From: Pleomorphomonas diazotrophica
GTDB lineage: Bacteria; Pseudomonadota; Alphaproteobacteria; Rhizobiales; Pleomorphomonadaceae
Direction of reading: 5' to 3'
DNA length: 64,000 nt
NCBI RefSeq assembly: GCF_002844595.1
Contig: NZ_PJNW01000002.1
Span: 1,116,001 to 1,180,000, forward strand
Below are positions 1 through 64,000 of this stretch, piece by piece. The position numbers were made by a program, and so were the translations under genes. The notes beneath the pieces are model-generated. The model was given only the letters and a program-made list of their open reading frames with translations. It searched no databases and was not told the DNA's origin. Positions within the stretch are counted from its first letter, which is position 1. The number at the start of each line of letters is the position of its first letter.

Positions 1-1754
1 CGTTTCGCGGCCGTCAGGCGGAAATCGTCGACCACGTCATGGCCGGCAACAACGCCTTCGTGCTGATGCCGACGGGTGGCGGCAAATCGCTGTGCTACCA
101 GATACCGGCGATGGCCCGGCCGGGCATGGGGCTCATCGTCTCGCCGTTGATCGCCCTGATGGCCGACCAGGTGACGGCGCTGCGTCAGGCGGGCGTCAGG
201 GCCGCCGCCCTCAACTCCGACCTTCAGGGGGACGAGCGACACAGCCTGTGGCGGGACATATCAAGCGGCGCTCTCGATCTCCTCTACGTCGCCCCCGAAA
301 CGCTGCTCCGTCCCGACATTCTGGATCTGTTGCATCGTACGCCGCTGTCGCTGATCGCCATCGACGAAGCGCATTGCCTGTCGCAATGGGGGCACGACTT
401 CCGGCCGTCTTACCGTCAGCTCGACGCGCTCGTGACCGAGTTCCCCGATACGCCGCGCATGGCGCTGACGGCAACAGCCGATGCGCCGACCCGCGCCGAG
501 ATCCTGTCGCATCTCCGGATCGCCGAAAGCGACGCCTTCATTGCCGGCTTCGACCGCCCCAACATCCGCTACGCCATCGCCGAGAAGGACAATCCCAGGG
601 CGCAGTTGAAACGCTTCCTTGGGGCGCACGAGGGCGAGAGCGGCATCGTCTATTGCCTGTCGAAGCGAAAGACCGAGGAGACGGCAGCCTGGCTCTGCGA
701 TCAGGGTTATGTCGCGTTGCCCTATCACGCCGGCATGGACAAGGCCGAGCGCCAGACCAACCAGACGCGCTTCCAGCGCGAGGAAGCCATCATCATGGTG
801 GCGACCATTGCCTTTGGCATGGGCATCGACAAGCCCGATGTCCGCTTCGTCGCCCATCTCGACCTGCCCGGCAGCATCGAGGCCTATTATCAGGAAACGG
901 GGCGCGCCGGCCGCGACGGCCTGCCATCAGACACGCTGATGCTCTATGGCTACGAGGATATCGCCTTACGCAGCCGCTTCATCGAGACCTCCGACGCCCC
1001 CGAGCCACGCAAGCGCATAGAGCGGCAGAAGCTCGACGCGCTCCTTGGTCTTACCGAGACGGCCGGCTGTCGGCGCCAAGCGCTTCTGTCCTATTTCGGC
1101 GACCATTCCGAACCTTGCGGAAACTGCGACACCTGCGCCGAACCGCCGGACATGTTCGACGGGACCATCGCCGCGCTGAAAGCCCTGTCCTGCATCTACA
1201 AGACGGGCGAACGTTTCGGTCAGGCTTACATCGTCGACGTCCTGCTGGGCGGGGCGGATGAGCGCATTGCCCAGTTCGGACACGACCGTATCTCAACCTA
1301 TGGCATCGGCAAGGAGCACGACAGCCGTACCTGGCGCGCGATCCTGCGCCAGTTGATCGCGCTGCGTCTCGTCAATGTCGACCTCGACGGCCACGGCGGG
1401 CTGTCGATCTCGGAGGCAGGCCGCCAGTTCCTGCGCGAGAAACCGGTGCTGATGCTGCGCGTACCGGCAAAACCGCAGGCGACACGGGGCAAGAGTGGCC
1501 GCAAGCCGGCATCGACCACGCTTCCCGAGGCCGATCAAGCCCTGTTCCATGCGCTGCGTGAGAAGCGCACCGAGCTCGCTCGTGCCCAGAACCTGCCGCC
1601 CTATGTGATCTTCCATGACAAGACGCTGATCGAACTGGCAGCCGCGCGCCCCGGTTCGCGGTCGCAGATGGCGAAGATCCCGGGCGTCGGAGAGGCCAAG
1701 CTCGATCGCTACGGGGAGGTCTTTCTAGCGGTGATCGCGGAGTACGAGACCTAG
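1..1754 (+). CDS. recQ: ATP-dependent DNA helicase RecQ (5' end cut by window)
   Basis: This is a superfamily 2 DNA helicase that unwinds 3'-tailed DNA in recombination and replication-fork repair. The reading frame is open from base 3, upstream of the first ATG at 39, and those codons continue the RecQ N-terminus ([12 protein letters not shown]), so the true start lies before the window. Visible motifs are Walker A (MPTGGGKS, nt 66-89), the DEAH box (IDEAHC), motif VI ([10 protein letters not shown]), the zinc site with cysteines in CRRQ...PCGNCDTC, and a C-terminal HRDC domain over the last 75 residues ending in a helix-hairpin-helix-like IPGVGEAKL. About 583 residues are seen, close to full length. 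It converges on the GNAT gene with only 11 bases between the stops. Confidence 0.96.
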
Positions 1755-1765
1755 CGCAGCTGTCG

Positions 1766-2275
1766 CTAAAGCTGCATCGTCATGGCGCAACGCCGCTCCA
1801 CCGGAATACCGGCTTTGCCCTCATTCTCGAGAACTTTACGCAAGCGTGGCGTTATTTCGCCCTCCGCCAAGGTGCGGAAGCCTAGACGCTGATAGTAGGG
1901 CTCGTTCCACGGCACATCCCGAAACGTCGTCAGTGTCAGGGCCTTTGCTCCCTTCTCTTGCGCAAACCGGCCCGCCGCTTCGATCAGCCTCCGCCCGATG
2001 CCTTGCCCCTGCCAGTCGAGATGCACGGCAATCTGCCAGATATGCAGGCCGTCCGGCGTCAGTTCTCCGTTCAGAAAGCCAACAGGCCCATGTTCCCGAT
2101 CCTCGGCGACCAGAGCCACGCCTTGAGATATCAAGGTCCGGTGTTGATCCGCCGACTGGACATCATCGGCAATCCATTCCAGCCCGGGACATCCGCGAAA
2201 GATCGCGCCGGAGCTCCGCTCGATTTCCGGAAGATCATCCGCCTCCCACTCTGAAGCCGCTCGAATGATGATCAC
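1766..2275 (-). CDS. GNAT family N-acetyltransferase
   Basis: This 169-residue protein has the single GNAT fold. The acetyl-CoA pyrophosphate-binding loop is visible as QGQGIGRRL, following the strand HIWQIAVHLDW. The C-terminal part (YYQRLGFRTL) is the usual last strand-helix element. The start is GTG at 2275, with GGAG eight to nine bases upstream. The substrate cannot be read from the sequence; many such proteins acetylate amino acids, amines or antibiotics. It lies 177 bases downstream of the cupin gene on the same strand and could be the last gene of that unit, though the gap makes this uncertain. Confidence 0.88.
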   Translation of the reverse strand: MIIIRAASEWEADDLPEIERSSGAIFRGCPGLEWIADDVQSADQHRTLISQGVALVAEDREHGPVGFLNGELTPDGLHIWQIAVHLDWQGQGIGRRLIEAAGRFAQEKGAKALTLTTFRDVPWNEPYYQRLGFRTLAEGEITPRLRKVLENEGKAGIPVERRCAMTMQL

Positions 2276-2452
2276 AGGCCGAACTCCGGAATACAGTTAT
2301 CTGCTGAACCGCACGTCAGGTTGACGACGTCAGCCTGTGCCTGTGGAGATCCCAGAGCCTTCCCGGTGAACTCAGGTTCACCGGAAAAGCTCCATCTCCG
2401 TGCAAGACGCAACTCCGGACGCAAAACGGTTCCCAGCTTTGCTGGAGCTGCC

Positions 2453-2839
2453 CTAGACATTGACTTGGCACCACCGTTTGAAATGGTGGACGTCAAGGGT
2501 CTGAAGACGGCCGGGACCAAGATTTTCGAACCGGTGCGGCAGCCCGTGAGGACCCAGGACAACATCTCCCGCTTCGGCGTCAATGACCTGATCCCCGACG
2601 TAGAAACGCGCCCGTCCCTCCAGGATCACGAACACCTCGTCATAAGGATGGACGTGCATGACCGGCCCGTCACCCGGGCTATCGTTGCCGTAGGCCAGTA
2701 TGGTGACTTCCGTCCCAAGTTCCTGGCCAAGGACGTGACCGCCACGGGGGCCTTTGCCGTTCGGGTTGAAAAGTCTCAGCTTCTTCGCCATGCGATCATC
2801 CGCTGACACGGTGGCTAGGTCGAATGTCTCGAACTTCAT
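2453..2839 (-). CDS. small single-domain cupin protein
   Basis: This 128-residue protein is a single cupin barrel. Motif 1 (HVHPYDEVFVILEG) supplies two histidines and a glutamate, and motif 2 (GDVVLGPHGLPHRFEN) supplies the last histidine, so the metal site looks complete. Such proteins may be metal-dependent isomerases or dioxygenases, or may only bind a ligand; the reaction here is unknown. ATG at 2839 is preceded by GAGG. It is the last of four same-strand genes (TetR, haloalkane dehalogenase, SelW/Rdx-like, cupin) with short gaps, so a role linked to dehalogenation or its products is inferred. Confidence 0.85.
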   Translation of the reverse strand: MKFETFDLATVSADDRMAKKLRLFNPNGKGPRGGHVLGQELGTEVTILAYGNDSPGDGPVMHVHPYDEVFVILEGRARFYVGDQVIDAEAGDVVLGPHGLPHRFENLGPGRLQTLDVHHFKRWCQVNV

Positions 2840-2893
2840 CGACGCCTCATCTTCTTTGCCATGGCCCCCGGCATCGCGAATGTTCGGCGGCTC

Positions 2894-3121
2894 TCAGTGA
2901 AGGTTCTGCGACACGATCTCGACGATCTCCGCGGCGTCGGGAAAATGGCCCCGAGTGCGTTTGGCGACGATCCCGTCGTTGACCCGCACTTCGAAGATTC
3001 CGCCGCCGCCAGGATGAAGCTCGGCGTCCAGTCCCAGCGCATGCTTGAGTGCAGCCGCTGCCTCTCGCGCCCGCTTCTCGTAGCCGCACGGCCGGCAAAA
3101 GGTGATATCGACTTTGGTCAT
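2894..3121 (-). CDS. SelT/SelW/SelH (Rdx) family selenoprotein-like redox protein
   Basis: This 75-residue protein has the thioredoxin-like Rdx fold. It begins MTKVDITFCRPCGYEKRA, with the CxxC redox motif after the first beta strand and cysteine at both positions, where some relatives carry selenocysteine. It continues with the typical GGGGIFEVRVNDGIVAKR and a C-terminal FPDAAEIVEIV helix. The start at 3121 is chosen because GGGAGG lies eight bases upstream; the frame could be opened at a TTG at 3136 but that would consume the ribosome binding site. Rdx proteins are thought to act in thiol redox; the partner is unknown. It sits 33 bases after the dehalogenase gene. Confidence 0.85.
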   Translation of the reverse strand: MTKVDITFCRPCGYEKRAREAAAALKHALGLDAELHPGGGGIFEVRVNDGIVAKRTRGHFPDAAEIVEIVSQNLH

Positions 3122-3154
3122 TTCGAGACCTCCCAACGAAGTTGATGGCAGCTG

Positions 3155-4045
3155 CTAAGCCGCTCTCGAAACGGCGTTTTCCGCGATCCAATCTGCAATC
3201 GTCCGGCCGATGGTATCGGGGTGATCCTCCTGAAGGTAATGGGCGCCCGAACCAAGCTGAACGAGCCGGCAGTTCTTCAGTTTGGCCGCAAAACTCTCCG
3301 CGTACTCAGGCGACACCAGCGCTCCTGGATCACCCGCAAAGAGCAGCTTCGGATAGCTTGCCGAGGCTAGTTGCTCGTGCGCATGCCTGAGCATCGCATC
3401 AACGTCTTTCGGTTCACCGCCAATCGGCAACTCGTTGGGAAGACGCCAGATCGGTACCCTGTCTTGCGCAAGAGAAAAGGGCGCACGATAGGCCTGCATC
3501 TCCGCGTCGCTCATTTTGCGCTTAACCGAACCGGGGAGAACACGCTCTATGAACACGTTCTCTTCGATGATGGCACGCTCGCCCGCCCCCGCCGTCCGGA
3601 AGATTCTGAAGGCATCGCGCACGGCTTCGGACTGGTGGAAATCGTTCCAGCCGTCAAACGGCCTGATGAACTCCATAAAGGCCAGTCCGCGGACCATTTC
3701 CGGACGGCGCGCCGCCAGAACGAAAGCCAGCGCCGTTCCCCAATCCTGGGCAACGAGATAGGCAGACTTGATGCCGGCAGCCTCAATGAAGGCGTCGAGA
3801 TAACGGACATGGTCGGCAAAGCGGTAGTCGATGGCGGGCTTTCCCGACTGGCCAAACCCAACCAGATCCGGCGCAATGCACCGAGCGACAGGCGCCACAT
3901 GCGGCAAGATGTTTCGCCAGATGTAGGACGAGGTGGGATTGCCGTGCAGGAACAGCGCGACGGTATCCGTGCCGTGCCCGCCTTCTCGGTAGGCCATGAA
4001 GGAGTCCAGCACAGGCAGCCGCTTCAGGTGGAGATTATCGTCCAT
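3155..4045 (-). CDS. haloalkane dehalogenase (DhaA-like, HLD-II type)
   Basis: This 296-residue alpha/beta hydrolase would hydrolyse carbon-halogen bonds of haloalkanes to an alcohol and halide. All five functional residues of the HLD-II subfamily are in place: nucleophile Asp101 in AQDWG, halide-binding Trp102 and Asn36 (HGNPTSSY), acid Glu125 (FMEFIRP), and His269 (GAHYLQEDHP). The region around DHVRYLDAFIEA also matches DhaA closely. Its ATG overlaps the TetR stop (TGATG), with a near-perfect ribosome binding site AAGGAGGTGA, so translation is coupled to the regulator. Assignment to haloalkane dehalogenase rather than epoxide hydrolase rests on the Asn/Trp pair and Glu position; actual substrates are unknown. 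Confidence 0.88.
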   Translation of the reverse strand: MDDNLHLKRLPVLDSFMAYREGGHGTDTVALFLHGNPTSSYIWRNILPHVAPVARCIAPDLVGFGQSGKPAIDYRFADHVRYLDAFIEAAGIKSAYLVAQDWGTALAFVLAARRPEMVRGLAFMEFIRPFDGWNDFHQSEAVRDAFRIFRTAGAGERAIIEENVFIERVLPGSVKRKMSDAEMQAYRAPFSLAQDRVPIWRLPNELPIGGEPKDVDAMLRHAHEQLASASYPKLLFAGDPGALVSPEYAESFAAKLKNCRLVQLGSGAHYLQEDHPDTIGRTIADWIAENAVSRAA

Positions 4046-4635
4046 CAGTTCACCTCCTTAAAGACTGTTGCAAATGCGATTTTCTTGAAACGCTCCAAGG
4101 CGTCGCAGCGGCGCTCCACCTTCATCCGGAGGATGGCGCCCTCCCATGACGACAGGAGAAAGTCGGCGAGATCGACTGGATCGAAGGTCTTGTCGATTTC
4201 TCCGAGGGACTGCCCCTCGGCTATGCAAGCGGCAAACTGATCGCGCCACTCGACGAATATCTGCTCCAACCGAAGCCGGACGGCTTCGTTGAGCTGGGTT
4301 GCTTCGGCACTAAAGTCGCCAATCAGGCAGCCGCGCCGAAGTCCGTCCCGCTCCAGGATGTCGGTGATGATGTCGAGATAGCGGATCAGTCTTGCTCTCG
4401 GAGATAGAGAGCCACTCTCGAAAGCTTGGGCGACCAGCGTCTTGATGTGATCGAAGTAGGCATCGAGCACCGCGATGCTGAACGCCTCCTTGGTCGGGAA
4501 ATGGTTGGTGAATGAGCCTTGCGGAGCCCCGGCCTCAGCGACGATGTCGCGGACGCTGGCAGCGGAGTAGCCCTTCACGAGCATTACGCGAAGCCCGGCG
4601 GAAATGATGTCGTCACGGAGAGATTGTCTAGCCAT
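4045..4635 (-). CDS. TetR/AcrR family repressor
   Basis: This 196-residue regulator has an N-terminal helix-turn-helix (SVRDIVAEAGAPQGSFTNHFPTKEAF) and a variable ligand-binding C-terminal domain (EGAILRMKVERRCDALERFKK). The start is taken as ATG at 4635. The frame stays open to a TTG at 4671, but that TTG is the first triplet of a TTGACA promoter element and the intervening codons are an operator-like palindrome. It is the first gene of the unit with the dehalogenase, whose start overlaps its stop. It most likely represses its own operon and is released by a substrate or related ligand (inference from position). Confidence 0.9.
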   Translation of the reverse strand: MARQSLRDDIISAGLRVMLVKGYSAASVRDIVAEAGAPQGSFTNHFPTKEAFSIAVLDAYFDHIKTLVAQAFESGSLSPRARLIRYLDIITDILERDGLRRGCLIGDFSAEATQLNEAVRLRLEQIFVEWRDQFAACIAEGQSLGEIDKTFDPVDLADFLLSSWEGAILRMKVERRCDALERFKKIAFATVFKEVN

Positions 4636-4642
4636 GGACAGA

Positions 4643-4671
4643 TTAATACGTACGTACGTATTTGATGTCAA
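4643..4671 (-). promoter_or_regulatory. promoter with 18-bp palindromic operator for the TetR operon
   Basis: On the minus strand TTGACA (4671-4666) is followed after exactly 17 bases by TATTAA (4648-4643), a sigma70-like pair. The spacer and first bases of the -10 are occupied by a perfect 18-bp palindrome, AATACGTACGTACGTATT (4645-4662), the expected kind of TetR site. The A of the ATG at 4635 lies eight bases past the -10, so transcription probably begins at or next to the start codon, which would give a leaderless mRNA. No ribosome binding site precedes this ATG. Confidence 0.7.
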
Positions 4672-4963
4672 GACGGTTCACTACGCGTCGAAACCGGCGG
4701 AAAACCTCCACTGAATGTGAGAATATCGTGAGGCAGCTGGAGGGTCCGAGGCTTCATGCTTCCCGCCAGCGCCAGTTGTCGCACGGGCCGAAAATCTAGG
4801 CTGCGATGAGCGCATCCGACCGCCTGACGGCGAGATGACGACCCAAGATGAAAAGGCTCGGCGTGAGCGGTCGCCGGGCTCTATGACCTACCGATACGCT
4901 CCAACCAGTTGTCTTCACGCAGTTCCTGAAGCAAAGCCCGTACCCACGTTCGCCGGAACCGTA
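4672..4963. other. 292-base stretch without a recognised gene
   Basis: The stretch lies upstream of the TetR promoter and downstream of the SnoaL-like gene. Frames open here on both strands, but none shows a ribosome binding site, a known domain or a start suited to a gene. No RNA gene or repeat was recognised. Confidence 0.5.
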
Positions 4964-5323
4964 CTAGGAGCTTGGCGAAACCAGATATGTTCCGAAGCCC
5001 TGGACGACCAGTCCGCCCGAGAAAATCAGAACCTCGCTCGCCTGGCGCCCATCCTGATTTCGATAGGCGATCGTCACGCAGTCGATCCCCTCGTAGGTGC
5101 CCACCAGCGTGAAATGGAGGTTGGGGATAAGGCGCAGGCCCTCGCTCCAATAGGAGCGGAGCGCTGCCTTGCCGACGATAACGCCATCGGAACCAGGAAC
5201 GATCTTTCGCGCCGCTGGAGACTTGAAGACGACTGAATCGTCAAAGCCGCCGAGCAGCCGGTCGAGATCATGCGCATTCCAGGCAGCGCACCACTCGATA
5301 GAATAGGCATGAAAATCAATCAT
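4964..5323 (-). CDS. SnoaL-like / NTF2-fold polyketide-cyclase-type protein
   Basis: This 119-residue protein has the pattern of the NTF2-like superfamily: an N-terminal helix (YSIEWCAAWNAHDLDRLLGGF) followed by DDSVVFKSP, the G-K-AALRSYW helix and antiparallel strands. Relatives include SnoaL cyclases, ketosteroid isomerase-like proteins and many of unknown role. The start is ATG at 5323, preceded by AGAGGA; an upstream in-frame extension to 5389 lacks a ribosome binding site. It lies 76 bases downstream of the quinone oxidoreductase start-to-stop unit on the same strand and may be co-transcribed with it. The substrate is unknown. Confidence 0.78.
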   Translation of the reverse strand: MIDFHAYSIEWCAAWNAHDLDRLLGGFDDSVVFKSPAARKIVPGSDGVIVGKAALRSYWSEGLRLIPNLHFTLVGTYEGIDCVTIAYRNQDGRQASEVLIFSGGLVVQGFGTYLVSPSS

Positions 5324-5399
5324 TTCGCGTGTCCTCTGAGTTCCGCTTGGCAACGAGCGATCGGTAAGGACGCCCCAGATTCGGGACAACTGTCCGATG

Positions 5400-6425
5400 C
5401 TATACCGACATCCCGTTTTGGCCGACCTCCGGTAACAGGATGATCTTTCCGCTCGACCGCCGGCTCTCGATGAGGCGATGCGCTTCTGCCGCTTCGTTCA
5501 ACGGGAAATGGTGGCCGACATGCGGCCTCAGCGCGCCCTGGGTCACGTAGCTGAACAGCGCTTCGAGATCATCCCGCAGATACCGGGTTGCATCCTTGTG
5601 GCCCAAGAGCGGAACCAAGGAGTAACCAAGTAGCGATTTGCCGGACATGACGAAGGACGGCATGTCTTCCTTCGAAAGTGCGGCATATTCGCCGCTGGCT
5701 CCGCCATAGGCAACGAAGTGGCCGCCGGGAGACAAGCTCGACAAACCCAACTGGCTGACGGCGCCGCCGATTGCGTCGAAGATCACATCCGGTGGAGTGC
5801 CGTTCGTAAACGCCAGGAGATCGCCAACCCAGTCTTCCTGCGTGCATACCACCGAGTGAACGCCAAGCGCATTGAGCAGATCCGCTTTCCGCGCATCCCC
5901 CACGGATCCGATCAGTCGTCCCGGAGACCGCATCGCCACGAGCTGGGCCAGGAGGTGTCCCACGCCGCCAGCCGCCGAGTGAACGAGAACCGTTCGCCCT
6001 TCGAGCGGAACTAGCCTTGAAAGCTCAAGGGCAACGATCCCCGACAAACCGAGCGCCACCGCCTGATCGAAGGCGATATCGTGGGGAAGGAAGAAGATGC
6101 CTGTCGCCGGAAGGGCAAGGTGCGTCGCATAAGCTCCCGTGATGCGCCCCACCGCGAAGGGTGCGGCAAAGGCTCTCTTGCCCAAGATGGCCGGATCGAC
6201 GCCGCTGCCCAGCGCGACGACCGTTCCGGCCGCTTCCGAGCCGATTATCAGATCGTCCATCATCGGGACGCCGGCGGTACCCGAGCGGATCATGGTGTCG
6301 GCAAAGTTGACGCCTACGGAGGCCACTTCCAAAAGCACTTCGCCTTCACCCGGAACAGGTGTCGGCAGCTCACGCAAAATCAGGTGTTCAGGGCCACCAA
6401 ATTGGTTGATGATAACAGCTTTCAA
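5400..6425 (-). CDS. zinc-independent alcohol dehydrogenase / NADPH:quinone oxidoreductase
   Basis: This 341-residue member of the medium-chain dehydrogenase/reductase superfamily has the GroES-like N-terminal domain and a nucleotide-binding domain with HSAAGGVGHLLAQL. The cysteine and histidine ligands of zinc alcohol dehydrogenases are absent, which places it with the quinone oxidoreductases that reduce quinones or enones with NADPH. The start is TTG at 6425 with AGGAG seven bases upstream. It is divergent from an HxlR regulator 97 bases away; HxlR proteins often control redox enzymes of this kind, so regulation by that neighbour is a reasonable inference. Confidence 0.88.
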   Translation of the reverse strand: MKAVIINQFGGPEHLILRELPTPVPGEGEVLLEVASVGVNFADTMIRSGTAGVPMMDDLIIGSEAAGTVVALGSGVDPAILGKRAFAAPFAVGRITGAYATHLALPATGIFFLPHDIAFDQAVALGLSGIVALELSRLVPLEGRTVLVHSAAGGVGHLLAQLVAMRSPGRLIGSVGDARKADLLNALGVHSVVCTQEDWVGDLLAFTNGTPPDVIFDAIGGAVSQLGLSSLSPGGHFVAYGGASGEYAALSKEDMPSFVMSGKSLLGYSLVPLLGHKDATRYLRDDLEALFSYVTQGALRPHVGHHFPLNEAAEAHRLIESRRSSGKIILLPEVGQNGMSV

Positions 6426-6481
6426 GCGAGATCTCCTGGGTTGAAGAGCTCAACTTGATTGACCCAATCCATTCGACGGTT

Positions 6482-6510
6482 CCACCGACTTTGCGGTGGG
6501 CTACTCACCG
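6482..6510 (+). promoter_or_regulatory. alternative hairpins next to the HxlR ribosome binding site
   Basis: CCACCG (6482-6487) pairs with CGGTGG (6494-6499). The latter overlaps CGGTG (6494-6498), which can instead pair with CACCG (6506-6510), directly before AGGGG (6511-6515) of the ribosome binding site of the HxlR gene at 6523. The elements could be DNA half-sites for the regulator or a switchable mRNA leader; the sequence does not decide. Confidence 0.35.
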
Positions 6511-6522
6511 AGGGGTTAGTGA

Positions 6523-6885
6523 ATGAACCGGCTTTCCCCTTTGCCGATCGAAAGAGCCTTGCAGATCATAGGTGGCCGCTGGAAGCTCTTCATCGTCTTT
6601 CATCTGCTGGCTGGCGCCCAACGACCCGGCCGGCTCGAACGACTTATCCCAGGCATTTCGCAGAAAGTGCTCTTGCAGCAGCTGAAGGATCTCGAGGAGC
6701 ACGGCCTCGTCAGCAAGACGATCTACGCCGAGACTCCCGTGCGCGTAGAATACGAGCTTACGCCGCTCGGCAAAACACTCGGCCCGGTAATCGAGATGCT
6801 TCATCGGTGGGGAATAGAGCAGAGCCGCGTCACGGGCGACATGGACAAGTTGAAGCTGTGCCACCCGCAATCACAAATCGACTGA
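6523..6885 (+). CDS. HxlR family winged-helix regulator
   Basis: This 120-residue protein shows the HxlR signature: the opening helix ALQIIGGRWKLFIVFHLL, then FxxL-type LERLIPGISQKVLLQQLKDLEEHGLV for the recognition helix, and the wing with VEYELTPLGKTL. HxlR regulators commonly sense electrophiles or aldehydes. Here the N-terminus has no cysteine, and the only Cys is near the C-terminus (KLCHPQ), so direct thiol sensing through the usual N-terminal cysteine is unlikely. It is divergent from the quinone oxidoreductase at 5400-6425, its likely target. The stop lies two bases from the convergent Lrp gene stop. Confidence 0.9.
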   Translation: MNRLSPLPIERALQIIGGRWKLFIVFHLLAGAQRPGRLERLIPGISQKVLLQQLKDLEEHGLVSKTIYAETPVRVEYELTPLGKTLGPVIEMLHRWGIEQSRVTGDMDKLKLCHPQSQID

Positions 6886-6887
6886 GC

Positions 6888-7331
6888 TTACCTTTCATTC
6901 GCCAGCGCCGGCTGTCGGCGCGACACGATCTTTCGCTTCACGATCGCCGAGCTCGTTTCGGCCTTCTCCCCGATTATCTCGAGCAACTCGTCCAGCTGCT
7001 CGATGGAATGACACAGAATGCGCGCGACGAAGCCATCATCGCCGGTCACCTTGTCGCACTCCGCAACTTGAGGCATGTCGCGCAATAGCGCCTCGACGAC
7101 ATGCAGTTTTCCTGGCAGCGGGCGGACGCGCACTATGGCCTCGATATGGTAGCCGAGCGCCTTCGTATCCAAGACCGTGGTGAAGGCTTCGATGACGCCC
7201 GCCTCTTGCAGCTTTCGCAGTCGCTCAGCCGTCGCCGGCGCAGACAGGCGAATCTTGCTCGCAAGATCCTTTGTCGAAATGCGCGCATTCTCCTGCAGCG
7301 CGGCAAGCAAGATGCGATCAGCTGTGTCCAT
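6888..7331 (-). CDS. Lrp/AsnC family transcriptional regulator
   Basis: This 147-residue protein has an N-terminal helix-turn-helix (STKDLASKIRLSAPATAERLRKLQEAGVI) and a C-terminal RAM effector domain (VRVRPLPGKLHVVEALL...VTGDDGFVARI). It starts at ATG 7331. It is divergent from an EamA-type exporter that starts 130 bases away. This arrangement is familiar for Lrp-type regulators that sense an amino acid and turn on its efflux, so control of that exporter is inferred. Confidence 0.93.
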   Translation of the reverse strand: MDTADRILLAALQENARISTKDLASKIRLSAPATAERLRKLQEAGVIEAFTTVLDTKALGYHIEAIVRVRPLPGKLHVVEALLRDMPQVAECDKVTGDDGFVARILCHSIEQLDELLEIIGEKAETSSAIVKRKIVSRRQPALANER

Positions 7332-7460
7332 TTCGATTCAACTGCCGTTGGGTTTTGATGCCTTGAATATACAGGAGTTCGAAGCTCATTTCCTTTCTTC
7401 GCATATGTCCTGAGCGATAGGCGCCTTTTACGCTACGTGCTCCACAGACAGGAGCCGCCA

Positions 7461-8330
7461 ATGGATCTGCAAACTCAGGGCAAAATGGAAATGACCGTCG
7501 CGATGGCCCTTTCGGGCACGATCGGCATTTTCGCCTATTTCTCCGGTCTTTCCGAGTTCGCCATCGTTCTCTGGCGATGCATCATGGGTAGCACGGTTCT
7601 TCTATTGGTCTGCTGGCGCCGCGGATACTTGTCATCCCACTCCCTCAGCCGTCGCTCCATCATACTGGCCCTTTTTGGCGGGGCGGCCCTGCTCGCAAAC
7701 TGGCTATTCCTGTTTGCCGCCTACAGACGGGCGAGCATCTCGATCTCCGGGCTCGTTTACAATCTCCAGCCGTTCATCCTGGCTAGTCTCAGCGCCTGGA
7801 TCCTGCACGAGCGCATTCGACGCGATCACATCGTGTGGGCGTGCGTCGGTCTGGCGGGGCTTGCGATCGTTGCGTTCGCGGGGCTTGATGAAGGCGTCGA
7901 CAACGAGTTTCTGATTGGGCTGGGCTGCGCGGTTTGCGCGGCGTTCTTCTACGCCCTGGCCGCGCTGTCTGCGAAACTGCTGCGGGGAATGCCGCCGCAT
8001 CTCGTCGCACTGATACAGTTCGCCGCCGGCTCGATCGTTCTTCTTCCACTGATCGGGAGCAGTCTTCCGCCGGGCAACTTGGCTTCAATCACGAGCATCG
8101 CTACGCTGGGCATTGTCCATACCGGCTTCATGTACATCCTGCTTTATGGCGCATTTCAGAAACTCAATCCGGGAACGGCAGCCGCGCTGGCTTTCATCAA
8201 CCCTGTGGTTACTATTCTCTCCGAAGCGCTGATCCTGCATAGATCATTCACTACGCTGCAGTACTTCGGCGGCGGGATCATTCTGCTCGCCGTCCTCGGC
8301 ACAACGGCTTTTCGGCGGCAGGACGAATGA
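7461..8330 (+). CDS. EamA-family (DMT superfamily) exporter
   Basis: This 289-residue membrane protein consists of two EamA repeats of about five transmembrane segments each; the first ends near GLAGLAIVAFAGL and the second near GGGIILLAVLGT. Conserved features such as the NLQPFILASLSAWILHERI and NPVVTILSEALIL segments, each at the end of a repeat, are visible. The start is ATG at 7461 with AGGAG seven bases upstream; a further in-frame ATG at 7437 has no such site. Proteins of this group export amino acids and other small metabolites. The divergent Lrp gene is the probable regulator. Confidence 0.88.
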   Translation: MDLQTQGKMEMTVAMALSGTIGIFAYFSGLSEFAIVLWRCIMGSTVLLLVCWRRGYLSSHSLSRRSIILALFGGAALLANWLFLFAAYRRASISISGLVYNLQPFILASLSAWILHERIRRDHIVWACVGLAGLAIVAFAGLDEGVDNEFLIGLGCAVCAAFFYALAALSAKLLRGMPPHLVALIQFAAGSIVLLPLIGSSLPPGNLASITSIATLGIVHTGFMYILLYGAFQKLNPGTAAALAFINPVVTILSEALILHRSFTTLQYFGGGIILLAVLGTTAFRRQDE

Positions 8331-8395
8331 AATGCCGGATGCGAGAGCTTAGGTTCTTCTTGGCAAGCGCCAGGAGTTGCGCCGCTGTTCCAGGC

Positions 8396-8695
8396 TCAGT
8401 AGAAGCGCGGGATTGGCCCGTCTTGCGGGGTCTGGTCCTCCAACTCCACCTCGATATCGTCCACATAGCACCAGCCCCAGCCCTCAGGCGGATCGTAACC
8501 CTCGATGATCGGGTGGCCCGTCTGATGGAAGTGGGCTCGGGCATGGCGGTGCGGGGATTGGTCGCAACAGCCGACGTGCCCGCACTCACGGCAAATCCTG
8601 AGATGCAGCCATTGACTGCCGATCTTCAGGCACTCCTCGCATCCCCTGGCGCTGGGCGTCACCTTGCGGATCAGGTTCGTGTGACTACAGGACAT
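8396..8695 (-). CDS. UBP-type zinc finger protein
   Basis: This 99-residue protein is a single ZnF-UBP domain, the fold that in eukaryotic deubiquitinases binds the ubiquitin C-terminus. Zinc ligands are visible in order: C3 and H5, C19 and C22, C35 and C38, C43, and histidines of the HRHARAHFHQTGHP stretch. A pocket-like aromatic set (W29, Y67, W73/W75) is also present. Bacteria of this kind have no ubiquitin, so the bound peptide is unknown. The ATG is at 8695. The gene follows the flavoprotein gene by 22 bases on the same strand and is very probably co-transcribed with it. Confidence 0.88.
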   Translation of the reverse strand: MSCSHTNLIRKVTPSARGCEECLKIGSQWLHLRICRECGHVGCCDQSPHRHARAHFHQTGHPIIEGYDPPEGWGWCYVDDIEVELEDQTPQDGPIPRFY

Positions 8696-8717
8696 CGCGC
8701 GGTCTCCCTCAAGGCCT

Positions 8718-10355
8718 CTAGGCGACGGCGGCTTGTGCGGCCAACTTGGCGTGAACCATAGAGACCACGGCCGCCCCCTCGCCCACGGCCGCCGCCACGC
8801 GCTTGGTGGAACCAGCCCGAACGTCGCCGATTGCGAACACACCCGGCATGTTCGTTTCGAGCGGATGAGCCCCCTTGCCAGTGACCACGAAGCCGCGATC
8901 ATCGGTCTCGATACAGTCTCGCACCCAGTCGGAGTTGGGATCGGCGCCGACGAACAGGAACAGATGGCGCACCTCCAGGCGACGATTGCTGCCGTCACGC
9001 CTATTCTGGAAGGTGGCCGCCGCGAGACCGGTCGTTCGATTGCCTTCCAAGGCAACCAGTTCCTCGCCGACATGAATTTCGACGTTCGGGAGTGCGGCGA
9101 TGCGATCGATCAGATACTGCGACATGGTTTCCTTGAGGTCGCGGCGAACGACGAGATGCAGCTTCTTCACCTGCGGAGCCAAGAAGACGATCGCCTGCCC
9201 CGCGGAATTGCCGCCGCCAATCAGAGCAACCTCCTCGCCGGCGCATAAGCGAGCCTCGATGGCCGACACCCAGTAGGAAACGCCGGCGCCCTCAAGCTCC
9301 CTGAGGTTCGCCACGTCCGGCCGCCGGTATCGCGCACCCGATGCGATCACGACGAAGCGCGTTGTGATCTGGCGGTTGCCGGCGCACATGAGGACCGGAT
9401 GAGGCCCGTCGCACGTCATTCGCTCCACTTCCAGAGGGATCGCGATTTCCGCGCCGAATTTCAGGGCTTGGTTGAAAGCACGCCCGGCAAGTGCCTGGCC
9501 TGATATTCCCGTCGGGAAGCCCAGGTAGTTCTCGATCCGCGACGACGCTCCGGCCTGTCCTCCCACCGCCCGTGCATCGAGGACAATGACCGACAAGCCT
9601 TCCGAAGCGGCATAGACAGCCGTTGCGAGACCGGCCGGCCCGGCACCGACCACTGCGACGTCGAACAGTTTGTCGGGATCAATCTCCGGCAGGACACCGA
9701 GGCAGGCCGCGAGATCCTCGTCGGATGGGCGGCGGAGCACCGGCCCGCTCTGGCAGACGACCAGTGGCAGTTCGTTGGGCGGAACTCCCATCCGTTCGAT
9801 GAGCTGACGACCCTCTTCATCGACGCTGGCGTCGAGGACAAGATGCGGCAGTCCGCTTCGGTTGAGGAAGTTCTGCAGTCGCACGACATCGGGGCTGTTC
9901 GGCCTGCCGATCAGGACGGTGCCTGCGCCACCCTCTTCGATAAGGCTGACCCGGCGGAGGATCAGAGCGCGCATGACGATCTCCCCCAGCTCGGCCGATC
10001 CGATCATGAGCGCCCGCAGGTGGGCCGCGTCGAAAGGCAGCGCAGTGCAACCGTCCGGGCCGGCTCGGCCGGCGGCAAGCGAGGGCCGGCCAGCGAGCTG
10101 GTTCACCTCGCCGGAGAACTGCCCCACGCGATGCGTGACGATCGGCACCTCGCCCTTCAACCCGTCACGCCGAACGATGTCGATCGCCCCCTCGAGCACG
10201 AGCCAGGCTGGCGCGCCATGGCCACCGACCTCGTAGATTGCCGCACCGGGATCGAAGTGCGTTGCTGGGCCGCTGGCGAACCGGCGCGCCACATCCATTT
10301 GGGATGCGCTCAGTACCGGAAACATTTGGCTCGCACGGGTCTCGATGATGCTCAT
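8718..10355 (-). CDS. fused cyclic-nucleotide-binding / glutaredoxin-like / thioredoxin-reductase-like flavoprotein
   Basis: This 545-residue protein has three parts. Residues about 10-135 resemble a cNMP-binding barrel (LVLEGAIDIVRRD, VGQFSGEVNQLAG). Residues about 145-220 resemble a glutaredoxin-like domain with IGRPNSPDVVRLQNFL, where the CPxC dithiol is replaced by NSPD. Residues about 230-545 match thioredoxin reductase: FAD site VVGAGPAGLA (235-244), GGQAGASSRIENYLGFP, NAD(P)H site IGGGNSAGQA and C-terminal GVFAIGDVR. The dithiol expected near 361 (CATC in the enzyme) reads WVSA. It is therefore a pyridine-nucleotide flavoprotein without a visible disulfide relay, possibly gated by a cyclic nucleotide. 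ATG at 10355. Confidence 0.86.
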   Translation of the reverse strand: MSIIETRASQMFPVLSASQMDVARRFASGPATHFDPGAAIYEVGGHGAPAWLVLEGAIDIVRRDGLKGEVPIVTHRVGQFSGEVNQLAGRPSLAAGRAGPDGCTALPFDAAHLRALMIGSAELGEIVMRALILRRVSLIEEGGAGTVLIGRPNSPDVVRLQNFLNRSGLPHLVLDASVDEEGRQLIERMGVPPNELPLVVCQSGPVLRRPSDEDLAACLGVLPEIDPDKLFDVAVVGAGPAGLATAVYAASEGLSVIVLDARAVGGQAGASSRIENYLGFPTGISGQALAGRAFNQALKFGAEIAIPLEVERMTCDGPHPVLMCAGNRQITTRFVVIASGARYRRPDVANLRELEGAGVSYWVSAIEARLCAGEEVALIGGGNSAGQAIVFLAPQVKKLHLVVRRDLKETMSQYLIDRIAALPNVEIHVGEELVALEGNRTTGLAAATFQNRRDGSNRRLEVRHLFLFVGADPNSDWVRDCIETDDRGFVVTGKGAHPLETNMPGVFAIGDVRAGSTKRVAAAVGEGAAVVSMVHAKLAAQAAVA

Positions 10356-10730
10356 TCATCCCCCCTGGCTGCCAGTCGCTCGCCTGGCTGGTCAGGTGCG
10401 GACTGCCGATGACCCGCGGCCACAATCGACCGCCACATCGATCCCAGTTCGCTCGCCCGACCTAAGTACAAACACTAGTATGGTCGTGTCCGCATCCGTC
10501 GGTCAAGCGCGCCTCGTCCCGGCTTCACCTGGAGGCGGCAGCGAAAGCAGTGTGAGCGGCGTATCATGATGAACGACCATCCCTCTGGTGACCAACGAGC
10601 CGACTTCCAATCATCTCTTCTCAACTTGCCTCTGCTTCCCGGCTTGTAGCTGCGGCCTATCGTCGCTAGACAAGTCTTCTCTTCGTTTAGGCGCGTATTC
10701 TTCCCTCTTCTCACAAGGCCGAGGCCGGCG
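10356..10730. other. 375-base divergent intergenic region
   Basis: It separates the flavoprotein gene (minus) from the AraC gene (plus). Apart from the candidate minus-strand promoter listed separately, no gene, RNA or strong inverted repeat was seen. Confidence 0.5.
10477..10506 (-). promoter_or_regulatory. candidate sigma70-type promoter of the flavoprotein / UBP unit
   Basis: On the minus strand TTGACC (10506-10501) and CATACT (10482-10477) are separated by 18 bases. Each differs from the consensus by one or two bases. A start near 10470 would give a leader of roughly 115 bases before the ATG at 10355. Confidence 0.4.
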
Positions 10731-11513
10731 ATGACGAATGAGGACTTCGAGCAAGGCGCGATTTCGCTTCGCCTGCGGCGGAAACTGCCGCCATGCGAGC
10801 AAGTGCGCGCTACCACGAGCCGTCTCCTTCTCGGGGTGCATCTCGATCAGGCCACACATGTCGATCAGCGTCGGGCCGGCAAGCACCACCAAGGCCAGTT
10901 TTGGCCGGGCGAGCTGACGCTCATCCCGGCCGGAATGGACTGCGAGTGCTCGACGGACGGGCCCGCCGCGTTCCTGCACATGGAAATCGACGAGGCAACC
11001 CTTGCCCGCAAGACCGTGTGGTCCGGCACCAAGTTCCAGTTTCAGGACGCCTTGCTTCGCGACCTGGCGCTTGCCGCGTTACGGAAAGCCCGCTCGGGCG
11101 ATCCTGCAGCCCGACTCCAGGTCGAGAGCCTGGGAACCCTGGTACTCGCCCGGTTGCGTTTGCATGACGGCGGACGGGAACCGCCACCTCCCGCCTCACT
11201 CGGCCAGGCCACCCTCGCTCGTGTCCTGGAACTGATGCGCGCGCGCCTCGATGCGCCTCCCTCTCTGGCCGAGCTGGGCGACCTTGCCGATGTAGGCCCG
11301 GACCAGTTTGGCCGGCTGTTCCGGGCGACCACGGGCCTCACGCCCTATCGGTGCTTTCAGTGGTTGCGGATGACGGAGGCCAGGCGGCGCCTGACCATGC
11401 CCGACGCGCGCGTTCTCGATGTCGCGGTGTCCCTAGGCTTTTCCAATCCCAGCCATTTCGCGGCGGCCTTTCGCAAGGTCATGGGATTGAATCCCCGGGC
11501 ATTTCTGGCCTGA
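10731..11513 (+). CDS. AraC family transcriptional regulator
   Basis: This 260-residue regulator has an N-terminal cupin-like sensing region (about residues 1-140, with WPGELTLIPAGMDCECS) and a C-terminal AraC DNA-binding domain of two helix-turn-helix motifs: SLAELGDLADVGPDQFGRLFRATTGLTPYRCF and VLDVAVSLGFSNPSHFAAAFRKVMGLNPRAF. The start is ATG at 10731. No clear target is fixed by position; the divergent flavoprotein unit is one candidate and the convergent efflux gene is less likely. Confidence 0.92.
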   Translation: MTNEDFEQGAISLRLRRKLPPCEQVRATTSRLLLGVHLDQATHVDQRRAGKHHQGQFWPGELTLIPAGMDCECSTDGPAAFLHMEIDEATLARKTVWSGTKFQFQDALLRDLALAALRKARSGDPAARLQVESLGTLVLARLRLHDGGREPPPPASLGQATLARVLELMRARLDAPPSLAELGDLADVGPDQFGRLFRATTGLTPYRCFQWLRMTEARRRLTMPDARVLDVAVSLGFSNPSHFAAAFRKVMGLNPRAFLA

Positions 11514-11601
11514 CCGTTGCCGTCGCCCCAGAGCGAGACGCAACGCCTCGCAATCTACGATCTCTGGTCTGGGCATGGGCACGCAGACGGCCCGCCCGGA
11601 T

Positions 11602-13017
11602 CTAGATAGCGGCCCGCTCCTTCTTAGCTGTCAGCATTACGAAGGAAGCTACGGCGGCAGCCGCAACGGGCACGAGCATTGCTGCGCGAAGGGCCTCCAG
11701 CCTGGCTCCAGCGTCGGCGCCACTGCCAAGACCCAAGACGGCGAGCGCACCCACGGCAGAAACTCCGAGCCCCGCCCCAAACTGAAAGGAAGTGTTGATG
11801 AGGCTGCTCGCAAGCCCCTGTTCATTCTCAACCACTCCGTTGGTAGCCACGATGGTCAGAGGTCCATATGCAAGCGCAAACCCCACACCGAGCACCAACA
11901 TGGTCGGGAACATGGCGGCATAGGTCCAGTCCAAACCGAGACGAAGGAAAAGAGCGTAGGCTACTGCCGCAAGGACCAACCCTACGACGATCACCCTGAC
12001 ATTGCCGAAGCGATTCACCAGAGCCGGCGTCAGAGTTGGTGCGAGTATCGCATCGATGCTCACAACGATTACAGCAAGGCCGGTTTGAAGCGGTGTCCAT
12101 CCCAGCAACTCTTGCAGATAGAGCGTCACCACGAACTGGAATCCGAAGAACGCCCCTCCGAAGAGCAGCATCGCCAAGTTGGCGCGAACCAGAGAACCGG
12201 ACCTGAAGATGCCAAGGCGGATCAGCGGTTCGCTCGTCCTGCGCTCAGTGATCACGAAAATCACCCAAAAGACAGCGCTCAAAGCGCAGGCCGCAAGTGC
12301 GGTTTGAAGCCCCTCCGGATGCTCAAGGCGGGCGATTCCGATCGCGGCAAACAGCATGGCCGCCGTCAGAAACAATGCGCCGGAAAGATCAAACTTTCGA
12401 CGTGCCTCCGACTGACGGGAATCGGCGATGAACTTCACAGCGAGCAGGAGGATCACCATCGCTATGATGGCGGGAACGAAGAAAACCCAGCGCCAACTGA
12501 TCGCCGTAAGCACGCCGCCAACGACCAAGCCCAAGGAGTATCCGGCGGAAGCTGCGCCCGAGTAGATAAGAACGGCCTTGTTGCGCCTCGGGCCCTCGGA
12601 AAAGTTTGTCGTGATGAGCGAGAGACCGGCGGGCGTCATGAAGGCAGCCGACAACCCGGTTAGGAAGCGGGCAGCAAGAAGCATCCAGCCCTCAGTGGCT
12701 AGCCCCCCGAGCCCGGAAAGGGCAATGAACACGCTAAGGGAGATCAAAAAGACACGACGCCGCCCGTAGAGGTCACAGATGCGGCCGCCAAAAAGCATGA
12801 AGCCCGCGTAGCCGATCACATAGGAGCTGACCACGGCGCTTAACGTCGCGGTAGACAGTTGCAGATCGGCGCGAATGTGCGGCAGCGCGACATTGAGCAT
12901 CGCTATGTCGAGACCTTCCAAGAAAATAGCGCCGCACAGCACGAGAAGCGCTCCCTTCTCGCGCAGGCTCATGCGTGTGGGTTCGGACGCCGATGATTGC
13001 GATACAGTGAATGTCAT
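11602..13017 (-). CDS. MFS drug efflux transporter, DHA2 (14-TMS) type
   Basis: This 471-residue inner-membrane protein carries the MFS motif A (GRICDLYGRRRVF), the antiporter-type motif C region (YSLGLVVGGVLTAISWRWVFF) and enough hydrophobic segments for 14 helices, as in the EmrB/QacA group. Such pumps exchange protons for lipophilic drugs or metabolites. ATG at 13017 is preceded by GAGGGA. It is divergent from an HxlR regulator, with three copies of a GAGGGA motif between them, so repression by that regulator is likely. The C-terminus ends at a lysine-rich KKERAAI tail. Confidence 0.92.
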   Translation of the reverse strand: MTFTVSQSSASEPTRMSLREKGALLVLCGAIFLEGLDIAMLNVALPHIRADLQLSTATLSAVVSSYVIGYAGFMLFGGRICDLYGRRRVFLISLSVFIALSGLGGLATEGWMLLAARFLTGLSAAFMTPAGLSLITTNFSEGPRRNKAVLIYSGAASAGYSLGLVVGGVLTAISWRWVFFVPAIIAMVILLLAVKFIADSRQSEARRKFDLSGALFLTAAMLFAAIGIARLEHPEGLQTALAACALSAVFWVIFVITERRTSEPLIRLGIFRSGSLVRANLAMLLFGGAFFGFQFVVTLYLQELLGWTPLQTGLAVIVVSIDAILAPTLTPALVNRFGNVRVIVVGLVLAAVAYALFLRLGLDWTYAAMFPTMLVLGVGFALAYGPLTIVATNGVVENEQGLASSLINTSFQFGAGLGVSAVGALAVLGLGSGADAGARLEALRAAMLVPVAAAAVASFVMLTAKKERAAI

Positions 13018-13025
13018 GGGACCTG

Positions 13026-13080
13026 TCCCTCACTAATGATCATGGTCAGATGAGGGAACTTTTTAATACCGGGTTCCCTC
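13026..13080. promoter_or_regulatory. three-copy GAGGGA inverted-repeat operator between efflux pump and HxlR genes
   Basis: GAGGGAAC (13052-13059) and its perfect inverse GTTCCCTC (13073-13080) flank a 13-base AT-rich spacer. A further inverse copy, TCCCTCA (13026-13032), is matched by TGAGGGA (13051-13057). The middle copy thus pairs with either neighbour. The spacing and position between divergent starts at 13017 and 13118 fit a regulator binding site controlling both genes. Confidence 0.65.
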
Positions 13081-13117
13081 TTGTAACCTGCCAAGCGATA
13101 CGGCAGGATCTGCACTC

Positions 13118-13543
13118 ATGAAAGAAGGCACTTTCGAGTTACCGGGTAACTGCCGGCTCACCTCCGACTACGACGTTCTGCAATGGGACGTTCGTGAAGG
13201 CTGCGAAGTGCGGCAAATCCTCGACAGGATTGCTGACAAGTGGTCGCTGCTGGTTATTGCGTTACTTGACAAGCGCACAATGCGCTTCGCCGAGTTGCTG
13301 CGAAGCATCAAGGGCGTCAGCAAGCGCATGCTCACCACTACACTGCGCCAACTCGAGCGAGATGGGATCGTAGAACGGACCGTCTATCCGACCGTGCCAC
13401 CGAAGGTGGAGTACAACCTCACACCCCTCGGCAACTCTCTACACGAGACGGTCAAGGCACTGGTCATATGGACGGAAGCAAATCAGGTGAAAATCGCGGA
13501 GGCCCGCGACCGATATGAAACGAGGCAGAGCGAAGGCCTCTAG
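13118..13543 (+). CDS. HxlR family winged-helix regulator
   Basis: This 141-residue protein has the family's opening CEVRQILDRIADKWSLLVIALL, the recognition segment FAELLRSIKGVSKRMLTTTLRQLERDGIV and the wing VPPKVEYNLTPLGNSL. Cysteines stand at residue 13 (NCRLTS) and in EGCEVR, the latter at the position used for thiol sensing in several HxlR proteins, so response to electrophiles or oxidants is plausible. It is divergent from the DHA2 efflux gene and shares the GAGGGA operator region with it. Confidence 0.92.
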   Translation: MKEGTFELPGNCRLTSDYDVLQWDVREGCEVRQILDRIADKWSLLVIALLDKRTMRFAELLRSIKGVSKRMLTTTLRQLERDGIVERTVYPTVPPKVEYNLTPLGNSLHETVKALVIWTEANQVKIAEARDRYETRQSEGL

Positions 13544-13766
13544 TTGTGCCTCGCACATGTCTATGCGGCCAACCGCGCATCACTCGGAAGAGCCTTCGAC
13601 AGTTTCACCTCCCATTCTCAATCGTCAGTGACAGCCTCAGGGATTGAGCACGGGCCATGGTCAGTCTTGAAGCTTCGCCCAGTGAGCGTCACATCGGAAT
13701 CGGGGTGGAGTACCCCTCGTACAATTGCGTATCGTTGGATTCTCGGACTCATCAAAGGGGAACTAA

Positions 13767-14486
13767 ATGAGCGAGACGCAACGCATCGCAATCGTTACGG
13801 GTGCCAGCCAGGGCATGGGCAAGGAGACGGCTCGGCAACTCCTTCAGAAGGGGCTTCACGTCGTCATCACGGCAAGAAGCCTTGCCGAAGCTGAGACGGC
13901 CGCCAAGGAACTGGGCAACGGTGCCTCGGCCTTCGAGCTCGACGTCACGCGCGAAGATCAGGCTACGAGCCTCGCCGAATGGCTGCTCGCGCGCTTCGGC
14001 CGTGCCGACGTGCTTGTCAACAACGCCGGCGCCTTCTTCGAGCCCACCGACCAGACGGCCATGATGACGACGAGCGTCCTTTCGACCCCACCGGAAATCT
14101 ACATAAAGTCATTTACGACCAATGCGCTGGGTGCCTTCATCGTCTCGAAGGCCATCGTTCCCGTGATGCGCCAGAACGGATATGGCCGTATCGTGAACGT
14201 CAGCTCGTCGATGGGCTCGCTCACCACCATGACGCGCGGCTGGCCGGCCTACCGGACCTCGAAGGCGGCGCTCAACGCCTGCACCAGGTTGTTTGCCGAC
14301 GAGCTCAAGGACGAAAACATCAAGGTGAACTCCGTCAACCCCGGCTGGGTTCGCACCAGCATGGGCGGCGCGCAGGCCGCGCTGTCGGTCGAGGACGGAG
14401 TGCGGCCGGCTGTTTGGGCGGCTACGCTTCCCGACGATGGCCCGTCCGGCGGCTTTTTCGAGGCCGGAGGGCCTTGCCCCTGGTAA
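13767..14486 (+). CDS. short-chain dehydrogenase/reductase (classical SDR)
   Basis: This 239-residue NAD(P)-dependent oxidoreductase has the cofactor motif TGASQGMGK, the NNAG motif, a catalytic serine in VNVSSSMGS, and the YRTSK catalytic Tyr-Lys pair, followed by VNSVNPGWVRT. An Arg two to three residues before the end of the first beta-strand segment (TARSLAEAE) suggests NADPH preference. ATG at 13767 is preceded by AAAGGGGA. The likely substrates are carbonyl compounds. It follows the HxlR gene after 223 bases and converges with the LysR gene. Confidence 0.93.
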   Translation: MSETQRIAIVTGASQGMGKETARQLLQKGLHVVITARSLAEAETAAKELGNGASAFELDVTREDQATSLAEWLLARFGRADVLVNNAGAFFEPTDQTAMMTTSVLSTPPEIYIKSFTTNALGAFIVSKAIVPVMRQNGYGRIVNVSSSMGSLTTMTRGWPAYRTSKAALNACTRLFADELKDENIKVNSVNPGWVRTSMGGAQAALSVEDGVRPAVWAATLPDDGPSGGFFEAGGPCPW

Positions 14487-14533
14487 TCAAGGTCGAGCGG
14501 GATCGCCACCAGCGACTACTCCGCTCCGCTGGG

Positions 14534-15394
14534 TCAACCCTGCGACTGACGCGCCTCATCGCAGAGCCAGTCGCAGAAGTTTCGCGGAGCCGGACGCCTG
14601 TCGCCTTCGCGGATCAGGGCAAAATACCAGTCGGGCCCTTTCAGCACTGTGTCGAACGGCGCGACCAGCAGTCCGTCGTCCAGCAGTTGCCGGAAGAGTG
14701 TCGGCGACAGCAGCGCCACGCCGAGACCACTCACCGCGGCATTGGCAATCAGCTCGAAGAATGAAAAATCCACCGCAGCGAAGTGCAGCCCGTCCGGCAT
14801 GGGGCGCGCGGCTCTTGCGTACCACTTGCTCCAATCCGGGTGCGGCAGAAGATCAAACTGGGTGAGGTCTTCCGGTTCGGTGAGTGTCCGGGAACCAAGC
14901 AAGCGGGGCGCCAGCATTGGCGTGACGTCGACCGGCGCGAGAGGATACTCATCAAGGCCATCCCATCCCCCTCTCCCCGTTCGGATGGCGACGTCAAAGG
15001 CGGCTGGGCTGCGCACGTCCGAGGCAATGTCGAGCTCGATGGCAGCACCGCCGGGCGCACGATAGCCGGACAGTCGCGGCGCCAGCCAACGGGAGGCGAA
15101 TGTCGGCGGCACCGTCACGCGCAGCGGCGCGGTCGCCGCTTGAAACTCCTCGACGGCTTCGTTGATGCCATCCAGCGCCTGTCGAACTCGCCCTGCCAAG
15201 ATCATCGCCGCCGACGTGGGCACCACTCGTCGGCCGATACGCGTGAACAATGGCTGGCCAAGTTCTGCTTCCAGCGTTCGGATGCGCAGGCTCACCGCAG
15301 CGGGCGTCAGCGCCAGCCGATCCGCCGCGCCGGCAAAACTGCCGACGCTGACGCACATCTCGAGGATGCGGAGGGATTCAAGCGAAGGGCGAAT
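14534..15394 (-). CDS. LysR family transcriptional regulator (probable ATT start)
   Basis: The gene has the LysR helix-turn-helix (FAGAADRLALTPAAVSLRIRTLEAELGQPLF) and a substrate-binding effector domain with the GcvA-like run PPTFASRWLAPRL. The first ATG in frame (15358) would cut the first helix of the DNA-binding domain. Upstream codons to the preceding stop encode RPSLESLRILE, which restores the normal LysR start, but hold no ATG, GTG or TTG. ATT at 15394, with AAGGA nine bases upstream, is the best candidate; the protein would be 286 residues. It is divergent from the PhzF-like gene, its probable target. Confidence 0.8.
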   Translation of the reverse strand: MRPSLESLRILEMCVSVGSFAGAADRLALTPAAVSLRIRTLEAELGQPLFTRIGRRVVPTSAAMILAGRVRQALDGINEAVEEFQAATAPLRVTVPPTFASRWLAPRLSGYRAPGGAAIELDIASDVRSPAAFDVAIRTGRGGWDGLDEYPLAPVDVTPMLAPRLLGSRTLTEPEDLTQFDLLPHPDWSKWYARAARPMPDGLHFAAVDFSFFELIANAAVSGLGVALLSPTLFRQLLDDGLLVAPFDTVLKGPDWYFALIREGDRRPAPRNFCDWLCDEARQSQG

Positions 15395-15490
15395 GACGAG
15401 TTTTCCTTGTCATAAAGGCAAGCAATGCGCGTTTTGCGCGCGAAACACTCTGGTGCACAGTCATCTCGACAGAAGGATAGGAGCTGTGCC

Positions 15491-16378
15491 GTGTCGCCGC
15501 AATCGAGCCGTAAGGCGCTGACAGCCGGACTTATCGACGTGTTCGCAGATGCCTCGTTGAGCGGCAACCCACTGGCCGTAGTCGAAGACGCAGACGGGCT
15601 TTCCGACAGCGAGATGCGCCGGATTGCCAGCGAGTTCAATCAGGCCGAAACGACCTTCGTCCTGCGCAGTAACCGGGCCGATCTGAAGCTTCGGTCGTTT
15701 ACCGCAGCCGGGGCGGAGGTGGGCGGCGCCGGCCACAACGCTCTGGGCGCCTGGCTTTGGCTGGCCGAGAGCGGCAAACTCGGACCTATCCGGACTCCCC
15801 GATCGTTCCGGCAGGAGATCGGAAGCGAGGTTCTGCCGATCGAGCTCCGTCCGGTGGACGGGCGGATCTTCGGGCGCATGAGGCAATCCGCGCTCAGACT
15901 TGGGCCGCCGCTTGCGGACTTGGCACCCTTGGCGGCGGCGCTGGGTCTCGCTCCCGAAGACCTTCTTTCCGAACCTCCCCCGCGTGCTGCCAACACCGGT
16001 ACGGCACATCTCCTCGTACGGCTTCATGACGCAGCAACCGTCGATCGAGCCGACCCTTTTGCCAAGGGGCTTCTGAAGGTCCTGAACGCGGCGTCCGCCG
16101 AGGGATGCTATGTCTACGCCCTCGACGGCGCCGCGCCGGACCGCGCCTACGCCCGGTTCTTCAACCCCACGGTTGGGCTGTGGGAAGATGCAGCCACCGG
16201 CACCGCAGCCGGCCCGCTCGCCGCCTATCTGGCAAGCGAGGGCATGATCTCCGATGTCCTAAAAATAGAGCAAGGCACCAAGATGGGGCGGAGAAGCATC
16301 CTCCACGTCAGCCTCGTTCCCGAGCCGGAAATTCTGGGCACCGGCATCATTACAATGCGCGGAACGCTGACCTTCTGA
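15491..16378 (+). CDS. PhzF family isomerase-like protein
   Basis: This 295-residue protein belongs to the PhzF/DapF-fold group. It shows FADASLSGNPLAVVED near the start, the conserved glutamate in FNQAETTFVL, the GGAGHNALGAWLWL glycine-rich segment and the second-half counterpart EDAATGTAAGPLAAYL. Family members include the phenazine enzyme PhzF and many proteins with unknown substrates; no other phenazine genes are near. The start is taken as GTG at 15491, with AGGAG seven bases upstream; an upstream ATG at 15425 lacks such a site. It probably forms a unit with the epoxide hydrolase 64 bases downstream. Confidence 0.87.
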   Translation: MSPQSSRKALTAGLIDVFADASLSGNPLAVVEDADGLSDSEMRRIASEFNQAETTFVLRSNRADLKLRSFTAAGAEVGGAGHNALGAWLWLAESGKLGPIRTPRSFRQEIGSEVLPIELRPVDGRIFGRMRQSALRLGPPLADLAPLAAALGLAPEDLLSEPPPRAANTGTAHLLVRLHDAATVDRADPFAKGLLKVLNAASAEGCYVYALDGAAPDRAYARFFNPTVGLWEDAATGTAAGPLAAYLASEGMISDVLKIEQGTKMGRRSILHVSLVPEPEILGTGIITMRGTLTF

Positions 16379-16442
16379 AGCAAATACGCCGCCTCGGCGG
16401 CGGCGCAATCAAGCTCATTCCAACCCGTCTCGCAGGATCGAC

Positions 16443-17678
16443 ATGACCTTAACCCGTCGCACCTTCACCGGGGGCGTGTTTTCGCTCCTCGCAGCCATCT
16501 TAAGCAAACCGGCCATCGGGCAAACCAAGGAGGAAGGCAGAATGCTCGCAGTAAAGCCGTTCAAGATCGACGTCAGCGACGCGGCGATCGCCGACCTGAA
16601 AGACCGTCTCAACGCAGCACGCTGGCCGCAGGCGATCACGCAGGATTGGTCACGGGGCCAGCCCATCAAGCTGATCAGGGAATTGGCCGATCAGTGGGCC
16701 GACGCCTACGACTGGCGGAAGCAGGAAAGCGAACTCAACCGCTATCCCCATTTCATGACGGAAATCGACGGCCAGCCCATTCATTTCATGCACATCAAAT
16801 CGCCGATGCCCAACGCCTTCCCCTTGATCCTCAGCCACGGCTGGCCCGGCAGCTTTGTCGAGTTCCTCGACCTCATAGGGCCGCTGACCGATCCGAGGGC
16901 GCATGGTCTCGACGCGTCGCTCGCCTTCGACCTGGTGATCCCGTCGCTGCCCGGCTTCGGCTTCTCGAGCCCCATGTCGTCGCCCGGCTGGGACAGCGCC
17001 AGGACGGCCAAGGCCTGGGACACCTTGATGAAGGGACTTGGATATGACCGCTACGGCTCGCATGGCGGCGACGCCGGCGCCCTTGTCGGCCGTGAACTCG
17101 GGATTCTGGCGTCGCAGGGCCTCGTCGGCACGCATCTCCTCCAGATATTCGCGTTTCCCACGGGCCAGCCAGGGGAAATGGAAAAGCTCTCTCCTTTCGA
17201 GAGGGAGGGGATGGCGAACCTTGCCACCTTCGAGAAGTACGGCGGGTATCAGGTGATCCAGTCGAAGCGTCCGGGAACGCTCGCTTTCGCCCTCGTCGAC
17301 TCGCCGGTCGGCCAGCTCGCCTGGAACGCCGAGTTGTGGTTCGGCTTCGAGGGTGCCGGCGTGGGTCATGTGGACCGCGAGCGCTACCTGACCCACAACT
17401 CCATCTACTGGTTCACGGCCACCAGCGGATCGGCGGCGAACGTCTATTATGAGGATGCGCAGACCGGCGCGGGATATCGGGAGGTCAACAACCCGACGCC
17501 CACCGGCGTGGCCGTCTTCCCCCAGGATTTCCGGTCCGTCCGCAGCTTCGCCGAGCGCTCGAACAACATCGTCCACTGGACGGAAATGCCGCGTGGCGGC
17601 CATTTTGCGGCCTCCGACGCGCCCGACCTGCTCGTCGAGGATATCCGCAAGTTCTTCGGAAAACTGATCGTCGGTTAG
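16443..17678 (+). CDS. epoxide hydrolase (EHN family) with Tat signal peptide
   Basis: This 411-residue alpha/beta hydrolase has an N-terminal epoxide-hydrolase domain (FKIDVSDAAIADLKDRLNAARWP). The oxyanion motif HGWPGSFVEF is present, with nucleophile Asp in HGGDAGALVG, the ring-opening tyrosine area YWFTATSGSAANVYYE, and catalytic His in RGGHFAASDAP. It would convert epoxides to diols. The first 30 residues form a twin-arginine signal (LTRRTFTGGVFSLLAAIL), so it is predicted to be folded in the cytoplasm and exported to the periplasm, unusual for this enzyme class. The residue after the nucleophile is Ala where relatives have Trp. It follows the PhzF-like gene. Confidence 0.9.
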   Translation: MTLTRRTFTGGVFSLLAAILSKPAIGQTKEEGRMLAVKPFKIDVSDAAIADLKDRLNAARWPQAITQDWSRGQPIKLIRELADQWADAYDWRKQESELNRYPHFMTEIDGQPIHFMHIKSPMPNAFPLILSHGWPGSFVEFLDLIGPLTDPRAHGLDASLAFDLVIPSLPGFGFSSPMSSPGWDSARTAKAWDTLMKGLGYDRYGSHGGDAGALVGRELGILASQGLVGTHLLQIFAFPTGQPGEMEKLSPFEREGMANLATFEKYGGYQVIQSKRPGTLAFALVDSPVGQLAWNAELWFGFEGAGVGHVDRERYLTHNSIYWFTATSGSAANVYYEDAQTGAGYREVNNPTPTGVAVFPQDFRSVRSFAERSNNIVHWTEMPRGGHFAASDAPDLLVEDIRKFFGKLIVG

Positions 17679-17767
17679 CGCGGTGTTTCCAGGATTGGTG
17701 GTGTCGCGCGAGTCGCCTTGTCGTTGTCATCGATGGCAGGCGGGTCCGCGCGGCACCTGCCTAGGGT

Positions 17768-19396
17768 CTAGCCGCCCGGATGAAGACCCGGTGCTTCCTG
17801 GCCGGTGCTCGCTACATACTCCGTGTAGCCGCCGCTGAACTGATGAATGCCCTCGGGCGTCAGTTCCAGAACGCGGTTCGAGAGGGCTGCCAGGAAGTGG
17901 CGGTCGTGCGAGACGAACAGCATGGTGCCCTCGAATGTCGAGAGGGCCGCGACCAGCATTTCCTTGGTCGCCATGTCCAGATGGTTGGTCGGCTCGTCGA
18001 GGACCAGGAAGTTCGGCGGGTCATAGAGCATCTTGGCCATGACCAGGCGCGCCTTCTCGCCGCCGGAGAGGACACGGCAAGGCTTCTCGACATCGTCGCC
18101 GGAGAAGCCGAAGCAACCGGCAAGCGTGCGCAGTGCGCCCTGTCCCGCCTGTGGAAAGGATCCGTCCAGCGACTCGAAAACCGTTTCGTCCCCGTCCAGC
18201 AGATCCATGGAATGCTGCGCGAAATAGCCCATCCTGACACTGCTGCCGATGCTCACCGTCCCTCGGTCCGGCTCGATCGCGCCGGCCACCAGTTTCAGCA
18301 GCGTCGATTTTCCGGCGCCGTTGGCGCCAAGCACGCACCAGCGTTCCTTGCGCCGAAGCTTGAAATCGAGCCCGGCATATATCGGTTTGCCGCCATAGCC
18401 CTTGTGAACATTTTCAAAGGTCGCCACATCCTCACCGGACCGTGGCGGGGTGCGGAACTCGAACTGGATGGACTGGCGCCGCCGGGGCGGTTCCACCCGT
18501 TCGATCTTGTCGAGCTTCTTCACCCGGCTCTGCACTTGTGCCGCATGCGAGGCGCGCGCCTTGAACCGCTCGATGAACTTGATCTCCTTGGCGAGCATCG
18601 CCTGCTGACGCTCGAACTGCGCCTCGCGCTGCTTCTCGCCAAGCGCCCGCTGCTGTTCGTAGAAATCGAAGTTGCCCGAATAGGTCGTCAGCGACCCTCC
18701 GTCGATCTCCACGACCTTGCCGACGATGCGGTTCATGAAGGCGCGGTCGTGCGAGGTCATCAGCAAGGCGCCGTCATAGTTCTTGAGAAAGCTTTCGAGC
18801 CAGATCAAGCTTTCAAGATCGAGATGGTTGCTGGGCTCGTCGAGCAACATGCCATCGGGCCGCATCAGCAGGATGCGGGCGAGCGCCACGCGCATCTTCC
18901 AACCGCCGGAAAGCAGACCGACATCGCCGTCCATCCGCTCCTCTGTGAAGCTTAGCCCTGCGAGCACCTCGCGCGCTCGCGCGTCCAACGCATAGCCATC
19001 CAGCTCCTCGAAGCGCCCCTGCACCTCGCCATAGCGCTCGATGATGGCGTCCATATCGCCGGCCTGATCCGGATCGACCATGGCGGCTTCGAGCTTCGCC
19101 ATTTCCTCGGCGAGCGCGCTCACCGGCCCGACGCCATCCATCACCGCGGCGACAGCGCTCTGGCCCGACATCTCCCCGACATCCTGGCTGAAATAGCCGA
19201 TGGTCATGCCGGAATCGATCGCCACCTGGCCGTCATCGGGCCGGTCCTCACCGACGATCATCCGGAACAGCGTCGTCTTGCCGGCGCCGTTCGGCCCGAC
19301 AAGCCCCACCTTCTCCCCTTTCTGGATGCTCATCGACGCGTCGATGAACAGGATCTGATGGCCGTTCTGCTTGCTGATGCTATCGAGACGAATCAT
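17768..19396 (-). CDS. ABC-F family ATP-binding protein
   Basis: This 542-residue soluble protein has two ABC ATPase domains in one chain and no membrane segments. Walker A motifs are GPNGAGKTT and GANGAGKST, signatures are LSGGWKMRVALA and LSGGEKARLVMA, and Walker B motifs end in LLDEPSNHLD and VLDEPTNHLD. The linker between the domains (about residues 240-320) is rich in charged residues (KQREAQFERQQAMLAKEIKF), as in ribosome-associated ABC-F translation factors of the YbiT type. It probably acts on stalled ribosomes. It starts at ATG 19396 and is transcribed alone. Confidence 0.94.
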   Translation of the reverse strand: MIRLDSISKQNGHQILFIDASMSIQKGEKVGLVGPNGAGKTTLFRMIVGEDRPDDGQVAIDSGMTIGYFSQDVGEMSGQSAVAAVMDGVGPVSALAEEMAKLEAAMVDPDQAGDMDAIIERYGEVQGRFEELDGYALDARAREVLAGLSFTEERMDGDVGLLSGGWKMRVALARILLMRPDGMLLDEPSNHLDLESLIWLESFLKNYDGALLMTSHDRAFMNRIVGKVVEIDGGSLTTYSGNFDFYEQQRALGEKQREAQFERQQAMLAKEIKFIERFKARASHAAQVQSRVKKLDKIERVEPPRRRQSIQFEFRTPPRSGEDVATFENVHKGYGGKPIYAGLDFKLRRKERWCVLGANGAGKSTLLKLVAGAIEPDRGTVSIGSSVRMGYFAQHSMDLLDGDETVFESLDGSFPQAGQGALRTLAGCFGFSGDDVEKPCRVLSGGEKARLVMAKMLYDPPNFLVLDEPTNHLDMATKEMLVAALSTFEGTMLFVSHDRHFLAALSNRVLELTPEGIHQFSGGYTEYVASTGQEAPGLHPGG

Positions 19397-19609
19397 GGAG
19401 CCCGTGGTGGCAGGGAGAAAAGCGGAGTGTGAGAGCTATGGTAGCTGCGCAATAAGGCATTCCATCGAGCGCGTCGATGGGGGGCGTGCTGTCGCTCGCA
19501 AAAAGGAAGCCTAGCCCCCGCGTAGGAAAGCGGGATCGATGTCGTAAAGGAACCTTGTTCGGATGGCCTGCAGCGTCCGGTGCCGCCCAGGCGCTCCACC
19601 AAGGGGGCG

Positions 19610-20503
19610 TCAGACGACGCCGGAGATCATCGACCGGATGTCGGTCCAGTTGACTTTGCCGTACCGCTCGTTGTCGAGCCGCGTAAGCTCGCCCCGACCG
19701 CTCATCATGTCGCGAAGGTACTGCATCCCCTGCCAGACCGGGAAAACTGCCCCGGGAGAAGGTGCCAGAGTTCGCGCCAGGCCGATGACGAGGCTCAAAC
19801 GCCGCAGTCCGCCTGCCCTGAGCGGACGATAGTGCCTGCCTGACAAGTCGCTCGCTATAAAGGCCAGTTCCAGGGGAGAGGCGGTGCCACCAGAGATGCG
19901 AAGATCACGAGGCGCGTCGTCGTCGAGAGCAGCATCTGCCGTATAGTCAGCTGCGTCATCCTTCGTCGTGAAATTCAGCTTCTGGTCCGCGTTTCCGCAG
20001 TACAGCACGCGCCTCACCCTAGGCAAAAGGATCGGGGCATCTTCGGTCAACACCGTGGAGAAGGCGCCGTTGAGGATCGAGGTGGCTCGGACGGGCGCGG
20101 CATCAAGCCGCCTGCGAAACCGCCGGCGCAGATCCATGTTCCGGTTCTCGCCCGTAATGGTACGCGTGTAGTCCAGCGAGAAGTCCGACGGAATGAAACG
20201 CGGAACTCCTGCTGCGACTGCCGCGTCAAGCAGCGCCCCCTGCTGGCCGAGGATCACCTCCTCCAAGCCGTTGAGCGCAGACACGACGCAGGAGGCGCCT
20301 TCGCACGCTGCCTTAAGCGACCCGGCATCATAGGCGCTGTCGATCACGGCAATACCCAGCGCCACCAGACGCTGACGGGAGGCAGCCGAGCTTTCCCTTC
20401 GCACAATCGCCCGCACATCCGCGCCCTTGTGAACAAGGGCGTGCGCGACCCGCGTTCCTAGATCTCCAGTCGCCCCGGCCACCACCACCGTTTTCCGCAA
20501 CAT
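19610..20503 (-). CDS. NmrA-like NAD(P)-binding protein (isoflavone reductase-type)
   Basis: This 297-residue atypical short-chain dehydrogenase has the glycine-rich N-terminal motif VVAGATGDLGTRVA and the pattern of NmrA/isoflavone reductase relatives (AAVAAGVPRFIPSDFSLDY). The sequence TRTITGENRNMDLRRRFRRRL contains a lysine-free, arginine-rich stretch at the place where isoflavone-reductase enzymes have a catalytic lysine, so activity may differ or be absent. The start is ATG at 20503. It is monocistronic, with no informative neighbour; function is unknown beyond cofactor binding. Confidence 0.85.
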   Translation of the reverse strand: MLRKTVVVAGATGDLGTRVAHALVHKGADVRAIVRRESSAASRQRLVALGIAVIDSAYDAGSLKAACEGASCVVSALNGLEEVILGQQGALLDAAVAAGVPRFIPSDFSLDYTRTITGENRNMDLRRRFRRRLDAAPVRATSILNGAFSTVLTEDAPILLPRVRRVLYCGNADQKLNFTTKDDAADYTADAALDDDAPRDLRISGGTASPLELAFIASDLSGRHYRPLRAGGLRRLSLVIGLARTLAPSPGAVFPVWQGMQYLRDMMSGRGELTRLDNERYGKVNWTDIRSMISGVV

Positions 20504-20829
20504 CGTCTGCAGCCTCCGATCGATCCTGACCTATTATGTGGGATGGACCGCGGAAAGCGGGAGTATTTCAGCCAGTTTTACTTACCGTATATCGCAAATG
20601 AGCTGACGGCGGACAAAAGCGTCATCGACACTGCGTCTTGCGATGCTTGTGCAGGGTGCGAAGACACGGGCGGCTTTGGCGCCAGCACTCTAAGTGGCTA
20701 AGCGAGCTCGCGGTTGCCGGACGGGCGGAACTGCTGCATGCGCTTTCGCAGTCAACACGCAACTGGTGCGTTTGACGAAAGCGCCGCAGTCCAGCCGCGG
20801 TTGCTCGATCGGGCTTATGCCGAGGCGAG
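20504..20829. other. 326-base intergenic region upstream of the NmrA-like gene
   Basis: The region lies between the start of the NmrA-like gene and the stop of guaA. Its guaA-proximal part holds the interrupted hairpin described separately. Nothing else was recognised. Confidence 0.5.
20740..20784 (-). terminator. long interrupted hairpin downstream of guaA (terminator or 3' stabiliser)
   Basis: GCGCTTTC (20740-20747) pairs with GAAAGCGC (20777-20784). Inside it GTCAA pairs with TTGAC and ACGCA with TGCGT around the loop ACTGG, with bulges of three and one bases. It starts 46 bases past the guaA stop. No T-run follows on the minus strand, so it is not a textbook intrinsic terminator. Confidence 0.45.
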
Positions 20830-22404
20830 TTATTCCCACTCGATGGTTCCGGGCGGCTTGCTGGTCACGTCGTAGACGACACGATTGACGCCCTTCACCT
20901 CATTGATGATGCGGGTGGCGGCGCGGCCGAGGAAGTTCATATCGAAGGGATAAAAGTCGGCGGTCATGCCGTCGACGGAGGTGACGGCGCGCAGCGCCAG
21001 CACGCGGTCATAGGTGCGGCCGTCGCCCATGACGCCCACCGTCTGCACCGGTAGCAGCACCGAGAAGGCCTGCCAGATCTTGTCGTAGAGACCGGCCTTG
21101 CGGATCTCGTCGAGATAGATGGCGTCGGCCTTCCTGAGGATGTCGAGCTTTTCGCGCGTCACACCACCCGGCAGGCGGATGGCAAGGCCGGGGCCGGGGA
21201 ACGGGTGGCGGCCGATGAAGCTGTCGGGCAGGCCGAGCTCGCGGCCGAGCGCCCGCACCTCGTCCTTGAAGAGTTCGCGCAGCGGCTCCACCAGTTTCAT
21301 GTTCATGCGGGCCGGCAGGCCTCCAACGTTGTGGTGGCTCTTGATGGTGACGCTGGGACCGCCGGAGAAGCTGACGCTCTCGATCACGTCGGGATAAAGC
21401 GTGCCCTGGGCGAGGAAGGTCGGCGCGCCGCGTCCGTCGGCGGCGATCTTCTTGGCCTCGGCCTCGAACACCTCGATGAACAGGCGGCCGATGGTCTTGC
21501 GCTTCTTCTCCGGGTCGGCCTCGCCCTCGAGCTGGGAAATGAAAAGGTCCGATGCATCAACGTGGACCAGCGGGATGTTGTAGTGATCCCGGAACATGCC
21601 GACCACCTGCTCGCTCTCGCCGAGCCGCATCAGGCCGTGATCGACATAGACGCAGGTGAGCTGGTCGCCGATCGCCTCGTGGATCAGCACGGCCGCCACC
21701 GAGCTGTCGACGCCGCCCGAAAGGGCGCACAGCACGCGCTCCTTGCCCACTTGAGCGCGGATCTTGGCGATCATCTCGGCGCGATAGGCCGACATCGTCC
21801 AGTCGGACTTCAGGCCGACGATCCGGTGCACGAAATTGGCGAGAAGCTTGGCGCCATCCGGCGTGTGCACCACCTCGGGATGGAACATGGTGGTGTAGTA
21901 GCGTCGCTGCTCGTTGACGGCGATGGCAAAGGGCGCGTTCTCGGAAACGCCGATCACCTCGAAGCCTTCCGGCGCCCGCGTCACGCGGTCGCCATGGCTC
22001 ATCCACACCGGATAGCGCTTGCCGACTTCCCACAACCCCTCGAACAGCGGCGACGATTTCAGGATTTCCACATCGGCACGCCCAAATTCGGCGGCGTGTC
22101 CGCCCTCGACGCTGCCGCCGAGCTGCACGGCCATGGTCTGTTGGCCGTAGCAGATGGCGAGAATGGGAACGCCGCTGTCGAAGACCGCCTGCGGCGCGCG
22201 CGGACTGCCGTCGCGAGTCACTGAGTCCGGCCCGCCGGAGAAGATCACACCCTTCGGCTGAAGCTTTTCAAAGGCCGCCGCCGCCGACTGATAGGGATGG
22301 ATCTCGCAGTAGACGCCGGCTTCTCGCACCCGGCGGGCGATGAGCTGCGTCACCTGGCTGCCGAAATCGATGATCAGCAGGCTGTCGTGGGCGGGCTTTT
22401 CCAT
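20830..22404 (-). CDS. guaA: GMP synthase (glutamine-hydrolysing)
   Basis: GMP synthase converts XMP, glutamine and ATP to GMP in purine synthesis. The 524-residue protein has the class I glutamine amidotransferase domain with nucleophile Cys in ILAICYGQQ and the His/Glu pair in MFHPEVVHT, then the ATP-pyrophosphatase P-loop [12 protein letters not shown], and the C-terminal dimerisation domain ending in [11 protein letters not shown]. The start is ATG at 22404, giving [17 protein letters not shown]; the frame extends 13 codons further upstream without a ribosome binding site. It is monocistronic here. Confidence 0.97.
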
Positions 22405-22699
22405 GGGGAGGAACTCTTTCCGGTAAGGGGCCAGAAGGATCAAGCGGTTCCGCTAAGCCGAATCCGCGCGCCGGGCAAGCGGAAAGTCGCGGATATCGGC
22501 GGCTTCCGCGCGATATCGCCCTTCGGGCTCCAGGGTGCTTCGGTCTTCGGGCCTGTACCAGAAGGTCGAGCCGAGCCGACGAGCGCAAGTTGTCCACAGC
22601 CCACCCACAGGATGCGGACAGCTTGCACGCCGCTTCTCAAGGAAGAATCGCACAGGTTTTCAAACGACGGTTCACAGGCTCTCCCCAGCCTGTCCACCC
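22405..22699. other. 295-base intergenic region upstream of guaA
   Basis: It separates guaA from the stop of the Tat repeat protein gene. It holds one of two tandem hairpins (listed separately) and a TTGTCCACA word, but no gene or recognised riboswitch. Confidence 0.5.
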
Positions 22700-22727
22700 T
22701 CAGGCCACACGGTTTTCCCCAACCGTG
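22674..22727 (-). terminator. two tandem hairpins with matching loops at the 3' end of the Tat repeat gene
   Basis: Minus-strand stems CACGGTT/AACCGTG (22708-22727) and ACAGGCT/AGCCTGT (22674-22693) are each seven base pairs with six-base loops, GGGGAA and GGGGAG. The first stem includes the last codons of the gene; the second lies seven bases past the stop at 22700. No clear T-run follows, so the terminator role is tentative. Confidence 0.4.
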
Positions 22728-23959
22728 AGACCGGGCCAGGCGGCAGCGCCGACGCGCGTCAGATCGCCGGTGGCAAATTCGGCAAAGCGCATGCCGCGCA
22801 CCGCGCCACCCGGCACGTCGACCAGGAGATTGCCGGTGATCACAGTGGCCTGCTCGGACGCCAGCACCGACACGCCGATGCCCGCGCCGGCCCGACGAAT
22901 GACATTGCCGGAGGCGACAACGCTGCCGAGCGTCGCCCCCCAGCCGAGCGACAGGCCGAGATGCGGAGCGGCTTCCACGACGTTGCCGGTCACCGAGCCA
23001 TGCGTCTCCACGTGGATCCCGACACCACCTGCCCGGCCGCCGATTACCCCCGCGTCGCGTCCGTCGACGAGGTTGCGGATGATGTTGCCCTCGACGAGCG
23101 ACAGTCGGTCATCGCCGCCACCGAACAGTGCGATGCCGAGCATCGCGCCGTCGATCGAGTTGTTGCTGATGGAAGCCCCCGGCGACGTCGCGTCGGCAAC
23201 GATGGCGAGGCCTTCGAGGGCACGGAGATCATTGCCGGAGACCCTGACGCTCCCCGCCGAAGACAACCGAATGCCGGCCCTACCCACTCCGTCGATACTG
23301 TTGTCGCGCACCGTCGAACCGTCATCGCCGGCTGTCCAGCGTCGCAGATGAATGCCGCCTGCCTTGCAGTTGCTCACCGCGTTGCCGGCGATGGTGAGCG
23401 CCCTGCCCTCCGTCGACATGACACCGGCGCCGGTGGCGCCGGAAATGCGACAATCCAGGAGGTTGCCGCCCGATCTGGTCAAAGCGATGCCGTGGCCGGC
23501 GCTGCCCAGCACCAGAAGGCGGGACAGGTCGATTTCCTCGGCGAAGGCCAGCGACAGAAGCCCGTCGTCCTCGTCGGTCAACGCCCGATTGGCGCCGTCG
23601 AGGGTCAGCCCCTCAAGCGACAGCCGGCGGGCGTCCTCGGAATAGAGAAACCGGCCACCGCCCGAATAGACCAGACGCGTTTCGCCGGGCACGCCAACCA
23701 GGCGGGTGCGATCTGGTAGACGAATGTTCGAGACCTCGTAACGGCCTGCCGGAATGTAGAGTGGCCGCCCGGCGGCAGCAGCTCGATTAATGGCGGCCTG
23801 CAGCTCGACGCTGCGATCCCCTTTGCGCCGGATGACCGGCGGCGTTTCGGGCACCGTGAGGCTACCGCGCAACTCCGTGAGGCCAAGCGTGCCGGAACGG
23901 GCCACCGCCGGCAGGGCGAGGCTCGTGATCGTCCCGAACAGGAACGCGCGGCGGTTCAT
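22700..23959 (-). CDS. Tat-exported right-handed parallel beta-helix repeat protein (TIGR03808-like)
   Basis: This 419-residue protein begins with a twin-arginine signal (MNRRAFLFGTITSLALPAVA). It continues with a pectate-lyase-like start (ELQAAINRAAAAGRPLYIPAGRYEV) and then many short repeats with the pattern xIxxNxI/V, for example VSGNDL, ISNNSI, VEGNII, VTGNVV, ASGNVI, ITGNLL. This pattern predicts a right-handed parallel beta-helix. It matches the alphaproteobacterial family of uncharacterised Tat-translocated repeat proteins; a carbohydrate-related role is possible but unproven. ATG at 23959 is preceded by GGAGG; the frame's earlier ATG at 24010 would precede the signal peptide. Confidence 0.85.
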   Translation of the reverse strand: MNRRAFLFGTITSLALPAVARSGTLGLTELRGSLTVPETPPVIRRKGDRSVELQAAINRAAAAGRPLYIPAGRYEVSNIRLPDRTRLVGVPGETRLVYSGGGRFLYSEDARRLSLEGLTLDGANRALTDEDDGLLSLAFAEEIDLSRLLVLGSAGHGIALTRSGGNLLDCRISGATGAGVMSTEGRALTIAGNAVSNCKAGGIHLRRWTAGDDGSTVRDNSIDGVGRAGIRLSSAGSVRVSGNDLRALEGLAIVADATSPGASISNNSIDGAMLGIALFGGGDDRLSLVEGNIIRNLVDGRDAGVIGGRAGGVGIHVETHGSVTGNVVEAAPHLGLSLGWGATLGSVVASGNVIRRAGAGIGVSVLASEQATVITGNLLVDVPGGAVRGMRFAEFATGDLTRVGAAAWPGLTVGENRVA

Positions 23960-24029
23960 GGACGCCTCCGGCGGACAGACATGACGTCCGCCGAGCAAGC
24001 TCCGTTCCAACAGCGGCTGGTCGCGCCAA

Positions 24030-26291
24030 CTACCGTCCAGCGCCCAGGAGACGCAGGGCGTTGGCCGTCACCAGCACGGTGGCGCCGGTGTCGGCGAGGA
24101 TGGCCGGCCAGAGCCCGGTGACGCCGAGTACGGTCGTCACCAGGAAGACGGCCTTCAGCCCGAGGGCGATGGAGATGTTCTGCCGGATGTTGGCCATGGC
24201 GCAGCGGGAGAGATCGATCATCGCGCCGATGTCGCCCACCCGGCCATAGAGAAGCGCCGCGTCGGCGGCCTCCAGCGCCACATCGGTGCCGCCGCCCATG
24301 GCTATGCCTATGTCGGCGCTTGCGAGTGCCGGCGCATCGTTGATGCCATCACCGATCTTGGCGACGACCAGCCGCTTGTCCTGGAGTGCCTTGATGGCGG
24401 CCTGCTTGTCGGCCGGCAGCAGACCGGCGCGCACGTCGTCAATGCCGAGCTCCCGGCCGACGGCCGCGGCGGCACGCGGATTGTCGCCCGTCAGCATGAC
24501 GGTGGTGACCCCGCGGCGCCTGAGGTCGGCGACGGCGGCAACCGCATCCGGACGCGGTGCGTCGCGAAGCCCGATGAGACCGATCGCCGCACCATCGGAC
24601 AGCAGCAGGCAAATCGTCTTGCCCTCGGTGGCGAGGCGCTCGACGGCGGCCAGCACCCCAGGTGTCAGCGTCGTCCGCTCGGCAGCCGCCTCGGCCGAAC
24701 CGAAGAACAGATCCCGTTCCTCAACGCGGCCGGTCACTCCCTTGCCGGGAATGGCCTTGCCATCCTCGACAGTCGCCAGCGCCGCGCTGCCGACGGCGGC
24801 AAGCATCGCCTTCGCCAGTGGATGGCTGGATGTCGCTTCGAGAGAAGCGGATAGGCGCAACACGGTGTCACGATCGACGCCAAAGCCCTCGACGTCCGTT
24901 ACCTTCGGCCTGCCTTCGGTTAGCGTTCCCGTCTTGTCGAAGGCCACCGCGGTCACGTCGCGCAGCCGTTCGAGAACGGAGCCGCCCTTGATGAGCAGCC
25001 CGGTCCGGGCACCGGCGGCCAGCGAGGCGGCAATGGCGGCCGGCGTCGAGATGACCAGCGCGCAGGGACAGCCGATCAGCAGGATAGCCAGCCCCTTGTA
25101 GATCCAGCCGCTCCAGTCGCCATCCAGGAGAGGCGGCAGCAGCGCGACGGCGGCGCCGACCGCCACCACGGCCGGCGTGTAATATCTGGCGAAGCGGTTG
25201 ATGAAGCGCTCGACCGGCGCACGGGTCTCCTGGGCCTCGGTGACGAGGCGAACGATACGGGCGATGGTATTGTCGGAAGCGGGAGCCGTGATGCGCACGG
25301 TGAGAACGCCATCGCCGTTGATGGTGCCGGCGTAAACTGAAGCGCCCTCGCCGCGCGTCACCGGCACGCTCTCGCCGGTCACCATGGATTCGTCGATGGA
25401 ACTTGTGCCGGCCACCACGACGCCGTCGCCGGGAAGGCGATCGCCGGGCCGGACCACCACCTGATCGCCGACGACAAGCGCCGAGGCCGCCACTTCGCGC
25501 GTGGTCCCACCTTCGAGACGGTGCGCCGTCTCCGGCACGAGACCGGCCAGCGCCTTGATCGATGACCGCGCCTTGCGGGCGGCAAGCCCCTCCAGCATCT
25601 CGCCAACCAGGAAGAAGAACACGACGGCAGCAGCTTCTTCGGTCGCGTCCAGGAACACCGCGCCGACCGCGGCGATGGTCATCAGGCTTTCGATGGTGAA
25701 CAGTTCGCCGGCCCGGACCAGCCGCAAGGCGCGCAAGGCGATCGGCGCGAGGCCGGCCAGCATCACCGCGAGAAACAGCCAACGCTCAGCCTCTGGAAAG
25801 AGGCGTCCCAGAAGATAGGCAGCGGCGATGCCCGCACCGACGCCGATCGTTTGCAAGCCCGCCGCCGATGTCCACCACGCTCCGTCGATCTCGGCGTGAA
25901 CGTGGCCGGAATGATCATGGTTGGCATGGTCATGACCGCCGTGATCGCCTCTCTCCGACGCGGCGTGGCTATGATCGTGATGATCGTGGCCCTCATGGCC
26001 GGCCTCGCCATGGTCGCAGCAACCGCAGGCGTGCTCATGCGGCTCGTGGTTTTCGGCATGTTGCTTGGGATGCTCGACGCTGATGTCATAGCCGAGGCGG
26101 CTTACTGCACTTTCCAGCGCCTTGAGATCAGCGGTATCGTCGTGGCGGACCACCATTGAGCCCGTCATCACCGAAACCGAGACGTCCTCGACACCATCAA
26201 TCCTGGCAACCGCCCCCTCGACGCGGGCGGCGCAGGCGGCGCAGTCCATGCCATCGACCTTGAAGCGGGTTTTCAGAGCCATGTCGGTCAT
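24030..26291 (-). CDS. zntA: Zn/Cd/Pb-translocating P-type ATPase (ZntA/CadA type) with His-rich segment
   Basis: This 753-residue P1B-type ATPase exports divalent soft metals from the cytoplasm. It has one N-terminal heavy-metal domain (GMDCAACAARVEG, residues 14-26) and then a segment at residues 74-132 with 19 histidines and a CGCC motif. The membrane CPC motif (IGCPCALVIS), phosphorylation site DKTGTLTEG, SSHPLA motif and hinge GDGINDAPAL follow. CPC with a GMDC domain and a divergent MerR gene points to Zn/Cd/Pb rather than Cu. The start is ATG at 26291; a second ATG nine bases on is also possible. Confidence 0.94.
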   Translation of the reverse strand: MTDMALKTRFKVDGMDCAACAARVEGAVARIDGVEDVSVSVMTGSMVVRHDDTADLKALESAVSRLGYDISVEHPKQHAENHEPHEHACGCCDHGEAGHEGHDHHDHSHAASERGDHGGHDHANHDHSGHVHAEIDGAWWTSAAGLQTIGVGAGIAAAYLLGRLFPEAERWLFLAVMLAGLAPIALRALRLVRAGELFTIESLMTIAAVGAVFLDATEEAAAVVFFFLVGEMLEGLAARKARSSIKALAGLVPETAHRLEGGTTREVAASALVVGDQVVVRPGDRLPGDGVVVAGTSSIDESMVTGESVPVTRGEGASVYAGTINGDGVLTVRITAPASDNTIARIVRLVTEAQETRAPVERFINRFARYYTPAVVAVGAAVALLPPLLDGDWSGWIYKGLAILLIGCPCALVISTPAAIAASLAAGARTGLLIKGGSVLERLRDVTAVAFDKTGTLTEGRPKVTDVEGFGVDRDTVLRLSASLEATSSHPLAKAMLAAVGSAALATVEDGKAIPGKGVTGRVEERDLFFGSAEAAAERTTLTPGVLAAVERLATEGKTICLLLSDGAAIGLIGLRDAPRPDAVAAVADLRRRGVTTVMLTGDNPRAAAAVGRELGIDDVRAGLLPADKQAAIKALQDKRLVVAKIGDGINDAPALASADIGIAMGGGTDVALEAADAALLYGRVGDIGAMIDLSRCAMANIRQNISIALGLKAVFLVTTVLGVTGLWPAILADTGATVLVTANALRLLGAGR

Positions 26292-26341
26292 CGCGAATCC
26301 TTGATTTCCAGTCTTCTTGCTTTTGCTGGTCTCAGGCTGCA

Positions 26342-26364
26342 TCCTCCAGTGACTAGAGGAGCAA
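26342..26364 (-). promoter_or_regulatory. MerR-type operator/promoter of the metal ATPase gene
   Basis: TCCTCCAG (26342-26349) and CTAGAGGA (26353-26360) form a dyad with one mismatch around three bases. On the minus strand TTGCTC (26364-26359) would be the -35, with the dyad filling an elongated spacer of about 19 bases, the arrangement used by MerR-family activators. The -10 is weak. The operator lies 13 bases before the MerR start. Confidence 0.55.
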
Positions 26365-26373
26365 GTAAGTAAA

Positions 26374-26796
26374 ATGACCGATATGCCGATCGGTGAAATC
26401 TCCCGGCGCAGCCAGGTGAAGGTGCCCACCATCCGCTATTACGAGCAGATCGGCCTGCTGCCGACGCCGCCGCGCAGCGAGGGCAACCGTCGCCTGTACG
26501 GAACACGCGATCTGAGGCGTCTTTCCTTCATCCGGCATGCCCGCGACCTCGGCTTCGAGATCGACGCCATCCGGACCTTGTTGACCCTGCAGGACAACCC
26601 TACCCAGCCTTGCGCGGAGGCCGACAGCATCGCCCGAGACAAGCTCGCCGAAGTCAACGCCCGCATCGACAGCCTGATGGCCCTGAAAGAGGAGCTGGAG
26701 GCCATGGTTGGCGGGTGCGGCCACAACTGCGTCGGCGAGTGCCGGGTGATCGAAGTGCTGGCCGATCACCACAAATGCCTGCATGCCGAGCACTGA
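26374..26796 (+). CDS. MerR family metal-responsive regulator (CadR/PbrR/ZntR-like)
   Basis: This 140-residue protein has the MerR helix-turn-helix (IGEISRRSQVKVPTIRYYEQIGLLP) with the wing RRLYG, a dimerisation helix, and metal-binding cysteines: one at PCAEAD (the conserved position before the long helix) and a C-terminal cluster GGCGHNCVGEC plus HHKCLHAEH. These match regulators of divalent soft metals. It is divergent from the P-type ATPase, which it probably activates when metal is bound. The start is ATG at 26374, with GGAG 12 bases upstream. Confidence 0.92.
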   Translation: MTDMPIGEISRRSQVKVPTIRYYEQIGLLPTPPRSEGNRRLYGTRDLRRLSFIRHARDLGFEIDAIRTLLTLQDNPTQPCAEADSIARDKLAEVNARIDSLMALKEELEAMVGGCGHNCVGECRVIEVLADHHKCLHAEH

Positions 26797-26830
26797 GCGC
26801 TCGGTCCATTTCCTGGCAGAGGGGCTTGCC

Positions 26831-26880
26831 GAAACGTCACCATCCTGCGAAACCGCTATATATTACGCTTGAGACGTTTC
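26831..26880 (+). promoter_or_regulatory. inverted repeat and -10 element upstream of fruK (possible LacI/Cra-type operator)
   Basis: GAAACGTC (26831-26838) is repeated in inverse as GACGTTTC (26873-26880), 34 bases apart. The second copy is part of GAGACGTTTC, one mismatch from the palindrome GAAACGTTTC typical of LacI/Cra-type sites. A TATATT (26859-26864) between them may be the -10. The start codon follows at 26896. Confidence 0.45.
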
Positions 26881-26895
26881 CGCCTGGAGCCACCA

Positions 26896-27852
26896 ATGAC
26901 CTCGCCCATCATCACCGTTACGCTCAATCCGGCGATTGACCTCACCGTCACGCTCGATGATCTGACGCCCGGCAAGGTCCATCGTGCCCGCGCGGCGCAG
27001 TCGAACGTCGGCGGCAAGGGCATCAATGTGGCCGGATGCATCGCCGACTGGGGCATTCCCGTGCTGGCGACCGGCGTGCTCGGACGCGGCAATGACGCCA
27101 CCTTCACGGATTTCTTCAAGGACAAGGGCATCCAGGACCGCTTCGTCCGTACCGCCGGCGACACGCGCACCAACATCAAGATCGCCGACGTCGTCACCGG
27201 CACCACGACCGACATCAACCTGCCCGGTCTCACCTTTGACGACGAGACCTATGACATGGTGCTCGACGTACTGCGCCGCGAAGTGGTGGAAGGCGCCCTG
27301 GTGGTGCTGGCCGGTTCGCTGCCGCTCGGCCAGCCGGCCAGCGTCTGGGCGCGGCTCACCGCCGATCTCTGCCTCCTCAGATGCCGGGTGGTGCTCGACA
27401 CTTCCGGTGCTCCGCTTGCCGCGTCGCTGGCGGCGCCGCGCGAGAGCCTGCCCTTTGCCGTCAAGCCCAATCGGCTGGAACTGGAAGCCTGGGCCGGACG
27501 CCCCCTGACGGAGGTCGTCGATATCGTGGCCGCCGCCCGGAGCATCCAGGCGCTCGGCATCGAACTGGTCGTCGTCTCACGCGGTGAGCAAGGCGCCATC
27601 TTCCTGCGCGGCAACACCGCTTTGTCGGCGCGGTTGCCGGTGGTCAATGCGCTGTCGACGGTCGGCGCCGGTGATGCAATGGTGGCCGGCATTGCCTCCT
27701 CGCTGGCCGACAATCTGGGCCTCGAAGCGCTCGCCCGCCGTGCTGTGGCCTTCGCCACCGCCAAGCTCGGTCGAATCGGACCGCACCTGCCCTCGCCCGA
27801 CGACGTGCGCCAACTGGCTCGCCGCGTCGACGTTGCCGTGCTTGCCAGCTGA
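26896..27852 (+). CDS. 1-phosphofructokinase / PfkB-family sugar-phosphate kinase
   Basis: This 318-residue PfkB-family kinase phosphorylates a fructose phosphate to fructose 1,6-bisphosphate. It shows the N-terminal signature TLNPAIDLTV, the glycine-rich substrate loop NVGGKGINVA, the KPNRLELE segment and the catalytic GAGDAMVAG. Members are 1-phosphofructokinases (FruK) or 6-phosphofructokinases II; the sequence alone does not settle which, and no fructose PTS genes adjoin. ATG at 26896 is preceded by GGAG. It is followed 217 bases later by the aldolase gene, which would cleave its product. Confidence 0.88.
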   Translation: MTSPIITVTLNPAIDLTVTLDDLTPGKVHRARAAQSNVGGKGINVAGCIADWGIPVLATGVLGRGNDATFTDFFKDKGIQDRFVRTAGDTRTNIKIADVVTGTTTDINLPGLTFDDETYDMVLDVLRREVVEGALVVLAGSLPLGQPASVWARLTADLCLLRCRVVLDTSGAPLAASLAAPRESLPFAVKPNRLELEAWAGRPLTEVVDIVAAARSIQALGIELVVVSRGEQGAIFLRGNTALSARLPVVNALSTVGAGDAMVAGIASSLADNLGLEALARRAVAFATAKLGRIGPHLPSPDDVRQLARRVDVAVLAS

Positions 27853-28069
27853 TCTCCCGGGCAGTAGTTTGCCCATGGAGGAAAGCACGAATATTCAGCC
27901 GAACTATCAATTGCGTTCACGTTTTTTTGGCGCAACCGACGGTCTTGACCGAACTCGGCTCTGGTAAATTGTGCTAAAGTCGTAGATATGAGCCAGTCTG
28001 TTTCGCCAGTCGCACGCGATAGGCGGGAAGGGCTCGGGACCACAGAAGAATTCGCGAAGGAGTTCCCTT

Positions 28070-29134
28070 ATGGCGCTGGTTTCACTGCGGCAGTTGCTCG
28101 ATCATGCCGCCGAACATGGCTACGGCATGCCGGCCTTCAATATCAACAACATGGAGCAGATGCTGTCCGTCATGGCCGCGGCCAAGGAGACCGACAGCCC
28201 GGTGATCATGCAGGCCAGCCGCGGCGCCCGCGCGTTTGCCAATGACATCGTGCTCAGCCACCTGATCAAGGCTGCCATCGAGCTCTATCCCGAAGTTCCG
28301 GTCTGCATGCATCAGGACCATGGCAACTCGGAAGCCACCTGTCTTTCGGCCATCACCAACGGCTTCTCGTCGGTCATGATGGACGGCTCGCTCAAGGCCG
28401 ACGGCAAGACCCCGGCCGACTTCGATTACAACGCCACCGTCACCGGCCGCGTCGCTGAGCTCAGCCACATGGTTGGCGCCTCGACGGAAGGCGAACTCGG
28501 CGTGCTCGGCTCGCTCGAGACCGGCATGGGCGACAAGGAAGACGGCCACGGCGCCGAGGGCGTGCTCAGCAAGGAGCAGCTCCTGACCGATCCGGACGAA
28601 GCGGTGAAGTTCGTCAAGCGCACCAAGGTCGACGCTCTGGCCATCGCCATGGGCACCAGCCACGGCGCCTACAAGTTCTCCCGCAAGCCGACGGGTGACG
28701 TGCTGGCCATCTACCGCATCAAGGAGATCCACGAGCGCATGCCGAACGTGCATCTCGTGATGCATGGCTCGTCGTCGGTTCCGCAGGACCTTCTCGACAT
28801 CATCAACGCCTACGGCGGCCAGATGCCCCAGACCTTCGGCGTGCCGGTCGAGGAAATCGTCAACGGCATCAAGCACGGCGTGCGCAAGGTGAACATCGAC
28901 ACCGACTGCCGCATGGCCATCACCGGTGCCATCCGCAAGTTCTTCGCCGAGAAGCCGGCCGAGTTCGATCCGCGCTCCTTCATGAAGCCGGCCATGGCCG
29001 CCATGCAGAAGGTCTGCAAGCAGCGCTATGAGGAGTTCGGCGCCGCCGGTCACGGCTCGAAGATCAAGGTGATCCCGCTCGCCGACATGGCCAAGCGCTA
29101 CGCTTCGGGCGAGCTCGACCCCAAGATCGCCTGA
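28070..29134 (+). CDS. fba: class II fructose-bisphosphate aldolase (Calvin-cycle subtype)
   Basis: This 354-residue zinc enzyme cleaves fructose 1,6-bisphosphate to glyceraldehyde 3-phosphate and dihydroxyacetone phosphate, reversibly. Motifs are [11 protein letters not shown], the metal site [19 protein letters not shown]-like [11 protein letters not shown], and phosphate-binding MHGSSSVP. The length and C-terminal [11 protein letters not shown] agree with the subtype used in the Calvin cycle and in glycolysis/gluconeogenesis of alphaproteobacteria. ATG at 28070 is preceded by AAGGAG. A TTGACC word at 27945 may be its -35. A strong terminator follows. Confidence 0.96.
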
Positions 29135-29161
29135 TCTCGGTTCATGATCGATAATATCGGA

Positions 29162-29190
29162 ACGGGGCGCTTCGGCGCCCCGTTTGCTTT
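29162..29190 (+). terminator. intrinsic terminator after fba
   Basis: ACGGGGCGC and GCGCCCCGT form a nine-pair stem with a TTCG tetraloop (29162-29183), followed by TTGCTTT. It starts 28 bases past the aldolase stop. Confidence 0.9.
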
Positions 29191-29230
29191 GGAAGAGTAG
29201 CTTGCCTCGATGTGTGCTCGAGCGAAGACT

Positions 29231-29512
29231 CTAGGCAACCGCATCCAGCGCCGGGTCGCGGATCAGGAAACGGACGATGCCTTGATCCGCAGCTGCGATC
29301 CGCACGCCGATCTTGCGACGCCCGGCGCCGATGCTGATACGCCCGCACACGCCGATCAGGCAGGTGAAATCCTCATCGACGTCGGCTTCTCCTTCGACGG
29401 ACAGGCTCCCGTCGCTTCGGAAGCCGGCCTTGACCCGGCAGACGACCGGAATTGGGGGCCGCCCCTCGAACTCAAGATGGGTGGTAAACCCTTGTTTCGA
29501 TGCTGCAACCAC
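29231..29512 (-). CDS. hypothetical protein, 93 residues
   Basis: The frame begins at GTG 29512 with AGGAGG seven bases upstream, which is the reason for preferring this start over a TTG at 29575. The product is a soluble, acidic-to-neutral protein with alternating strands (PVVCRVKAGFRSD, SLSVEGEADVD, KIGVRIAAAD) and three cysteines. The beta-rich pattern suggests a small barrel or PilZ-like fold, but no motif confirms it. It is flanked by the aldolase terminator region downstream and an AT-rich intergenic stretch upstream. I do not recognise the family. Confidence 0.6.
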   Translation of the reverse strand: MVAASKQGFTTHLEFEGRPPIPVVCRVKAGFRSDGSLSVEGEADVDEDFTCLIGVCGRISIGAGRRKIGVRIAAADQGIVRFLIRDPALDAVA

Positions 29513-29822
29513 AACCAGTCCTCCTTCAAAAGAACGGAGGGCACGAGGAGTACGGCTCGTGCAAAATTGGCTCAAAATTGAGACTTGTTCTTAAAACACC
29601 CGTATATTTGCCTATATCCAAACATTTGAGAAGCACAATTTTTGATGGGAATATCCTGCCGATCAAACTGCCTTTACCCTGGGCGACTTAGGGACTCTTG
29701 GTAAATATGTGCTCGGTTGGCGGGGCGTCCGAAACCTTCCAGTCAGGCTTTCCCCAGCAAGGTGCCCTTGCTCCAGCCGCGCTGCCAGAGGACAAAGGTG
29801 GGCCAAGAACCGGAGAGCGCCG
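29513..29822. other. 310-base intergenic region with an AT-rich core
   Basis: Bases about 29570-29700 are clearly richer in A and T than the surroundings and contain TATATTTGCCTATAT and ATTTTTGATG words. The region separates divergent genes (hypothetical protein and peroxiredoxin) and probably holds their promoters. No open frame with a ribosome binding site was seen. Confidence 0.5.
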
Positions 29823-30284
29823 ATGACCATTGCAGTGGGTTCCCCCGCCCCTGATTTTACTCTGGCTACCGACGAGGGCGAGGTTTCGCTGGCCGCGCTT
29901 CGAGGGCGACCTGTGGTGGTCTACTTCTATCCCAAGGACGACACGTCCGGTTGCACGCGCGAAGCGATCGGCTTCTCCTGCCTAGCCGACGAGTTTGCCA
30001 AGACGGATGCAACGGTCATCGGCATCTCTCCGGACACCGTGGAGAAGCACGGCAAGTTCCGCGTGAAGCACAAGCTGACGGTGGCACTTGGCTCCGATCC
30101 CGAGCACAAGGTGGCGGAGAGCTACGGCGCCTGGGGAGAGAAGTCGCTCTACGGCAAGCGATATTTCGGCATCATTCGCTCGACCTTTCTGATTGCGCGC
30201 GACGGCACCGTGGCGAGGGTGTGGCCGAAGGTCAAAGTCGAAGGCCACGCCGAGGAGGTGCTGGCCGCCGTCAAGGCACTCTGA
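29823..30284 (+). CDS. bcp: thioredoxin-dependent peroxiredoxin, Bcp/PrxQ type
   Basis: This 153-residue enzyme reduces hydrogen peroxide and organic hydroperoxides. The active-site run YPKDDTSGCTREAIGF holds the peroxidatic cysteine after Thr, with the conserved Arg in RSTFLI. In many Bcp enzymes the resolving cysteine is five residues after the first; here the next cysteine is nine residues on (GFSC), so it may not resolve by the usual route and the protein may work as a one-Cys type. ATG at 29823 is preceded by GGAGAG. The M23 peptidase gene lies 132 bases downstream on the same strand. Confidence 0.92.
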   Translation: MTIAVGSPAPDFTLATDEGEVSLAALRGRPVVVYFYPKDDTSGCTREAIGFSCLADEFAKTDATVIGISPDTVEKHGKFRVKHKLTVALGSDPEHKVAESYGAWGEKSLYGKRYFGIIRSTFLIARDGTVARVWPKVKVEGHAEEVLAAVKAL

Positions 30285-30416
30285 GCCGGTCTTTCGTCGG
30301 CCCGCGCGACCAAGCTTCAAGCCTTCATTAACCCTAACGGTTTCTAATCGCTCCAAACGGGGGTCGCCTGCTGCGTGTCGGTGGTGTGGCCAGGTCCCGT
30401 CTGGAGCGTCGCGTTG

Positions 30417-31721
30417 ATGATGAGACCACAAGCCGCAGATCGATACCGCAGCCAGAACTCGGCGAGACGCATCGTCATCATCAGCCGTGACAACACACGC
30501 AGCTATACCTTCAGTCCGCTGGCCCTGTTCGGCGGCCTCACCCTGTTCCTGACGGTGTCGCTCGGCTTCCTGGCCGCCACCACCTATCTGGTGTTCCGCG
30601 ACGATCTGTTCGATCTGGTGCGCGAGCGCAACGCCGACATGCAGCAAGCCTACGAGGACCGCATCGCCCGCCTGCGGTCGGAGATCGATCGCATCTCCAG
30701 CCGGCAGATTCTCGACAGCGTCGCAATGGACGAGAAGGTCGAGAAGATCATGACGGCCCAGCAGGGCATTGCAGACCGCCAGCGGGCCGTCGGCGACCTG
30801 ATCGACAAGGCGCGCAGCATCGGTCTCCTCGATGATAACAACGCGGCGGTCCCCGCCGACAGGCGGGCCGCCCTCGATCCGGCCGACGTGACCGGCTCCG
30901 TCAACGCCTACGCCGACGCCGGCCGCGCCAGCCTGATCGACCGCCAGTTCGATGCGCTGACCTCGGCGGCGCCGAATGCCGCCATACCCAAGGCCGATCT
31001 GCGCACGGCGGATGGCAAGCCCGACTTCAGGGCGATATCCAGCCACCTCGCCGCCGTCGACGCCGAGCAGGCCAAAGCCGTCGAAGCCATCGCCGTGGCC
31101 GCCAACTCTCGCGTCGACGCCGCGGTGGACATCATCGCCAACGCCGGCCTTCGCGTGAACGTGCCGGAGGGTCCCGTGGAGAAGGAGGACGCAGTCGGCG
31201 GTCCCTTCATCCCCGTGGCCGGAGCCCAAGCGCTCGCCGCCGCCATGCAGGAGGCCGATCAGGCCTTCGGCCGCATGGCGCTCGTCAAGGCGGCCGCGGC
31301 CCGCCTGCCCTTGGTCCGTCCCCTCCCCGGCGGCGACATGACCTCGAACTACGGATCTCGCCGTGATCCCTTCCTCGGCTCACTGGCCTTTCACGCCGGC
31401 ATCGATTTCCGCTCGCCCACCGGTACCGACATCAGGCCAACGGCGCCGGGTGTGGTGACAGCGGCGGGCTGGGCTGGGGGCTATGGCAACATGGTCGAAG
31501 TGGACCATGGCAATGGAGTCACCACGCGCTATGGACATATGTCCCGCATCGTCGCCCGCGTCGGCGATCGGGTGACGCGAGACACGATCATCGGCGAGGT
31601 CGGCTCGACCGGCCGATCAACCGGCCCGCATCTTCACTACGAGACGCGGGTCAACGGCGCGCCGTTCAACCCGATCAACTACATCAACGCGGGAAACAGG
31701 CTGGCGAGCCTTCTGCCCTGA
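30417..31721 (+). CDS. M23 family metallopeptidase with N-terminal membrane anchor and coiled coil
   Basis: This 434-residue protein has an N-terminal cytoplasmic stretch, one transmembrane helix ([20 protein letters not shown]), a long helical/coiled-coil region (about residues 60-270) and a C-terminal LytM/M23 domain. The zinc motifs are visible as FHAGIDF (HxxxD), RYGHMS and GPHLHYE (HxH), so it should be an active endopeptidase of peptidoglycan cross-bridges. The start is ATG at 30417 (a second ATG follows at once). A TTAACC word lies about 85 bases upstream. It converges on prfB across a shared terminator. Confidence 0.9.
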
Positions 31722-31747
31722 GGGCTGGGAGTGTTGCCTCTGACAAA

Positions 31748-31777
31748 AAAGGCGGGATGCCGAAGCGCCCCGCCTTT
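31748..31777. terminator. bidirectional intrinsic terminator between M23 gene and prfB
   Basis: AAAGGCGGG (31748-31756) pairs with CCCGCCTTT (31769-31777). A T-run follows on the plus strand (TTTCTGTTC) and a stronger one on the minus strand (TTTTTTGTCA), so it can end both convergent transcripts. Confidence 0.88.
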
Positions 31778-31803
31778 CTGTTCATTTGCGATCCAGCGAT
31801 GGA

Positions 31804-32935
31804 TCAGTCGATGTCCGAAATCTCGGCCGGCTGCTTGCCGAAGGCGCGCTGGGCCAGCGCAGCCTCCATGAAGTTGTCGAGATCGCCGTTGAGCACGTCG
31901 GACGGTGACGTGCTTTCGACGCCCGTCCGGAGATCCTTGACCAACTGATAGGGCTGCAACACGTAGGAGCGGATCTGGTGGCCCCAGCCGATGTCGGTCT
32001 TGCCGGCCTGCTCGGCGTTGGCCTTTTCCTCGCGCTTCTTCAGCTCCGCCTCGTAGAGGCGGGCACGCAGCATGTTCCAGGCGGTCGCCCGGTTCTTGTG
32101 CTGCGAGCGCTCGGCCTGACAGGCCACCACGATGCCCGAGGGATAGTGGGTGATGCGCACCGCCGAGTCAGTAGTGTTGATGTGCTGGCCACCGGCGCCC
32201 TGGGCGCGATAGGTGTCGATGCGGCAGTCGCTCTCGTTGATCTCGATTTCGATCTTGTCGTCGATCACCGGGTAGACCCAGACCGAGGAAAACGACGTGT
32301 GCCGACGCGCCTGGCTGTCGAAGGGCGAGATGCGCACCAGACGGTGGACGCCCGACTCGGTCTTCAGCCAGCCATAGGCGTTGTGGCCCTTGATGAGCAC
32401 CGTGGCACTCTTGATGCCGGCCTCTTCGCCGTCGTGGACTTCCAGTACCTCGACCTTGTAGCCACGCTTGTCCGCCCAGCGCGTGTACATGCGCAGGAGC
32501 ATGTTGGTCCAGTCCTGGCTTTCCGTGCCGCCGGCGCCCGAGTTCACCTCGATATAGGTGTCGTTGGCGTCGGCCTCGCCGGATAGCATGGACTCCACCT
32601 GCTGGCGGGCGATCTCGTCCTTGAGGCCTCGCAGGGTGTTCTCGGCGTCGGTGACAACGGTGGCGTCGTCCTCCATCTCGCCGAGTTCGATCAGCTCGAT
32701 GCTGTCCTTCAGGTCACGGTCGAGCTTGAGATAGCCGTTGATTCGGTTCTCGAGATCAGTGCGCTCGCGCATGATCTTCTGCGCGCGCTCGGGATCGTTC
32801 CAGAGCGATGGATCCTCGACGAAACCGTTCAGTTCGGCCAGGCGCTGCTGAGAGGCATCCCAGTCAAAGATGCCTCCTCAGCAGGGCCATACCCTGCTTG
32901 ATCTCGTCGACGATGGCCTCGATTTCGGCTCGCAT
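31804..32935 (-). CDS. prfB: peptide chain release factor 2, with programmed +1 frameshift
   Basis: RF2 ends translation at UGA and UAA. The gene is in two frames. The first 23 codons (from ATG 32935, [15 protein letters not shown]...) end in CTT TGA at 32869-32864; a +1 shift continues as Asp-Trp-Asp-Ala for 353 codons, giving 376 residues, normal for RF2. The stop-recognition tripeptide SPF (RISPFDSQ) and the catalytic GGQ (GAGGQHIN) are present. Readthrough depends on RF2 level, which is the classic autoregulation. A naive annotation starting at the internal ATG 32772 would lose the N-terminal domain. Confidence 0.97.
32863..32878 (-). promoter_or_regulatory. prfB programmed frameshift site
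   Basis: On the minus strand an internal Shine-Dalgarno-like AGGAGG (32878-32873) is followed by CAT and then the slippery CTT TGA C (32869-32863). The three-base gap between AGGAGG and CTT is the spacing of the Escherichia coli RF2 site, and C after TGA is the poor-termination context. Confidence 0.95.
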
Positions 32936-33120
32936 GTGTGAGCTCCAGTCAGGAGGTTGAGTTGGCGCCGAGGTAAGCTCCATCGGCGGGTGCCCGTCGT
33001 CGATCACGGGCGCGGCGGACCATAGGAACGGATGCCGCCGATGTAAACTGCCTTTTCCCGCCTCAAGGTCCGGCAGCCTCGAGCGGCCACCCTCGCAGAT
33101 GAGGTCTCAGGTCGCAGCCG

Positions 33121-35598
33121 TCAATAGAGGCCGCCGGTCCCGGTCACCGCGGCCTTGTCGGCCTCGGGGTTGACCTCTGTCGGCACGCCCCAGGCCATGC
33201 CGTCGCCGCCGATTACCGAATAGATGTCGGACGGACCGGTGCCCGGCTTGAAGGCCTCGATGATGGCGCTTTCGCCCTCATAGGCGCGCATGCCGGTCTT
33301 GCGATCGATGGGAATCAGCACCATGCCCTCGGGCACCTTGAACTCCTGCGGCGGCTGGCCGGCCAAAGCCTGGGCCATGAAATCGCGGAAGACAGGCGCC
33401 GCCATCAGGCCGCCGGTCGAGCCATGGCCCATCGGCTTCGGCGTATCGAAGCCGAGGAAAACCCCGACGGTCAGCTCCGGGGTGAACCCGACGAACCAGG
33501 CATCCTTCTCGTCGTTGGTGGTGCCGGTCTTGCCGGCGATCGGACGGTTGAGGCTCTTGATCACGGTGGCCGTGCCGCGCTGCACGACGCCTTCCATCAT
33601 CGAGGTGATCTGGTAGGCGGTCATCGGATCGAGAACCTGCTCGCGCTCGTCGATCAGTTGCGGTTCGTCCTGTCCCTTCCAGTCGCCGGCATTGCAGCCC
33701 TCGCAGACGCGCTGATCGTGCCGATAGATGGTACGGCCGAAGCGATCCTGCACGCGGTCGATCAGCGTCGGCTGCACGCGACGGCCGCCATTGGCGATGA
33801 TGGCATAGGCGTTGACGAGACGCATCACCGTGGTTTCGCCGGCGCCAAGCGCCATGGCCAGCACCGGCTGCATGTTGTCGTAGATGCCGAAGCGCTTGGC
33901 ATACTCGGCGACAAGCGGCATGCCCATGTCCTGCGCAAGGCGCACGGTCATCAGGTTTCGCGACTTCTCGATGCCGGTCCTGAGCGTCGACGGCCCACCG
34001 AAGCCACCGCCGTAATTCTGCGGCCGCCACATGCCGAGGCCGGGACCCTGGTCGATCTCGATCGGGCCGTCCATGATGACGGAGGCGGGCGTATAGCCGT
34101 TGTCGAGGGCGGCCGAGTAGACGAAGGGCTTGAAGGACGAGCCCGGCTGGCGCATGGCCTGCGTCGCCCGGTTGAACTCGCTTTCCGCAAAGGAGAATCC
34201 GCCGACCAGGGCGCGGACGCGGCCTGTCGTCGAGTCCATGGCCACCAGGGCGCCGGAAATGCCGGGGAACTGGCGGAGGCGATAGGCCTCCAGCATGCCC
34301 TCGGCGTTGCCGGTCTTCTCCACATAGATGACATCGCCGACCGACAGAACGTCCGAGGCGGCCTTGACGGGGGCGCCACGCTTCGGCCCGCTTTCCCATT
34401 TGGCCCACTTCAACTGGTCGAGTGGGATGATTCCCTCGACGCGCTCGTCATTCACCTTGCCGGTCGGCCCCTTGGAGGGCTGAAGGCCGATACGGGCGGC
34501 GTCGCCCTCGAAGCCCAGCACGACGGCGAGGTTCCACTCGGGAACGTCGTAGAGCGCCGGTTCGGCGGCAAGGGGGATGCCCCAATCGCCGGACACGTCG
34601 ATCTGCTTCTTGGCGCCACGCCAGCCATGGGCCTCGTCGTAACGCAGCAGCGCCCGCTGAAGGGCGACGCGAGCGACCACCTGCATCTTCGGATCGAGCG
34701 TCGTGCGAACCGAAAGGCCGCCCTCGTACAGGCCCTTCTCGCCATACATGGAGAGCAGCGAGCGGCGCACCTCCTCGACGAAGTAGTCGGAGGCGAACAC
34801 CTTGGCCGACTGATTGCGCTCGGCGATGACCAGCGGCGCCTTCATGGCGGCTTCGCCCTCCTCGCGCGTCGCATAGCCGTTCTCCATCATCTGTTGCAGA
34901 ACGTAGTTGCGGCGCTCGATGGCAGCCTGACGATTGCGATAGGGATTGTAGTTTTCCGGCGCCTTGGGCAGTGCCGCCAGGAAGGCGACCTCTTCCAGCT
35001 TCAGGTCGGTGAGAGGCTTGTCGAAATAGGCGAGCGAGGCGGCGGCGACGCCATAGGAGCGGAACCCGAGGTAGATCTCGTTGAGATAGAGTTCGAGGAT
35101 CTGGTCCTTGGTGTAGGTCTGCTCGATCTTCAGCGTCAGCATCGCCTCGCGGATCTTGCGATCCATGGTGCGCTCGTTGGTCAGAAGGAAGACCTTGGCG
35201 ACCTGCTGGGTAATGGTCGAGGCGCCGACCATGCGCTTGTTGGAACCCGAGACGATGGTGTCGAGGTTCTTCACCGCAGCGCCGGCGAGGCTGAGAAGAT
35301 CGATGCCCGGATGGCTGTAGAAGCCCTTGTCCTCGGCGGAGATGAAGGCCTGTTTCACCCGGTCGGGAATCATCTGGATCGGCAGGAACAGCCGACGCTC
35401 ATGGGCATACTCGGACGCCAGCTCGCCATCGGCCGCATGGACGCGCGTGACAACCGGTGGCTGATAGTTCCGCAGCTGGTTGGTGTCGGGCAGATCGGTG
35501 CTGAGGGAATGGATGTAAACGGCGACGCCGCCGGCCACCACCAGGAACAGCAGCGCCGCGATCGAGAAGACCCAGCCAAAGAATCTTACGAAGATCAT
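33121..35598 (-). CDS. mrcA: penicillin-binding protein 1A (bifunctional class A PBP)
   Basis: This 825-residue inner-membrane enzyme polymerises and cross-links peptidoglycan. It has an N-terminal membrane helix (FSIAALLFLVVAGGVAVYI). The glycosyltransferase domain carries the catalytic region ISAEDKGFYSHPGID, an OB-like domain lies in the middle, and the transpeptidase motifs are SSFKPF (SxxK), SRN-type KSRN and KTGTTND (KTG). The start is ATG at 35598. It is downstream of amiC on the same strand with 226 bases between, an order often seen in alphaproteobacteria. Confidence 0.96.
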   Translation of the reverse strand: MIFVRFFGWVFSIAALLFLVVAGGVAVYIHSLSTDLPDTNQLRNYQPPVVTRVHAADGELASEYAHERRLFLPIQMIPDRVKQAFISAEDKGFYSHPGIDLLSLAGAAVKNLDTIVSGSNKRMVGASTITQQVAKVFLLTNERTMDRKIREAMLTLKIEQTYTKDQILELYLNEIYLGFRSYGVAAASLAYFDKPLTDLKLEEVAFLAALPKAPENYNPYRNRQAAIERRNYVLQQMMENGYATREEGEAAMKAPLVIAERNQSAKVFASDYFVEEVRRSLLSMYGEKGLYEGGLSVRTTLDPKMQVVARVALQRALLRYDEAHGWRGAKKQIDVSGDWGIPLAAEPALYDVPEWNLAVVLGFEGDAARIGLQPSKGPTGKVNDERVEGIIPLDQLKWAKWESGPKRGAPVKAASDVLSVGDVIYVEKTGNAEGMLEAYRLRQFPGISGALVAMDSTTGRVRALVGGFSFAESEFNRATQAMRQPGSSFKPFVYSAALDNGYTPASVIMDGPIEIDQGPGLGMWRPQNYGGGFGGPSTLRTGIEKSRNLMTVRLAQDMGMPLVAEYAKRFGIYDNMQPVLAMALGAGETTVMRLVNAYAIIANGGRRVQPTLIDRVQDRFGRTIYRHDQRVCEGCNAGDWKGQDEPQLIDEREQVLDPMTAYQITSMMEGVVQRGTATVIKSLNRPIAGKTGTTNDEKDAWFVGFTPELTVGVFLGFDTPKPMGHGSTGGLMAAPVFRDFMAQALAGQPPQEFKVPEGMVLIPIDRKTGMRAYEGESAIIEAFKPGTGPSDIYSVIGGDGMAWGVPTEVNPEADKAAVTGTGGLY

Positions 35599-35824
35599 AT
35601 CCCGTCCATCATTCCCGTCGACACCGGCCGCGCCGGCATGTCTGTCCGTCGCGGCGGCGTGGCGAAGCCCGGTTGGTCCGGATGCTCGTGCGTCGACTTT
35701 TCGGCAGCCGATACCTCAAAACGCCGCAAAATGCGAATGTTTCCGTGAGCACAGACGTTCTTCGCTCTTTGTGGCGAAGGCGGGGCCATGGCGTTGCGGG
35801 GCGGCAACAGTCAGTCGGCTTCGG

Positions 35825-37060
35825 CTATTTTCCGAGATAGGCGTATTTCTGCCCGAAGAAACGCATCACGGCCTGCGTGACGGCATCGGCAACGCGGGAA
35901 CGCCACTCGTCAGACGTCAGCAGCTTCTCGTCCTGATCATTGGAGAGATAGCCGATTTCCACAAGGACGGACGGCACGTCATGGGCGCGCAGCACCTGGA
36001 ATCCGGCCGAGCGGCGCGGGTTCTTGATCATGCGGGTTGCCGAGGCAAGATCGCCGACAAGGCCATTGGCGAAGGCTGCCGAGAAGTTCCGCGTCTCCCG
36101 TCGAGTGAGATCGACCAGAATGTCGGTCACGTCGTCGGCTTCCTTTTGCAGATCGAGGCCGGCGATGAGGTCCGACGCATTTTCCTTGGCTGCAAGGGCA
36201 GCCGCTTCCCGGTCGGAGGCCTTGTCGGACAGCGTATAGACGGTGGCGCCACGCACCGACCCCTCATGCTCGGAATCGGCGTGAATGGATAGGAACAGAT
36301 CGGCGGCGTGATCGCGGCCAAACTGAACCCGGGTGCCGAGCGGCAGGAACGTATCGTCGGTACGGGTCAGCAACACCGCCACCTTGCCGGTCTGTTCGAG
36401 GCGTTCCTGCAGCTTCTTGGCAAAGGCCAGCACAATGTCCTTCTCGCGGACGCCCGATGCCGAAACTGTCCCGGCATCGACGCCGCCATGGCCGGCATCG
36501 ATGACGATCAAGGGCTTCTCACGCTTGCTGCGATCGGGCGGCGGCAGTTGATCGGCCTTTTGCACCGGCTCGTTGGCGGTGTCGCGCGCAAGCTGGCTTT
36601 TCCTCAGTTCCTCGTCAAAGGCGGCTGTCGTCGTCTTGAGAAGATCGAGGACCATGCGGGCCGGCTGGTTCTCGACGGCCGGCAACACGAAGGCCTTGTC
36701 GATCTTCACGGGTCCGGTGACATCCAGCACGATGCGTGATCGCCCCGCCGCGAACTGACCGTAGCGCCAGTCGCTGACAAGGCCTCGACCGACCGACCCG
36801 GCGCCGGACGGCAGGCGGAAATCGATCTCCGGCAGATCGATGACCACGCGATAGGGCTCGGCGAGCGTGAAGGCGCTGAGATCGACCTCACCCGAGAGAT
36901 CGAGCACGAAGCGTGTGCGGCTTTCGTCGCCGACGACGCGGCCATCGGTCGCTACCGGCGCGCCTTCTGCGAATGCGCCCACCGTCAGGCAGACGAGTGC
37001 CATCCCCGCCAATGTGGCGGCTCGAAGACAGGCTGCGAAGCGGTTTGCGACGGTCGTCAA
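35825..37060 (-). CDS. amiC: N-acetylmuramoyl-L-alanine amidase (AmiC type)
   Basis: This 411-residue periplasmic enzyme cuts the amide between muramic acid and the stem peptide, as needed for daughter-cell separation. It has a signal peptide (LRAATLAGMALVCLTVGAFA), an AMIN domain (about residues 40-150) and a zinc Amidase_3 domain with VIDAGHGGVDAG, the second ligands around LSIHADSEHEG, and the catalytic Glu in VLVEIGYLSN. The start is taken as TTG at 37060 with GGGAG six bases upstream; a TTG at 37081 would precede the site. Divergent from rne across a long region. Confidence 0.94.
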   Translation of the reverse strand: MTTVANRFAACLRAATLAGMALVCLTVGAFAEGAPVATDGRVVGDESRTRFVLDLSGEVDLSAFTLAEPYRVVIDLPEIDFRLPSGAGSVGRGLVSDWRYGQFAAGRSRIVLDVTGPVKIDKAFVLPAVENQPARMVLDLLKTTTAAFDEELRKSQLARDTANEPVQKADQLPPPDRSKREKPLIVIDAGHGGVDAGTVSASGVREKDIVLAFAKKLQERLEQTGKVAVLLTRTDDTFLPLGTRVQFGRDHAADLFLSIHADSEHEGSVRGATVYTLSDKASDREAAALAAKENASDLIAGLDLQKEADDVTDILVDLTRRETRNFSAAFANGLVGDLASATRMIKNPRRSAGFQVLRAHDVPSVLVEIGYLSNDQDEKLLTSDEWRSRVADAVTQAVMRFFGQKYAYLGK

Positions 37061-37181
37061 TGATCGCTCCCACGATCCCAAGAGCGGCCCAAACTGCCAC
37101 AGACGGACGAGATGGCAACACCCGTCTCCGAAAGAAGGCGATTTCGAGCGGATCGGAGGCCAATCACCGAACAGTAACTAA

Positions 37182-37203
37182 AGGAATTTGGTTAACCATT
37201 CCT
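37182..37203. promoter_or_regulatory. palindromic site with TTAACCAT (CtrA-like half-site) upstream of amiC
   Basis: AGGAAT (37182-37187) and ATTCCT (37198-37203) flank GGTTAACC, itself a palindrome. TTAACCAT (37192-37199) matches the half-site described for CtrA-type cell-cycle regulation in alphaproteobacteria. It lies about 130 bases from the amiC start and upstream of the rne promoter candidate. Confidence 0.35.
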
Positions 37204-37273
37204 ACGCCATGTTGGAACGGAACGACAGACGCTTCACATTGCGAGGAATTGATTGGTGGCCTATTTGATCGCC

Positions 37274-37302
37274 TTGCATATGGGACTTCACGCAAGTAAT
37301 AA
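37274..37302 (+). promoter_or_regulatory. candidate rne promoter
   Basis: TTGCAT (37274-37279) and TAATAA (37297-37302) are 17 bases apart. The match is modest. A start near 37309 would leave a leader of about 585 bases before the RNase E start. Confidence 0.3.
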
Positions 37303-37893
37303 GGGATCGGAGCCCGAATCCTTGCTCTCGGTACTTGAGAGCGTCCAGCCGGTTCGCCTTCTGCTAGAAAAGCGGAAGAATGTAGCCGGCAGTCGGGGGA
37401 CCGAGAGGTCAGCGTGAGCGCCGGTGTGGTTTTCCGGTCGGTGCGCGGAACCCGGACCTCCGCTTGTTGCGTCTCGCCCGGTCATGTGCCGCGTCGCGGG
37501 AAGCATATGAGGACGCCCGTAGATCCACCGGAAAGATCGGCGCTTCGGTGCGCGGCCGTTGAGGCCGCCCAACAAGGCATTCGTCGCCGTTCCCCCGTAT
37601 TGGCTTTCGCCGAGCGGGCTTTTCAGGAACGACGGTGTTGAAAAGAAAGAACGTGCCGGACGTGAAAGTCGTGAGGCCACAGCAGATTGTCGAAGAGGCA
37701 GGATGGCGTAAAGCATCGGCCTTTTCCCGATTTGCGGCCTTGGTCGGTCCGGCGCCCTCCCCCATTCCCATCCCCCTTATCGACGGCCGGTGCCGATCCT
37801 TCCAGCGCGCGGCGATTCCAGGGAGAGCTCTCAGGAGCCTCCTCGCGGAGTCGCGGCGGAGCAGAGGTCGCACACGGCCGGGAGTCAGTCTTT

Positions 37894-40527
37894 ATGGCCA
37901 ACAAGATGCTGATCGATGCCACCCACCCGGAGGAGACCCGGGTGGTTGTGGTGCGTGGACACCGCGTTGAGGAGTTCGATTTCGAGTCGGCGACAAGGAA
38001 GCAGCTCAGAGGCAACATCTATCTCGCCAAGGTGACGCGCGTCGAGCCGTCCTTGCAGGCGGCCTTTGTCGAGTATGGTGGCAATCGCCACGGCTTTCTC
38101 GCCTTTTCCGAAATCCATCCGGACTACTACCAGATCCCCCAGGCTGACCGTCAGGCCCTGATCGAGGCGGAAGAGGCCGAGGAACGCGAAGAAGCCGAAC
38201 GGCGCGCCCGGATGCATCGCGACCGGCAGAGCCGTGCCCAGGCGGCGAAGGCTGCCGCCCGCCCCGTCGAGACGGTGAGCGAAGCGTTCGTCGATGAGAG
38301 CGAGGCGCAGCCGGCCGATGAGAGCGCCCTGGTGGCAACGCCCATCATCGAAGCAGGCGATGACGAAGTGCCGACGCCCGAAACCGGCGGCGTCATCGAC
38401 ATTCACGACGATCAGTCGGTCGAGACCATCAATGACGACGGCGAGGATCGGGCAGGCAGCGACGACGAGGAAGAGCACGTCGAGAGCGTCGGTGCCGAAG
38501 ATGCGCTGGAAGAGGTGCCCGAGCGTCGCGTTCGCCGCGCCCGGCAGTATCGCATCCAGGAAGTGATCAAGCGCCGGCAGGTGCTGCTGGTTCAGGTCGT
38601 CAAGGAAGAGCGCGGCACCAAGGGCGCCGCGCTGACCACCTATCTGTCGCTGGCCGGCCGTTACTCGGTGCTGATGCCCAACTCCGGCCGGGGCGGTGGC
38701 ATTTCCCGCAAGATCACCAACGTTCAGGACCGCAAGCGCCTCAAGGAAATCGCCCACGAGCTGGACGTGCCGGAAGGCATGGGTGTCATTCTCCGGACGG
38801 CCGGCGCCGCCCGCACCAAGACCGAGATCAAGCGCGACTTCGAGTATCTCCTGCGCCTGTGGGAAAACGTCCGCGAGCTGACGCTGCGGTCGACCGCGCC
38901 GAGCCTCGTCTACGAGGAGGGCTCGCTGGTCAAGCGCTCGATCCGCGACCTCTACAACAAGGACATCGACGAAGTCCTGGTGGCCGGCGAAGAGTCCTAT
39001 CGCGAGGCCAAGGACTTCATGCGCATGCTCATGCCGAGCCATGCCAAGAATGTTCAGCCCTACCGCGACCCGATCCCGGTGTTCGGCCGCTTCGGCGTCG
39101 AGCCGCAGCTCGACGCGATGTTCTCGCCGCAGGTGACGCTGAAGTCGGGCGGCTACCTCGTTATCAACCAGACCGAAGCGCTCGTCGCCATCGACGTCAA
39201 CTCGGGGCGGTCGACGCGCGAGCACAATATCGAGGACACGGCGCTCGCCACCAACCTCGAAGCCGCCGAAGAGGTGGCCCGCCAGCTTCGTCTGCGCGAC
39301 CTCGCCGGCCTCATCGTGATCGACTTCATCGACATGGAAGAGGCCAAGAACAACAAGGCGGTGGAGCGCAAGCTCAAGGATTGCCTGAAGAACGACCGCG
39401 CCCGCATCCAGGTGGGCCGCATCTCGCACTTCGGCCTGATGGAAATGAGCCGCCAGCGCATCCGCACCGGCGTGCTGGAAGGCTCTACCGAGCTCTGCCC
39501 GCACTGCCTTGGCGCCGGCATCGTCCGCTCGACGGAGAGCGTGGCGCTGCATGTGTTGCGCTCGCTGGAAGACCTGCTGATCAAGGGCGTGACCCACCAC
39601 CTCACCGTCCGTACCCGGTCGGCGGTGGCGCTCTACATCCTCAACCAGAAGCGCAAGCACCTCTCCGACCTCGAGGCGCGCTTCGGTCTCACCATCACCA
39701 TCGCCGCCGACGAGCATCTCGGCTCGCAGCACTTTGCCGTCGAGCGCGGCGAGATCATCCTCAATCCTGCCCCGCCGCCGCCCGCGCCGACGCTGACGCC
39801 GGAAAGCGTCCAGCCGTATGACGAGGACATCGACGACGAGATCGAGGAAGAGGACGAAGAAGAGGCCGAGACCGAGAAGGCGCAGTCGTCGCGCGAAGAG
39901 CGTGGCGATGGCGATGGCCGCCGCAAGCGGCGCCGGCGTCGGCGCCGGCGGACCGAGGGCGGCGAAGCCGCTGCCGCGGGCGAAGGCCAGGAGGTTGCCG
40001 AAGGCGCCGAACAGCCTGCCCCTGAGGGCGACGACGACGGTTCCGAAGAGGAAGATGGCGAGGCACGGGCCGAGGGCGATACGGAGAGCGAGCAGCGGCG
40101 CAGGTCGCGTCGCCGCGGTCGTCGCGGCGGCCGTCGGCGGCATCAGCTCGAGGAAGACATCGGTTCCGAAGCCACTGCGGCCGCGCAAGAGGGCGAGCCC
40201 GCTTCCGTCGAGACGGCGACCTATGACGGCGAAGCGGCGGCCAATGATGAGCCCGTCGCCGACGCCGGCGATGCCGGTGCGGCGGTGGCCGCTCCGAGCG
40301 TGCTGAATGACGAGCCGGTGGAAGCGCTGGCGGACGGCAATGAAGACGCGCCGGAAGAAAGCCAGGAAGCAGCGGCGCCCGTCCATCCGCCGCTCGAGAG
40401 CGTCGCCGAACTGGTCGAGAAGTCGGTCGAGGCCAACGAGCCTGCGCCGCAGCCCGAACCGGAGCCGGAGCCGGACGATAATCATCCGAAGAAGACGGGC
40501 TGGTGGCAGCGCCGCTCCTTCTTCTGA
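37894..40527 (+). CDS. rne: ribonuclease E (RNase E/G family)
   Basis: RNase E is the main endonuclease of mRNA decay and rRNA processing and the scaffold of the degradosome. The 877-residue protein starts MANKMLIDATHPEETRV at ATG 37894 (GGGAG nine bases upstream). The S1 domain is split by an acidic insertion of about 130 residues (near 85-215). The catalytic DNase I-like part has VAIDVNSGRSTRE and IDFIDME, and the Zn-link is CPHC. The C-terminal half is low-complexity with acidic blocks and Arg-rich patches (RRKRRRRRRRR), ending in KKTGWWQRRSFF; a terminal GWW motif is known to bind PNPase in Caulobacter RNase E. Confidence 0.96.
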   Translation: MANKMLIDATHPEETRVVVVRGHRVEEFDFESATRKQLRGNIYLAKVTRVEPSLQAAFVEYGGNRHGFLAFSEIHPDYYQIPQADRQALIEAEEAEEREEAERRARMHRDRQSRAQAAKAAARPVETVSEAFVDESEAQPADESALVATPIIEAGDDEVPTPETGGVIDIHDDQSVETINDDGEDRAGSDDEEEHVESVGAEDALEEVPERRVRRARQYRIQEVIKRRQVLLVQVVKEERGTKGAALTTYLSLAGRYSVLMPNSGRGGGISRKITNVQDRKRLKEIAHELDVPEGMGVILRTAGAARTKTEIKRDFEYLLRLWENVRELTLRSTAPSLVYEEGSLVKRSIRDLYNKDIDEVLVAGEESYREAKDFMRMLMPSHAKNVQPYRDPIPVFGRFGVEPQLDAMFSPQVTLKSGGYLVINQTEALVAIDVNSGRSTREHNIEDTALATNLEAAEEVARQLRLRDLAGLIVIDFIDMEEAKNNKAVERKLKDCLKNDRARIQVGRISHFGLMEMSRQRIRTGVLEGSTELCPHCLGAGIVRSTESVALHVLRSLEDLLIKGVTHHLTVRTRSAVALYILNQKRKHLSDLEARFGLTITIAADEHLGSQHFAVERGEIILNPAPPPPAPTLTPESVQPYDEDIDDEIEEEDEEEAETEKAQSSREERGDGDGRRKRRRRRRRRTEGGEAAAAGEGQEVAEGAEQPAPEGDDDGSEEEDGEARAEGDTESEQRRRSRRRGRRGGRRRHQLEEDIGSEATAAAQEGEPASVETATYDGEAAANDEPVADAGDAGAAVAAPSVLNDEPVEALADGNEDAPEESQEAAAPVHPPLESVAELVEKSVEANEPAPQPEPEPEPDDNHPKKTGWWQRRSFF

Positions 40528-40550
40528 GGTGTGACGCAAGGAACAAGCGA

Positions 40551-40575
40551 GGCCGCCCGTTCGGGCGGCCTTGTC
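40551..40575 (+). terminator. intrinsic terminator after rne
   Basis: GGCCGCCC (40551-40558) and GGGCGGCC (40563-40570) form an eight-pair stem with a GTTC loop, followed by TTGTC. It begins 23 bases past the rne stop and 33 bases before the next gene. Confidence 0.85.
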
Positions 40576-40607
40576 GTATCGGTATCACCTCAACAAAGGA
40601 GCTGACC

Positions 40608-40949
40608 TTGGCCGAGAACGTGCTCTTGTTTTCCTATGGAACCCTGCAGCTCCGGTCGGTGCAGATCGCCAACTTCGGGCGGGAACTCAAGGGCCGGCCA
40701 GACGCCATGGTGGGCTGGCACCGGGCGATGGTCGAGATCACCGACCCGGATGTTCTGGCCCAGTCGGGCGAGACGCACCACCCGATCGTCTCGCCGAGCG
40801 GCAATCCGGCCGACGAAGTGCCCGGTGTCGTCTTCGAGATCACGCCCGACGAGCTGATCGCCGCCGACGGCTACGAAGTCGCCGACTACAAGCGCGTGCT
40901 GGTGACGCTGAAATCCGGAACGCAGGCCTGGGTCTACGTGAAGGCCTGA
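40608..40949 (+). CDS. gamma-glutamylcyclotransferase-like (AIG2/GGCT fold) protein
   Basis: This 113-residue protein shows the GGCT-fold start LLFSYGTLQLRSVQ, where the SYGTL loop binds the substrate, and the conserved acid in ITPDELIAADGYEV, followed by YKRVLVTL. Members act on gamma-glutamyl or related groups, and many are uncharacterised. The start is taken as TTG at 40608, with AGGAG six bases upstream. It lies just past the rne terminator and converges with the aminotransferase gene, whose stop is two bases away. Confidence 0.85.
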   Translation: MAENVLLFSYGTLQLRSVQIANFGRELKGRPDAMVGWHRAMVEITDPDVLAQSGETHHPIVSPSGNPADEVPGVVFEITPDELIAADGYEVADYKRVLVTLKSGTQAWVYVKA

Positions 40950-40951
40950 GG

Positions 40952-42100
40952 CTATCCCAGCCAGCCGCCGAGCCGCTCGCAGGCTTCGGCCACCGCCTCC
41001 GTGCGGCCGGCGAAGGAGAAGCGCACGTAGGACGAGCCACGGCTGGTATCGAAGTCAAGGCCGGGCGTCGCCGCGACGCCTGCCTCATGCAGCATGCGGC
41101 GACAGAAATCGAGGCTGTCGTTGGTGTAGCGGCTGACATCGGCGTAGAGGTAGAAGGCGCCATCGACCGGCAGGAAGCGGTCGAGGCCGATCTTGGGCAT
41201 GCGCTCCAAAAGCAGCCGGCGACTCGCCGCATAGCCCGCTTTCACCGTCTCCAGCTCCTCCTTCGCCTCGAAGGCGCCGAGTGCGGCGCGCTGCGACAGT
41301 TCGGACGGGGAGATGAAGAGATTCTGGGCGATCCGTTCGACCGGTCGCACCAGATGCTCCGGCAGAACCATCCAGCCGATGCGCCAGCCGGTCATGCAGA
41401 AGTACTTCGAGAAGGAGTTGACCACCACGGCGTCGCCCGAAAACTCCAGCGCCGTCACTTCATCGCCGTCATAGACGAGGCCGTGATAAATCTCGTCCAT
41501 GACGAGGGCGATCTTCATGTCGGCGCAGGCGGCGACAAGCGATTTCAGGCCATCGCGCGTCATCATGGTGCCCGAGGGATTGTTGGGACTTGCCACAATG
41601 ATGCCGGCCAGCGGCCGCTCGGCATGCACCTTTTCGATCGCTGCAGCGCTGGCTTGCCAGCGTGCTTCGGCGGTCGTCGGGATCTCCACCACCTCAAGGC
41701 CGAGCGCCGTCAGGATGTTGCGATAGGCCGGATAGCCGGGCGTCGGCAGGCCGACGCGATCGCCAACATCGAACATGGCGAGGAAGGCGAGGTTGAAGGC
41801 GCCGGACGACCCTCCGGTGACGGCGATCCGGTTGGCCGGGACCTCAACGCCATAGCGGTCGGCATAGAGACGGGCAATGCGGGCACGAAGCTCGGGAATG
41901 CCGAGCGCCTCGGTGTAGCCGACACGGCCGCGAGCCAGGGCCGCCTCGGCGGCAGCGCGCACGGCAGCGGGCACCGGCGCGCCGGGCTCGCCAAGTTCCA
42001 TGTGGATGATATCCCGCCCTTCGCGGGCGAGCCGGTTGGCGTCGGACAGCACGTCCATGGCGAGGAAGGGAGCCACATCGCTCCGCCGCGAAACCAGCAT
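40952..42100 (-). CDS. PLP-dependent aminotransferase, class I/II
   Basis: This 382-residue fold-type I aminotransferase has the substrate-binding ELGEPGAPVP, the cofactor contacts ASPNNPSGT and VMDEIYHGL, and the Schiff-base lysine in VVNSFSKYFCMTGWRIG, with the terminal Arg in SYVRFSFAG. It resembles aspartate/aromatic-type or alanine aminotransferases; the substrate cannot be fixed. ATG at 42100 is preferred; a TTG at 42118 adds six residues. It is divergent from the M48 protease gene. Confidence 0.93.
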   Translation of the reverse strand: MLVSRRSDVAPFLAMDVLSDANRLAREGRDIIHMELGEPGAPVPAAVRAAAEAALARGRVGYTEALGIPELRARIARLYADRYGVEVPANRIAVTGGSSGAFNLAFLAMFDVGDRVGLPTPGYPAYRNILTALGLEVVEIPTTAEARWQASAAAIEKVHAERPLAGIIVASPNNPSGTMMTRDGLKSLVAACADMKIALVMDEIYHGLVYDGDEVTALEFSGDAVVVNSFSKYFCMTGWRIGWMVLPEHLVRPVERIAQNLFISPSELSQRAALGAFEAKEELETVKAGYAASRRLLLERMPKIGLDRFLPVDGAFYLYADVSRYTNDSLDFCRRMLHEAGVAATPGLDFDTSRGSSYVRFSFAGRTEAVAEACERLGGWLG

Positions 42101-42240
42101 ATCTCCCCTCGCCTCCAAGATTTTGCCAGAGATCGGTTGCAGTCTGCCGCCGTGCCGACTGTTTCCGGATTTTTTCCGTTGCGCCCGGCATGCGTTCTGC
42201 CCTTTATCAGGCTCCGGACACCCTGACGAGAGTTCCGATC

Positions 42241-43614
42241 GTGAATCGCGCGATGATCACCCGCTTCCGCCGTAGTTCCGTCGCCATCCTCACGGCGGCG
42301 GCTGTCGCCGTCTCCTCCACCCTGCCGACACTCGCTGCCGAACGCAGCCGGGGTGGCATCTCACTGTTGCGCGATGCGGAAGCCGAGGCGTTGATCGCCG
42401 ACTATACGCGGCCACTGCTCAAAGCGGCCGGCCTGGGTGGAGCGACCGTCCAGGTGAAGCTGGTCAACGACGACACCTTCAACGCCTTCGTTGCCGACAG
42501 CCGGCACATCTTCGTCAACGCCGGTGCCATTATCGATTCCACGACGCCCAACCAGTTAATCGGCGTACTGGCGCATGAGATCGGCCATCTTGCCGCCAAC
42601 CACCTCGCCCAGCTTCGGTCGGAAATCCGCCGGATGCAAATCCTGTCGGCGCTCGCCGTGCTTGGTGGCGTCGCGGCCGGCGTGGCGGGCGGAGGCGGTT
42701 CGGCGGCCGGCGCCTTTGCCACCGGCGGCATGCAGATCGGCCAGCGCGGCCTTTTGATATATGCCCGCGAGAACGAAACGGCGGCCGATCAACTGGCGCT
42801 CAAGTATCTTGCCGCGACCGGCCAGTCTGCAAAGGGCATGCTGGAGACCTTCCAGCGCTTCGCCGAGCAGCAGATGTTCATGTCGGCGCATATCGACCCC
42901 TATATCCAGACCCATCCGCTGGCCACCGACCGCATCGCCATGATCGACGAGCTGGCCCGGAAGTCGAAAGCCTTCGACAAACCGGACGACCCGGCGCTCA
43001 AGGCCCGGCACGATCTCGTGCGGGCCAAGTTCGCGGCCTTCACCCGCAACTCGCAGAGCGTGATGCGGCTTTACCCGCCGTCCGACACCAGCCTCGCTGC
43101 CGACTATGCCCGGGCCATCGTCGCCTACCGCTTCGCCGACCCCAAGTCGGCCCTCACCCGCATGGACGCGCTGATCAAGCGGTCGCCCAACAATCCCTAT
43201 TTCTGGGAACTCAAGGGGCAGATCCTCCTCGAAACCGGTAAGCCGCGGGAGGCCGTGGCACCTTTGCGGAAGGCGGTTGCGCTGGCCCCCAACGCCGGCC
43301 CGATCCGCGTTCTCCTGGGACAGGCGCTGGTCGGTACCGGTGACGGCAAGCTGACCGACGAAGCGATCGCCGCCCTCACCAAGGGTATCGGCGGTGACCC
43401 CGACCAGCCGATCGGCTATCGCCAGCTTGCCATCGCCTATGCCCGCAAGGACAACATAGCCATGGCCGATCTCGCCTCGGCGCAGGGCAGTTTTGCCTCG
43501 GGCGACATCGAGACGGCCAAGAAATACGCCATCCGCGCCCAGGAAAAATTGAAGACCGGCTCGCCGGCCTGGCTGCGTGCCGATGACATCATCACCTACA
43601 AGATACCGAGATGA
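42241..43614 (+). CDS. M48 family metalloprotease with TPR repeats (BepA-like)
   Basis: This 457-residue periplasmic protease has a signal peptide (VAILTAAAVAVSSTLPTLAA), the zinc motif AHEIGHLAANH and third ligand Glu in ARENETAADQLAL, a glycine-rich membrane-like loop (GGVAAGVAGGGGSAAGA) and C-terminal TPR-type helices (about residues 290-450; ALTRMDALIKRSPNNPYFWELKGQ). BepA-type proteases help quality control of outer-membrane assembly. The start is taken as GTG 42241 with GAGAG upstream; ATG 42253 is an alternative. It is followed 35 bases later by the DsbA-like gene. Confidence 0.92.
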   Translation: MNRAMITRFRRSSVAILTAAAVAVSSTLPTLAAERSRGGISLLRDAEAEALIADYTRPLLKAAGLGGATVQVKLVNDDTFNAFVADSRHIFVNAGAIIDSTTPNQLIGVLAHEIGHLAANHLAQLRSEIRRMQILSALAVLGGVAAGVAGGGGSAAGAFATGGMQIGQRGLLIYARENETAADQLALKYLAATGQSAKGMLETFQRFAEQQMFMSAHIDPYIQTHPLATDRIAMIDELARKSKAFDKPDDPALKARHDLVRAKFAAFTRNSQSVMRLYPPSDTSLAADYARAIVAYRFADPKSALTRMDALIKRSPNNPYFWELKGQILLETGKPREAVAPLRKAVALAPNAGPIRVLLGQALVGTGDGKLTDEAIAALTKGIGGDPDQPIGYRQLAIAYARKDNIAMADLASAQGSFASGDIETAKKYAIRAQEKLKTGSPAWLRADDIITYKIPR

Positions 43615-43649
43615 CCGGGCGCCACCTGCCTGGGACAAGGAGCCATCGC

Positions 43650-44414
43650 ATGTTCGCCCATTTCCGGAAAGCACTGTCGGCCACACTCGTCGCGGCGGCT
43701 CTCCTGCCATCCGCCGCCTTTGCCGAAGACTTCACCGACAGCCAGAAGGCGGCGATCGGCGACGTGGTCAAGTCCTACCTCTTGGAGCATCCGGAAGTGA
43801 TCACCGAGGCGCTGCAGGCGCTCGATGCGCGCAACAAGGCCGCCGAGGAGCAGGGACGGACCGACGCCATCCAGGCGAACCGTGAGGCCATCTTCTCGTC
43901 GCCTTATCAGGCGGTCATCGGCAATCCCGATGCGAAGATCACGTTGGTCGAGTTCTTTGACTACAACTGCGGCTACTGCAAGAAGGCGTTGGCCGATACC
44001 CGCGCCATCCTCGACGAGGAGAAGGACGTCAAGATCGTCCTCAAGGAGTTTCCCATCCTGAGCGAGGGGTCGGTCGAGGCTGCCAAGGTGGCTGCCGCCG
44101 TCAACATCCTCAATCCCAGGGCTTACGAGGCCTTCCACTTCGAGCTGATGGGCATCCGCGGCCAGGCCGATGGCGAACGCGCGCTGGCGGCGGCGGCCAA
44201 GGCCGGCCTCGACGAGGCGAAGGTGAAGGAAACGGCGAGCAAGCGGGAGGTGGCCGACGCCATCAACCAGTCCTACGACCTCGCCCGCAAGCTCAACATC
44301 AATGGCACGCCGGCCTATATCATCGGCGACGAGCTGGTCTACGGCGCCGTCGGCTTCTCCGACCTCAGCCGCAGGATCGAGGCGATGCGCGCCTGCGGCA
44401 AGACTGTCTGCTGA
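43650..44414 (+). CDS. DsbA family thiol:disulfide protein
   Basis: This 254-residue periplasmic protein has a signal peptide (LSATLVAAALLPSAAFA), an N-terminal DsbA-associated helical region (QKAAIGDVVKSYLLEHPEVITEALQAL), and a thioredoxin fold with the CGYC active site in FFDYNCGYCKKAL and cis-Pro in NGTPAYIIG. It resembles ScsC/BdbD-type proteins. A second Cys pair near the C-terminus (ACGKTVC) is unusual. ATG at 43650 has AAGGAG nine bases upstream. It probably forms a unit with the M48 gene and would handle envelope disulfides. Confidence 0.94.
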   Translation: MFAHFRKALSATLVAAALLPSAAFAEDFTDSQKAAIGDVVKSYLLEHPEVITEALQALDARNKAAEEQGRTDAIQANREAIFSSPYQAVIGNPDAKITLVEFFDYNCGYCKKALADTRAILDEEKDVKIVLKEFPILSEGSVEAAKVAAAVNILNPRAYEAFHFELMGIRGQADGERALAAAAKAGLDEAKVKETASKREVADAINQSYDLARKLNINGTPAYIIGDELVYGAVGFSDLSRRIEAMRACGKTVC

Positions 44415-44567
44415 TCTCCGATGGGAGGCCGAACCGGATGATCCCCAGGATACGGGGATGAAATGGCGCGGCCTCTTTTTTTCGGCGCGGCATATGCCTA
44501 TAAGGAAGCCGGCCGCCGCCCCCGGGTTGCGGTCGCCCCTGCACCGGCCTGAAAGGGAACCGACCGA

Positions 44568-45011
44568 TTGCCCATTGAAGCGTTCATCCTCAACGGACCG
44601 AACCTCAATCTTCTCGGAACTCGGGAACCGGGCATCTACGGATCGCTGACCCTTGCCGACATCGAGGCGAACTGCCGCGAGAAGGCTGCCGCTTTGGGGT
44701 TCTCAGCCGTCGAGTTTCGCCAATCCAACCATGAGGGCGTGCTTGTCGACTGGATCCAGGAGGCCGGACGTCGCGGCGCCGGCGTGGTGATGAACCCCGG
44801 CGCCTATACCCATACGTCGATCGCCCTCCACGACGCGATCAAGGGAACCGGTGTTCCCGTGATCGAAGTCCATATATCCAACGTCCATGCCCGCGAGAGT
44901 TTCCGGCATCGCTCCTTCGTGTCGCCCGTGGCGGCCGGGGTGATCGTCGGCCTAGGCCCACTCGGCTACACGCTCGCGCTCGAAGCCCTCGCCGGTCTCC
45001 TGAAAGGGTGA
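44568..45011 (+). CDS. aroQ: 3-dehydroquinate dehydratase, type II
   Basis: This 147-residue shikimate-pathway enzyme dehydrates 3-dehydroquinate. It has the [20 protein letters not shown] start with the catalytic tyrosine, the QSNHEG substrate loop, [16 protein letters not shown]-type [13 protein letters not shown] and the catalytic His-Arg region FRHRS. The start is TTG at 44568; AGGG lies about 11 bases upstream. It precedes accB by 26 bases on the same strand, the usual aroQ-accB-accC order. Confidence 0.95.
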
Positions 45012-45037
45012 CCGCCGTCCCAATCCGGTGAGAACCG

Positions 45038-45520
45038 ATGCCCCAGACCTTTGACTACGAACTGATCCGCCAGCTTGCCAACATCCTCGACGAGACCAAC
45101 CTCACCGAGATCGAGGTGGAGCAGGAGAAGCTGAAGATCCGCGTGGCTCGGACGGCGGCGCCTGTCACCATCACCCAGGGCGGCGGTGGCTGGGCCGCGC
45201 CGTCGGCGATGCCCGCCATGGCAGCGCCCGCTCCCGTGGCGGCACCGGCCGCCGAGGCGCCGAAAGCCGCCGACCCCGCAGCGAACCCCGGCGCCGTGCC
45301 CTCCCCGATGGTTGGCACCGCCTATGTCGCTCCCGAACCCGGCGCGCGCTCCTTCGTGGAAGTCGGCGACATGGTGAAGGAAGGCCAGACGGTGATGATC
45401 ATCGAGGCCATGAAGCACCTCAATCACATTCCGGCGCCGCGCGCCGGCCGCGTCACCGCGGTTCTCGTCGAGAACGGCCAGCCGGTCGAGTTCGGCGAGC
45501 CGCTGCTGATCATCGAGTGA
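45038..45520 (+). CDS. accB: biotin carboxyl carrier protein of acetyl-CoA carboxylase
   Basis: This 160-residue subunit carries biotin for the first step of fatty-acid synthesis. It has an N-terminal domain ([21 protein letters not shown]), an Ala/Pro-rich linker (about residues 45-85) and the C-terminal biotinyl domain with [25 protein letters not shown]. The biotinylated lysine is in EAMKHLN, where most relatives read EAMKLMN or EAMKTMN. ATG at 45038. It is eight bases upstream of accC. The ligase BirA is encoded at 57394-58155. Confidence 0.96.
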
Positions 45521-45528
45521 CCGGCCCC

Positions 45529-46881
45529 ATGTTTGAAAAGATCCTCATCGCCAATCGCGGCGAAATCGCCCTTCGGGTGCTGCGCGCCTGCAAAGAGCTC
45601 GGCATCGGTACCGTGGCCGTCCACTCGACGGCGGACGCCAACGCCATGCATGTCCGCCTCGCCGACGAGAGCGTGTGCATCGGCCCGGCCCCGGTGCGCG
45701 AAAGCTATCTCAACATTCCCAACATCGTTGCCGCCTGCGAGATCACCGGCGCCGAGGCGGTGCATCCGGGCTACGGCTTCCTCAGCGAGAATGCCCGCTT
45801 CGCCGACATTCTGGCTGCCCATAACATTGCGTTCATCGGCCCGTCCGCCGATCACATCCGCATCATGGGCGACAAGATCGAGGCCAAGGCGACCGCCAAG
45901 CGCCTCGGCATCCCCGTGGTGCCCGGTTCTGACGGCGCCGTCGAATCCGAGGAAGATGCGCTGAGGATCGCCGCCGAGATCGGCTATCCGGTGCTGGTCA
46001 AGGCATCGGCGGGTGGCGGCGGCCGCGGCATGCGCGTTGCCATGACCGAGGCCGAGCTGCCGTCGGCCATGTCGGCTGCCAAGACCGAGGCCAAGAACGC
46101 CTTCGGCGACGACGCGGTCTATATCGAGAAGTATCTCCTGAAGCCGCGCCACATCGAGCTGCAGGTGCTGGGCGACGGCCAGGGCAATGCGGTGCATCTC
46201 GGCGAGCGCGACTGCTCGCTGCAGCGGCGCCACCAGAAGGTCATGGAAGAGGCCCGTTCGCCGGCCCTCAACGACGACGAACGCGCCAGGATCGGCAACA
46301 TCGTCGCCAACGCCATGGCCGAGCTCAACTATTCCGGCGCCGGCACCATCGAGTTCCTCTACGAGAATGGCGAGTTCTATTTCATCGAGATGAACACCCG
46401 CCTGCAGGTGGAGCATCCGGTGACCGAGATGATCACCGGCATCGATCTGGTCAACGAGCAGATCAAGGTGGCGTCCGGCCAGGCGTTGAGCTTCCGTCAA
46501 TCGGATGTGCACTTCAACGGCCACGCCATCGAATGCCGCATCAATGCCGAGAACGCTGCGACCTTTGCGCCGTCGCCCGGCAAGATCACTTATTGGCATC
46601 CGCCGGGTGGATTGGGAGTTCGCGTCGACAGCGGCGTCTATCAGGGCTACACGATCCCGCCCTATTACGACAGCATGATCGGCAAGCTGATCGTTCACGG
46701 CCGCAACCGCGTCGAGTGCCTGATGCGCCTGCGCCGCTGCCTCGACGAGTTCGTGGTCGACGGCATCGATTCGACGATCCCGCTCTTCAACCACATGCTG
46801 AAGAACGCCGACATCATCGACGGCGCCTACGACATCCACTGGCTGGAAAAGTGGCTCGCCACCAAGCCGTTCGAGGCCTGA
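45529..46881 (+). CDS. accC: acetyl-CoA carboxylase biotin carboxylase subunit
   Basis: This 450-residue ATP-grasp enzyme carboxylates biotin on AccB. It begins [20 protein letters not shown]. It has [11 protein letters not shown], the ATP lid [11 protein letters not shown], metal ligands in [14 protein letters not shown], and [20 protein letters not shown] at 45529 gives the usual N-terminus; a GTG at 45517 overlaps the accB stop. No strong ribosome binding site precedes ATG, so coupling to accB is likely. Confidence 0.97.
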
Positions 46882-46911
46882 TCTAAAAGTAAGTCAGCGC
46901 TTACCTGCAAG

Positions 46912-46936
46912 ACGCCGCCCTCTCGGGCGGCGTTGT
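46912..46936 (+). terminator. intrinsic terminator after accC
   Basis: ACGCCGCCC (46912-46920) pairs with GGGCGGCGT (46925-46933) around TCTC, followed by TGTCGTTTC. It lies between convergent accC and pncB and may serve both. Confidence 0.85.
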
Positions 46937-46947
46937 CGTTTCAGGAT

Positions 46948-48252
46948 CTATACGAGAACCGGTCGCTTGACGCGCCCCGCCTCGCCGAAGACGCGCAGAT
47001 AGCGGGCGATCTCGGCCGGGTCGCCAGTGGCCTTCTCCGGATTGTCGGAGAGCTTCACTGCCGGCCGGCCGTTGACCTGCGTCACCTTGCAGACCAGCGA
47101 TATCGCGTCGAAATCGTCGGTGGGTTGCGGCGCGCAGTCCTGGAAATCGTTGGTGAGGTTGGTACCCCAGCCGAAGCTCATGTGAACCCGGCCGCGGAAA
47201 TGGGTATAGACGCGCTCGATCTCCTCGACGTCGAGGCCGTCGGAAAAGACGATCAGCTTGTCGCGGGGATCCTCCCCCCTCGACTTCCACCAGGCGATGA
47301 TCTCCTCGCCGCCATCGACCGGATCGGCGCTGTCGGGGCGGAAGCCCTTCCAGTCGGCCACCCAGTCCGGCGCATCGCGCAGGAAGGAGGCGGTACCGAA
47401 GGCGTCGGGCAGGACGACCAGCAGGTTGCCGTCATAGAGTTCCTGCCAGTCGCGCAGCACGCGGTAGGGCGCGCGGCGCAGCTCATCCTCGGTATTGGAG
47501 AGCGCGGCCATGGCCATCGGAAGCTCGTGGGCGTTGGTGCCGATGGCTTCGAGGTCGCTCTTCATGGCCAGCAGCACGTTGGACGTGCCGATGAAAGCCG
47601 GGCCGAGCCCTTCCTTCAGGGCATTGACGCACCAGTCCTGCCAGAGATGCGAGTGGCGGCGGCGGCTGCCGAAATCGGCGATCTTGATGTCGGGAAAGGC
47701 GCGCAGCCGCTCCACCTTGCTCCACAGCTTGGCCTTGGCGCGGGCGTAGAGCACGTCGAGCTCGAAGCGGCGCATGGTCTTCATCACCGAGCGCGAGCGC
47801 AGCTCGTTGATGATCGCCAGCGCCGGGATCTCCCACATGGTCGTATGGGTCCAGGGGCCGTGAAACTCAAGCTGGTACTGGCCGTCGGCCTTGCTGAGCT
47901 CATAGGGCGGGAGCTGGAAGTCGCGCAGAAACTCCAGATACTCCGGCGCGAAGATCTGTCGCTTGCCATAGAAGGTGTTGCCGGCGAGCCAGATCCACTC
48001 CTTCTTGCCGAGCCGCAGCGAGCGAGCGTAGTCGAGCTGAGCCCGAAGCTCGCCCTCATCGATGTCGTCGGCGAGGCGAATGCTGCTCGCACGGTTGATC
48101 AGCGAGAAGGTGACGTCGACATCGCGGTAGCGCTTCCAGATCAGCTGCTGCATCAAGAACTTGTAGATGTCGGTATCAAGCAGGCTGCGGATGATCGGGT
48201 CGAGCTTCCAGTTATGGTCATGAACCCGCTTGGCGATATCGGTGGTGCTCAT
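46948..48252 (-). CDS. pncB: nicotinate phosphoribosyltransferase
   Basis: This 434-residue enzyme of NAD salvage converts nicotinate, PRPP and ATP to nicotinate mononucleotide. It shows [17 protein letters not shown] at the start, the phosphorylatable His region [33 protein letters not shown] and [14 protein letters not shown] toward the end. ATG at 48252. It is monocistronic with a 216-base gap upstream, in which no RNA element was recognised. Confidence 0.95.
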
Positions 48253-48424
48253 CGGTCAATACCCGTGACGAAGCGAGGCGACCCATGAACGTCGAAAAAC
48301 GCCGACGAGGCGCCACCTGACAGAGGGGTAGCCTGAAACGATCTAGAACCCAAGCGAAATCCGTATAAACGCCGAGTGTCCGGGTCACGATTTCGGGACC
48401 GCAAAGCGTCCGGCAAACGGCAAA

Positions 48425-48450
48425 GGGCGGCGAAAGGACGCCGCCCCACT
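48425..48450 (-). terminator. intrinsic terminator after terC
   Basis: GGGCGGCG (48425-48432) pairs with CGCCGCCC (48439-48446) around six bases; on the minus strand it is followed by TTTGCC. It lies 22 bases past the terC stop. Confidence 0.75.
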
Positions 48451-48468
48451 GCCCTCTGATCGTCGAGC

Positions 48469-49209
48469 TCAGGCTCCGGCCTTGGCCTTGCGGCGCTTGC
48501 GGCCGGCCAGGATATTGATCACCTCGACGCCCGCCGAGAAAGCCATGGCGAAGTAGATGTAGGCGCGCGGCACATGGAAGCCGACACCGTCGGCGACCAG
48601 CGACACGCCGATCAACAGCAGGAAGGACAGCGCCAGCATCTTGGTCGTCGGATGCTTGTGGATGAAGTTGGAGATCGGCTCCGACGCCACGAACATGATG
48701 ATCATGGCAATGACCACGGCCAGAATCATAACCGGCACGTGCTCGGCCATGCCGATGGCGGTGATGATGCTGTCGATGGAGAAAACGATGTCGATGGCGA
48801 TGATCTGCGCCACGGTGGCGCCGAACGCGGCGTGGACGACATTGCCGTTTTCGTCCTCCTCGCCCTCGATACCGGCGTGGATCTCGTGCGTCGCCTTGTA
48901 GAGCAGGAACAGGCCGCCGGCGAGAAGGATGAGATCGCGCCAGGAGAAGTCGTGCCCGAACAGGCTGAACACCGGCGCCGTGAGGCCGATCAGCCAGGAC
49001 AGGGTGATGAGCAGCAGGACACGGAAGATCAGCGCCATGGAAAGGCCGAGAGCCCGAGCCTTGCGCGCCGCTTCGGTCGGCAGGCGGCTGGTCAGCACCG
49101 AAATGAACACGAGGTTGTCGATGCCGAGAACGACCTCCATCACCGTCAGGGTCAGGAGGCTAGCCCAGGCATTGGCATTGAAAATGAGATCAAGCATAGA
49201 GGCGGTCAT
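48469..49209 (-). CDS. TerC family integral membrane protein
   Basis: This 246-residue membrane protein has the TerC signature: ANAWASLLTLTVMEVVLGIDNLVFISVL with the conserved Glu/Asp pair, and the second-half counterpart IDIVFSIDSIITAIGM. About seven helices are visible. Some TerC proteins are manganese exporters that metalate secreted proteins; the substrate here is not known. The C-terminus is basic (AGRKRRKAKAGA). ATG at 49209 is used; ATG 49197 is an alternative. It follows the pcs gene by 62 bases. Confidence 0.92.
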   Translation of the reverse strand: MTASMLDLIFNANAWASLLTLTVMEVVLGIDNLVFISVLTSRLPTEAARKARALGLSMALIFRVLLLITLSWLIGLTAPVFSLFGHDFSWRDLILLAGGLFLLYKATHEIHAGIEGEEDENGNVVHAAFGATVAQIIAIDIVFSIDSIITAIGMAEHVPVMILAVVIAMIIMFVASEPISNFIHKHPTTKMLALSFLLLIGVSLVADGVGFHVPRAYIYFAMAFSAGVEVINILAGRKRRKAKAGA

Positions 49210-49271
49210 TCCCCAGATATGGCCGTCGGATCGGGTAGATATCTGAATGGCGCCGGTTACTTTTCAAGGTC

Positions 49272-50006
49272 TCAAACGGCTTTTGCGCCAAAGAATTTCT
49301 CTAGGAGCTGCTGCACCGCCGCGACGAGGGCCAGATACGCGGTGGAAAGCGCCAAGCCAACTTCAACGCCCAAGGGGGGATTGAGTTCCCAGGCAAGCGC
49401 CGCGCCAGCAAACAGGAACCAGGCGAGTGTCACGCCCAGTGTCAGCGGCCGCCAGCGTTCGACGCGCACCGGATGCACGAAAGCGACCGGCGCGAATGTC
49501 AGGACCGACAGCGCAAGGGTGATGCCGATGACGGCGAACTGGTTGAGGTCGAAGACGAAATACAGGAAGACGACGCCATTCCAGACAACGGGGAATCCCC
49601 GGAAGGCGTTGTTTTTCATCTTCATGCGCGTATCGCCATAGTACATCGCCGATGTGAAGACGATGACGCCGGCAAGCGCGAGGGCAATGGGAATTGAGGT
49701 GAACCCGGCTGTCGCCACCGCCAGAGCCGGCAGGAAGACGTAGGTCACGTAATCGACCACGAAGTCGAGAGCGGCCCCGGAAAAGGTCGGCAGGCGACTT
49801 TCCACGGAAACCTTGCGGGCGATCGGGCCATCGACGCCATCGACCACCAGGGCCAGCCCTAGCCACATGAAGAAGGTGGGCCAGTCGAGACTGTAGGCGG
49901 CGAAGGCCGCAAGCATGGCAAGGACGATGCCGCTTGCCGTGAAGGCATGCACCGCGAGGGCGATCAATGCATTCTGATGTCTGCCCACAAGCGTCAGTTC
50001 CGTCAT
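49272..50006 (-). CDS. pcs: phosphatidylcholine synthase
   Basis: This 244-residue membrane enzyme condenses CDP-diacylglycerol with choline to give phosphatidylcholine. It has the CDP-alcohol phosphotransferase signature in DGVDGPIARKVSVES...GAALDFVVD, with the longer spacing between AR and G that marks the Pcs branch, followed by DYVTYVFLPALAV, and about eight helices. Presence of Pcs is typical of host-associated and soil alphaproteobacteria. The start is ATG 50006; an upstream frame extension reaches 50105 without a ribosome binding site. Confidence 0.93.
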   Translation of the reverse strand: MTELTLVGRHQNALIALAVHAFTASGIVLAMLAAFAAYSLDWPTFFMWLGLALVVDGVDGPIARKVSVESRLPTFSGAALDFVVDYVTYVFLPALAVATAGFTSIPIALALAGVIVFTSAMYYGDTRMKMKNNAFRGFPVVWNGVVFLYFVFDLNQFAVIGITLALSVLTFAPVAFVHPVRVERWRPLTLGVTLAWFLFAGAALAWELNPPLGVEVGLALSTAYLALVAAVQQLLEKFFGAKAV

Positions 50007-50147
50007 CGCGCGCCGTTCCTCTCGTCCGAACCGACGGCCGGGCCGCGAGCCATCATGAACGGACGAGACGCGTCGTCCGACGGAGCCCAAAAGATCATCG
50101 CCCAAAACCTGACCGATCCCTAGCGGATGGTTACATTTGGCGACAAT

Positions 50148-50924
50148 CTACCCGATGACGAGGCCGCTCGCCAAGATGACACCGGCAAGAATGAGCAATA
50201 CTCCGAGGAAATACGTCAGCCAGACCCCGCTGACCAGCTTTTCCAGCCCCATCAGCGCGCCGAGCAAGGCCATGGCGGCGAGATTCATCAGGCCGGCGGC
50301 GAACATCACCGCCATCATGGCCCAGCAGCAGCCGAGACAGGCGAGTCCCTCCTCGAGCCCGATCCGGAAGGCGCTCCATGCTCCATCCTCGACATAGGCC
50401 CCGCGCGGATTGCGGCAGCGGAGAAGGCAGGCCCACTTCAGAGGCGTGAACTGATAGATGCCGGCAGCGATCAGGATCGAGGCCGACAGCGCCATTCCGG
50501 CCGGCGCCATGTGCGGAGCAAGCGCGCCGAGATGGACGAGCCAGGTTTGGATGGCCATTGCCAGCAGCGAAGCTCCGAGCCAAACCACCGTATATCCGGC
50601 GATCAGCGTCGTCGTGCCCCGCCCAATGGTGTCGGCGTAGGCCCTGAATGTGGGCGCGGCCGTCGGCAGCATCATGGCAAAGACCATGGCCACCCACATG
50701 GCGAAACCAAGGGCGAGACCGCTGACGCTGACGTTGCTTTCCATGGCGGGCATCAACGCTTCCGACAGCCCCTCGTCGATGACGACGGCAATCAGCCAGA
50801 TCCAGCCGATGGCGGCCATGCCAACAACGGTTGCCATGGTCAGGCGGCGCGGCTGATCGGCGAGAGCGGTGACAAAGCGATTGGCCAAAGCGGAACACCG
50901 GGCGACGAGCCTTGCGGCCCACAA
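50148..50924 (-). CDS. DUF2182 family integral membrane protein
   Basis: This 258-residue protein has about seven hydrophobic segments and the family motifs MWVAMVFAMMLPTAAP and YQFTPLKWACLLRCRNP, with EEGLACLGCCWAMM near the end. The methionine-, histidine- and cysteine-containing motifs led to the family's label as predicted metal-binding membrane proteins; the function is unknown. The frame opens with TTG at 50924, with no convincing ribosome binding site and inside the T-rich tail of the neighbouring terminator, so the true start may be internal, for example ATG 50837. Confidence 0.8.
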   Translation of the reverse strand: MWAARLVARCSALANRFVTALADQPRRLTMATVVGMAAIGWIWLIAVVIDEGLSEALMPAMESNVSVSGLALGFAMWVAMVFAMMLPTAAPTFRAYADTIGRGTTTLIAGYTVVWLGASLLAMAIQTWLVHLGALAPHMAPAGMALSASILIAAGIYQFTPLKWACLLRCRNPRGAYVEDGAWSAFRIGLEEGLACLGCCWAMMAVMFAAGLMNLAAMALLGALMGLEKLVSGVWLTYFLGVLLILAGVILASGLVIG

Positions 50925-50929
50925 AGGAA

Positions 50930-50960
50930 AAGCCCCGTCCAGGATGGACGGGGCTTACTT
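50930..50960 (-). terminator. intrinsic terminator after the OmpA-family gene
   Basis: AAGCCCCGTCC (50930-50940) pairs over 11 bases with GGACGGGGCTT (50946-50956). On the minus strand it is followed by TTCCTTT. It lies 37 bases past the OmpA-family stop and abuts the start of the DUF2182 frame. The T-run on the plus side (ACTTTTAG) would also allow termination of plus-strand transcripts. Confidence 0.85.
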
Positions 50961-50992
50961 TTAGCGGAGAACGATGCGGTGGAGCAATCGTC

Positions 50993-52852
50993 TCACTGCC
51001 GGTCCTTGGTCGCCAGCAATGGCGTGATGCGACGCACTGTCACCCGGCGATTGGCGCGCTCGGCCGCCTCGGTCTGAACCTTCAGGTAGCCTTCGCCGTA
51101 GCCCTGCGTCACGAGGTTCTCCGGCGGGATGTCGTAGTGGTCGGTCAACACGTTGGCCACGGCCTCCGCGCGACGGTCGGACAAGGAGAGATTGTCCACC
51201 ACCGATCCGACGGCGTCGGTGTAGCCCTCGACGAGGAACACCTCGTTGGGGTTGCGGCGGAGGGCCGCGTGAATGCCGCGGGCAACGGCCTCGATACTCC
51301 GAACTTGGCTGCGCTCGACCTGCCAGGCACCACTGGAGAAGGTGACGGTATCGAGATCGACCGACCTCACCCGCTCGCGCAGGTCAGGACTGTAGATCAC
51401 CTGGTCGAGCGTATACTGCGGCTCGACCTCCACAAGCGGCGGCGCAGTCAACGCTTCCTCGATGTACATCGGCGGCGCGGAGCGCATCTCGACCCGATAG
51501 CGCTCGCGCGGCAGGTCGTAGACGGGCGGAGGCGGCAGGCGGACCACCGGCTGCCATTCAGGCTCATCCACCGGCCCAGGACCAAAGCTTCTGTTGTCGA
51601 ACAGAACATAGATGTTGCCGTCACGATCCCGGCGCTCACGCTGGATCATCATGCCGTTGGCATCATAGAGCGTCCGCACTTCTCCACCGCTCCGCGTGGT
51701 GACGATCACCTCACGCCCACCGTCGCGCGTCCGGCGTTCGCGATAGTCGCGATCGTCACGGTCAAACCGCGCGCGATCGTCGTGGCGGATCACCGCCTGC
51801 TCGCCACTCTGGACGATGACGCGGCCGCCCGGCTCCACCGTCACCCGGACACCGCCCTCATCGCTGATCACCCGACGTTCGCGCTGAACGTCACGGATGG
51901 TGCCGGCCCTCAGACCGATGCTGTCATCAATGGCCTGGGCGGCATCGGCGCCCGGATTGACGAGCCTCTCGATCAGGGCCGGCGGCGGAGCCTGCGTCTC
52001 GACACGATCGGGAGACACCGTCGGCTGGTCACCCGGGAGAGCCGGCGCCGGGGGCGGCGTAGGCGTTCCGGGCGCGGCGGCATCCGGCGCCAGCGGCTGA
52101 GATGGCTGGGTCTCAGAGGGGCTCACGGGTTGAGGCGGAACCGGCGGTTGGGCTTCGGACTCGCCGGTGGGTGCCGACGTCTCGGGCTTGGGCTGCGGAG
52201 TGGTCGGCTCGGCTTCGGGAGCAGAGGTCTCGGGCTGGGCCTCGGGGGTAGGCGCCGTCGTTTCCGGCTCGGGAGCCGGGCTCACATCCTTGGGCTCGGA
52301 AGCAGGCGCTTCAGGCTGCGTCTCAGGACGAACCTCCGGCTCTGGGGCCGGCGCCTCCGGGCGCACTTCGGGCTCCGGCTCTGGAGCGGGCGGCTCCGCC
52401 TTCGGGGCTGGAGATTCTGGCTGGGCCTCGGGGCGAACCTCAGGCGCGGGCTCCGGGGCCGGCGGCTCCGCCTCAGGTGCCGGAGATTCGGGCTGAGCCT
52501 CGGGGGTCGGCGCCTCAGGGCGAACTTCCGGCGCGGGTTCCGGGGCCGGCGGCTCCGCCTCAGGTGCCGGAGATTCGGGCTGAGCCTCGGGAGCAGGCAC
52601 TTCAGGGCGAACCTCAGGCTCGGGCGCGGGAGGTGGTGCCTCCGGGCGCTCCGGCTCGGCTTGCGGCTGGGGCTCGGGTTGCTTGGGAACGACCTCTTCG
52701 GGCGGGACGCAGTTGGGGTCGCCCGGTTGGCAGGCCGGCTCTGCCTGGGCCAGAAGGAAACTGCCCTCTTCGGCTCGGGCGGCGGTCTGCAAGGCAAGCT
52801 GCGACAGCGGCACGACCGCGCAGGCCAGCAACAGATTTCTCAGTCGGTTCAT
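50993..52852 (-). CDS. OmpA family protein with Pro/Glu/Ala-rich repeat region
   Basis: This 619-residue envelope protein has a signal peptide (LRNLLLACAVVPLSQLALQTAARA). About 220 residues of Pro/Glu/Ala-rich repeats follow (units like APEAQPESPAPEAEP). A middle part is rich in Arg/Asp (RFDRDDRDYRERR), and the C-terminal OmpA-like domain is FSSGAWQ...VEGYTDAVG...LSDRRAEAVANVL, ending in ERANRRVTVR. The OmpA domain binds peptidoglycan, and the disordered region may span the periplasm. No beta-barrel is seen. ATG at 52852. Confidence 0.9.
   Translation of the reverse strand: MNRLRNLLLACAVVPLSQLALQTAARAEEGSFLLAQAEPACQPGDPNCVPPEEVVPKQPEPQPQAEPERPEAPPPAPEPEVRPEVPAPEAQPESPAPEAEPPAPEPAPEVRPEAPTPEAQPESPAPEAEPPAPEPAPEVRPEAQPESPAPKAEPPAPEPEPEVRPEAPAPEPEVRPETQPEAPASEPKDVSPAPEPETTAPTPEAQPETSAPEAEPTTPQPKPETSAPTGESEAQPPVPPQPVSPSETQPSQPLAPDAAAPGTPTPPPAPALPGDQPTVSPDRVETQAPPPALIERLVNPGADAAQAIDDSIGLRAGTIRDVQRERRVISDEGGVRVTVEPGGRVIVQSGEQAVIRHDDRARFDRDDRDYRERRTRDGGREVIVTTRSGGEVRTLYDANGMMIQRERRDRDGNIYVLFDNRSFGPGPVDEPEWQPVVRLPPPPVYDLPRERYRVEMRSAPPMYIEEALTAPPLVEVEPQYTLDQVIYSPDLRERVRSVDLDTVTFSSGAWQVERSQVRSIEAVARGIHAALRRNPNEVFLVEGYTDAVGSVVDNLSLSDRRAEAVANVLTDHYDIPPENLVTQGYGEGYLKVQTEAAERANRRVTVRRITPLLATKDRQ
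52372..52625. repeat. tandem 87-bp repeats in the OmpA-family gene
   Basis: Copies at 52452-52538 and 52539-52625 share an identical first stretch of about 53 bases (starting TCCGGGGCCGGCGGCTCCGC). A degenerate third copy occupies about 52372-52451. Each unit encodes 29 residues of the Pro/Glu-rich region. The near-identity at DNA level suggests recent duplication or slippage. Confidence 0.85.
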
Positions 52853-53063
52853 ATGGTCCTCCAGCCTTCCCTATGTCGCCCGGAGCAACGCGGATCGACA
52901 GGCCTAGACAAGCCGTCACCACGCGCCGGACGAGCCCGCCGTTAAAACCGATCGCGGGGGCTTCGGTTCCTGAGCTTGCCCGGCCAATGGGGCATCAATC
53001 GGAAGGAAGGAGGCGAAAGCGTGTCAATTCAAAGATTTGACATGAATGCCGGATGAACGGCCG

Positions 53064-53975
53064 TTACTTGGATGCCGCGTCGTGAAGCGCCAAGTTCGGC
53101 CACTTGCGCGTCGCCCACATCCACTGTCCCGGCTCGCTGCGGATCCAGGTCTCGAATGTTGCGTGAAGGACCCGTGTCGCCTGATCGACGTCGGCTTCGG
53201 CGTTGTCGGTATGCGGAAGATCGAGCCGTTCACCCTCGATGCAGAAGTGCGCTCCGTCGACCCGACGGCAATGCGCCACCACGAGGGGCAGACCGAGATG
53301 CCGGGCCAGCGTGACGGGCAGCTTCGACAGCAAAGCGGGATGCCCGAAGAACGGAGCCACGATGCCTGTTCCGTCCGGCAGGTCGGCCATCATGGCGATG
53401 GCCACGCCGCTGCGGGCGAGCGAGCGCAGGCGCAGTATCGAGGTGGTGCCCGCCGCGACAAGCCCGCCTGGGTAAGCCGTTTCCCGCCGTGAGCGAAAAT
53501 AGGCTTCCGCGAGCGGGTTCTTGAGCTCGCGATAGATACCTGCGAACGGTTTTCCCAGGCTGGCACCGCCAACCGCGAGCAGTTCCCAGTTGCCTTGGTG
53601 CAGCGAGCAAAACACGGCGCCCCCTGCCCCGATCGCCCTTATGTCGGCAGCCAATCCGTCGCTCAGAACGATGCGCTCCGGTCGCCTGACGATCTCGGGC
53701 AGCAGAAGCCCCTCGGCAAAGGTTCGGCCGAGATTCTCCCACATGTCCGAGAGGATACGTTTCCGTTCGCCCGACGTCAGGTCCGGCATGGCATTGGCGA
53801 GATGCTGGTCTGCCCGTGAATGGCGCGGATTGAAGGGCGCAAACCAGCGCCAGAGCCGCCCCATGAACGCCGAGCCCCTGTCGACGCCGAGGAAACTCAG
53901 CAAGGCAACGACGGCGCGCAGCGCCACATACTCGAGCCAAAAGCCGGCTTGCGTCCGGGCCTGTCGATAATCCAA
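53064..53975 (-). CDS. LpxL/HtrB-type lysophospholipid acyltransferase
   Basis: This 303-residue inner-membrane acyltransferase transfers acyl chains to lipid A or a related lipid. The catalytic HxxxxE motif is in LHQGNWELLAVGG; other family marks are FAGIYRELKNP, MMADLPDG, APFFGHPA and the C-terminal WMWATRKWP. It is between the OmpA-family gene and the TadG-like gene on the same strand. The start is ATG 53975. Which acyl acceptor is used cannot be told from the sequence. Confidence 0.9.
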   Translation of the reverse strand: MDYRQARTQAGFWLEYVALRAVVALLSFLGVDRGSAFMGRLWRWFAPFNPRHSRADQHLANAMPDLTSGERKRILSDMWENLGRTFAEGLLLPEIVRRPERIVLSDGLAADIRAIGAGGAVFCSLHQGNWELLAVGGASLGKPFAGIYRELKNPLAEAYFRSRRETAYPGGLVAAGTTSILRLRSLARSGVAIAMMADLPDGTGIVAPFFGHPALLSKLPVTLARHLGLPLVVAHCRRVDGAHFCIEGERLDLPHTDNAEADVDQATRVLHATFETWIRSEPGQWMWATRKWPNLALHDAASK

Positions 53976-54147
53976 CGCGCCTTAGCCTCTCAAGGAACAG
54001 CGGAAGACCCAAACGGCGAGATCTGCGTCCGCCGCCTGAATCGTGCGATGAGCTGTTACCCTATTTTGCGCGCTCCCTCCACCCCGTAGCCAACCGGTGG
54101 CACGGCTGCTGTGAGATGACCGCCTTGGTGCTCCCTGAGTCTTGCCG

Positions 54148-55422
54148 CTATTGGGCGATGCGAAGCGCCGACAGCTTGTCGCCGATGGCGCCGAAGGCGG
54201 TGACGATGTCACCGGCCGTGGCGGCGTTGAAGTAGTTGCTTGGGGAGCTGGCGCATCTCCTCAGGACGTCGGCATTTCCGGAGATGACCAGCACCGTATA
54301 GATCGTCATGTTGTCAGCCTTGGCAGCGTCGCAAACCTTGGCCATCCGGTCATCCACTTGGCTGGATGAGTTCCGCCCATCACCACCGAACCTGTTCATC
54401 GTGTTCTCGCCGTCCGACAGCAGGATGATCACGTCCTGATAATCGTAATTGGCGTCCTTGGCCGGTACGTCGAGCGGACCGCCAAGCTTCAAGGATTGCC
54501 ATGCCCACACGAGACCGATCGTCTGATTGGTCGGTCCGACGGCGGACAATGCGTCGACCGCATTGCCCAGAGCGGTCCAATCATCGCTCAAGGCCGTGAT
54601 CGGGGTGAGGCAACTGTCATAGTCCTCGGCGGGGAACTTGGTGGCCAGATTGGTCGCCGCCTGAACGGAGATATCGTATTCCTTGTCGCGATCCGAGACA
54701 CAGCCATCCCACTCTGATTTATCCTTGCCGCTCGGCCAAAGCCGCACGTTTGACCTGCAAGTATAACTCCCGTCGCGATTTCTGGAGCAGTACTGTCCCG
54801 TCTTGTCCCAGGAGATAATCGTACTCGACTGGAATCCGGTGCCGATGTTTACATCCTTATTGAAAGGAACGATCGACACGTAAATGTCGCCCTGGGTGGT
54901 CGAGTTGGCTTTCAGCTTGTCGAGAAGATCGTGCGTCGCCTCCTTGAGGGCCTCGATCTTGCCCGAATAGGCCATGGATCCGGTGTTATCGAGCGCGAGC
55001 GCCACACGCAGGCGCTTGGATGACCATGCGGATTTGGACTGGACCGCCAACGTCTCTGACGAAATCCCCGCGAGATTGAGGAAGGTCATCGGCACCGTTC
55101 CGCTCGCCGACGCGGCGATCACCGCGCCATTGCTCTTAGTGAAGGTGGCCGACACAGTAACGCCGTTGACCTTGCCTTCCGGAAAGTTGACTTTGAATAT
55201 CTCTGTCGCTCGCTCGTTGAGCCGCGTGGAGGTGAGTTTGGGCGCTTCCGAGGAGAGGGCAAGAACGGTGGCATCGAGTGAATGCTGCATGAGTTCGCGC
55301 GCATCGGCCAGTCGCGCATAGTCGACGGCCGCCCCGACACCGACCAGAAGGGGCACCAGACAGACGGCGAAGGTTATCGCCATGTTGCCGTTCCGGCACA
55401 CCAAAAACCGACGAATATCCAT
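54148..55422 (-). CDS. TadG-like protein with N-terminal Tad domain and vWA domain
   Basis: This 424-residue protein starts with a pseudopilin-like segment, RRFLVCRNGNMAITFAVCLVPLLVGVGAAVDY, the Flp pilus-assembly TadE/TadG-type membrane anchor. It continues with a von Willebrand factor A domain with MIDAS-like LALDNTGSM and VIILLSDGENTMN. Several Cys pairs (CRSNVR, CVSDRD, CLTPIT, CASSPS) may form disulfides in the periplasm. Other tad genes are absent from the window. ATG at 55422 has AGGAGG just upstream; an extended frame to 55539 lacks support. Confidence 0.9.
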   Translation of the reverse strand: MDIRRFLVCRNGNMAITFAVCLVPLLVGVGAAVDYARLADARELMQHSLDATVLALSSEAPKLTSTRLNERATEIFKVNFPEGKVNGVTVSATFTKSNGAVIAASASGTVPMTFLNLAGISSETLAVQSKSAWSSKRLRVALALDNTGSMAYSGKIEALKEATHDLLDKLKANSTTQGDIYVSIVPFNKDVNIGTGFQSSTIISWDKTGQYCSRNRDGSYTCRSNVRLWPSGKDKSEWDGCVSDRDKEYDISVQAATNLATKFPAEDYDSCLTPITALSDDWTALGNAVDALSAVGPTNQTIGLVWAWQSLKLGGPLDVPAKDANYDYQDVIILLSDGENTMNRFGGDGRNSSSQVDDRMAKVCDAAKADNMTIYTVLVISGNADVLRRCASSPSNYFNAATAGDIVTAFGAIGDKLSALRIAQ

Positions 55423-55530
55423 GATCCCTCCTGGACCGCAGGATATGGTCGGTTGACCTAACAACAGATTGCGGGAATGCCGACAATTTAAGGCGATGTA
55501 GCGATTTCGGCCGTGCGCCGACGGCATTAA

Positions 55531-55560
55531 GGCGGGCACCTTGCGGCACCCGCCTCTCGG
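55531..55560 (-). terminator. possible terminator after rnj
   Basis: GGCGGG (55531-55536) pairs with CCCGCC (55549-55554) with an internal two-by-two mismatch and a second short pairing around a TTGC loop. On the minus strand it is followed by TTAATG. It lies eight bases past the RNase J stop; the T-run is short. Confidence 0.45.
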
Positions 55561-55561
55561 C

Positions 55562-57247
55562 TCAATCCACCCTCAGCACTGTCACCTCGGTGATCGGCTT
55601 CTTTCCCCAGCGCTCGTTGGCGGCGGCGCGGATCGAGCGGCGCACCGCCTCGGCGACCAAGTCCTCGTCCTTGCGGCGGGCCTTGGGAATGGAGACGAGG
55701 CAGCCGTCGACAGCGGCGGCCAGCACATCCTCGAAATCGTCGCCCTTGTTATCCGTTTCTGGCAGACCGAAACAGTTGAGGCCGTATTCGCCAAGGATGT
55801 CGCCGCGCCCGTTCATCAGCAGCGTGCAGACGACGACGCCGGCAAAGCTCATCTTGCGCCGCTCGACGACACCGGACCCCTCGGGATCGCGCACGAGGCT
55901 GCCATCCTTGACCAGAATGCCGAAGGGGACGTGACCGACCGCCTTGGGCTCATCGCCGGGCAGGAGGCGCAGCATCTCGCCGTTCCTGGTGCGGGCCACG
56001 CTTGGTACGCCGGCCTCGCGCGCCAGTCTCTCATGAGCGGCCAGATGGACGGCTTCGCCATGTACCGGCACCGCGACCTTCGGCTTGACGAGGCGATAGA
56101 GCTCCATCATCTCGTCGCGACGCGGATGGCCGGAGGTGTGAACCAGGGCATCGCCGTCGGAGACGATCTCGACGCCCTGCTCCACGAGCTTGTTCTTGAT
56201 GGCGCCGACTGCCTTCTCGTTGCCCGGAATGGTGCGCGAGGAGAAAATGACCATGTCGCCACGGTCGAGCGTAATGTTGCGATGGTCGCCGGCAGCGATC
56301 TTGGCGAGCGCGGCGCGCGCTTCGCCCTGGCTGCCGGTGACGATGGCCATCACCTTGTCGGGCGGCAGATAGCCGTAGGCCTCCTCGTCGCGGAACGGCG
56401 GCAGCCCCTCGAGCATGCCGAGCTCGCCGGCAACGTCGAGCACCCGCTTGATGGCGCGGCCGACCACGACGATCTCGCGGTCGTTCTTGGCTGCGGCCTC
56501 GGCGATCGAACGGATCCGGCCGAGGTTCGACGCGAAAATGGTGACGGCGACGCGCTTCTTCGCCCGGGCGACCACCTCGGAAAGCCCGTGGGCGACCTCG
56601 CCCTCCGACGGACTGCGCCCGGCGCGGACGGCGTTGGTGGAATCGCAGATCATCGCATCAACGCCCTCGGCGCTGATCTCGGCGAGGCGCTTCATGTCGA
56701 TCGGCTGACCGACGCGCGGATCGTGATCGATCTTCCAGTCGCCGGTATGCAGCACATTGCCCATGGGCGTGCGGATCAGCACGGCCGTCGGTTCGGGCAA
56801 CGAGTGCGACATGGCGATCAGCTCGAGATCGAACGGGCCGATCGAGAAACGCTGCCCCTGCTGGACGACGCTGGTCGGCACGCGCGGCGCGTTTGGCTCC
56901 ATCTCGCGCTTGGCGGCGTGGAGGGCGGCGGCAAAGGGCGTCATATAGACCGGCACGCCCAGCCGCGGCCAGAGGTCGTAGACCGCGCCATAGTGGTCTT
57001 CATGGGCGTGGGTGATCAGGATGCCGACCAGATCGTCCTTGTAGGCTTCGATGAACGAAATGTCGGGCAGAAGCAGGTCGACGCCGGGCAACTCAGGGCC
57101 GGCGAAGGACACGCCGCAATCCACCATCAACCACTTGCGGTCGGCTTCGGGTCCGAGGCCGTAGAGCGCGAGGTTCATGCCGATTTCGCCAACGCCGCCG
57201 AGCGGCAGGAAAATGAGCTCGTCGGCCCCGCTCTTCTTTTTCGTCAC
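55562..57247 (-). CDS. rnj: ribonuclease J
   Basis: RNase J is a metallo-beta-lactamase exo/endoribonuclease that acts in 5'-end mRNA turnover and rRNA maturation. The 561-residue protein has the zinc motif THAHEDHYGAV, further ligands GDWKIDHDPRVG and CDSTNAV, beta-CASP features and VHTSGHPRRDEMMEL, VPVHGEAVHL. The start is taken as GTG 57247 with GGAG six bases upstream; an ATG at 57283 is an alternative. It is downstream of nuoN and birA on the same strand, the common alphaproteobacterial order. With RNase E, the organism has both decay systems. Confidence 0.95.
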   Translation of the reverse strand: MTKKKSGADELIFLPLGGVGEIGMNLALYGLGPEADRKWLMVDCGVSFAGPELPGVDLLLPDISFIEAYKDDLVGILITHAHEDHYGAVYDLWPRLGVPVYMTPFAAALHAAKREMEPNAPRVPTSVVQQGQRFSIGPFDLELIAMSHSLPEPTAVLIRTPMGNVLHTGDWKIDHDPRVGQPIDMKRLAEISAEGVDAMICDSTNAVRAGRSPSEGEVAHGLSEVVARAKKRVAVTIFASNLGRIRSIAEAAAKNDREIVVVGRAIKRVLDVAGELGMLEGLPPFRDEEAYGYLPPDKVMAIVTGSQGEARAALAKIAAGDHRNITLDRGDMVIFSSRTIPGNEKAVGAIKNKLVEQGVEIVSDGDALVHTSGHPRRDEMMELYRLVKPKVAVPVHGEAVHLAAHERLAREAGVPSVARTRNGEMLRLLPGDEPKAVGHVPFGILVKDGSLVRDPEGSGVVERRKMSFAGVVVCTLLMNGRGDILGEYGLNCFGLPETDNKGDDFEDVLAAAVDGCLVSIPKARRKDEDLVAEAVRRSIRAAANERWGKKPITEVTVLRVD

Positions 57248-57393
57248 AGATATCTCCAACTCGCCGACCCTTTGCCGGCGCATGCTTGTTCTTTCGTTTG
57301 TCGGTTCTACGTGGACGCGAAAGCCAGCGGCGTCAAGAAAACTCTCGGGAGAACCGCGTCGATATCGATTGCACGGCGCATCGGCAGAAGCCG

Positions 57394-58155
57394 TCAGGAA
57401 TGACCGAAAAACACGTCACCAGCCGAAATCGCCTCCAGCTCGCCATCGTGGCGGAGCAGAAGCCGCCCTTCCATGTCGAGACCGGAAAAGACGCCGGCGA
57501 CCTCGCGCGTCGGCAGCCGCACGGTAATCGCCTCGCCAATACCCTGGGCGCGGCTGAGCCAAGCCTCGCGAAGCGGTGCGAAATCGCCTACCTGCCACTC
57601 GGCAAGCCGACGGGCCATGGCGGCCGCAAGCAGCGCGAACATCGCCGCGGGCTCAGTGGGATAGCCGACTTCCGCGAGATCGGTGGCGCGATAGAGCGCA
57701 ACATCCGGGTGATGGCCACAGTTGAGGCCGATACCGATCACCACCACCCTACCCTCCGGCGTGCTCGCCGCCTCGATCAGGATGCCGCAGAGCTTGGCGC
57801 CAGCGTAGAGGATGTCATTCGGCCATTTGATGGCAAGGTCAGCCCTCGCCAATGGTGGCAGAGCCGCCGCCACGGCGTCGTGAACGGCCAGGGCCACCAC
57901 AAGCGGCAGTTCGCCGAGCCGCGCCTCCGCCATCGGATCGCGCAGCATCAAAGACGAATAAAGGTTGCCCGGTTCGGAGGTCCAGACCCGCCCGCGTCGA
58001 CCGCGGCCGGCGGTCTGGCGGCGAGCAACAACCCAAAGGCCTGATGCCGCCCCCTGCCGCGCCCGCTCGAACGCCTCGGCATTGGTGGAGCCGACGTCGT
58101 CAAGGTGAACGGCCGTGTAACCGGCGGGGCAGACAAGCCCCGGACCTTCGCTCAT
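57394..58155 (-). CDS. birA: biotin-[acetyl-CoA-carboxylase] ligase
   Basis: This 253-residue ligase attaches biotin to AccB. It shows VGSTNAEAFERA, the biotinyl-AMP loop QTAGRGRRGRVWTS, GNLYSSLMLR, KWPNDILYAG and GIGLNCGHHP. There is no N-terminal helix-turn-helix, so it is a ligase only and not a repressor. The start is ATG 58155, 13 bases after the nuoN stop, and an upstream frame overlapping nuoN is unlikely. Grouping with nuo and rnj is conserved in this class. Confidence 0.95.
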   Translation of the reverse strand: MSEGPGLVCPAGYTAVHLDDVGSTNAEAFERARQGAASGLWVVARRQTAGRGRRGRVWTSEPGNLYSSLMLRDPMAEARLGELPLVVALAVHDAVAAALPPLARADLAIKWPNDILYAGAKLCGILIEAASTPEGRVVVIGIGLNCGHHPDVALYRATDLAEVGYPTEPAAMFALLAAAMARRLAEWQVGDFAPLREAWLSRAQGIGEAITVRLPTREVAGVFSGLDMEGRLLLRHDGELEAISAGDVFFGHS

Positions 58156-58168
58156 CGTGCCGATCGCC

Positions 58169-59599
58169 TCAGAACAGCGTACGGGCAGCCGCCAGCGCCG
58201 CGTCGCCCAGCGGCCCAAGCACCAGCGCGAACGCGGCGACGAACAGACCGGAGATGCCAAGCACGGCCTTCATCTCGCCGCCCATCGGCTCGAAGGCGCC
58301 CTTCGGCTCGTCGAGGAACATGATCTTGACGATGCGGAGGTAGTAATAGGCGCCGACAACCGAGCTTAGGATGCCGATTACCGCCAGCCAGTAGAGACCG
58401 GCGTTGATGGCGGCCGCGAAGACGAAATACTTGCCGAAGAAGCCGGCAAACGGCGGGATGCCGGCCAGCGAGAACATGATGATGCCGAGGAGATAGGCCA
58501 CCGTCGGATTGGTGCGCGACAGGCCGGCGAGGCTTTCGATGTCCTCGGTCATCGCGCCATCGCGGCGCATGGAGAGGATTACCGCGAAGGCGCCGGCCGT
58601 CATGGCGAGATAGGTGGCGAGATAGATCAGGATGCCGTAGATGCCCGCTTCCGAGCCGGCCGCGAGACCAACCAGCGCGTAGCCCATGTGGCCGATCGAC
58701 GAGTAGGCCATCAGGCGCTTGATGTTGCGCTGACCAATGGCAGCGAAGGCACCGAGGATCATCGACGCCAGCGACATGAAGGCGACGATCTGCTGCCACT
58801 CGGCCTTGACCGGTCCGAGGGCCTCCATCACCACCCGGACGAACAGTGCCATGGCGGCGATCTTCGGGGCGGCCGCGAAGAAGGCGGTAACCGGCGTTGG
58901 CGCGCCTTCGTAGACGTCGGGCGTCCACATGTGGAAGGGTACGGCCGACACCTTGAAGGCGATGCCGGTGGCGACGAAGACGATGCCGAAGGTGAGGCCG
59001 AGCGACGTCGAACCACCAGCGGCAGCCGCAGCGGCGATGCCGGCAAAATCGACGTGACCGGTGAAGCCGTAGATCAGCGACGCGCCATAGAGCAGCATGC
59101 CCGAGGAGAGCGCGCCCAGCACGAAATACTTGAGGCCGGCCTCGGTCGAGCGTCCATCGTCGCGATGGAAGGACGCGACGACATAGAGCGCCAGCGACTG
59201 AAGCTCCAGGCCGAGATAGACGGCGATGAGATCGCCGGCCGAGATCATCAGCAGCATGCCGATGGTGGCGAGGACGATCAGCACCGGCAGTTCGAAATGG
59301 AAGAACTTCTCGGCAACGGCAAAGCGCTGCGTCATCACCACGGCGACAGCAGAACCGATCAGCACCAGCACCTTCAGGAACCGGGCGAAACCATCGACAA
59401 CGAAGGCGCCGCCGAAGGTGGAGCCATCGCGGCCGATCACCACGGCCACGGCTGCGACCAAAAGAAGCAGCACCGACAGGCCGGAGACGAGACTGCTTCG
59501 CTTCTCGCTGCCGTAGGCGCCGATCAGAAGCAGCAGGAGGGCGCCAGCGGCCAGCAGGAGTTCCGGTCCGGCAAGGGCAAAGTCGGGGAAAGCGGTCAT
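58169..59599 (-). CDS. nuoN: NADH-quinone oxidoreductase subunit N
   Basis: This 476-residue antiporter-like subunit of complex I has about 14 helices. The conserved Lys in helix 5-7 and 12 regions are seen near [18 protein letters not shown] and [30 protein letters not shown]. It helps pump protons in the membrane arm. ATG at 59599. It is 11 bases from nuoM and 13 from birA, so it lies in the nuo operon. Confidence 0.96.
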
Positions 59600-59610
59600 G
59601 GTCTATGCCC

Positions 59611-61143
59611 TCAGCGGATCAGCGGCAGCGGCCCAGACGAAGCGGTCTGGCCGGCGGCGTCGATCGCCGCGTGAACGGAGCGAAGAAGCGCCTCGAGCGA
59701 GGCGGCCGTAGCATCGAGGATCGGCAGCGGATAGACGCCGAACAGGATCACCAGCACGACGAGCGGCGCCAAGATGCCGATCTCGCGCGGACTGAGGTCC
59801 ATCATCGCCTTGAGGTTGGCCTTGGTGAGCGCGCCCCAGACGACGCGGCGGAACAGCCAGAGGGCGTAGGCCGCCGACAGGATGACGCCGAGCGCCGCGA
59901 AGGCGGCCACCCAGGTGTTGACCTGGAAGGCGGCCGACAGGGTGAGGAACTCGCCGATGAAGCCGGAGGTGCCGGGCAGGCCAACGTTGGCCATGGTCAT
60001 CACCATGAACACCGTGGCATAGGCCGGCATGCGGTTGACGAGGCCGCCGTAGGCGGCGATTTCGCGGGTGTGCAGGCGGTCGTAGACGACGCCGACGCAG
60101 AGGAACAGCGCGCCCGACACCAGACCGTGGCTGAACATCTGGAACACGGCGCCCTGCAACCCTTGTGTGTTCAGCGTGAAGATGCCCATGGTCACGTAGC
60201 CCATGTGGGCGACGGAGGAGTAGGCGATCAGCTTCTTCATGTCCTCCTGCACCAGCGCCACCAGCGAGGTGTAGACGATGGCGACGACGGAGAGCGTGAA
60301 GATGAAGGGCGCGAGGTCGGCCGACGCCAGCGGGAACATCGGCAGCGAGAAGCGCAGGAAGCCGTAGCCGCCCATCTTCAGGAGGATGGCGGCAAGCAGC
60401 ACCGAGCCCGCGGTCGGCGCCTCAACGTGGGCGTCCGGCAGCCAGGTGTGCACCGGCCACATCGGCATCTTCACCGCGAAGCTCGCGAAGAAGGCGAACC
60501 ACAGCCACCACTGCATGGTCGCCGGGAAGGGATGGTTGACCAGCTCGGTGATGTCGGTGGTGCCGCTCTCCCAGTACATCGCCATGATCGCCAGCATCAT
60601 CAGCACCGAGCCGGCCAACGTGTAGAGGAAGAACTTGTAGGAGGCGTAGACGCGCCGCTGACCGCCCCAAATGCCGATGATCAGGAACATCGGGATCAGG
60701 CCGCCCTCGAAGAAGACGTAGAACAGCACAAGGTCGGTGGCACAGAACACGCCGATCATCAGCGTCTCAAGCACCAGGAAGGCGATCATGTATTCCTTGA
60801 CGCGGACCTGAACCGACTCCCAGCTCGCCAGAATGCAAAAAGGCATCAGGAAGGTGGTGAGCAACACGAACAGGATGGAGATGCCGTCGACGCCCATGCG
60901 ATAGGCGAAGAAGCCGCCCGACCAGCCGGCCGTCTCGGTGAGCTGGAACCCGGGGTTCTTCGGATCGAAGCCCGTCCAGATGCCGATCGACACCAGGAAG
61001 GTCGCCACCGTGGTAATCAGCGCCACGCGCCGGATGTTGAGGATCGCGGCCTCGTCCTGCGCCCGGATCATCAGAATGAACAGGACGCCCGCCAGCGGCA
61101 GGAACGTGGTCAGCGTCAGAAGCGGCATTCCGCTCATACTCAT
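59611..61143 (-). CDS. nuoM: NADH-quinone oxidoreductase subunit M
   Basis: This 510-residue antiporter-like subunit has the typical [18 protein letters not shown] start of the helix pair, [17 protein letters not shown] with the conserved Glu, [10 protein letters not shown] with a channel Lys, [12 protein letters not shown] and [13 protein letters not shown]. About 14 helices are visible. Its ATG overlaps the nuoL stop in ATGA, which shows translational coupling. Confidence 0.97.
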
Positions 61144-63236
61144 TGTCCCCCGGCGAACATGGCCCAGGTGATGAGGGCGGCAACGCCGATCACCATGGCA
61201 AAGGCATAATGGTAGACATATCCGGTCTGCAGGCGCACGACGCGGGCGGTCACGTCCTGCACGCGGGCGGCAACCCCGTTGGGACCGAGCCCATCGATGA
61301 TGGCGCCGTCACCGGTCTTCCAGAACAGGCGGCCGATGGCGAAGGCCGGCCGCACGAAGATCAGGTCGTAGAGCTCGTCGAAGTACCACTTGTTGAGCAG
61401 GAACTTATAGAGCCCCGGCAGAGCGGCAGCGAGCTTCTTGGGCAGAGCCGGATTGACGATGTAGAACCAGTAGGCGACGGCAAGACCGACCAGCATGGCC
61501 AGGAAGGGCGAGACCTTCACCAGGAATGACACCTCGTGCATGGCATGCAGGATGTGGTTCTCAGGACCGTAGAAGAGCGAACCCTTCCAGAATTCCGCCT
61601 GTTCCTCGCCGACGTAATGGCCGTAGAAGACCATGCCGGCGAGCACCGCACCGAGCGACAGCACGCCGAGCGGGATCAGGACGACCAGCGGGCTTTCCTT
61701 GGCGTGATCATAGACATCCTTCGGCGCTCGGCTCGCACCGAAGAAGGTGAGGAACACGAGGCGCCAGGAATAGAAGCTGGTGAAGCCGGCGGCGATCACC
61801 AGGAGCACGGCGGCGAAGCCCGACATCGGGTTGTGGCCGGCAAAGGCGCTCTCGATGATGGCGTCCTTGGACAGGAAGCCGGCAAAGCCGATCTCGGTGC
61901 CGGGAATGCCGACGCCGGTGATGGCCAGCGTGCCCAAGGTCATCGCCCAGAAGGTGAGCGGGATCTTGTTGCGGAGGCCGCCCATGGACCGCATGTCCTG
62001 CTCGTGGTGGCTGGCCATGATCACCGAGCCGGCCCCGAGGAACAGCAGCGCCTTGAAGAAGGCGTGCGTGAACAGGTGGAACACGCCGGCGCCGTAAGCG
62101 CCGACGCCCAGCGCCACGAACATGTAGCCAAGCTGCGAACAGGTCGAGTAGGCGATGACGCGCTTGATGTCGTTCTGGACGAGGCCGACCGTGGCCGCGA
62201 AGAAGGCGGTGACGGCGCCGACCAGCGTAACGACGGTGAGCGCCGTCGGGCTGAGATCGAACAGCGGCGACAGGCGCGCCACCATGAATACGCCGGCGGT
62301 CACCATGGTCGCCGCGTGAATGAGAGCGGACACCGGCGTCGGGCCTTCCATGGCGTCCGGCAGCCAGGTGTGCAGCAGGAACTGCGCACTCTTGCCGCAG
62401 GCGCCCATGAACAGCAGCAGGCAGATGACGGTGATGGCGTCCCAGTCGCCCCACAGGAAGTGGAGCGTCTTGCCCTCGACGGTCGCGACATTGGCGAAGA
62501 TGTCGGTCAGGCTGATGGTGCCGAACATCACGAAGATGCCGAAGATGCCCAGCATGAAGCCGAAGTCGCCGACACGGTTGACGACGAAGGCCTTGATGGC
62601 TGCCGCCGAAGCCGACGGCTTCTTGTACCAGAAACCGATCAACAGGTAGGAGGCGAGACCGACGCCTTCCCAGCCGAAGAACATCTGGACGAGGTTGTCG
62701 GCGGTCACCAGCATCAGCATGGCGAAGGTGAACAGGCTCAGATAGGCGAAGAAACGCGGCCGGTCCGGATCCTCGGCCATGTAGCCGATCGAGTAGAGGT
62801 GGACCAGTGACGACACGGTGTTCACCACCACCAGCATGACGACGGTGAGTGTGTCGACGCGGAAGGCCCAGTCGATCTGCATGGCGCCGGAGGTAATCCA
62901 GGTCAGCACCTTGATCGACTGCGTCTCGTGCTCGCCGAAGCCGACCGAGATGAACGCAACCCAGGAGAGGATCGCCGACACGAACAGCAGGCCGGTGGTC
63001 ACCAGTTCGGCGACGCGCGAACCCGGCGCGGCCGGCTCGACGGCGTGATGGTGGTCATCGTGGTCGCCATGCGCGTGGTCGTCATGCTCGGCGTGCGCCG
63101 CGTGATGATCGTCGTGATGGCCGTGGGCGTCGTGGCCGCCCTCGGGCGCCGGCACGGTGGCCGCAGCACCGAACAGCGCGACAGCGCCGGCGACGAGGAA
63201 GCCGATGAGCGGAAGGAAGACGATGAGGGAATACAT
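61140..63236 (-). CDS. nuoL: NADH-quinone oxidoreductase subunit L with His-rich loop
   Basis: This 698-residue distal antiporter-like subunit of complex I has about 16 helices, including [26 protein letters not shown], the conserved Glu in [47 protein letters not shown], and the long lateral helix near the C-terminus. Between the first and second helices residues 35-64 contain 14 histidines among Asp, Gly and Ala, not part of the core fold. ATG at 63236. It is eight bases after nuoK. Confidence 0.97.
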
Positions 63237-63244
63237 CTCTTGCG

Positions 63245-63553
63245 TCAGCCCTTCATCACGTTGATGTCTTCCACCGCGATGGAGCCGCGGTTGCGGAAGA
63301 ATGCGACCAGAATGGCAAGGCCGATGGCGGCCTCGGCGGCGGCGACCGTCAGCACGAACAGGGCGAAGACCTGCCCGACGAGATCGCCGAGGAAATGCGA
63401 GAAGGCGACGAGGTTGAGGTTGACCGCGAGCAGGATCAACTCGACGCTCATCAGGATGACAATGACGTTCTTCCGGTTGAGGAAGATGCCGAGCACCCCG
63501 AGCGTGAACAGGATCGCCGCGACCGACAGGTAGTGGGCAAGACCGAGCGTCAT
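63245..63553 (-). CDS. nuoK: NADH-quinone oxidoreductase subunit K
   Basis: This 102-residue subunit has three helices, with the conserved glutamates in [20 protein letters not shown] and [14 protein letters not shown] that lie on the proton path. The start is ATG 63553 ([16 protein letters not shown]); the frame stays open upstream without a proper start. It is between nuoJ and nuoL. Confidence 0.97.
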
Positions 63554-63599
63554 GGGGTCAACCTTCCTTGTCCGGTGGTGGAACGGTGCGAGTGATCGG

Positions 63600-64000
63600 T
63601 CACAGTCCCCTCCCCGGCTCGACATGCTTGACTTCGATGGCGGTCGCGCGAGTACGCGCCACCTGCACGGAAATGTTCTGGCGTCGGACATAGGCGCGAT
63701 GGCGCAGCGTCAGCGTGATGGCGCCGATCATGGCGACCAGCAGCACGAAGCCGGCGACCTGGAAGAAATAGACGTAGCGCGTATAGAGAAGCTGGCCGAG
63801 CGCCAAGGTGTTGGAGACCTGCGCCGGGTCGGGGATCGGCGCGGTTGCCGTCGCGGTCGCCTCGGGGGCGAACACCCAGGCGCCGGCTACCATCAGGAGT
63901 TCGGCAAGGAAGATCAGCCCGACAAGCACGCCGATCGGAAGATACTGCATGAAGCCCTGGCGGAGCTCGACGAAATCGACGTCAAGCATCATCACCACGA
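63600..64000 (-). CDS. nuoJ: NADH-quinone oxidoreductase subunit J (5' part beyond window)
   Basis: About 133 C-terminal residues of NuoJ are visible. The frame is open to the end of the window, and the codons at the edge read [16 protein letters not shown], which is internal to NuoJ. Two membrane helices ([25 protein letters not shown] and [22 protein letters not shown]) and the terminal [19 protein letters not shown] are present. It is 46 bases upstream of nuoK. Confidence 0.95.

Follow-up and report, generated by a model that had tools for sequence, protein, structure and literature searches.

What might a flavoprotein built like a disulfide reductase do without the dithiols of that enzyme class, and why would it lie beside a zinc finger whose fold reads ubiquitin tails in eukaryotes? 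The question is raised by two genes of Pleomorphomonas diazotrophica in the window, by which we mean the whole 64,000-nucleotide stretch of DNA analyzed here. Both genes lie on the minus strand. The first encodes a 545-amino acid flavoprotein of the thioredoxin reductase (TrxR)/AhpF type (8718–10355) and the second, downstream of it, a 99-amino acid zf-UBP zinc finger (8396–8695); the spacer of 22 bases (8696–8717) reported in a preliminary description of the locus, made from its sequence, was confirmed. The larger protein matches Pfam Pyr_redox_2 with an E value of 9.6e-33. The smaller protein matches zf-UBP (PF02148) at 49.1 bits, above the cut-off of 22.7, and aligns over residues 1–98 with PDB 2ida (phmmer E 9.8e-52), a bacterial member of the same family that was deposited as 'Hypothetical protein' with no function named. 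The genome has a single full-length gene for the flavoprotein and a single zinc-finger gene, together with a distinct canonical TrxR that contains CATC (locus L002). Comparison with the homologues in Pleomorphomonas oryzae gave dN/dS ratios of ~0.11 (0.095/0.853) for the flavoprotein and 0.056 (0.068/1.225) for the zinc finger, which indicates that both genes are maintained under purifying selection; these ratios, together with full-length relatives, rule out pseudogene status for either. Two promoter-like sites were found at the pair compared with 0.5 expected in shuffled sequence; of these, one lies 122–151 bases upstream of the flavoprotein start, on the minus strand. The same scan detected no terminator at the pair, and no inverted repeat was found upstream of it. 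Neighboring genes in the window, read by eye, included no chaperone, Dps, or two-component genes.

The AlphaFold2 model of the flavoprotein (mean pLDDT 90.6) divides into three parts, and AhpF and TrxR rank at the top of a Foldseek search with this model; sequence identity is 24–32% across the 50 matches listed, AhpF included. Residues 1–140 (9936–10355) form a β barrel of the cNMP type, as judged from DSSP assignment on the model, a sub-threshold Pfam match, and the best sequence match in the PDB, a trypanosomatid PKA regulatory subunit. Residues 141–226 (9678–9935) form a thioredoxin-fold domain that resembles glutaredoxin (Grx) and NrdH. Its sequence matches to NrdH-redoxin are weak, and the Grx-like assignment therefore draws on the model, the AhpF-like order of domains, and P197, which 120 of 123 distinct homologues retain. 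Residues 227–545 (8721–9677) comprise a TrxR-type FAD/NAD(P)H module that is recognized by both Pfam and Foldseek. A thioredoxin-fold domain followed by such a module is the arrangement of AhpF, which supplies the best Foldseek matches (4o5q and 4xvg); the window flavoprotein differs from AhpF in that it has an additional barrel and lacks a dithiol in either module.

The missing dithiols were followed across 123 distinct homologues collected by tblastn at more than 200 bits to four thiol-less queries. Such queries deliberately keep genuine TrxR and AhpF out of the set; one AhpF that carries CPHC, in locus L051 and 4 kb away from a zinc finger, turned up among 60 matches and was discarded. In the set picked in this way, none of the 123 proteins has CxxC at either redox site. 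The TrxR site, where CATC is expected, reads WVSA (residues 362–365; 9261–9272) in the window protein, and no homologue has a cysteine at these four positions, where the NAD(P)H-domain CxxC of TrxR and AhpF would lie. At the Grx site (CPxC or CxxS), cysteine occurs in 0/123 at residue 154, in 1/123 at residue 157 (L129), and in three actinobacterial rows at residue 152. CxxC motifs anywhere are confined to five of the 123 stretches: four lie in the first 40 letters, which may precede the gene owing to the extension of the stretches, and the fifth (L129) lies near residue 428. The preliminary description had held that both dithiol centers are absent and had read the TrxR site as WVSA; both statements stand, and an intact CxxC at the same positions, which it had named as counterevidence, was found in no homologue. 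Its reading of the Grx site as NSPD was right as to the lack of cysteine but displaced by one residue; in an alignment made by eye, SPDV (residues 154–157; 9885–9896) is the better fit. A cysteine loss confined to this species is thus ruled out, and the missing dithiols are a trait of the flavoprotein family as sampled. Records L104, L105, and L135 carry the name 'thioredoxin-disulfide reductase', and the redox cysteines are absent in those that were aligned. In Sphingomonas sp. H160509 (L053:4335-5992) the reductase-like gene occupies two different reading frames, reflecting either a pseudogene or a sequencing error.

The motifs for cofactors have fared differently from those for thiols. Residues of the FAD motifs GxGxxG, GGQ, and EN (G237, G239, G242, G265, G266, Q267, E275, and N276) are present in 123/123 homologues, and D511 of the GD motif is present in 122/123. 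A passage in PMC5627308 gives GGGxxAxE and HRRD as the NADPH motifs of TrxR and AhpF. The first reads GGGNSAGQ throughout, or almost throughout, the flavoprotein family, with glutamine replacing glutamate; among the arginines of the second, R404 is found in all 123 homologues and R405 in only 48. The flavoprotein is predicted to bind FAD and NAD(P)H. It shares its fold and FAD motifs with thioredoxin-disulfide reductases, whereas it lacks their CxxC and scores 206 bits against the NCBIfam model TIGR01292 (TRX_reduct), for which the curated cut-off is 343.45.

A flavoprotein of this kind could still reduce disulfides if a separate protein supplied the thiols, with a thioredoxin encoded in the same operon, a DsbA-like neighbor, or Cys44 of the zinc finger as candidates for an electron relay in trans. 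The flavoprotein has one cysteine that might take part, Cys371 (9243–9245); at 120/123 it is nearly invariant, and no other cysteine in the family is. However, Cys371 is kept even where the zinc finger is absent, and electron transfer from low-Mr TrxR to thioredoxin requires the enzyme's own CxxC, according to a passage in PMC5627308.

The N-terminal domain bears on how the flavoprotein might be controlled. The preliminary description proposed a cNMP-like barrel and, from it, control by cyclic nucleotides. The barrel itself is backed by the model and by a Streptomyces relative, whose match to cNMP_binding (PF00027) reaches 62.5 bits and meets the Pfam cut-off, although the window protein scores 23.0 bits against a cut-off of 27.5. 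Control by cyclic nucleotides fits the data poorly. The arginine that binds the phosphate in cNMP barrels occurs in none of the 110 barrel-bearing homologues that are not gapped at this column; Ser92 takes its place in the window protein, and residue 90, two positions before it, is arginine in 81/123. The trypanosomatid PKA regulatory subunit that is the best PDB sequence match (6flo, E 0.0034) likewise lacks this arginine, and such subunits are described in a passage of PMC10959531 as binding purine nucleosides. The glutamate that replaces Ala202 in the trypanosomatid proteins is nevertheless absent here, with 0/123 at residue 85. Input domains are also exchanged between members of the family, which carry a barrel, a receiver (REC) domain, or neither. 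In Tsukamurella (L131) a REC-Grx-TrxR flavoprotein is followed by a cNMP-barrel kinase and then by the zinc finger; Deinococcus aetherius (L130) has a receiver-domain flavoprotein and a barrel kinase on a plasmid from which zf-UBP is absent; and in Burkholderia, Cupriavidus, and Gloeocapsa the Grx-like domain alone precedes the TrxR module.

The zinc finger resembles eukaryotic ZnF-UBP domains (USP16, USP49, and HDAC6) in its Pfam family, its Cys/His pattern, and, by alignment, the tryptophan of the WCY motif. It differs from them in being a stand-alone protein of 99 residues and in the site that holds the carboxylate of ubiquitin. A passage in PMC10424181 describes HDAC6 residues G1154, R1155, and Y1184 as holding the carboxylate of a tail-mimicking ligand and the R84A/Y117A mutant of USP16 and the R1155A/Y1184A mutant of HDAC6 as binding-deficient. 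HMM alignment with human USP16, ungapped over the loop, sets the Gly-Arg pair against Cys44-Asp45 of the window finger (8561–8566), and the distance from the aligned arginine place to the WCY tyrosine is 33, the same as that from R84 to Y117 in USP16; the alignment with USP49 has a one-residue gap at this spot. Cys44 and Asp45 are each present in 99/99 distinct bacterial fingers, none of which has the Gly-Arg pair or any arginine at residues 43–49. CCD was also read by eye in three further fingers. Among other positions compared, W29 and W75 are found in 99/99 fingers, and residue 77, the place of the WCY tyrosine, is Tyr in 74, Phe in 23, and Trp in 2. The AlphaFold2 model of the finger (mean pLDDT 55.9) was set aside. 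With the arginine that holds the ubiquitin tail missing, the zinc finger probably does another job. A separate observation concerns the C-terminus of proteobacterial fingers (8396–8432 in the window), where a TPQxGPIPR[FY]-like tail is mostly conserved and could be a docking peptide. Gly93, Pro94, and Pro96 of the tail are found in 92/99 bacterial fingers, and the actinobacterial fingers that were read lack it.

These data weigh on the model put forward in the preliminary description, in which a cyclic nucleotide controls the flavoprotein and the zinc finger holds the C-terminal tail of its target. The family assignment of the barrel, the tryptophan of WCY (99/99), and its frequent tyrosine speak for this model, and the basic residue found at position 50 in most fingers (Arg in 75/99, Lys in 18/99) could in principle stand in for the lost arginine. 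Considering that the phosphate-binding arginine of the barrel and the Gly-Arg of the carboxylate site are both gone throughout the proteins compared, we regard the model as very improbable, and the claim that the finger binds a C-terminal tail was not sustained. A second possibility arises from Cys44, which is invariant, lies at the place of the tail-holding site of eukaryotic fingers, and is taken not to be a zinc ligand by homology and from eukaryotic structures. The finger itself could be the missing redox center, with Cys44 trading electrons with the flavoprotein, perhaps through Cys371, and passing them to thioredoxin or to oxidized clients of DnaK and ClpB. We consider this improbable; if it were true, a ubiquitin-reader fold would serve as a bacterial electron carrier, and two separate genes would encode the parts of one disulfide reductase.

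How tightly the two genes belong together was assessed in two ways. The first used the best 80 of 576 zf-UBP loci found, a set that is biased to close relatives and in which a contig edge cuts some stretches short. A reductase-like gene was present within the fetched stretch in 58/80 loci, and in 57/80 it lies no more than 600 bases from the matched regions. For the 22 loci without a neighboring reductase, 21 genomes were tested; 19 carry a reductase elsewhere, and the two with no match are metagenome-assembled. No reductase match was found on the replicons that carry the finger in Embleya, Variovorax PBL-E5, and Variovorax 2u118; beyond Pseudomonadota plasmid records were used, and absence on plasmids says little. 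The second approach used evenly drawn genomes. In the class-level sample (190 genomes) zf-UBP was found in 6 and a full-length reductase-like gene in 12, a thirteenth candidate (G103) having been dropped as a short TrxR match; in the phylum-level sample (299 genomes) the numbers were 10 and 29. Over both samples, all 15 distinct genomes with zf-UBP have the reductase-like gene, whereas 22 of the 37 genomes with the reductase-like gene lack zf-UBP (Fisher p 1.5e-8 and 1.5e-11 for the two samples, uncorrected for relatedness). The zinc finger thus appears to need the flavoprotein and the reverse is untrue, which implies that the flavoprotein does something alone. The link proposed in the preliminary description, which had counted frequent solitary occurrence of either gene as counterevidence, therefore holds in one direction: the finger never occurs in these samples without its partner (0/15), while the flavoprotein often does. 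It had also proposed to test whether the genes are always adjacent or fused; the pair lies within 0.5 kb in 14 of the 15 genomes (the exception being G167). Fusion was rejected, as no open frame containing both was seen in the loci examined.

It is conceivable that the genes merely travel together as co-regulated members of a general stress regulon, without physical partnership. The many flavoproteins without a zinc finger, the several Sphingomonas that carry zf-UBP at another genomic site, and the variable neighbors would fit such an explanation. It accounts less well for the one-way dependence (15/15) and for repeated re-linkage in several orientations. The reductase precedes the finger in 56 loci (two of which, L113 and L118, repeat L029 and L057), the finger precedes the reductase in 20, 4 pairs are divergent, and 1 is convergent; beyond these, two pairs are more widely spaced and 27 fingers lack a reductase in their locus. 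In a quick tree built from 124 rows, adjacency changes 20 times compared with 38 in shuffles, and at least 12 changes are forced by well-supported branches. Moreover, the two genes overlap in Rhodococcus and Nocardia. We therefore judge mere co-regulation to be unlikely. One pair, on a contig titled 'Actinobacteria bacterium 21-64-8' (L029), is 58–78% identical to that of the window and groups with Alphaproteobacteria in the tree; the contig title or bin may be wrong.

Some gene neighborhoods outside the window suggest a tie to stress responses. Of seven zf-UBP-bearing plasmid records from Actinobacteria, four (Rhodococcus twice, Nocardia, and Streptomyces) show the order dnaK, grpE, dnaJ, cbpM, clpB, trxA, zf-UBP, flavoprotein. 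Tsukamurella, another of the seven, has the kinase arrangement instead, and no reductase or chaperone genes accompany the fingers of Embleya and Nonomuraea over 18 kb each. Zf-UBP lies within ~0.2 kb of 13 of the 14 best-ranked plasmid thioredoxins, several of which are near-copies. The fourteenth, from Streptomyces NBC_01001, belongs to a chaperone operon with the flavoprotein on a plasmid that has no zf-UBP. A PsiE-family gene lies near that operon (L137:13762-14304), and PsiE is also part of the heat-resistance island. The Streptomyces operon thioredoxin matches the thioredoxin-2 zinc ribbon below threshold and is 37–36% identical to the thioredoxin of that island (trx-GI, trxLHR), whereas ordinary TrxC proteins rank higher than the island thioredoxin. 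In the plasmids of Nocardia and Rhodococcus, a DUF1931 gene lies directly 3′ of the flavoprotein (L110:9950-10390, L111:9956-10396). The Paraburkholderia pair has beside it a Clp-type ATPase that contains two Clp_N repeats. Dps was found in the stretch in 16/80 zf-UBP loci and in 0/24 reductase loci without zf-UBP, a difference confounded by taxonomy; the corresponding numbers, uncorrected for taxonomy, were 15/80 and 1/24 for FixJ-like matches and 15–16/80 and 1–2/24 for kinase matches.

The same neighborhoods could supply the thiols that a relay in trans would require. A thioredoxin with intact WCxPC, such as the operon thioredoxins of Rhodococcus and Streptomyces, directly precedes the pair or the flavoprotein in five actinobacterial records, two DsbA/Trx-fold genes directly precede the Grx-TrxR-like gene on a Gloeocapsa plasmid (L133:4697-7233), and Cys44 is present in every finger compared. 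In proteobacterial loci (L005-L103 and L113-L127), however, the Streptomyces thioredoxin query gave no match at E 1e-8, and ClpB and DnaK queries gave none in the proteobacterial loci searched. Taken with the need of TrxR for its own CxxC, the lack of a thioredoxin match in these loci leaves the relay our second-ranked explanation, and a rather unlikely one.

The explanation we favor, tentatively, is that the pair forms a stress-linked module of two proteins, an NAD(P)H/FAD redox switch and a dedicated, repurposed zinc-finger partner. A switch is preferred because the two proteins have lost thiols and ligand-binding arginines but kept their folds and cofactor motifs. The AhpF/TrxR-type core, devoid of relay thiols, would act as a redox switch rather than as a disulfide reductase, and the N-terminal input domain would set its state. 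In the window the input would be the cNMP-type barrel, which probably has a ligand other than a cyclic nucleotide; in certain other bacteria a receiver domain would take this role, next to a kinase that bears a barrel. The zinc finger would be the dedicated partner of the flavoprotein and may use the old ubiquitin-tail pocket, remodeled with Cys-Asp, for a target other than a C-terminal carboxylate. It is tempting to speculate that the two proteins touch and that their output meets the DnaK/ClpB/thioredoxin refolding machinery in some Actinobacteria and Dps and two-component genes in some Proteobacteria. Several observations count against such a module: the flavoprotein alone in 22/37 genomes, the NBC_01001 chaperone operon with no zf-UBP, the Embleya and Nonomuraea loci, the window pair without stress neighbors, and the partial retention of R405.

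The individual parts already carry database names; for the pairing, our search of the open-licence PMC literature found no paper. Three records name such proteins 'thioredoxin-disulfide reductase', yet the chemistry implied by this name is missing from the family as sampled. A finger fold that reads ubiquitin tails in eukaryotes is tied to a flavoprotein in Pseudomonadota and Actinomycetota, and in some Actinobacteria the same finger is tied to machinery for protein refolding. Two questions are thereby made testable: what role a ZnF-UBP domain plays in organisms not expected to have a ubiquitin tail, and whether a dedicated switch links NAD(P)H state to protein quality control.
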